Under the pieces are notes generated by a model, which was given only the letters and a program-made list of their open reading frames with translations, was not told the origin of the DNA and searched no databases. A stretch of 23,631 bases of DNA from a virus. The position numbers and the translations under genes were made by a program. The DNA lies in IMG/VR virus record IMGVR_UViG_3300025435_000095, positions 1 through 23,631 of that record. One strand, given 5' to 3'. Shown in pieces: positions 1 through 23,631 of the stretch (its first letter is position 1; the number at the start of each line of letters is the position of its first letter).

Positions 1-15
1 AATGTAAGTCAGCCG

Positions 16-933
16 CTATTGCTCGACGATCAAATCCTTTTTCGGTTGCCCGCTGATATAAGCCAGCTCAACTCGGATTCGCGCGCCGCCCTTTCCCTGT
101 GGTGCAAAACCCACGTCAGCAGCCCAAGAAGCTCGCCGGCCGCTCTTTTTTAAATCTCCCTGACTCTGCCCGCAATAGGTGTCGAAATAACTGCCGGTGA
201 TAATCTGCCGAATATCCTGCACCGCTGGTTCAGTGCCTACCAATGGGCAACTGATCGATTGCACATGGGTATGCACTCGCACATGCCTATGCCCCTGCCA
301 GATTAGATCAGCCCCATGAATCCAGCCAGTGCGGTGCAGGTTAATCATGCCTTTGGTCACGGGCGCCGCACCTCCGGCACCATGGTGGTAGTAGATCAAA
401 AATCGTTGTGTGCCGCCTTCCTTTTTCGAAGAATAATAAATTCTCATCCGGTAGTCGACGAAACCACCATAACCGCCGTAATGGATGCGATGGCCGTCGG
501 CCTTGACCATTTTTTGCAGTTCATGCACCAGGAGCAAGGTGGGGTCGGTGGAATGATATTTTGTCACGGCCGTTTCGTGGTTGCCCACGCCGATCATGTC
601 AATCTGGTCTACGTAAGGCCGAAGTAACTCCACTCCCCATTCAAGCTGGGCGTTGACTATATCCCCCCGACCGAACAACCTGGGATGCACGTGTGAGGCG
701 TCGAACCGCTTGGCGTCTTTAGGCAGAATCATGTCAAAAACGTCGCCATTCAGCAAGATTCTATCGTTCCTGCGTTTGGCGTCTTCCAGTTCGCTTTTGA
801 TCAAATCATAATCAATATTCGGGGCCCCAATATGAAGGTCAGACATCAGCCGGAAGCCGATGGAATCACCGGATTTGTATGGGATCGGCTTTGGCCTGCA
901 AATGATCAAACCACCGCGATTTTCAAGCCCCAT
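16..933 (-). CDS. Calcineurin-like metallophosphoesterase
   Basis: Predicted two-metal phosphoesterase of 305 aa. The metal-binding blocks appear in family order: SDLHIG (D32, H34), LNGDVFD (D64), GVGNHE (N118, H119), YYHHG (H183/H184) and QGHRH (H215, H217). The substrate cannot be told from sequence; phage members of this superfamily include DNA nucleases and nucleotide or RNA phosphatases. I chose the ATG at 933 because AGGGG lies about 7 nt upstream; the frame stays open further up, but that extension crosses the hairpin terminator at 961-994 and is unlikely to be protein. The gene lies beyond that terminator, so it is expressed by read-through or from a promoter I could not find. The family call is firm, the role is not. 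Confidence 0.85.
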   Translation of the reverse strand: MGLENRGGLIICRPKPIPYKSGDSIGFRLMSDLHIGAPNIDYDLIKSELEDAKRRNDRILLNGDVFDMILPKDAKRFDASHVHPRLFGRGDIVNAQLEWGVELLRPYVDQIDMIGVGNHETAVTKYHSTDPTLLLVHELQKMVKADGHRIHYGGYGGFVDYRMRIYYSSKKEGGTQRFLIYYHHGAGGAAPVTKGMINLHRTGWIHGADLIWQGHRHVRVHTHVQSISCPLVGTEPAVQDIRQIITGSYFDTYCGQSQGDLKKSGRRASWAADVGFAPQGKGGARIRVELAYISGQPKKDLIVEQ

Positions 934-960
934 CAGTATCCCCTGATTGAAATGAAGTAA

Positions 961-994
961 GAAAAAAACGCCTGCATGAAAAACCATGCAAGCG
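961..994 (-). terminator. Rho-independent terminator ending the late operon
   Basis: Read on the minus strand, this is a 10-bp stem with one mismatch (arms 985-994 and 969-978), a 6-nt loop and a run of seven T at 968-962. It lies between the small coiled-coil gene ending at 1058 and the phosphoesterase starting at 933. It probably ends the long leftward late transcript. Confidence 0.8.
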
Positions 995-1057
995 TCATAA
1001 GCAATAGCCCGATGGTGTCCTTCCAATCGGGTTCCGGATTATCGTGCCGAAAACATA

Positions 1058-1267
1058 TCACTCTTCAAGATACTCCCGGCCGGTGAAATCCTGATACTTT
1101 TTCTTCGCGTTTTCCAGATAGGCTTTGCTCCGGTCTCGCTCGATCCGGGCCGCCTGGACGTTATAGGCCGCTTCCTTTTTCGTCTGATCAAGATCCAGCT
1201 CTTCCCGTTCAAGGTCAAGCTGTGCAAGCCTGACGTCTAGTTCAGGGTCAAAGTCTTCGTCTTCCAT
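1058..1267 (-). CDS. Small charged helical protein, unknown function
   Basis: A 69-aa protein dominated by Asp, Glu, Lys and Arg with heptad-like spacing of Leu and Ala, so a single long helix or coiled coil is likely. It has no Cys and no membrane segment. The start is supported by GGAGGG about 8 nt upstream, inside the end of the preceding gene, whose stop lies only 3 nt away; the two are probably translationally coupled. It is the last gene before the terminator at 961-994. I do not recognise a family. Similar short charged proteins near lysis genes are sometimes called spanin- or structure-associated, but nothing here shows that. Confidence 0.65.
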   Translation of the reverse strand: MEDEDFDPELDVRLAQLDLEREELDLDQTKKEAAYNVQAARIERDRSKAYLENAKKKYQDFTGREYLEE

Positions 1268-1270
1268 CGG

Positions 1271-1612
1271 TTATCCCTCCGGATAAATGGTGATGGTAAC
1301 AGGTTCGGCCCGGAAGAACTGGCCTTCGCTGGCATGGGCGGCAAGGATGACCTGAATCTGTTTGATCAAAACATTTTTGACGGATTCAAGGGCCAGCTTT
1401 GCGAATGGATGGCCAGTCATGCCGAGCAGGAGCAAATCAAATCCCTTGGAAATGATGTCGGCCGGGGTCAGGGGCCCGATCAGCTGAGAAATCACTCCGG
1501 GCAATACCTGGTCAATGGCGGTCTTTACCATCGGCTGAGCCCATGCCGGGATGTATTTTACAATGTAACCGAGAGCAAATTCGAGCATTTTTTTAATGTC
1601 GTCCGGGGTCAT
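1271..1612 (-). CDS. Small hydrophobic helical protein, unknown function
   Basis: A 113-aa protein with amphipathic and hydrophobic helices: residues about 8-22, 37-47 and 55-65, then a helix at about 70-92. The hydrophobic stretches are broken by charged residues and are too weak to call membrane segments with confidence. GGAG lies 8 nt before the ATG. It sits between the papain-like peptidase gene and the small charged-helix gene, 3 nt from the latter, in the accessory end of the late operon. No family recognised; a membrane-associated or lysis-related role is possible by position only. Confidence 0.65.
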   Translation of the reverse strand: MTPDDIKKMLEFALGYIVKYIPAWAQPMVKTAIDQVLPGVISQLIGPLTPADIISKGFDLLLLGMTGHPFAKLALESVKNVLIKQIQVILAAHASEGQFFRAEPVTITIYPEG

Positions 1613-1637
1613 GTCAATTTCTCCAAAAGGTTAAAGG

Positions 1638-2465
1638 TCACACAACAGAAGGCGTAATTAACCGGGGTGCCACAGCGCCGTTGGGGAATGCCTTGCTTCT
1701 TCTCAATATACCCATTCCCCGATCACTCCAATTGTCTCCCCAGCTGTTCCAGATGCGGATGGCAATGTCGTTTCCGTCTCGCACTGCATCAAGCAGCAGA
1801 ACCGAATGCCCCCACCAGTTGTAATCGCCTACAACCGGGATACGGGAAAGAAGAAGGCTGACAATCTGATCCTCAGTCAATGTCCGATCATATTGAGCTT
1901 GATCGAGGTCGTACCACCCGGCAAGGCAGCGATGAAGCCGGGCATTCTCCCAAGTGGCGGGGTTGTCGTTCTTGAAAGCCATGGATTGCATGGGCCAATA
2001 TTGGCTGGAAGGCACGCCTTGTTGGCAAATGAAATCCATCGAGAGGGCACCCCAGCCGCCTTCGTCCCGGAAGTTCTTGATCTTGCAGGCCACCGCATAC
2101 GCCGACAATGGCACATACGGAAGGCCAGCTACTGCCCGGGCCATGATTATGGCGTGGGTGCTGCTATGTGCCCAACAATAGCCCTTGCCGTTCTGGTCAA
2201 GCGACGGAATCATCTCACCGGCATTTCCACGGAGGCGAATATCGGACAACCGGCTTCCGGTCTTTTCCATCTCGTCTATTCTCGCGGCCCATTCGCTGCG
2301 AGGAATCAAAGGAATATTCGGAAGGGATCGCATGGTCGTATGCGGTTCAGATTCCTTGACGCGAGGCACGCAACCACGGCTCATATATTTGCCATCGACC
2401 ATGGTATCGATATGCGTTCCGTAATTGTCGTCGTCGATTACGATTTCGTTAGGTCGAAGATTCAT
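1638..2465 (-). CDS. Papain-family (C1A) cysteine peptidase
   Basis: A 275-aa predicted cysteine protease. The catalytic set of peptidase family C1A is intact: oxyanion Gln Q91, nucleophile C97 in the block around GKGYCWAHS, H220 in NWWGHSVLLL, and N240 in RIWNSWGDNW, the last closely matching the canonical papain Asn block. Residues 1-85 are a short N-terminal region that could act as a propeptide. No signal peptide is visible. CGGAG lies 7 nt before the ATG, straddling the stop of a tiny membrane ORF that ends 4 nt upstream. It sits beside several small membrane proteins in the place where an endolysin is often found, which makes a lysis or surface-degrading role plausible; virion processing is another option. 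Family call strong, role inferred. Confidence 0.88.
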   Translation of the reverse strand: MNLRPNEIVIDDDNYGTHIDTMVDGKYMSRGCVPRVKESEPHTTMRSLPNIPLIPRSEWAARIDEMEKTGSRLSDIRLRGNAGEMIPSLDQNGKGYCWAHSSTHAIIMARAVAGLPYVPLSAYAVACKIKNFRDEGGWGALSMDFICQQGVPSSQYWPMQSMAFKNDNPATWENARLHRCLAGWYDLDQAQYDRTLTEDQIVSLLLSRIPVVGDYNWWGHSVLLLDAVRDGNDIAIRIWNSWGDNWSDRGMGILRRSKAFPNGAVAPRLITPSVV

Positions 2466-2469
2466 TTAT

Positions 2470-2571
2470 TTACTCCGGGCATAGTGTTTCAATGATCCAG
2501 TAACAGCCAACAACAACACCGCAAAACGTAACCCAAAGATAAACCGTGTCGAAATAACTAAGGTTTTCCAC
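2470..2571 (-). CDS. Tiny single-TM protein upstream of the C1 peptidase
   Basis: A 33-aa ORF with a GTG start preceded by GAGG at 7 nt. The middle, from about residue 10 to 27, is almost entirely hydrophobic and aromatic (Val, Leu, Trp, Phe, Cys, Tyr, Ile), fitting one membrane segment, and the C-terminus is acidic. It overlaps the preceding tiny ORF by 14 nt and ends 4 nt before the peptidase start, and its last codons carry that gene's ribosome binding site, so coupling is likely. Too short to assign to a family; small holin, antiholin or spanin-like peptide are possible roles by position. Confidence 0.55.
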   Translation of the reverse strand: MENLSYFDTVYLWVTFCGVVVGCYWIIETLCPE

Positions 2572-2653
2572 GAAGCATCCTCATTAGCCAGTCGATCAGG
2601 AACCATGCCAGCAGGATTGCAAACATGGCTATCACAAAAAGGCAGTAAAACAC
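2558..2653 (-). CDS. Tiny single-TM protein, start uncertain
   Basis: A strongly hydrophobic ORF ending in a basic tail (residues MLRGKP), typical of a one-pass membrane peptide. Start choice is unclear. The GTG at 2653 gives 31 aa but has no good ribosome binding site; an ATG at 2626 gives 22 aa; an ATA at 2674 would give 38 aa and is the only one with a G-rich Shine-Dalgarno-like tract just upstream. The frame is the same as that of the preceding secreted protein, separated only by its TAA stop at 2677-2675, so a read-through C-terminal membrane anchor is a second reading. Function unknown. Confidence 0.45.
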   Translation of the reverse strand: MFYCLFVIAMFAILLAWFLIDWLMRMLRGKP

Positions 2654-2674
2654 AAGAAAATCAAATAGCCCTAT

Positions 2675-3385
2675 TTAGCCCCCGTACCTCTTGAGCAGTG
2701 CGACAAAGTCCGATTCGTTTGCCGGTAATGGCCCTTCATAGCCTTTACTCCCATCGCTCACGATCAGCCAAGGCAGGCTTTTTCGTGGCCGTTTCATGGC
2801 CTCAACCCACAAGGCCCCATCGGCTGAAGCATCTATCTTCGAGTCAAAGAACCTCCATTCCGGGGTTTTCATATCCTGCCCACGGATGCAACGGGCGTTG
2901 AGATACTCGCTGACAGCCTTGGAAAATAGTGCGTTTTGCTGTGCTGCTGGCAACGTAGTCACTGTGAGGGTGTCATAGATCACCAGCACACGAAACCCCG
3001 GAGCAGGAATCGGAGCAGGGTCGGAAGGCGTTGGAGTCGGGGTTGGCTGTGGACCGGGAGCCGGAGCCGGATCAGGTTGTCCGCTGATCACGATTTCAGT
3101 TTCCGCAATATCGCTTGGCCCCGTTGCGTCGCTGGTGACTGCAAAAAGCCTGTATTTTCCGGGCTTCGTCGCCGTGACAATCGCGGTCTTAGTGTCTTTG
3201 AGCTGGTCCATCGGGAAAAGTTTCAGTTCCCGGTTATAGCTCTTCCATTTCACCACGGTTCCGGTCGTGGTGGCCGAAACCCGGAGAAAATCCCCTGGCT
3301 CGCCGGTGATAGTAGCCGGGAGGGTAAGGTCAGCGCCGAAGGCTGTGCCAGTGATCAGAGCAACAAGCAGACATAAACGAAACAT
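2675..3385 (-). CDS. Secreted Ig-like / Pro-rich / thioredoxin-like protein
   Basis: A 236-aa exported protein. Residues 1-18 form a signal peptide with a hydrophobic core and an A-F-G-A signal peptidase I-type site. Residues about 20-100 look like an Ig-like beta-sandwich; about 103-130 is a linker of Pro, Ala and Thr; about 132-236 is an alpha/beta domain with a beta strand RVLVIYD and a PWLIVSDG block that resembles a thioredoxin-like fold without a CxxC site. I recall this architecture from planctomycete proteins, which is the main hint to the host; this is memory, not a search. Start: the ATG at 3385 has GGGGG 8 nt upstream, while the TTG at 3400 lies inside that signal. It sits 4 nt after the preceding gene. 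An exported protein in the late operon could act in the periplasm during lysis or in superinfection exclusion. Confidence 0.75.
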   Translation of the reverse strand: MFRLCLLVALITGTAFGADLTLPATITGEPGDFLRVSATTTGTVVKWKSYNRELKLFPMDQLKDTKTAIVTATKPGKYRLFAVTSDATGPSDIAETEIVISGQPDPAPAPGPQPTPTPTPSDPAPIPAPGFRVLVIYDTLTVTTLPAAQQNALFSKAVSEYLNARCIRGQDMKTPEWRFFDSKIDASADGALWVEAMKRPRKSLPWLIVSDGSKGYEGPLPANESDFVALLKRYGG

Positions 3386-3389
3386 TGAA

Positions 3390-3638
3390 TTATCCCCCAA
3401 AAAACCACATTTTTACCAGCTGCCACGCTGTCGGATTGTGAATGATCGCGTGCGTCGATTGACTCATTTTCAGTTCATGCTGAATCCGTTCCGCATGGTT
3501 TTCAATCGCGTCGCATAAAAAGAATTTTTGATAACCGTAAATTGTTGGGAATTCCTTTTCGTATTTTTCTTCCATTACGTTTAGGGTCGCGTAAAGGACG
3601 CTTTTGACCTGATCGACCGACAATTCACCAGTTTTCAT
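3390..3638 (-). CDS. Small hypothetical protein
   Basis: An 82-aa soluble, mostly helical protein. The ATG at 3638 is chosen because AGGAG lies 7 nt upstream; the longer open frame above it overlaps the holin-like gene in another frame and is a shadow. It overlaps the stop region of that upstream gene by 4 nt and ends 4 nt before the secreted Ig/thioredoxin-like gene, so it belongs to the same transcript. It has His-rich spots in the second half (ENHAERIQHE, STHAIIHN) but no motif I can name. Confidence 0.7.
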   Translation of the reverse strand: MKTGELSVDQVKSVLYATLNVMEEKYEKEFPTIYGYQKFFLCDAIENHAERIQHELKMSQSTHAIIHNPTAWQLVKMWFFGG

Positions 3639-3862
3639 TTTCTTTCTCCTAGTGGATTGACGGGTGGTCCTTGAACAGGATTTTGCTGTCGGCCAGGAAT
3701 GACGATGATTCCAACGAGTGATCCCGTTGCCATCGAGGCAACTGCGTTGAGGCTTGGCGGCACATCGTGCCCAGTAGCCGCGACAACAGTAATGGAAGCA
3801 ATGCACAGGCCACAAATAGCACCGAGCAGAATAACCACGATTCGGAGCAAAGAAGCATCCAT
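3635..3862 (-). CDS. Two-TM holin-like membrane protein
   Basis: A 75-aa protein with two predicted membrane helices, at about residues 5-28 and 39-57, joined by a short polar turn, then a Pro/Gln/Arg-rich cytoplasmic-type tail. Size, two-helix topology and place next to other late accessory genes fit a class II holin, which would permeabilise the inner membrane at lysis; small two-helix proteins of unknown role are also frequent in phage late regions. The ATG at 3862 has AAAGG 8 nt upstream; the upstream extension of the frame overlaps the preceding gene and is rejected. The gene overlaps the next one by 4 nt. Confidence 0.6.
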   Translation of the reverse strand: MDASLLRIVVILLGAICGLCIASITVVAATGHDVPPSLNAVASMATGSLVGIIVIPGRQQNPVQGPPVNPLGERK

Positions 3863-3876
3863 CGGCCCAGCCTTTC

Positions 3877-4161
3877 TTAATAGGAGTAATCCCAAGATTC
3901 CAAAGCCGCCTTTAAGTCGTCCCATGCGTCCTGGTCGGTGACGTAACACCTCCGCACTGGATTTGTAGAATACAGCCCTTTTGTCAACCGATCGAACAGT
4001 TGGCCGGGAATGCTGTTTGGCGCTAAAGAAAAGTGTGGTTCCTGCCTGATCCAGGCCGCCCCCGATGGTTGATAAGGATTTTCCTTTTTCCATTTTTCAA
4101 ACCTGTCTTCAGGCTCGGCACCCGTTGGCGGTTCATGATCCAGGAATTTATTGTCTGGCAT
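3877..4161 (-). CDS. Small hypothetical protein
   Basis: A 94-aa protein with a charged, Pro-rich N-terminal half, Trp/Tyr-rich spots (KWKKENPYQ, ALESWDYSY) and a middle segment with PGQLFDRL. The ATG at 4161 fits an AAGGA 8 nt upstream; an ATG two codons earlier is too close to that site. It follows a strong hairpin (4204-4255) and precedes the holin-like gene by 14 nt. No family recognised. Confidence 0.65.
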   Translation of the reverse strand: MPDNKFLDHEPPTGAEPEDRFEKWKKENPYQPSGAAWIRQEPHFSLAPNSIPGQLFDRLTKGLYSTNPVRRCYVTDQDAWDDLKAALESWDYSY

Positions 4162-4203
4162 GGTCATATCCTTAATTGTGAACTAAAAATAAATCATAAA
4201 CTA

Positions 4204-4255
4204 TGGTGGTCGTCGGCGGGCCCGGGGGATTATCAGGCTCACGCCGACGCCACCA
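4204..4255 (-). other. Strong hairpin after the glycosyltransferase gene
   Basis: The arms 4250-4255/4242-4248 and 4204-4209/4212-4218 form a 13-bp GC-rich stem with a small internal loop, enclosing about 23 nt. On the minus strand the sequence downstream of it is AT-rich with scattered T runs but has no clean T tract. It may be a weak terminator, a processing site or an mRNA-stabilising structure between the fusion enzyme gene and the small accessory genes. This stretch (4162-4260) holds no gene I can support. Confidence 0.5.
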
Positions 4256-4260
4256 GTTTC

Positions 4261-6633
4261 CTACTCGGCCCCCCATTTGCCCAGCGGGCAGGCCTCGGTG
4301 GCCAACAAAGTCTTCTTGTCCAATGGGCACCCGCATTCGCCACAAATGTCGTGGTTTCTGCTTGAACAAATCAAGCATAATTCCATACGTTTTTCCGCTG
4401 TGCGTTCGCTGGCAGGAGGTCTGCCAGCCAGGTTAAACCGGGCCATGGCCTTCGCGTAATTCATGGCCTGCCTGAACAAACTTGGGGCTTTCTTTTTGTC
4501 TTCTGATTGTCGCGACAACACCAAAAGACCGTTGTTGTTTCGATCATCGCGAATTACGATCCATTCAGGGAATGTTTTGATGAAGTTCCGCACGGCCGGG
4601 AGAATGCCAGCATTGCCATCTGGTCCCGTTTCTCGATAAGTCTCAGTATCGTGCAAAACGATATATCTTTTCACTTTCCCAGCATATTTCGACAATTCCA
4701 CGCATTTTTGATCGGCAGTGTGTACTGTATCGATGAACAGTAGATCCGTTTCATCAATATCCACCTCACCTGGCTTCCCGACCACGCTCGTAAAATTGGA
4801 AAGCCTTTTTTCATAGACATCCCATTCCGGCTTTCGCCCTGGCGCGATTGAAACAAACTTGGTTCCTGATTCCTGTGCCGCCAATGCAAACGATGGGCCC
4901 GCGCCGTTGATCCAAAAGGATAATTCTGTGACGTGCTGGCAAGTCGTGGCGAGGTCACAAAGTGTCGGCATGTGTTCATTTATGTCGACGGAATGTATCG
5001 TGGAATCCCGGTAAAGGTCTTCGATCCTCCGGTCATCGGATTGTTGTGCGGCCTTGCATGGCACGCATTCTTGAGGTTTCGGGGCTGGTGGATCGACTAC
5101 GCGAAGCGGTTCACCCTGCCAATAATCTCGATAATCACCCCAGTATCGGTGAAGCGTCTTGCCGTAGCTGTTGGGCTCATAGCACACTTCTCCATGCGAA
5201 GTGAACCGATGGGGGTGATTGATATGAATGGCGGGCTGCAACCCGTAATAGGGAATCCGATACCAGTCTTTTCGTTCGCCTTGCGGTTCGAGAAGACAAG
5301 ATCCATCCCGGTCGTGATCATGTTTAGCCCGGGCAAGATTGTCCTTAGCGAAATCCAATCGCATGGAAAGCTGGTGCATCGGTTCATGCCGCTCTTTCAC
5401 GGCGAGCCAGCCGGAGCCGTTAAGCCCCTCATAGTCCAGATTGGAAACCACGTTGCTGGCCGGTTCCGTCAAAAACGCTTCGGCTACCCGGTCAAAATAA
5501 TCTGCCGGATAAAGCACGTCATGTTCAAGGAAGCAGACGATATGAACGTCCCCGGCCATCTGGATCGCCTGGTTCATCTGGTCGATGATGCGGCCATGTC
5601 CTTTGGCTTTGCTCCGGCACAAATCAACCTTCCAAAGGTTCATGCCGACAATGATCTGTTGCACGCTGGCCGATAGTTTTACCTGGTGCTTGCTGGCCCT
5701 GGCTGCCTGCTCGATGGATCGGAGGGAAGCATCCATGCACCAATCAGGGGCCGCGTTGTTCGTGTACCAAATGGCACCAATCTTTAGCGTGCCTTTTTGT
5801 TTCCATGGCCGTGGCTGAAGGAATTCGGCTTCCTGCAAGCACCCGTCCCATTCGCCCGGCATGAGCCTTTTTCCGAAATGCTCGAAGATTTTATTCTCAG
5901 CATAAAGGCCCATTTCTCGATGACCGATAAGCAGATTGACCGTGTGGTCCCGGAGCCGTACCTGGTACGGGGCTGGATTTGCCGGACCTCTGAACCGATG
6001 CACCCATCGCGCGGAAGGCAGACAAACGACAGAGTTTCCGCGCTGGCGGTACTTCTCATGGATGTACCCTTCTTCGCCGCCGAATCCCCTGAAATGCTGA
6101 TTGAAACCGGGCCAGTATTTTTTATTGGCACAGAAAAAACCGAGGCCTTGCATGGGGATCGCAAAAGGTTTGTTCGTTTTTAATCCTTCATGATCGGTGG
6201 CCCATTCGCCCCACAAGGTTTTGCCCAGCTGAACTGGATTCCAGTGGGTCCACAAATGCTTGCCGTCGTCTCCCAGCAACGGGCCCTGAATCAAATCGCG
6301 TGAATCCCTATGCTCCTGAATCCACCATTCAAGATCGCGAATAGCGAACGCGCTGAACATGACATGAGAGTCCACCACGGCCACCCAGTCGGTTTCCGCA
6401 TACCGGAAAAGGGCGTCACGGCTTGCGCTGGTGCCAGCGAGATCGGGCCGGTGTACGTATTTGCCTCCGGCTGCCAGCGTCACGCCTTTGGTTTGCTCGC
6501 ATGGTTGCGGGGCGTTATCGAGTACCAGGATTTTAACTTCAGGATGATAGAGCTTCAGGCTTTGGGTCGTGAAATAGACGCCACTGAAATCGTCATATGA
6601 CGCCATGGCTACTGTTAAAATTTCGTCGCTCAT
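4261..6633 (-). CDS. Glycosyltransferase–glycosyltransferase–methyltransferase-like fusion
   Basis: A 790-aa protein that appears to join four parts. Residues about 5-240 look like a GT-A glycosyltransferase: TVAMASYDD strand, VVDSHVMF in the DxD position, and a GGEEGY block near 185-190 like that of GT2/GT27-type enzymes. Residues about 283-506 are a second GT-A-like unit (KIGAIWYTN start, LEHDVLYPAD at 369-378). Residues about 537-708 resemble a class I methyltransferase-like domain (FIDTVHTADQ near 633, IVLHDTETY near 657). The end carries C753, C756, C764, C767, C769 and C782 in a small zinc-ribbon-like pattern finishing in CPLGKW. No signal peptide. The ATG at 6633 has GGAG 7 nt upstream and lies 10 nt after the Thr-rich tail protein. 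It probably modifies a phage tail protein or host surface glycan; substrates unknown. Confidence 0.8.
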   Translation of the reverse strand: MSDEILTVAMASYDDFSGVYFTTQSLKLYHPEVKILVLDNAPQPCEQTKGVTLAAGGKYVHRPDLAGTSASRDALFRYAETDWVAVVDSHVMFSAFAIRDLEWWIQEHRDSRDLIQGPLLGDDGKHLWTHWNPVQLGKTLWGEWATDHEGLKTNKPFAIPMQGLGFFCANKKYWPGFNQHFRGFGGEEGYIHEKYRQRGNSVVCLPSARWVHRFRGPANPAPYQVRLRDHTVNLLIGHREMGLYAENKIFEHFGKRLMPGEWDGCLQEAEFLQPRPWKQKGTLKIGAIWYTNNAAPDWCMDASLRSIEQAARASKHQVKLSASVQQIIVGMNLWKVDLCRSKAKGHGRIIDQMNQAIQMAGDVHIVCFLEHDVLYPADYFDRVAEAFLTEPASNVVSNLDYEGLNGSGWLAVKERHEPMHQLSMRLDFAKDNLARAKHDHDRDGSCLLEPQGERKDWYRIPYYGLQPAIHINHPHRFTSHGEVCYEPNSYGKTLHRYWGDYRDYWQGEPLRVVDPPAPKPQECVPCKAAQQSDDRRIEDLYRDSTIHSVDINEHMPTLCDLATTCQHVTELSFWINGAGPSFALAAQESGTKFVSIAPGRKPEWDVYEKRLSNFTSVVGKPGEVDIDETDLLFIDTVHTADQKCVELSKYAGKVKRYIVLHDTETYRETGPDGNAGILPAVRNFIKTFPEWIVIRDDRNNNGLLVLSRQSEDKKKAPSLFRQAMNYAKAMARFNLAGRPPASERTAEKRMELCLICSSRNHDICGECGCPLDKKTLLATEACPLGKWGAE

Positions 6634-6643
6634 CCTAATCTCC

Positions 6644-8920
6644 TTAGCTTGGAACGCAACTGCAAGCATTATCCCCTGGTCCACACACATAAAGCGTATC
6701 GGTGGTGCCAGTATTTTTTCCGTAAACCATTTGACCGGCTGTTAATGTTCCCAACGATAAACAACAACAAATTGCATTATTTGTGCAATTTGTAATAACA
6801 GAGCCTCCACAAGTGGAAGTTTTTGCAGGCGAACCCCCGCCACTAGAACTACTGCCAACCGAATAAGTCCCTGCACTAGGTGCAATGAAATACCAGCTGG
6901 CCCCTGCTGCAACGGTGACACCTCCAGAAATCAGTTTGACACCACATGGTGCGGGCGTTGTCGTGCTGGTTGTTGTGGAGGTTGTAGTAGTTGGCCTTGC
7001 TGTAGTTGTCGTTGTAGTAGTTGTCGTTGTGGTTGTCGTTGTAGTAGTAGTTGTCGTAGTTGGTGCCGCTGTCGTGGTAGTCGTTGTTGTCGTCGTATTA
7101 GGTGCCGCTGTTGTTGTTGGCACGCATGGGTATTGAGTAGTTATGCCAATAGAGGCTGAACTACATAGCGAAGCCGGAGGCACGCCACTGCAACCGCAAT
7201 TTATTCTGCATGGTGCTGTTAGGTTCCAAAATGGAATCGAAAAACCAGTGCAAGCATAAAAACAATTACCAGAGCAATTGGGATTGTAGGTTGTGCTTGT
7301 TGTGCTTGTTGTGCTTGTGGTAGTGCCCATGGGCGTGCAATTGGTCGAACAATTGGCCAGATAATTACCTGGATAACACGTTCCACATTTTCCCAATACG
7401 CCTACAACATCGGCAGGACACCCGCAACCATTAGTGCATGTGTTTGTTATCCCATGCCAGACTCCATCAGCGCCGCACGAATAAAGGCAAATTCCGCTAC
7501 CGCAATTCGGTTGTGGCGTCGTGCTGGTGCTCGTCGTACTGGTCGTGGTCGTGGTGTAGGGAAGATTGTCGCAAGTCGTGGTCGCACTGTCGCAATTGCT
7601 GGTACTGGCCCTGGCTGGCGGGTTGATACACCCGCACGGTGAACCGCAGCAATCGGCCCGCACGGCGGTCCAACCTCCGGATCCATTCCCTTGCCAGGTG
7701 CATTGGCCGCAGCAATTGCCGTTGCAGGTGCTGCAAGGCGGGTTGGTGGTTCGCGGTGGCGTGGTGGTCGGTGCGGTGGTCGTCGTGGTCCCGGAACATG
7801 GGCCATAACCGGTGATATTTCCGCATGGCCCATAAATCGGGCATGGGCCGGTATTGGAAGAGCAATAGCAAGGCATGGCTTTGACGGTGCCGCAACTGCA
7901 AGATTCGGTGGGAGGGGAAGAAATGCAATTCGGGCTGCAAACTGTCCCCGTCGGACAGTATCCGGACAACCATTGCCATTTATTCGCCTGGTTGCACCAG
8001 TATTGAACCGAACCGGTGCAAGGCACAGGAGGTGGGGCATTAACCGGAGCGGAACAGCTGGTGGTGGCCGTGGCGCAATAGGTGGGCGGGATTGTCGGAG
8101 GTGGACAAGGGCAGCAGGATGGGCAACCACTGGTTGCCTGAATCCATCCGTACACGCCCGATTGCAACAACTGCGATTGCCATTGGCAAGAGCCTTGGCA
8201 TTGCGGCGGCAATGTGGTCGTGCTGGTCGTAGTCGTGCCAGGTGCGGCCGTCGTGCAAATCACTGGCCCGGGCCCAGGTGCTGGCACGCAGCTGGTTTGG
8301 GTTATCTGACAAGCGAATGCCCCGCAAAAATCAGGCGGGTGCGGAACGCAACCGCTGGAGCAGGTATTGCCGGTGGCTGACCAACTACTGCTACTGGCTG
8401 ACCACGACCAAGAACCGGTGCCGGTGCATGGCGGCATGGTGGTGCTGGTCGTGCTGGTCGTGCTTGTGCTAGTGGTAGCCGGGGTGACACAAATGTCCGA
8501 AATCGTATAGATGGGAAGGCCATCCATCCAGATTCCGGACAAAAGCGCGGAATAAACGCCGTTGACTACAGGAGCCATCAGCATGACAAGCCAACAATCC
8601 TGAGTGCCATCGGCGAAAGGAATGTATTTGCAGGTTGGCGGGGCTGCCGTGGTCGTGCTGGTCGATGGCTTCGGCGTGGTGCTGCTGGTCGTGCTGCTGG
8701 TCGACGTAACCGGAAGGAAATAAACCTGAACTCCCGGATACATGCCATTGGAAGGCGTGGTGCTGAGGACCTGAACAAGCCCGGATCGAGCATCACGGCC
8801 ACCGGCAACAGCTGGTCGGGGTGAATCAGGATATAAAGGCCGTTTTTCGACCGTGCGGACAACGTCCCCGATGCGGATAACGGAATGTTCGTCGAATGTC
8901 CATGGCCTCGGGTCACTCAT
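6644..8920 (-). CDS. Thr-rich, Cys-rich modular tail protein (putative fibre/adhesin)
   Basis: A 758-aa protein starting at the ATG that overlaps the upstream stop (ATGA). Residues 1-75 form a polar N-terminal domain, probably the virion attachment end. After that come about six Cys-rich modules of 50-80 aa sharing the sketch C-x-C/W…W…C-x(2-3)-C-x-C-x-x-P…C, separated by linkers made of Thr with Ser, Pro and Ala. The longest linker, at about 595-655, is close to pure Thr. The last 100 aa are a Gly/Ser/Cys-rich beta-like domain. The pattern suggests disulfide-linked heads on stiff, possibly O-glycosylated stalks, as in mucins. Position after the tape measure and one other virion gene fits a tail-tip fibre or host-binding protein. 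No known fibre domain recognised; the role is inferred. Confidence 0.7.
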   Translation of the reverse strand: MSDPRPWTFDEHSVIRIGDVVRTVEKRPLYPDSPRPAVAGGRDARSGLVQVLSTTPSNGMYPGVQVYFLPVTSTSSTTSSTTPKPSTSTTTAAPPTCKYIPFADGTQDCWLVMLMAPVVNGVYSALLSGIWMDGLPIYTISDICVTPATTSTSTTSTTSTTMPPCTGTGSWSWSASSSSWSATGNTCSSGCVPHPPDFCGAFACQITQTSCVPAPGPGPVICTTAAPGTTTTSTTTLPPQCQGSCQWQSQLLQSGVYGWIQATSGCPSCCPCPPPTIPPTYCATATTSCSAPVNAPPPVPCTGSVQYWCNQANKWQWLSGYCPTGTVCSPNCISSPPTESCSCGTVKAMPCYCSSNTGPCPIYGPCGNITGYGPCSGTTTTTAPTTTPPRTTNPPCSTCNGNCCGQCTWQGNGSGGWTAVRADCCGSPCGCINPPARASTSNCDSATTTCDNLPYTTTTTSTTSTSTTPQPNCGSGICLYSCGADGVWHGITNTCTNGCGCPADVVGVLGKCGTCYPGNYLANCSTNCTPMGTTTSTTSTTSTTYNPNCSGNCFYACTGFSIPFWNLTAPCRINCGCSGVPPASLCSSASIGITTQYPCVPTTTAAPNTTTTTTTTTAAPTTTTTTTTTTTTTTTTTTTTARPTTTTSTTTSTTTPAPCGVKLISGGVTVAAGASWYFIAPSAGTYSVGSSSSGGGSPAKTSTCGGSVITNCTNNAICCCLSLGTLTAGQMVYGKNTGTTDTLYVCGPGDNACSCVPS
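6955..7120 (-). repeat. Low-complexity ACN (Thr) codon tract
   Basis: An imperfect trinucleotide tract inside the Thr-rich tail gene, coding for a run of Thr broken by a few Ala, Pro, Arg and Ser. On the plus strand it reads as GTN/GTT triplets. Smaller tracts of the same kind lie at about 7290-7322, 7510-7560, 7741-7795, 8205-8250, 8440-8480 and 8648-8705. Because the unit is three bases, replication slippage would change linker length without breaking the frame. Confidence 0.8.
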
Positions 8921-10038
8921 GACGTAGGTAGTCCCAATGGAGCAAAGGGCAGCATTTTGTAAGTCTGAAATCGAAGAAAATAAGGCTGAAGGACGACCAC
9001 GGCACCAATTGCGTGGGCTGCTGGAATTGTACCAGCCCATCCGCGTGTCACTGACCAGGTTCCCGCGTTGGTCCGGGTCACCTGCATGATTTCATTGTCT
9101 ACTTTCACCTCAAAATAAAAATGCGGGGGAGGTGTCGCGGCAATCGTGCCATAGGTGGCCAGTGGCGGGAATTTAAAAGCGTCGGCCGCTGGCACTCCGA
9201 TGACTGTGTCATTAACCAGACAATTGGTGGCGAGCGTAGTCGTCCCGGTCGTCAACCGCTGCCCCCACCCATTCAGCATGGTGGGGTTGCTCAAAACGGC
9301 TTGCGTTTGAAGATCCTTGAAAGCGTAGCCGTTGACGTCGGTCCAGCCCATATCCTGGACAAATTGGTAATAGCTTTCACGCCTGAATTCAATTTCGTAA
9401 CTGACCCGGTAGTAAATCAGGCCAATATCCTGCTGCTTTACCCCAGTGATCGAATTGATTTTCGCTTGCCCAGGAATGCCAGGGCCAAAAATATCGCTGT
9501 TTACTGCGTCCTGATAGGTGATGGCGTTTGCCGAATTAAAGGTCGCTTCATTTCGAGAAATAACAAGAGTAGGTCGACTATCATCGGCAACCACCGGAGG
9601 GTCGAACAGCCTACCCGCTGAATTCACGATCGGAACGCCCAAGAGGTCTCGGGGCATCGGTTTTTCGTATTTCGCAAACGACCATTGCAATTCTGCTGGC
9701 AAATTTAGCGGGTTCGTGATCGTGGCGTCAACGAGCCTATCGGTGTCGTATTCAGCCGTGACTTGCCACAACAAAGGCCATTCACCGTAAGGAGTGCAAT
9801 CAACCGAAACACACGTAGCCAGGGCATCGGTGTCGTTACCTACGGTGTAACTGTCACCGATTTGAGGAATGCCACCGGAAGCGTAGATCGTGGCGGGTCC
9901 GTCGTTGATGTCGGTAGTGGAAACAAGGAAAATCTTGCGGTATTTGCGATTAGTGAGCTCAAAAACAGAGTTTTTCCGCTCGCTGGCAAATGTGCCTGCC
10001 CGTCCGGCCTTCGTCAGCTGAATCGAAGAAACCGCCAT
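8917..10038 (-). CDS. Virion structural protein, probable distal tail component
   Basis: A 373-aa protein starting at the ATG that overlaps the tape measure stop (TAATG) and ending in an ATGA overlap with the Thr-rich tail gene, so all three are coupled. The N-terminal part is beta-rich. Near the C-terminus, a block with NEIMQVTR followed by WSVTRGWAGT and AAHAIGAVV resembles a short module found in many phage fibre and baseplate proteins. Its position directly after the tape measure is where Dit or Tal proteins usually lie, but I see no signature of either. A tail-tip or baseplate structural role is the best guess. A longer open frame upstream to 10323 overlaps the tape measure gene and is rejected. 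Confidence 0.72.
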   Translation of the reverse strand: MAVSSIQLTKAGRAGTFASERKNSVFELTNRKYRKIFLVSTTDINDGPATIYASGGIPQIGDSYTVGNDTDALATCVSVDCTPYGEWPLLWQVTAEYDTDRLVDATITNPLNLPAELQWSFAKYEKPMPRDLLGVPIVNSAGRLFDPPVVADDSRPTLVISRNEATFNSANAITYQDAVNSDIFGPGIPGQAKINSITGVKQQDIGLIYYRVSYEIEFRRESYYQFVQDMGWTDVNGYAFKDLQTQAVLSNPTMLNGWGQRLTTGTTTLATNCLVNDTVIGVPAADAFKFPPLATYGTIAATPPPHFYFEVKVDNEIMQVTRTNAGTWSVTRGWAGTIPAAHAIGAVVVLQPYFLRFQTYKMLPFAPLGLPTS

Positions 10039-11621
10039 TACAGGATCCTCGCTACCTGTGGAGAAACCGTTGCAGCTTCGGCCAATCTGCGCTGATATTC
10101 CAGCTGCTGCCGTTCGATTTCGAGGGATTGCTCGGCAATCCGCTGCAATCTCTGGTCCGGAGTTTCCCGGGAATAGGTTTCTTGTGCCTCCGCTTTTGCG
10201 GCCGCTGAATAGGCCTCCACGGTGCCCCGGCTCGTCGCTCCAGCCAATTGTACGGATCGCAATTCGTGAGCTTTTTCGAGTTCGTCCACGGCCTTGGAAA
10301 TGCCCCTGGCGTAGGTGTCCCATGAAATGGCACCAGCCTGCAAAGCCGAATCCAGTTTTTGCAATTCCGACTGGTATTTCTGTAAAGGCGTGGCCAAAGA
10401 TTCGTTCAGTTCCTCGCCTATTTTAAACAATTCAGCATGTTTCGACAATTCGGTTAGACTTCCGGCCGCGTTTCGCGTGTGTTCGATTGATTTTGCTGCC
10501 TGTTCGGCCTGTTCGCTGATTTGCCTAAATTTTTCAGGCATTTTTAAACGATTGTCGGCCGTATCGAACAGGTTTTGAGCTTCGGCACTCATTTCAGCTG
10601 CAGCCAAGGCCATGGCGGCCGTGAAATCGTCGGCCATTTTCTTGGTTTCGGCAAAAAGTTTGCCGCCCAACGAATCGGGCAAGCTGCTTGCGAGGTCAAA
10701 AAGCCCGGAAACACCGGAAGAAATCTGGGCAATTCCCCCCATGAAGGTCGAGACCATGCCTTCGAGGGCCGATCGGACCACTTGCACGACGTCCAGTACT
10801 ACTCCAACAGCATAGGCCGCCGTTTCCATTCCCGATCGAATGATGGCCGTGCCTGTTTTTCCAGATAAGCCCATGCTTTCGAGGTAGTCGATAACCAAGT
10901 TGATAACTGGCGCCAAAGCAATTCCAAATTGACCGGCGAGATTGCTGACGTAGTCGGATAAACGACCGAAAGCCAGATTCATGCTTTCTACTTGGGCGAC
11001 GCTTAAATCATTGACCGAAGCCCCAAGCCCTTCCATGGACGCTTTGGCTTTCGCTATTCCTGCCCCGCCTTGCGTCAGAAGAGGTAAAAGCGTTTTAGCT
11101 TTGTCGTCGAAAATGGCGTAAGCTGCTGCCGCTCGTTGAGTCGGGTTTTCAATCTTGCTGATGGCGTCGGCCACCGCGCTGAATTGCTGTTCCAAGTTCA
11201 TGCCGGCAAGCTCTTTTGCAGACAATCCAATCCGGTCAAAAGCGTTGTTGGTGGCGATGTTGCCGGCATTTGCTCCGGCCACTGCCTTGGACATCGCCTC
11301 AAGCCCAGCCGCTGCGTTGCCGGCATCGCCTCCGAGATCCTTTACGCCCTGTTTTACCGTGTTAATGAAATTGCTGGTAGTCCCGAGATTGCGAGCCAAG
11401 TGGAGCGTCTCGACGCTAGCGTCTAAAGCGTTTTTTACATAGCCAGTCAGGGCACCCGTAGCAAGACCCGCAATCAGAGCCTTGCCAGCCAATAACATTC
11501 GGTCAAGATCGTTCCATGTTTTGCTGAACTGCTTAGTAATTTGCTGAGCCGCGCTCATGGCTTTGGCGAATTCGCTGGTGGACGCTGTCAACGTCGCATG
11601 TAGTTTACCGATTGTCGGCAT
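10038..11621 (-). CDS. Tail tape measure protein
   Basis: A 527-aa, Ala-rich, helical protein. The N-terminal 1-60 (TLTASTSEFAKAMSAAQQ…) is the usual start of phage tape measure proteins that act as scaffold and ruler of the tail; the middle (about 230-330) has hydrophobic helices with Gly, as in tape measures that insert into membrane; the C-terminal 400-515 is a charged coiled-coil. GGAGG lies 11 nt upstream of the ATG, which overlaps the chaperone T frame by 17 nt. At roughly 0.15 nm per residue it would set a tail of about 80 nm, which is short for a siphovirus. No muralytic domain was seen in it. Confidence 0.9.
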   Translation of the reverse strand: MPTIGKLHATLTASTSEFAKAMSAAQQITKQFSKTWNDLDRMLLAGKALIAGLATGALTGYVKNALDASVETLHLARNLGTTSNFINTVKQGVKDLGGDAGNAAAGLEAMSKAVAGANAGNIATNNAFDRIGLSAKELAGMNLEQQFSAVADAISKIENPTQRAAAAYAIFDDKAKTLLPLLTQGGAGIAKAKASMEGLGASVNDLSVAQVESMNLAFGRLSDYVSNLAGQFGIALAPVINLVIDYLESMGLSGKTGTAIIRSGMETAAYAVGVVLDVVQVVRSALEGMVSTFMGGIAQISSGVSGLFDLASSLPDSLGGKLFAETKKMADDFTAAMALAAAEMSAEAQNLFDTADNRLKMPEKFRQISEQAEQAAKSIEHTRNAAGSLTELSKHAELFKIGEELNESLATPLQKYQSELQKLDSALQAGAISWDTYARGISKAVDELEKAHELRSVQLAGATSRGTVEAYSAAAKAEAQETYSRETPDQRLQRIAEQSLEIERQQLEYQRRLAEAATVSPQVARIL

Positions 11622-11961
11622 TGATAATTTTGCCTCCCATCGTTTTCGTCAATTCCATGGCCACTGTTTTCATCTGGGCCCAGGTCATTTCCTTGGGCTC
11701 CGGCGGTTCAAACTTCAGAGTGAAATCATGGTGATTATAAGGTTGCGGCCTTTTGGCCTTGTCCCTGTTCACCTCTGCTATCACCCTGGCGACAATCGCG
11801 GCCTGTAAATCTCCGCGATATGGGCCCCTCGGTTCGATCGTCTCTTCGGCCCATAATTCGGCGAATTCAGCCGAAGATAATTGCCGTTGCAATTCCCTTA
11901 CCGTGCGGCCATAACGGTAGCTCAGTTCGATCCAGAACCTTCGTTCGGGCCGCTCTCGGAG
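11605..11961 (-). CDS. Tail assembly chaperone, T-like part (by -1 frameshift)
   Basis: This frame adds 118 aa to the G-like chaperone by -1 ribosomal frameshifting at 11967-11961. After the slip the protein continues with an Arg/Glu-rich stretch, then RELQRQLSSAEFAELWAEE and a block with AAIVARVIAEVNRD and KRPQPYNHHDF, as in phage tail assembly protein T/DUF4035-type proteins. There is no ATG with a good ribosome binding site at its own start; the first start-like codon is a TTG at 11892. The joined G-T product would be about 235 aa. In lambda, the equivalent G and G-T pair binds the tape measure and recruits tail tube protein; the same role is inferred here. It ends 17 nt inside the tape measure gene. 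Confidence 0.8.
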   Translation of the reverse strand, partial: LRERPERRFWIELSYRYGRTVRELQRQLSSAEFAELWAEETIEPRGPYRGDLQAAIVARVIAEVNRDKAKRPQPYNHHDFTLKFEPPEPKEMTWAQMKTVAMELTKTMGGKIINADNR

Positions 11962-12311
11962 TTTTTTACAAGGTCTTCCATATCGGTCTGGCTGATACCC
12001 GCCAACCGGCTCGCCACGCCAAAAAGCCGATCCAAAACCTTGCTCGATTTGCAGCCCAAGTTATCATGGTCAGCAGTCCCGAAAATCTGCTTACCTGATT
12101 CATCCACGGCAGCCAGGCACACCAGTTTGGCCCGAGCATTTCGCATATTCGCTTCTTTTTTCTTGCCTCGCTGTACTAAGCAAGATTCCTCGAACTGGTC
12201 GCGCTCCACGCCGGTAAGGGTTCTGATCCAGACATCACAGTCCCATTCGGGGCAGGACACTTTTTCGACCGGCAAATCCTGCGATTCCAGGATCTTATCT
12301 CGCAAATTCAT
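11922..12311 (-). CDS. Tail assembly chaperone, G-like protein
   Basis: A 129-aa protein with an N-terminal block common in tail assembly chaperones (LPVEKVSCPEWDCDVWIRTL, then GVERDQFEES). The ATG at 12311 has GAGGG 5 nt upstream and replaces an earlier TTG. It lies between the tail tube region and the tape measure, the conserved place for gpG-type chaperones. Its 3' end carries the heptamer A AAA AAC in the correct phase, letting a fraction of ribosomes shift into the T-like frame. The short and long products together are expected to guide tail tube assembly around the tape measure. Confidence 0.85.
   Translation of the reverse strand: MNLRDKILESQDLPVEKVSCPEWDCDVWIRTLTGVERDQFEESCLVQRGKKKEANMRNARAKLVCLAAVDESGKQIFGTADHDNLGCKSSKVLDRLFGVASRLAGISQTDMEDLVKNSESGPNEGSGSN
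11961..11967 (-). promoter_or_regulatory. -1 programmed frameshift slippery site A AAA AAC
   Basis: On the minus strand the codons GTA AAA AAC give the canonical X XXY YYZ heptamer in the zero frame of the G-like chaperone. The -1 frame past it is open through 11605 and codes for a T-like protein. The G frame ends 39 nt further, at 11922. A small hairpin GAAC-GAAG-GTTC lies about 20 nt downstream. Confidence 0.88.
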
Positions 12312-12326
12312 AATTCCCTCGATCAA

Positions 12327-12671
12327 TTAGCTGGAAGCGTTTTTGAACACAGCGACGGAAACACTGGTCGCCGATGAATATGTCAAGTTCATTCGGGCGT
12401 TACTATCATTGTAGTAGGTTGTCGGGAATGGCCCGATCAATCGGCCAGCGCTGGCAGGCACGGAAACCGTGCGATTGGTAATGGTCTGGCCGTCAACGGT
12501 AGACTGATAAACCAGGGTGACGGTGACGCTCGAACCGCTAGCGTTTTTTACGTAAACGTATTCGTATCCGGTATTCGGGAAGCTGTCGCCGCTGCCACCA
12601 GCGGAAACCAGCACACCCACGGGATCAATCTGGCCCGTACGATCGACGTTATTGACGGTGAGGATTGCCAT
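12327..12671 (-). CDS. Small beta-rich virion protein, unknown
   Basis: A 114-aa protein rich in Ser, Thr, Val and Gly with alternating beta-strand pattern (YEYVYVKNASG, SVTVTLVYQS, RTVSVPASAGR, SVSVAVF). It has no signal peptide or membrane segment. AAGGA lies about 10 nt upstream of the ATG. It sits between the tail tube gene and the tail chaperone, so a tail or head surface protein is likely. I recall similar small proteins in phage structural regions but cannot name a family. Confidence 0.7.
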   Translation of the reverse strand: MAILTVNNVDRTGQIDPVGVLVSAGGSGDSFPNTGYEYVYVKNASGSSVTVTLVYQSTVDGQTITNRTVSVPASAGRLIGPFPTTYYNDSNARMNLTYSSATSVSVAVFKNASS

Positions 12672-12689
12672 ATTTCAATTTCCTTTCAA

Positions 12690-13082
12690 TTATGCGGTAA
12701 AGGTTGGGACGCCGGTGATTTTGATAGAAAACGGCATGTGGACGGCATCTTCCATCGACGCATCAGTCTTAATCGCGTTGATATATCCCGAGAAATCCCA
12801 TCGGGAATTATCGGGAAACGTGATTCGCCAAGTATTGGTAGTTCTGAATTGGGCATACAGGGCGGCACACTGATTGTGATCGTAAAGAGCCTCGAGCGCC
12901 ACGACGCCGCCATCGGCCCACCCGGCTATAAACTGTTTGAAATAGCCAGTGGAAGCCAGAACCGTGACGTCAATGTCTCCTGAGGTGAGGTCGACGCCAC
13001 CGATACTGGTGATATTGGCAACGGAGGTGTAAGAGCCGTTGTAAAGATAGAGCGTTGTTCCTGCCGAAAATTGTACTGCCAT
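12690..13082 (-). CDS. Tail tube protein
   Basis: A 130-aa predicted major tail protein. It shows the beta-rich plan of short siphovirus tube proteins: N-terminal strands with an NITSIGGVDLTSGDIDVTVL block, a central helix (VVALEALYDHNQ), then a FPDNSRWDFSGYINAI strand pair and a closing block FSIKITGVPTF, which is typical of tube proteins of the lambda gpV/gp17-like group. GGAG lies 8 nt before the ATG and the gene follows the DUF3168-like tail terminator by 3 nt. Location between tail completion and chaperone genes supports it. Confidence 0.85.
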   Translation of the reverse strand: MAVQFSAGTTLYLYNGSYTSVANITSIGGVDLTSGDIDVTVLASTGYFKQFIAGWADGGVVALEALYDHNQCAALYAQFRTTNTWRITFPDNSRWDFSGYINAIKTDASMEDAVHMPFSIKITGVPTFTA

Positions 13083-13085
13083 GGA

Positions 13086-13481
13086 TTAGCTCCAAATTTC
13101 AAGAATTATGTGAATCAGCCTGGTACCTTTGATTTGTAATTCCACCGGAGGCGAATAATCGTCCGAATCATCAACCTGGTAGATCCAGCGAAAACCGCCA
13201 TCGCTGCCGTTGCCAGCGAGGTTACAGATTGCTGCTCTTACGGTCTCCATCGCTGGAGCATCTGTGCCGATCGCGGTTATCTGGAACCGGGTTTTCCGTA
13301 GTCCTGACGAGCCCGCAAGCGTGTTGATGTTCTCGTTTCCATCCTGCTGATAAATGATGTAAGGCAGTTGGGCCCCTTGCGGTGCTGCTGACAAATAAAT
13401 CCGGTTGCCGATGACCGAAGTGATGGCCGTTTGGGCAAGAAGATAGGCGACCAGCTTTTCTTTGTCCGAAAGCGTTTTCAC
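13086..13481 (-). CDS. DUF3168-like tail completion/terminator protein
   Basis: A 131-aa protein matching the DUF3168 pattern: N-terminal helix (KEKLVAYLLAQTAITSVIGNRIYL), then PQGAQLPYIIYQ, a central beta strand RFQITAIG, a helix with Ala-rich spacing, and a C-terminal strand pair. These proteins cap the tail tube and connect it to the head. The start is a GTG in a GTGA overlap with the preceding stop; GGAG lies 11 nt upstream. Confidence 0.82.
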   Translation of the reverse strand: MKTLSDKEKLVAYLLAQTAITSVIGNRIYLSAAPQGAQLPYIIYQQDGNENINTLAGSSGLRKTRFQITAIGTDAPAMETVRAAICNLAGNGSDGGFRWIYQVDDSDDYSPPVELQIKGTRLIHIILEIWS

Positions 13482-13963
13482 AGCTTTTCAAACTCCTCTT
13501 GCAGCTTGTTTGCCATCACAGATTGCACATCAGTCTGCTTTTCGGCCGGTTCAATAAACGGTCGAGCTTGCACGTCTTTTACCCGTTTGCCGAAAATATG
13601 GTCGCCGTCGCTCATGACTTTCTTTTTTCGAATCTGGTCATTGCTTCGGCCACCTTCAACCAAATGCGAATATTTTGCAGGATTGACCGGCATGCCGTTG
13701 ATAAAAACTTTTTTGCTTCGTGGTCCCATCATGCCATAAAGTAAACCAGTGTTTCCGTTTTTTACCGAAGCCTTGTAATCTTTAATTTTAACGCCCAACG
13801 ATTTTTTCAATTCCCCGGTTCGAGATGGAACTGCTGCCTTAGCCTTTACAATCATTGCTCGGAGGGCCGCATTGACGGCCTTTCGCATCATCTTTTTGGA
13901 TTCTTTGGTTTCCAGCTTTTGAAGTTTGGCCAAGTATTCGTCTAGGCCCTTAATGGTTTCCAT
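13478..13963 (-). CDS. HK97 gp10-like head-tail protein
   Basis: A 161-aa basic protein of the HK97 gp10 family, a head-tail joining or tail completion component. Signs are the N-terminal helix with KLQKLETKESKKMMRKAVNAAL, the PSRTGELKKSL block, YSHLVEGG in the middle, and ARPFIEPA near the end. AAAGG lies 8 nt before the ATG. It overlaps the DUF3168-like gene by 4 nt. The order connector, closure, gp10-like, DUF3168 is standard. Confidence 0.88.
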   Translation of the reverse strand: METIKGLDEYLAKLQKLETKESKKMMRKAVNAALRAMIVKAKAAVPSRTGELKKSLGVKIKDYKASVKNGNTGLLYGMMGPRSKKVFINGMPVNPAKYSHLVEGGRSNDQIRKKKVMSDGDHIFGKRVKDVQARPFIEPAEKQTDVQSVMANKLQEEFEKL

Positions 13964-13980
13964 TATTTTGGCCTTTTGAA

Positions 13981-14331
13981 TTATGGTGCTGCTGTGGTTG
14001 TACCCAACGACCCGTATCGAATTTCTGTACTCAAAATCGTCAATTCATAACCCCGCTCTTGGGTCGATAGCTGTGGCCCAGGTTCGTAAACCCGGCCATT
14101 CCAAACGAGCCGATGGGCTGATGAAATTTGATTGGTATACCGCAAAGTAATTTTGTTTGTCGCGTCGGCCCGGATCTGATTCGCGTACCAAAGATCCCGA
14201 CCGGACAATGGTTCGATCGAGCCCCAAACGGTCGCCACCAGCTGATATTGAAGTTCGTCATCACCGAAGGAATCGATTGCATCCACCGGGGCATATATCT
14301 GAATCTGGTGTCGTAGTTGGCCCGCTCTCAC
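13981..14331 (-). CDS. Phage head closure protein
   Basis: A 116-aa protein of the phage head-tail joining family (PF05521, SPP1 gp16-like), which closes the portal channel after packaging. Seen: the usual start RAGQLRHQIQIYAP, a central WGSIEPLSGRDLWYA block, ITLRYTNQISSAHRLVWNGRVYE, and a closing ELTILSTEI strand. I chose the GTG at 14331 because it overlaps the previous stop (GTGA) and matches the family's N-terminus; a TTG five codons upstream is the alternative. Confidence 0.85.
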   Translation of the reverse strand: MRAGQLRHQIQIYAPVDAIDSFGDDELQYQLVATVWGSIEPLSGRDLWYANQIRADATNKITLRYTNQISSAHRLVWNGRVYEPGPQLSTQERGYELTILSTEIRYGSLGTTTAAP

Positions 14332-14963
14332 GTGTAGTTGCCCCAACCCAACGATTTCAGGTAAGACTTTAGCCCATAAGGCAATTCATTCGCGGCCTGT
14401 TCTGCTGAGGCTTCACGGTGTTCGTACATTTCGGCCACCAATGTCTTGATGGCCAATTTAAGCCGCTCGGGCACTGCTGCCGCTGTCGTTCCATAGCCGC
14501 AAGTAAAAGTGACCTGCACGGCGTCCAGTGTTTGCGGATCAGCCACCGGCCAAACCTGGTACCTGGCTGGTGCCACCTTGCCTGGTGTCTGGTAGGTGCT
14601 GACCTGGTACAGCGTGGGCGATAGCGTCGTCATGGTCAGCGTCGTGGCGTCAACATATTGAATTTGGTCGACGGAAATCAACGGCGGTTTAGGTAGTCTG
14701 ATAATCCCATACCGATAGCCTGCCGGTGAAACGTCGTCGTAAGATTTGCCGGGGAAACAATTGAGCGTGAGCAGATATTGAGACGAAATACATTGCCGGT
14801 TAATGGTGGTCTCGATCCATTCCCGGGCCGCTGTGATTAACAAGCCGATGTAGGTTTGATCGGCATCGGCCGCGTAAATCCTGCTATGAGCTAACACCTC
14901 GGACACCGTAACGGGTTCCGTGGAAGGTGCTATCAGCTGTGTTAGCCCATAGGCAGGAATCAT
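14328..14963 (-). CDS. Head-tail connector (gp6-like) protein
   Basis: A 211-aa protein of the gp6/phiE125 gp8-like connector family, which docks on the portal. It begins with EPVTVSEVLAHSRIYAADAD and an LLITAAREWIETTINRQ helix, both typical, followed by LPKPPLISVDQIQY, FTCGYG and a C-terminal helix pair with AIKTLVAEMYEHREA. Starts 2 nt after the small acidic gene and overlaps the head closure gene by 4 nt. Confidence 0.85.
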   Translation of the reverse strand: MIPAYGLTQLIAPSTEPVTVSEVLAHSRIYAADADQTYIGLLITAAREWIETTINRQCISSQYLLTLNCFPGKSYDDVSPAGYRYGIIRLPKPPLISVDQIQYVDATTLTMTTLSPTLYQVSTYQTPGKVAPARYQVWPVADPQTLDAVQVTFTCGYGTTAAAVPERLKLAIKTLVAEMYEHREASAEQAANELPYGLKSYLKSLGWGNYT

Positions 14964-14965
14964 GC

Positions 14966-15181
14966 TTAGTCTTCCTCATCGTGGTCCGGTTCGGGAATGT
15001 CTTCAGGATCAGGAGTGGGAGGAATTCGCACGGTTGGCGTATCGTTGGAAACGATAATGCCAGCCTGTGGAATTGCGTTTTCCAATTCTTCCGCTTCGTC
15101 CTTGGAAAGGTTGTAAACCTTGCCCACGTCGAGGATCCTGTTCTCATTTGCAGAGATACAGAGCATTTTGACCTTTGGCAT
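14966..15181 (-). CDS. Small acidic protein of the head module
   Basis: A 71-aa protein with an N-terminal beta segment (KVKMLCISANENRILDVGKVYNL), a helix SKDEAEELENAI, and a disordered tail rich in Pro, Asp and Glu. Short proteins with this 'strand, strand, helix' plan often stand between capsid and connector genes in phages; function unknown. The ATG at 15181 begins 5 nt after the Ig-like gene's stop; longer open frame above it overlaps that gene and is rejected. Confidence 0.7.
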   Translation of the reverse strand: MPKVKMLCISANENRILDVGKVYNLSKDEAEELENAIPQAGIIVSNDTPTVRIPPTPDPEDIPEPDHDEED

Positions 15182-15186
15182 AAATG

Positions 15187-15723
15187 TTACCCGTAAGAGG
15201 CCGATGTCAACTGTGCCGATACTTCCGGAACAGTTGTGCATTGACCCTGAACCATGATGTAGTAACCCGTTTTTCCCGTGTCCGTGATATTGAACACAAT
15301 TTGACCGCTGGCATTGGTCTGAACATAATACGCTTTATTGTTTACGTATGCGTTCAGACTGGTACCAGCGGTAAAGCTGACGCCTCCAGAAGGCGCGGTG
15401 GCTGTGACGCCCACGCCATTGGCGTTGTCGGACAAAATCACGTCCACGTCGAAAGGAACTCCTGTTACGGGCTGGCCACCATTATCCAGAGCGGTAATAG
15501 TGACCTGGCACACATTGGAAGAACCTTTCGCCGTGGTGATCGAAACCTTCTGGGCCACCACCTGACCATTGAAAGCCATCAGGCCATATTGGCTTTGCAA
15601 GCTTCCGACGTCTGATACTTCTTCGGTGGTGATCGCGTTGCTGTTCAGCGTCGCCCCGCTGGGCTGCTGTTTGATGTAGATTTTCGAGCCGCTGGAATAG
15701 CTGGCATCAGGTCCAAGAGCCAT
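15187..15723 (-). CDS. Ig-like domain virion protein
   Basis: A 178-aa protein. Residues about 55-170 form an Ig-like beta sandwich of the invasin/Big_1 type (VCQVTITALDNGGQPVTGVP, then ASGQIVFNITDTGKTGYYIMV). Such domains are common on phage capsids and tails and may bind host or environmental surface sugars. No signal peptide. AGGAGG lies 6 nt before the ATG, the best ribosome binding site in the head cluster, suggesting high expression. Between the possible decoration gene and the connector, so a head-surface or head-tail protein is likely. Confidence 0.75.
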   Translation of the reverse strand: MALGPDASYSSGSKIYIKQQPSGATLNSNAITTEEVSDVGSLQSQYGLMAFNGQVVAQKVSITTAKGSSNVCQVTITALDNGGQPVTGVPFDVDVILSDNANGVGVTATAPSGGVSFTAGTSLNAYVNNKAYYVQTNASGQIVFNITDTGKTGYYIMVQGQCTTVPEVSAQLTSASYG

Positions 15724-15737
15724 GAAAGCCTCCTATA

Positions 15738-16184
15738 TCAAGCGGTTCCAGTTGCAGGGGAGACCAGCACGGTGCGGTCCTGAACGGTGCTGTCGTCAGT
15801 AGTGGGGGCGCGATGAGCCCCAGTCTGAATAGCGACCACACCATCAATCACTACGTTCTGAGTGGATCGAGCCACGACCAGGCGCAAGTATCGATAAACC
15901 GATTCGACGACCTCATGGACAACCATCAAGCCGGTGCCCGGATCGGCCAGGGTGATTTTGCTGCTGGCGAGGTCAGCCATATCGCTCCCATCACTGGCAT
16001 TGCCGCCCTGCACTTTGATCGCAGTAACCTGCCCTGTGGTACAAGTCCCAAAAAGGGTTTCAAAAACGGTCGTTGCAAAATCGGCCGTGTCGATGATCGA
16101 GCTATTCACCGTAGTGGTGCCAGCTGATTGGCTGGTCATCACCCTGGTGCGTTTGCTATTTGGTGTCGCGTTAAATGTCGGCAT
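15738..16184 (-). CDS. Possible capsid decoration protein
   Basis: A 148-aa protein directly downstream of the major capsid gene (17-nt gap), the usual place for decoration or cement proteins. It is beta-rich: VTAIKVQGGNASDGSDMADL, ITLADPGTGLMVVHEVVESV, RYLRLVVARSTQNVVIDGVV, then an Asp/Thr-rich end. I recall similar sequences in phage structural operons, usually labelled hypothetical. AAGGA lies about 9 nt upstream. The decoration role rests on position and size. Confidence 0.65.
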   Translation of the reverse strand: MPTFNATPNSKRTRVMTSQSAGTTTVNSSIIDTADFATTVFETLFGTCTTGQVTAIKVQGGNASDGSDMADLASSKITLADPGTGLMVVHEVVESVYRYLRLVVARSTQNVVIDGVVAIQTGAHRAPTTDDSTVQDRTVLVSPATGTA

Positions 16185-16201
16185 AGATATTGATCCTTAT
16201 A

Positions 16202-17689
16202 TTAGTTGGTTTTGAGGCGTACGAATGCTTCAGCCAGGACGGGCATGCCGTCAAGCTCACGACGGGCAATAAAGCCGATTTGATTGGCTTCGGCATAAAG
16301 CTCAACGAGCCTCTGAATGGTCATCTGCTCAGAGTCGGCAATCCAATAAAAGCTGAAATCGCCGAGCATGCCCACATAGTTGCCGGTCGAAAATGTGTTT
16401 GGTACATACTCGGACAGCACGCAGGGGATGTCAAGGAGGGTGTCAGGATCGCCACCGGCAAGCCCCAGACGCCAAATGTACTGGCCGGTGCCATCCTTCA
16501 GCTGGCGGATGTACTGAAGAGCGGTACGGCTAAAAAGCCACTTGGTTGACGGCCTGCCCCAATACTGAGGTTTCAGGGTGTGCTTGGCGGCAATCAGCTG
16601 ATCAGCCTGGAAGCCGGTGCTGGTACCCGTCAGCACGTCACGAGAAGTATCGATACCCCTGCTGGAAGCGGTGAACAGGCCCAAGGGCTGGTTGGCCCCG
16701 GAACCAGTCATGAATGCCTTTTCCTCGGCCACCGCGAATTTGTACCCGAGACGGGTGCGGACCAGTCCCTCCACGCTTCCGGTATTGTTCGCTCCGTATG
16801 CCTGGACAGTAGAAGCGATTGTCGCCATGCGAAGCAGTTTTTGGCTGACCTTCAGCCTTTTGGCCAGTGGTCTTGGAGTCAATTCACGCTTGCCGAAGGA
16901 CATCGCGTTATCGACGTTGCCGGTGGCGAGTTCGCTGGTCCAGTCTGCATCAGCTGGATCGTTGTCAAGGCTTGGGGCGCCCAAAGTCTGGGCAGCCTGA
17001 ACGATGTACTTAGTGGCGAATTGCCGAATCCACAGCATGTTGTCGACAAATTTGATTAAGTCGCCGACGAACTGTTGAGGGGCAACCAGGTAACCGCCGA
17101 CGATGTCCGAGTCGGCTGAAATATCTCGTTTTGCCAGCGGAGCAATCAGCGCGTCTGGGCCCTGGGCGAGGTAGTTGGACCACACCTTGCGGTACTGATC
17201 ACTATTTCGCCGCTGACGTGTGCGGAAATCGCCATCAGTCTCCCAAGGATGGCGTTCCACCCGGCTGTTGCTTCGTTTGTTGGGATTAGGCAAGCCGGTG
17301 CGGCCATTGGGAACAAGGACAGCTAGGCGGCCGTCAGGCAAGCGGATGGAACGTTTACGCTCATCATCGGTGTCGTAGTTATCTTCATCGTCGCGGTCGT
17401 CGTCGTCGTCGGAAGAATTTTCCCGCTTCTTACGCTCTTTTTCGTCTCCGTCCGGCTCGTCGTCCTGGTTGTCGTCTTCCTTTTTGGAAAGGCTTTCGAC
17501 CATGTCCATTCTTTCTTTCAGGTCATCGATCTCACGATTCATGCCTTCCCAAAGGTTTTTTTCATCATCCCGGAGGCCCCGGCTTTCGCCGTTGGCGGTG
17601 TCGAGGATTTTGCGAGCATCGTGAAGCAATTTGCCGCGCTGCTCGCGGAGGGATTTTACCTTCTGGTGATCTGCTGGAGATAACGCCAT
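16202..17689 (-). CDS. Major capsid protein, HK97 fold
   Basis: A 495-aa HK97-family capsid protein. Residues 5-70 are a coiled-coil delta (scaffold) domain; 71-114 is an extreme acidic and Lys/Arg-rich tract with a run of Asp; about 190-200 (RDISADSDIVGGYLVAP) marks the start of the mature capsid core, and the prohead protease would cut a little before it. The core contains LRMATIASTVQAYGANN, EEKAFMTGSGANQPLGLF, WLFSRTALQYIRQL and an ending with GMPVLAEAFVRLKT. AAGGA lies upstream of the ATG. It lies next to the plus-strand cassette rather than the protease, so its transcript start is likely separate from that of the packaging genes. Confidence 0.93.
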   Translation of the reverse strand: MALSPADHQKVKSLREQRGKLLHDARKILDTANGESRGLRDDEKNLWEGMNREIDDLKERMDMVESLSKKEDDNQDDEPDGDEKERKKRENSSDDDDDRDDEDNYDTDDERKRSIRLPDGRLAVLVPNGRTGLPNPNKRSNSRVERHPWETDGDFRTRQRRNSDQYRKVWSNYLAQGPDALIAPLAKRDISADSDIVGGYLVAPQQFVGDLIKFVDNMLWIRQFATKYIVQAAQTLGAPSLDNDPADADWTSELATGNVDNAMSFGKRELTPRPLAKRLKVSQKLLRMATIASTVQAYGANNTGSVEGLVRTRLGYKFAVAEEKAFMTGSGANQPLGLFTASSRGIDTSRDVLTGTSTGFQADQLIAAKHTLKPQYWGRPSTKWLFSRTALQYIRQLKDGTGQYIWRLGLAGGDPDTLLDIPCVLSEYVPNTFSTGNYVGMLGDFSFYWIADSEQMTIQRLVELYAEANQIGFIARRELDGMPVLAEAFVRLKTN

Positions 17690-17783
17690 TCCTGTTTCCT
17701 TAAATGTTTTTCAATCCCCCTACAGATAAATGGCTTTCAAGGGCCGGTTTTGCCCCCGGATTTTTTTTTCGAAATATATTGGA

Positions 17784-17797
17784 TTGTCTGTTGACAA
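17784..17797. promoter_or_regulatory. Operator-like inverted repeat over the -35 box
   Basis: TTGTC-TGTT-GACAA is a perfect 5-bp inverted repeat with a 4-nt spacer, lying across the -35 box at 17791-17796. A dimer of an Xre-type repressor bound here would block the promoter. The HTH protein encoded at 18708-18905 in the same cassette is the obvious candidate; no binding has been shown. Confidence 0.55.
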
Positions 17798-17819
17798 GTA
17801 ATTGCCTATGGGCTATTAT
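17791..17819 (+). promoter_or_regulatory. Strong sigma-70-type promoter of the plus-strand cassette
   Basis: A perfect TTGACA (17791-17796), a 17-nt spacer and TATTAT (17814-17819, one mismatch to TATAAT). Transcription would start near 17826 and read the 97-aa gene at 17865. It is the best promoter I found in the window and points against the late genes. The rest of the 17690-17864 gap holds an A/T-rich stretch with a nine-T run and should also hold the capsid gene's promoter on the minus strand, for which I see only a weak TATATT. Confidence 0.8.
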
Positions 17820-17864
17820 CAAAGTGTAAGGTTAATCGAACGCAAACCAAACAGGAGATGAAAG

Positions 17865-18158
17865 ATGAGCAAGCTGTCAAAAATCACGGCCCCGAAAAAC
17901 ATGTCTGGGTTAATGTGCAGGCCATGGGGTGGAGAGATCGTGGCCGTTGCCGCCAATTGGTCCGAAGCGTCCAGCCCGGTCCTGGTCTGGTCCGAGGATG
18001 GGTGGGTAGAAGACGCATACGGCCGACAGGTGGCCAATTTTCGGCATTGCGCCAACAACGCCCTGGAGGTGATTATTGAGGAGATAGCCACGGACAGCGG
18101 CGACGAGGTGACCGAAGACGAAATGGACGCAATCATGGAAAATGTCGTTGAAATTTAA
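17865..18158 (+). CDS. Cassette protein A, unknown function
   Basis: A 97-aa protein, first gene behind the plus-strand promoter. AGGAG lies 7 nt before the ATG. The first half is compact and Trp-rich (RPWGGEIVAVAANW, VLVWSEDGWVEDAYG), the second half is a very acidic helix (EEIATDSGDEVTEDEMDAIMENV). A small acidic protein could act by mimicking DNA or by binding another protein, but no family is recognised. It is transcribed against the surrounding late genes together with the other cassette ORFs. Confidence 0.75.
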   Translation: MSKLSKITAPKNMSGLMCRPWGGEIVAVAANWSEASSPVLVWSEDGWVEDAYGRQVANFRHCANNALEVIIEEIATDSGDEVTEDEMDAIMENVVEI

Positions 18159-18206
18159 TCCAAGTTCGCCCCCGGTCATCTGGCCGAGGTTTCAGGAAGG
18201 TAAAAA

Positions 18207-18278
18207 ATGGAAAGTATTATCATCGCAGTGTGCAACCTATTTTTGTGCTGGCTGGGCAGCCAAGGTGACAAAGATTAG
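18207..18278 (+). CDS. Cassette 23-aa membrane peptide
   Basis: A tiny ORF with a strong ribosome binding site (AGGAAGG about 6 nt upstream). The peptide has acid at the N-terminus, a hydrophobic run of about 14 residues (IIIAVCNLFLCWL) and a charged end (GDKD). The size and pattern fit a small membrane peptide, such as a type I toxin or a leader peptide in front of the hairpin at 18297. It is too short for statistical support; the ribosome binding site is the main evidence. Confidence 0.45.
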   Translation: MESIIIAVCNLFLCWLGSQGDKD

Positions 18279-18296
18279 CCCGGAGTGTTGCACGGG

Positions 18297-18323
18297 GAAC
18301 CGTCAAGGACGGCTTGACGGTTC
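18297..18323 (+). other. Perfect 11-bp stem-loop between cassette genes
   Basis: GAACCGTCAAG and CTTGACGGTTC form an 11-bp perfect stem around the loop GACGG. A second short A/T-rich stem, AATCT-TCCA-AGATT, follows at 18324-18337 and runs into TTTTT. Together they could act as an attenuator or intrinsic terminator between the membrane peptide and the 74-aa gene, or the first could be a dyad operator. The stretch 18279-18436 holds no other gene I can support. Confidence 0.65.
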
Positions 18324-18346
18324 AATCTTCCAAGATTTTTGGATAG

Positions 18347-18409
18347 TTGGCTCAAGTGTTTGAAATTTTGGCTCAAGTGTTTGAAATTTTGGCTCAAGTG
18401 TTTGAAATT
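18347..18409 (+). repeat. Three perfect tandem 21-bp repeats
   Basis: Three identical copies of a 21-bp unit beginning TTGGCTCAAGTG and ending TTTGAAATT occupy 18347-18367, 18368-18388 and 18389-18409. The 21-bp period is two helical turns, so a protein would bind the same face each time, as in iterons or operators. Read as codons, the unit is a seven-residue repeat (LAQVFEI) between a TAG and a TAA, but no start with a ribosome binding site is present, so it is more likely regulatory DNA. Confidence 0.9.
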
Positions 18410-18412
18410 TTC

Positions 18413-18425
18413 TAACGGTTCGTTA
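18413..18425. promoter_or_regulatory. Short dyad TAACG-GTT-CGTTA before cassette gene B
   Basis: A perfect 5-bp inverted repeat with a 3-nt spacer, starting 4 nt after the last 21-bp repeat and reaching to the AGGAG of the next gene. It could be a small operator or an mRNA hairpin that hides the ribosome binding site. Confidence 0.45.
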
Positions 18426-18436
18426 AAGGAGAAAAA

Positions 18437-18661
18437 ATGGCAGAAGTTACATGGATCGATAAAGAGGAAGCAAAAGTCCTACAAATATCCCAACCCGTAG
18501 GAGTGGATCGTGTTCGACTGTTCGTTCTCGGAGATCATATGGCGTACGGAACATACGAGCGTCCTAGTTTCCACCTCGACCACGCTCCCACCCAGGAGTC
18601 ATTCGATGCGATCCTTCAGCATTTAATCAACAAAAAGAAAACCATTGAGATCATCGTGTAA
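18437..18661 (+). CDS. Cassette protein B, unknown function
   Basis: A 74-aa protein with AGGAG 5 nt before the ATG, the strongest ribosome binding site in the cassette. It has a mixed alpha/beta pattern: VTWIDKEEAKVLQI, VDRVRLFVLGDHMAYG, then a helix SFDAILQHLINKKK and a last strand TIEIIV. No family recognised. It lies right behind the tandem repeats and 46 nt before the HTH gene, which makes a pair of effector plus regulator possible. Confidence 0.75.
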   Translation: MAEVTWIDKEEAKVLQISQPVGVDRVRLFVLGDHMAYGTYERPSFHLDHAPTQESFDAILQHLINKKKTIEIIV

Positions 18662-18707
18662 CTTTACCTGACGACAGGAGCAGACAACAACCCGGAAAGA
18701 ATAAACC

Positions 18708-18905
18708 ATGACCATCGGGCAAAAAATTGCTGCATTGCGCGAGCAAAAGGGGTGGACTCGATACCGCTTGGCCAAAGAGGCCCAAACTCATCAGGCCACG
18801 ATTGGCCGGATCGAGACCGGCGAACGGCAACCGAGTTTCGATATGGTCCACCGCATAGCCATGTGCCTGGGCGTGTCGCTAGCCGAATTCGATGCAGGCA
18901 AGTAA
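18708..18905 (+). CDS. Xre/Cro-family HTH transcriptional regulator
   Basis: A 65-aa protein that is almost entirely an HTH_3 (Xre/Cro-CI) domain: MTIGQKIAALREQKG, helix 2 RYRLAKEAQ, recognition helix HQATIGRIETG, then PSFDMVHRIAMCLGVSLAEF. Its length allows only DNA binding, like Cro or small antitoxin-type regulators. GGAAAG lies roughly 9 nt upstream. Last gene of the plus-strand cassette; the likely target is the inverted repeat at 17784-17797 on its own promoter. Confidence 0.9.
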   Translation: MTIGQKIAALREQKGWTRYRLAKEAQTHQATIGRIETGERQPSFDMVHRIAMCLGVSLAEFDAGK

Positions 18906-18911
18906 AACGAA

Positions 18912-18942
18912 AAAGCCACCGGGGTTTTGCCTCGGTGGCTTT
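18912..18942. terminator. Bidirectional intrinsic terminator between convergent genes
   Basis: AAAGCCACCGGGG pairs with CCTCGGTGGCTTT (13 bp, one G-U) around the loop TTTTG. On the plus strand it runs into TTTGTTTTG, on the minus strand into TTTTTCGTTTT, so it can end both the cassette and the prohead protease transcript. It therefore splits the late region into a packaging unit and a capsid-tail unit. Confidence 0.88.
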
Positions 18943-18960
18943 GTTTTGCAAAGGAATCTG

Positions 18961-19581
18961 CTATTCTTTTTCTTTCAGGTCCAGTGCCAAACTTAGCACC
19001 TCTAAAGATTCTTTCGGTCTGCCCAAAGCCGCCTTCATCCTTGCCAACACCTTCGACCGGACCTCCGGATCCTCGCTCGGATTGAAACCGCCGCGAATGC
19101 CTGCACTGGTGGCAAGATAGGCCGGAAAAACAACCCAGGAAACCTCATGGATTTCGGCTTTCTTCACGGTCCTGGTGCTGCCGCCATTTTCGTCGATGCC
19201 CCAATCGTCTTCAAGAACATCGAAAATAAATGACATGCCTTTGATATCTGTCCTCTGAACGCTGACAGCAAGATCCCGGGCATAAGAAATATCTGGAAGG
19301 CTAACCTCTGCGTCGATTCCTTCCGGCCCCCGATTCAGTTTCAGGGTGCCGCTTGATGTCCGGCCCAGGAGTCGGCAAGGGTCATGGTCGACGGTTCCAA
19401 TAATATCATTGTCACGTTTGCCAAGACTCTCATCGAAACAGCCAGGCAAGAGTCTTTCCCGGAAAGACCCGTAAATTGGCTCGGACCAGCTGTTATAAAC
19501 CACGGCCCGGCCCATCAGGGTTTTGCCGCCGCCGTCTTCCTCCCGGAGTTCCACCCGGGTGGTTAATGATCTTGTTTCCAT
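18961..19581 (-). CDS. Prohead protease, HK97 family
   Basis: A 206-aa serine protease of peptidase family S78 that removes the delta domain of the capsid protein during prohead maturation. Seen: GRAVVYN start block, ERLLPGCF, H66 within TVDHDPCRLLGRT, S117 within DIKGMSFIF, and the IHEVSWVVFPAY block (H145, E146), matching the usual catalytic His and Ser positions. The C-terminal 165-206 is a charged tail. It overlaps the portal stop (TAATG) and ends 18 nt before the bidirectional terminator. Confidence 0.92.
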   Translation of the reverse strand: METRSLTTRVELREEDGGGKTLMGRAVVYNSWSEPIYGSFRERLLPGCFDESLGKRDNDIIGTVDHDPCRLLGRTSSGTLKLNRGPEGIDAEVSLPDISYARDLAVSVQRTDIKGMSFIFDVLEDDWGIDENGGSTRTVKKAEIHEVSWVVFPAYLATSAGIRGGFNPSEDPEVRSKVLARMKAALGRPKESLEVLSLALDLKEKE

Positions 19582-21038
19582 TAGCCAATTCCTTTCTGAT
19601 ACGGTTTCAGTAGTAGCTTGATTTGTTCAGGATCTACATTCGGAAATGCAATTTGCACGATTTGGGCAGCCGAATCAGGTTTGATCTGATTAGCCGAAAC
19701 CGCCTGAATGATCTGCATTAAGCTATCAATCTGCCCACCGTCCAAGGCTGTCTCCTGAATGACTCGCGGATCAGTGCTGGCAAGCTGCCCATTGTCGTCG
19801 ACGGCTGGAACGCTGTGCGGACCAAAAACAGACATATTCTCAGGCATTAATCGGACATCACCTTCCGGCCCGTCAATAGGTTTCATGCGTTCGCGCCGAA
19901 GAATATCGTTCAAGGTAAAGATGCCAGAATAGCGGCCCGTCTGGTACATCTGGAATCGGGTGGCCCCGTCAGTCTGAAGCAGTTCATGCGTGTTGTGCGA
20001 CACCGAAAACGCCATTCGCTCGGCAGGCCGAAACAATTTCCGGTTAATTTCCTGACACCATTTGATCAGCCAGGGGCGGAGGGTATAGGTAAGGAAATCG
20101 ATGCCCTGGTGTTCGATGTTGGCGAAAGATGCGTTCGACAAATCACGCAACATATGGGGCGGGATATTAAACCAGCGGGCAATCTCGATCACTTGGAATT
20201 GTCGGGTCTGAAGGAATTGACTGTCTTCCGGCGACAAACCAACCGTCTTGTAAGATGCGCCCTCTTCGAGGATTGCGATTCTGTTCGATTGGTCAACTCC
20301 CCTGTGAACCTGCTCCCAAGACTCCCTTAAATTCTTGATTCCCTGTTCGCCTAATTCCGTAGGGTGTTCGATGATACCGCCTGGCACCGATCCATTGCCG
20401 AAGAACCTCCCGCCATGTTCTTCGCACGCCAAGCCCAAGCCCACACTATCCCGGGCGAGTTCAATCACGCCATAGCCCCGGATTCCATCGAAGCCAAGCC
20501 CAGGCACGTGAAGCAGGTCTTCGGGAAAAATGGTTTCATCCTGTTCACCCTCATAATGGGCATGAAACTCATAGCATAGTTTGCCGTCGTCGGTGCGGTT
20601 CGGCTCAATCTGGTTGGGCATCACCGGCCAAAGATTGACGATATTCCCATCGGTGTCACGCTCGATCTTGGCATAGCAATTGCCATAGGTCAGCATATGG
20701 GCTTGAAGAGTCTCGAAAAAAATAAACGGCGTCATCTCGACGTTGGGGGCCAGTTGCAACAGCCTGGCAATCGGGTGGTTCAAGACTTCTTCGAAGCCCT
20801 TGCCACTACGTTTATAGACGTTGATCGGCAATGATGCCACGGTGCCGGAAATCAAATTGACGGCACACCAAACAGCCGAGAAATTCAGGGCCTTGGCTTC
20901 GTCGACGTCGATCCCCGATGATGCAGGCGTCCGGCCGAGCATGGCCACCAAAGCCGGATCACGAAGGGGGATGCCCGCAAACTTGGCGGCACGCTTCGCG
21001 ATGCCTCCGGCTACTCGCTGTAAAAAAGATTTTTTCAT
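19581..21038 (-). CDS. Portal protein, HK97 family
   Basis: A 485-aa phage portal protein, the dodecameric ring through which DNA enters and leaves the head. Typical blocks are FSAVWCAVNLISGTVASLP near residue 53, HPIARLLQLAPN, FFETLQAHMLTYGNCYAKI, EDLLHVPGLGFDGIRGYG, and ARWFNIPPHMLRD followed by SFANIEHQGIDFLTYTLRPW. The C-terminus carries Asp/Gln-rich helices. It begins in an ATGA overlap with the large terminase and ends in a TAATG overlap with the protease. Confidence 0.94.
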   Translation of the reverse strand: MKKSFLQRVAGGIAKRAAKFAGIPLRDPALVAMLGRTPASSGIDVDEAKALNFSAVWCAVNLISGTVASLPINVYKRSGKGFEEVLNHPIARLLQLAPNVEMTPFIFFETLQAHMLTYGNCYAKIERDTDGNIVNLWPVMPNQIEPNRTDDGKLCYEFHAHYEGEQDETIFPEDLLHVPGLGFDGIRGYGVIELARDSVGLGLACEEHGGRFFGNGSVPGGIIEHPTELGEQGIKNLRESWEQVHRGVDQSNRIAILEEGASYKTVGLSPEDSQFLQTRQFQVIEIARWFNIPPHMLRDLSNASFANIEHQGIDFLTYTLRPWLIKWCQEINRKLFRPAERMAFSVSHNTHELLQTDGATRFQMYQTGRYSGIFTLNDILRRERMKPIDGPEGDVRLMPENMSVFGPHSVPAVDDNGQLASTDPRVIQETALDGGQIDSLMQIIQAVSANQIKPDSAAQIVQIAFPNVDPEQIKLLLKPYQKGIG

Positions 21039-22726
21039 ATCGATTGGACTCCAGTGGTTTGATATTTACTTGGCTTCTTTTCTCCGGTTTTGATAATTCC
21101 AGCCAGGGCAAGGATGGAGGCAAAAACGCCGTCAATTTTTTCCGCTGAATTCTTTTTCGTCGGCTTGATATTCCCGGCCGCGTCCGATTCAACCGCCACG
21201 TTTGCCACGTTCCATTGCATCACCGGGTTGCCGTCGTGCCGAATATTTCCTTCCAGCACCAGTTTTTCAAACTCTTTTGTGGCTCCAGCAACACCGTAAA
21301 AAGTAGGTCGAACGAAAACTACATTATGCCGATCCGACTGCAATTGCGTTGCCAGCTGGGTGGCGTTCCATGGGTCAATCAATATCTGATCGATTTTGTA
21401 TTGTTTGCCAAAATCGTTGATGTCTTTCCTGATTACGTCGTAATCGATTACGTCGCCCTTGGTTAATTTGATCCAGCCTTGCCTCACCCAGTTGTCCAGC
21501 CTGGTGCGGTTTGATCTCTCGCGGGTCTTCAGCGCTGATTCAGGAAGCCAAAATCGGGTCATGATTCGATAAGGCGATGATTTTGGGAATATCGCGGTCA
21601 TGGCCGTCAAGTCGGTTGTTGTGGATAAATCGAGGCCCACAAAGCATTTGCTTTTTGCTTCGATTGGCGTGTGGTCTTCGAGTTCCCGCCATCGGTCCAC
21701 CGATAACCATCGAGTCACTTGCCCGCACCATTGATTGAGCCGATAACGTCGGAAATTATTTTCGTTGGCCGGACTGCTGATTGCTTCTTCACATGCCTCT
21801 TTCATTGATCGAGTTGAAATCGTGATTCCATAAGACGGATTGGCTTTTTTCCACGTCTCTTCTGATTTCCAATCGTCATTATCGCCGGCAGCATAAACCA
21901 CGCCGAGCAAGCTGATGTCTTCCGATCGGTTCTCCTGCACGGCTAATGCCTGCTCCCATTGCTCCCAACACAGAGACTCTTTATCGATGCCGGCCGTCGT
22001 AATCCAAAAGATAAGGGGCTGCCGCCTGGCTGCGCCCCCGTATCGAAGCGTGTTCCACAAATCGCGGGTCTGCTGTGTGTGCAATTCGTCAAACAAAAGC
22101 CCCGAAATATTGAAGCCGTCTTTCGTCGGTACGTCAGCCGAAAGAGCTTCAAAAATCGAATTGGTTTCAGGGTATCGGATCGTTTTACTGGCCCGCCTGA
22201 CCTTCAACCGGCTGGATAGTGCCGAAGACGCTTCGACCATCGTGGCCGCTTCATTGTAAATGATCGACGCCTGTTTCCGGTCTGCTGCAGCCGTATAAAC
22301 CTCCGCGCCACGTTCGCCATCGGCTACCAATAGATAAAGGGCCACGCCCGCGCAAAGCGTAGACTTGCCATTCTTTTTCGGAATTGCCACGCCCGCGCGG
22401 TTAAAACGCCTGGTTCCATCAGGCATTTTCCAACCAAATAACGGAGCAATCACCCGATCCCACTGCCAATCGAGCAATTCAAACGGCCGGCCCGCGTCCG
22501 CGCCTTTCGAGTGGCGTAAGAATTTTTCAAAAAAGGTCCGAACCCGTTCGGCTGCACGCGAGTCGAAATAACATCCCTGACTCGCGGCAACCTCATCGGC
22601 TCGGGTTCTGATCCAGTTTTTTGTTTCTGCCGTCAATCTTGTTCCCTTTGCAACAACTGAGGCAGTATCTGCACCCTGGGCATTTGCACCCGGCTGTGCA
22701 TCGGTGACGCTTTCCGCACGAATCAC
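21035..22726 (-). CDS. terL: Terminase large subunit
   Basis: A 563-aa packaging motor protein of the Terminase_1 family. The ATPase half has a Walker A at 116-122 (PKKNGKS) and Walker B at 210-214 (LLFDE); the nuclease half has acidic residues D366 (GLDLSTTTD), D451 (LIDPWNA) and D532 (KIDGVFASI), so both activities look intact. The open frame begins at a GTG overlapping the small subunit stop (GTGA), but no good ribosome binding site is there; a TTG at 22636, with AAGGG 7 nt upstream and near the usual family N-terminus, is a serious alternative that would remove 30 aa. Confidence 0.94.
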   Translation of the reverse strand: MIRAESVTDAQPGANAQGADTASVVAKGTRLTAETKNWIRTRADEVAASQGCYFDSRAAERVRTFFEKFLRHSKGADAGRPFELLDWQWDRVIAPLFGWKMPDGTRRFNRAGVAIPKKNGKSTLCAGVALYLLVADGERGAEVYTAAADRKQASIIYNEAATMVEASSALSSRLKVRRASKTIRYPETNSIFEALSADVPTKDGFNISGLLFDELHTQQTRDLWNTLRYGGAARRQPLIFWITTAGIDKESLCWEQWEQALAVQENRSEDISLLGVVYAAGDNDDWKSEETWKKANPSYGITISTRSMKEACEEAISSPANENNFRRYRLNQWCGQVTRWLSVDRWRELEDHTPIEAKSKCFVGLDLSTTTDLTAMTAIFPKSSPYRIMTRFWLPESALKTRERSNRTRLDNWVRQGWIKLTKGDVIDYDVIRKDINDFGKQYKIDQILIDPWNATQLATQLQSDRHNVVFVRPTFYGVAGATKEFEKLVLEGNIRHDGNPVMQWNVANVAVESDAAGNIKPTKKNSAEKIDGVFASILALAGIIKTGEKKPSKYQTTGVQSI

Positions 22727-23202
22727 ACTGGTGAGAGATTATTCGCGAAGACATCGAATTCATCCATCTCCTGGGTTTTTGGTGGTTCAATCGCAATCTT
22801 GGTACGCGCTGCAGGGCTAAATCCGAATTCATTGGCCATGCGTCGCAATTCGGCCAAGAGAACATTTGCCTGCCGCACAGCGGGGTGCAATTTCGGCTCG
22901 CCGTTGGCCCCTTTGATAATTCGGCCTTCGGCCAGCACAATCGCCAGGTAGGCCCGGTATTCGGCGAATGCGTGGCAATAGCCGGACAAAATAACCGTGT
23001 CGATGGCTACCAGCAAATGACGTTCAGCGAGGTCCGGAACCACACGCCGCCACTCGGCCAGCGCTTCGCCCGTCAGCCAGGCGGGAGGATCTAATGGCAA
23101 TGGAGGCCCGGCCGGGGTTTCTTGGACGATCGGGAGGTCTGCAGCCTTTACTTTGCCCGCCGGGGCTCGGCGTCGTCGTCGTGATTTTGATTTTCTGCCC
23201 AT
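22723..23202 (-). CDS. terS: Terminase small subunit, P27 family
   Basis: A 159-aa protein matching the P27-type small terminase: basic N-terminus (KSKSRRRRR), PAWLTGEALAEWRRVVPDL, a helix around DTVILSGYCHAFAEYRAYL, GEPKLHPAVRQANVLLAELRR and FGFSPAARTKI. It recognises phage DNA and regulates the large subunit. AAGGGG lies 5 nt before the ATG, and the start is 55 nt inside the preceding sigma-like gene. Ends in GTGA overlap with the large subunit frame. Confidence 0.92.
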   Translation of the reverse strand: MGRKSKSRRRRRAPAGKVKAADLPIVQETPAGPPLPLDPPAWLTGEALAEWRRVVPDLAERHLLVAIDTVILSGYCHAFAEYRAYLAIVLAEGRIIKGANGEPKLHPAVRQANVLLAELRRMANEFGFSPAARTKIAIEPPKTQEMDEFDVFANNLSPV

Positions 23203-23621
23203 AAAATCCCCTTCGCTTTTGTCAATTTGTCAATCAATGCACGCTTGGTCAGTCCGTATTGTTCACGGATCACACGATTGCAAAAACCCTGAATCCATTT
23301 AGCGTGAGCCAGAATTTTCAAATCATCCGGCAAACAATCCAAAAGTTTAGCGGGCTCAATTGGCGTGTAAACAGGATCCCCGTTCAATGGCAATTCCCGC
23401 CTACGTCGCCGAAGCTCTTTTTTTTGTTCGTTGCGTAATTTGTTTCGAATCGTTGTAAAGACAAGAAAAGGAACAAGATCAAGATGATATTTTGAAACGA
23501 GCTCAACCACTTCCAGGATTGCAATTGAATAAGCATCAGGGACATTTTTTCCGAAGCGTTTCGCGAGGCGAACAGCGAGAAACCGTAAAGTTTCGACCAA
23601 TCGCGTTTGCTCGGGTGTCAA
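23148..23621 (-). CDS. Sigma-70-like protein, probably complete but at the window edge
   Basis: A 157-aa protein with a layout like small sigma factors. Residues about 10-75 resemble region 2 (AVRLAKRFGK, then AILEVVELVSKYHLDLVPFLVFTTIRNKLRNEQKKELRRRRRE), and about 95-140 resemble a region 4 HTH (RVIREQYGLTKRALIDKLTKAKGI). The start is a TTG with AAGGA 5 nt upstream; the frame is open to the window edge, so an upstream start is possible. Placed just before the terminase genes, it may direct late promoters, or be a distant RNA polymerase-binding regulator. Region 2 is divergent, so the call is moderate. Confidence 0.6.
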   Translation of the reverse strand: MTPEQTRLVETLRFLAVRLAKRFGKNVPDAYSIAILEVVELVSKYHLDLVPFLVFTTIRNKLRNEQKKELRRRRRELPLNGDPVYTPIEPAKLLDCLPDDLKILAHAKWIQGFCNRVIREQYGLTKRALIDKLTKAKGILWAENQNHDDDAEPRRAK

Positions 23622-23631
23622 GCAATTCCTT

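Follow-up and report, generated by a model that had tools for sequence, protein, structure and literature searches.

A mucin-like protein and a polypeptide GalNAc-transferase-like enzyme as a candidate acceptor–enzyme pair in a phage tail module

Gene order in the tail module

The window analysed here, a stretch of 23,631 nucleotides from an uncultured virus record (IMGVR_UViG_3300025435_000095), is a tailed-phage structural block encoded mostly on the minus strand, in which genes for the terminase, portal, protease, capsid, tail proteins and tape measure were identified. All window features described below lie on the minus strand. The tape measure gene (10038..11621; phrog_9483, E 1e-30) places the gene pair of interest, i.e., a threonine-rich gene and the enzyme gene that follows it, in the tail module. 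The gene directly upstream of the pair (8917..10038) gives a short C-terminal match to the phrog_1101 tail protein (E 9e-7), and its stop codon TGA shares bases with the start codon of the threonine-rich gene (ATGA). A longer ORF, extending to 9040, is possible for the threonine-rich gene; the ATG at 8920 is the one that overlaps the upstream stop. The tail protein P0003 found no match among cultured phages. The original prediction had described the threonine-rich gene (6644..8920) as followed after 10 nt by an enzyme gene (4261..6633), and this was confirmed: 10 nt separate the threonine-rich stop codon from the enzyme ATG at 6633, and a Shine–Dalgarno-like AAGGAG read from the sequence (TAAGGAGA, 6639..6646) overlaps that stop codon.

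Two further genes of the window were recorded. One (1638–2465) gives a papain-family (C1) cysteine protease match in this phage genome, with 24.3 bits against a Pfam cut-off of 20.7, and the 241-residue product of the other (2675–3400), which has no clear family, begins like a signal peptide and contains a Pro/Thr-rich linker.

The threonine- and cysteine-rich protein

The product of the threonine-rich gene (MSDPRPW..., 758 residues) is recognised by composition as a mucin-like protein, with 155 Thr (20.4%) and 68 Cys (9%), arranged as Cys-rich modules with Thr/Ser/Pro linkers between them and with nine T/S/P/A tracts in total. Its Thr fraction peaks at 0.825 in a 40-residue window, whereas none of the other window genes that were checked exceeds 0.30, and the main poly-Thr tract covers residues 609–658 of the translation (TTTTTTTTTAAPTTTT..., 6947..7096). 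The 155 Thr residues are encoded by all four ACN codons, intermingled along the gene, which argues against a slippage artefact and makes selection on the protein the simplest reading. Judging from the position of its gene, the protein is probably structural and located at or near the tail tip. The original prediction had proposed glycosylation of a tail fibre; the tail location is borne out by the tape measure and tail protein genes upstream, whereas the gene order shows neither that the protein is a "tail fibre" nor that it is part of the virion.

Within the Thr tracts, T-x-A-P is enriched, with 39 occurrences observed against 3.8 expected from shuffling. A characterised animal ppGalNAc-T favours Thr with an adjacent Pro (PMC4245494). 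However, the motif was rejected as proof of GalNAc-transferase specificity, since its excess is at least as strong in the tracts beside phrog_4417, the second family discussed below, and it is thus no evidence for one enzyme class.

Glycosyltransferase domain 1 of the enzyme

The enzyme (MSDEILTV..., 790 residues) comprises four domains, ordered here by HMM. The two glycosyltransferase-like domains and one methyltransferase-like domain of the original prediction were found again, together with a zinc-ribbon-like Cys motif that it had missed. Domain 1 (GTa, 5788..6633) is matched by the Pfam GT2 family with E 8e-6, above the cut-off, and carries a DSH motif (of the DXH type), a GGEE motif and a later His. 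Its AF2 model (pLDDT 92.6) has the fold of a ppGalNAc-T GT-A catalytic domain: in a structural search with this model, the 29 best chains were all ppGalNAc-Ts (Z 24.0–19.8), followed by B4GALNT1 at 18.7. A single-sequence search of the PDB gave no match, and a profile was built from 37 relatives. This profile matches the N-terminal half of several GT2 enzymes (best 6h1j, E 2e-7), and the matches that extend through the C-terminal half are GalNAc-T1, T4, T7, T10 and T12, plus a marginal Toxoplasma enzyme (E 1.4). D88, H90 and H212, i.e., the DXH motif and the later His, which we take to be metal-binding residues, are invariant in the 37 relatives, and the DSH and later His align with those of GalNAc-T10 in the profile match. 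The peptide YIHEKYRQ, also invariant in alignment A1, was discarded as an artefact, as it had served as a search pattern and is therefore invariant by construction. By profile and model, domain 1 is predicted to resemble the polypeptide O-GalNAc-transferases rather than a generic glycosyltransferase.

The likeness to the GT27 ppGalNAc-Ts of animals and Toxoplasma comprises the GT-A fold (Z 20–24 over ~255 residues), DXH, the later His and GGE, as well as a proposed acceptor that is a Thr/Pro-rich, mucin-like protein. However, sequence identity is ~15%, and the window enzyme is phage-encoded and fused to GTb, methyltransferase-fold and Cys-motif domains. No Pfam match to a C-terminal ricin-type lectin domain was found, these domains following domain 1 instead, and the N-terminal transmembrane anchor and stem are absent, the translation from the ATG at 6633 having the catalytic domain at its very start. 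Nor does the translation show an obvious membrane segment. A snail ppGalNAc-T mutant without its lectin domain is still active (PMC4245494). Given the absence of the lectin domain and the membrane anchor, and an activity that is only predicted, the enzyme is filed here as ppGalNAc-T-like, not as a member of GT27.

The remaining three domains

Domain 2 (GTb, 5056..5790) is GT2-like and carries an EHD motif, with a weak Pfam GT2 match (E 0.0017, below the cut-off). It is also present in locus L195, described below, and forms a separate gene behind a poly-Thr gene in L075; a lax tblastn search with it among cultured phages gave chance-level matches.

The third domain (4453..5022) was modelled by AF2 with pLDDT 93.2, and the model shows the Rossmann fold of a class I SAM-dependent methyltransferase, its best structural match being the O-methyltransferase 8c9v (Z 17.7, rmsd 3.2 over 166 residues), with MeT1 at Z 16.4. 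The methyltransferase identity rests on this fold search. A profile of the domain gave only weak matches to unrelated cysteine desulfurases, which were rejected, and the window copy has no Pfam methyltransferase match. The glycine-rich SAM motif I is absent from this copy, which reads ELSFWINGAGPS; many relatives read K-R-R-E-S at this place, and a minority (e.g., L006 and L182, which match Methyltransf_24) keep ELG.ARGGST. The methyl-capped sugars that the original prediction envisaged are thus weakly supported, at the level of the fold, and the degenerate SAM motif I of the window copy and many relatives makes methylation doubtful here.

The C-terminal zinc-ribbon-like Cys motif (4273..4401) matches phrog_13558 with E 4e-11 and DUF6171 below the cut-off. 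The motif also occurs as a small stand-alone ORF just downstream of poly-Thr genes (L060:1614-1883, L123:5785-6045).

Gene neighbourhoods of GTa relatives

A search of viral contigs with the whole enzyme found none, the patterns being too specific, and domain 1 alone retrieved 53 viral loci, 30 of them non-redundant at 80% identity and 29 of these with an upstream gene. Their architectures range from GTa alone through GTa-MT and GTa-MT-ZN to the full four-domain form. GTa has no PHROG of its own, and no relative was found among 50,697 cultured phage records, in which a single match was confined to the C-terminal region.

Co-occurrence of the two genes in relatives had been set beforehand as the refutation test of the original prediction, and the pair was found to recur. 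With genes from a mechanical gene caller and a Thr-rich ORF defined by at least 35% Thr in 40 residues, a Thr-rich gene stands at position −1 of GTa in 15 of the 29 non-redundant viral loci, compared with 7/502 at other positions (Fisher 2e-16), positions that span the whole locus, so that the background is that of these very phages rather than of phages in general. Since the loci were picked by their glycosyltransferase sequence, the neighbouring gene was not selected for; relatedness was handled by the 80% identity filter only. The distance between the two genes is usually 10–50 nt, and the upstream neighbours in these loci include tape measure, tail and tail-fibre families. Among contigs from bacterial genomes, which include many planctomycete MAGs, a Thr-rich gene was likewise found at −1 in 6/13 (4/145 elsewhere). 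With the threshold used, by which Ser-rich partners (e.g., in L010) scored negative, no Thr-rich gene stands at −1 in about half of the non-redundant GTa loci; in some of them it is found at −2 to −4, in others it is missing altogether, and in others again the neighbours are unrelated genes.

The nearest relative by architecture, L195, was retrieved with GT domain 2 only. It presents the same pair, in the order tape measure, tail genes, a 734-residue Thr/Cys-rich protein, a gap of 19 nt, the four-domain enzyme and a Methyltransf_24 protein. Another setting is seen at L176:6990-8822 (Brucella sp. 21LCYQ03), where GTa is fused behind what appears by eye to be an HPr-kinase-type-like ATPase domain; this GTa has no Thr-rich upstream gene, and its surroundings are unlike a phage tail module.

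Converse sampling and phrog_4417

A converse sample consisted of viral contigs with twelve consecutive Thr codons, drawn without reference to glycosyltransferases. GTa, GTb or phrog_4417 lay within 1.2 kb downstream of the poly-Thr gene in 14/66 loci whose contigs extended far enough downstream, and upstream in 0/71 (Fisher 2e-5), a count that is partly post hoc in that phrog_4417 was first recognised in this same sample. Three cases in the sample, all at 12 nt, involve GTa and are not post hoc. The enzyme–substrate link, which the original prediction had offered as an inference from adjacency, is strongly supported by position, i.e., by the specificity for −1 and by this downstream bias.

In a fresh homology scan with phrog_4417, a Thr-rich gene stood at −1 in 17 of 25 non-redundant loci and in 19/177 positions elsewhere. 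Among cultured phages the family is present in 74 records, and a poly-Thr tract was found in the gene directly upstream in all ten sampled. Such pairs occur in Enterococcus, Lactococcus, Lactobacillus and Staphylococcus phages (e.g., L278:2345-3909, L281:1708-3867, L280:2620-3879), and the poly-Thr partner is, for example, the major tail protein in Enterococcus phage phiFL1A and the capsid protein in Lactococcus phage CHPC836. The gene order is that of the window, a Thr-rich protein followed a few nt later by a putative glycosyltransferase; however, phrog_4417 has no detectable sequence relation to GTa. PHROGs annotates it as of unknown function, and its DxD motif is invariant. Its identification as a known glycosyltransferase family was rejected: no Pfam match was found and its PDB matches were at chance level, for which reason the assignment stays putative. 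From the DxD motif and the genomic context, phrog_4417 is a putative second glycosyltransferase family and a candidate for a virion-modifying one.

At the C-terminus of two major tail proteins (L282:964-1726, L287:1035-1737) stands a short run of Thr, TTTTTTTTP*, and an overlapping next ORF in another frame carries on with long Thr repeats. This overlap suggests a programmed frameshift that would add a Thr-rich extension.

Interpretation and alternative explanations

The reading that we favour, with a probability of roughly three in four, is that the Thr-rich protein and the enzyme form a matched acceptor–enzyme pair in a phage tail operon, serving self-glycosylation. The Thr/Cys-rich protein would be made first, and GT domain 1, acting as a cytoplasmic GT-A enzyme, would transfer a sugar to the hydroxyl groups of linker Thr (and Ser) residues. 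This sugar would probably be a HexNAc from a UDP-sugar donor, added in the cytoplasm either ahead of tail assembly or in its course, and the glycan would then probably be extended by GT domain 2. In relatives with a preserved SAM site, modification of the glycan may fall to the methyltransferase-fold domain, whose role in the window copy may be confined to binding. Candidate benefits are the protection of an extended protein or an altered recognition of surfaces.

Alternatively, the glycosyltransferase may act on virion proteins generally, such as capsid and tail tube, or on some other partner, the Thr-rich protein being a flexible spacer that shares its operon. Capsid and tail tube proteins are known targets of mycobacteriophage glycosyltransferases (PMC12363180, PMC12619734), and the GTa loci that lack a Thr-rich gene directly upstream would fit such a broad target. 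However, the −1 position is specific for the Thr-rich gene, and the independent phrog_4417 family has the same kind of partner, which is sometimes a capsid or major tail protein with a Thr tail; we therefore regard a general virion target as unlikely. A target outside the virion, either a host surface glycan (for serotype conversion or superinfection exclusion) or the phage DNA, with an incidental place in the tail operon, appears quite improbable. Phage glycosyltransferases with such roles exist (PMC12619734), and among the 37 GTa relatives there is one weak match (E 5e-4) to a PHROG called GtrB-like O-antigen conversion, but the fold and the full-length profile matches point to polypeptide glycosyltransferases rather than to lipid-carrier or DNA ones, the translation shows no apparent membrane segment, and the enzyme sits in a late tail module with overlapping genes.

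The Thr tracts could also be products of low-complexity drift or slippage, their association with glycosyltransferases reflecting mosaic exchange of tail-tip genes. Low-complexity linkers are common, and tail-tip genes are exchanged as cassettes. However, the mixed synonymous Thr codons argue against slippage, and the adjacency holds with two glycosyltransferase families, in divergent phages and with homologous enzymes down to ~30% identity, making this explanation very improbable. The matched pair thus remains the preferred reading.

Comparison with known systems and significance

Glycosylation of virions by mycobacteriophage glycosyltransferases is established, so that the kind of system proposed here is known. 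The mycobacteriophages Che8, Corndog and Myrna glycosylate their own structural proteins with phage-encoded glycosyltransferases (PMC12363180), and in the window, too, a glycosyltransferase is genetically linked to a protein whose structural role is read from its position. On visual inspection, Che8 gp108 likewise seems to combine a glycosyltransferase with a methyltransferase-like domain. However, the Che8 glycosyltransferases are unconvincing with the GTa profile (best 3.7 bits), the C-termini of the Che8 capsid and major tail proteins are short and not poly-Thr, and the glycosyltransferase genes lie far from the structural genes. In open-licence papers, neither a phage ppGalNAc-T-like enzyme nor poly-Thr structural proteins beside glycosyltransferases were found, and within that literature three elements look new, namely the class of enzyme, its mucin-like partner and their conserved arrangement as a gene pair.

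More broadly, these pairs may represent a general viral mucin system, in which tailed phages of many hosts would encode, immediately after each structural protein with poly-Thr tracts or tails, a dedicated polypeptide O-glycosyltransferase. At least two families would supply these enzymes, one of them structurally a ppGalNAc-T; we put this forward tentatively, at slightly less than even odds. The initiating step of mucin-type O-glycosylation is generally considered a trait of eukaryotes. If the generalisation is true, such glycosylation exists, and might even have arisen, outside eukaryotes. A phage enzyme with this fold and these motifs, paired with a Thr-rich acceptor, would offer a compact, cytoplasmic O-glycosylation system that can be expressed in bacteria, and would reveal how extended structural proteins are armoured by phages. 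Since phrog_4417 pairs are present in cultured Lactococcus, Lactobacillus and Enterococcus phages, the general idea is testable at once. For the GTa family, a possible cultivable source is Chthoniobacter flavus Ellin428, an isolate in whose genome a GTa gene (L187:6783-9104) lies a little downstream of a Thr-rich ORF, possibly in a prophage.
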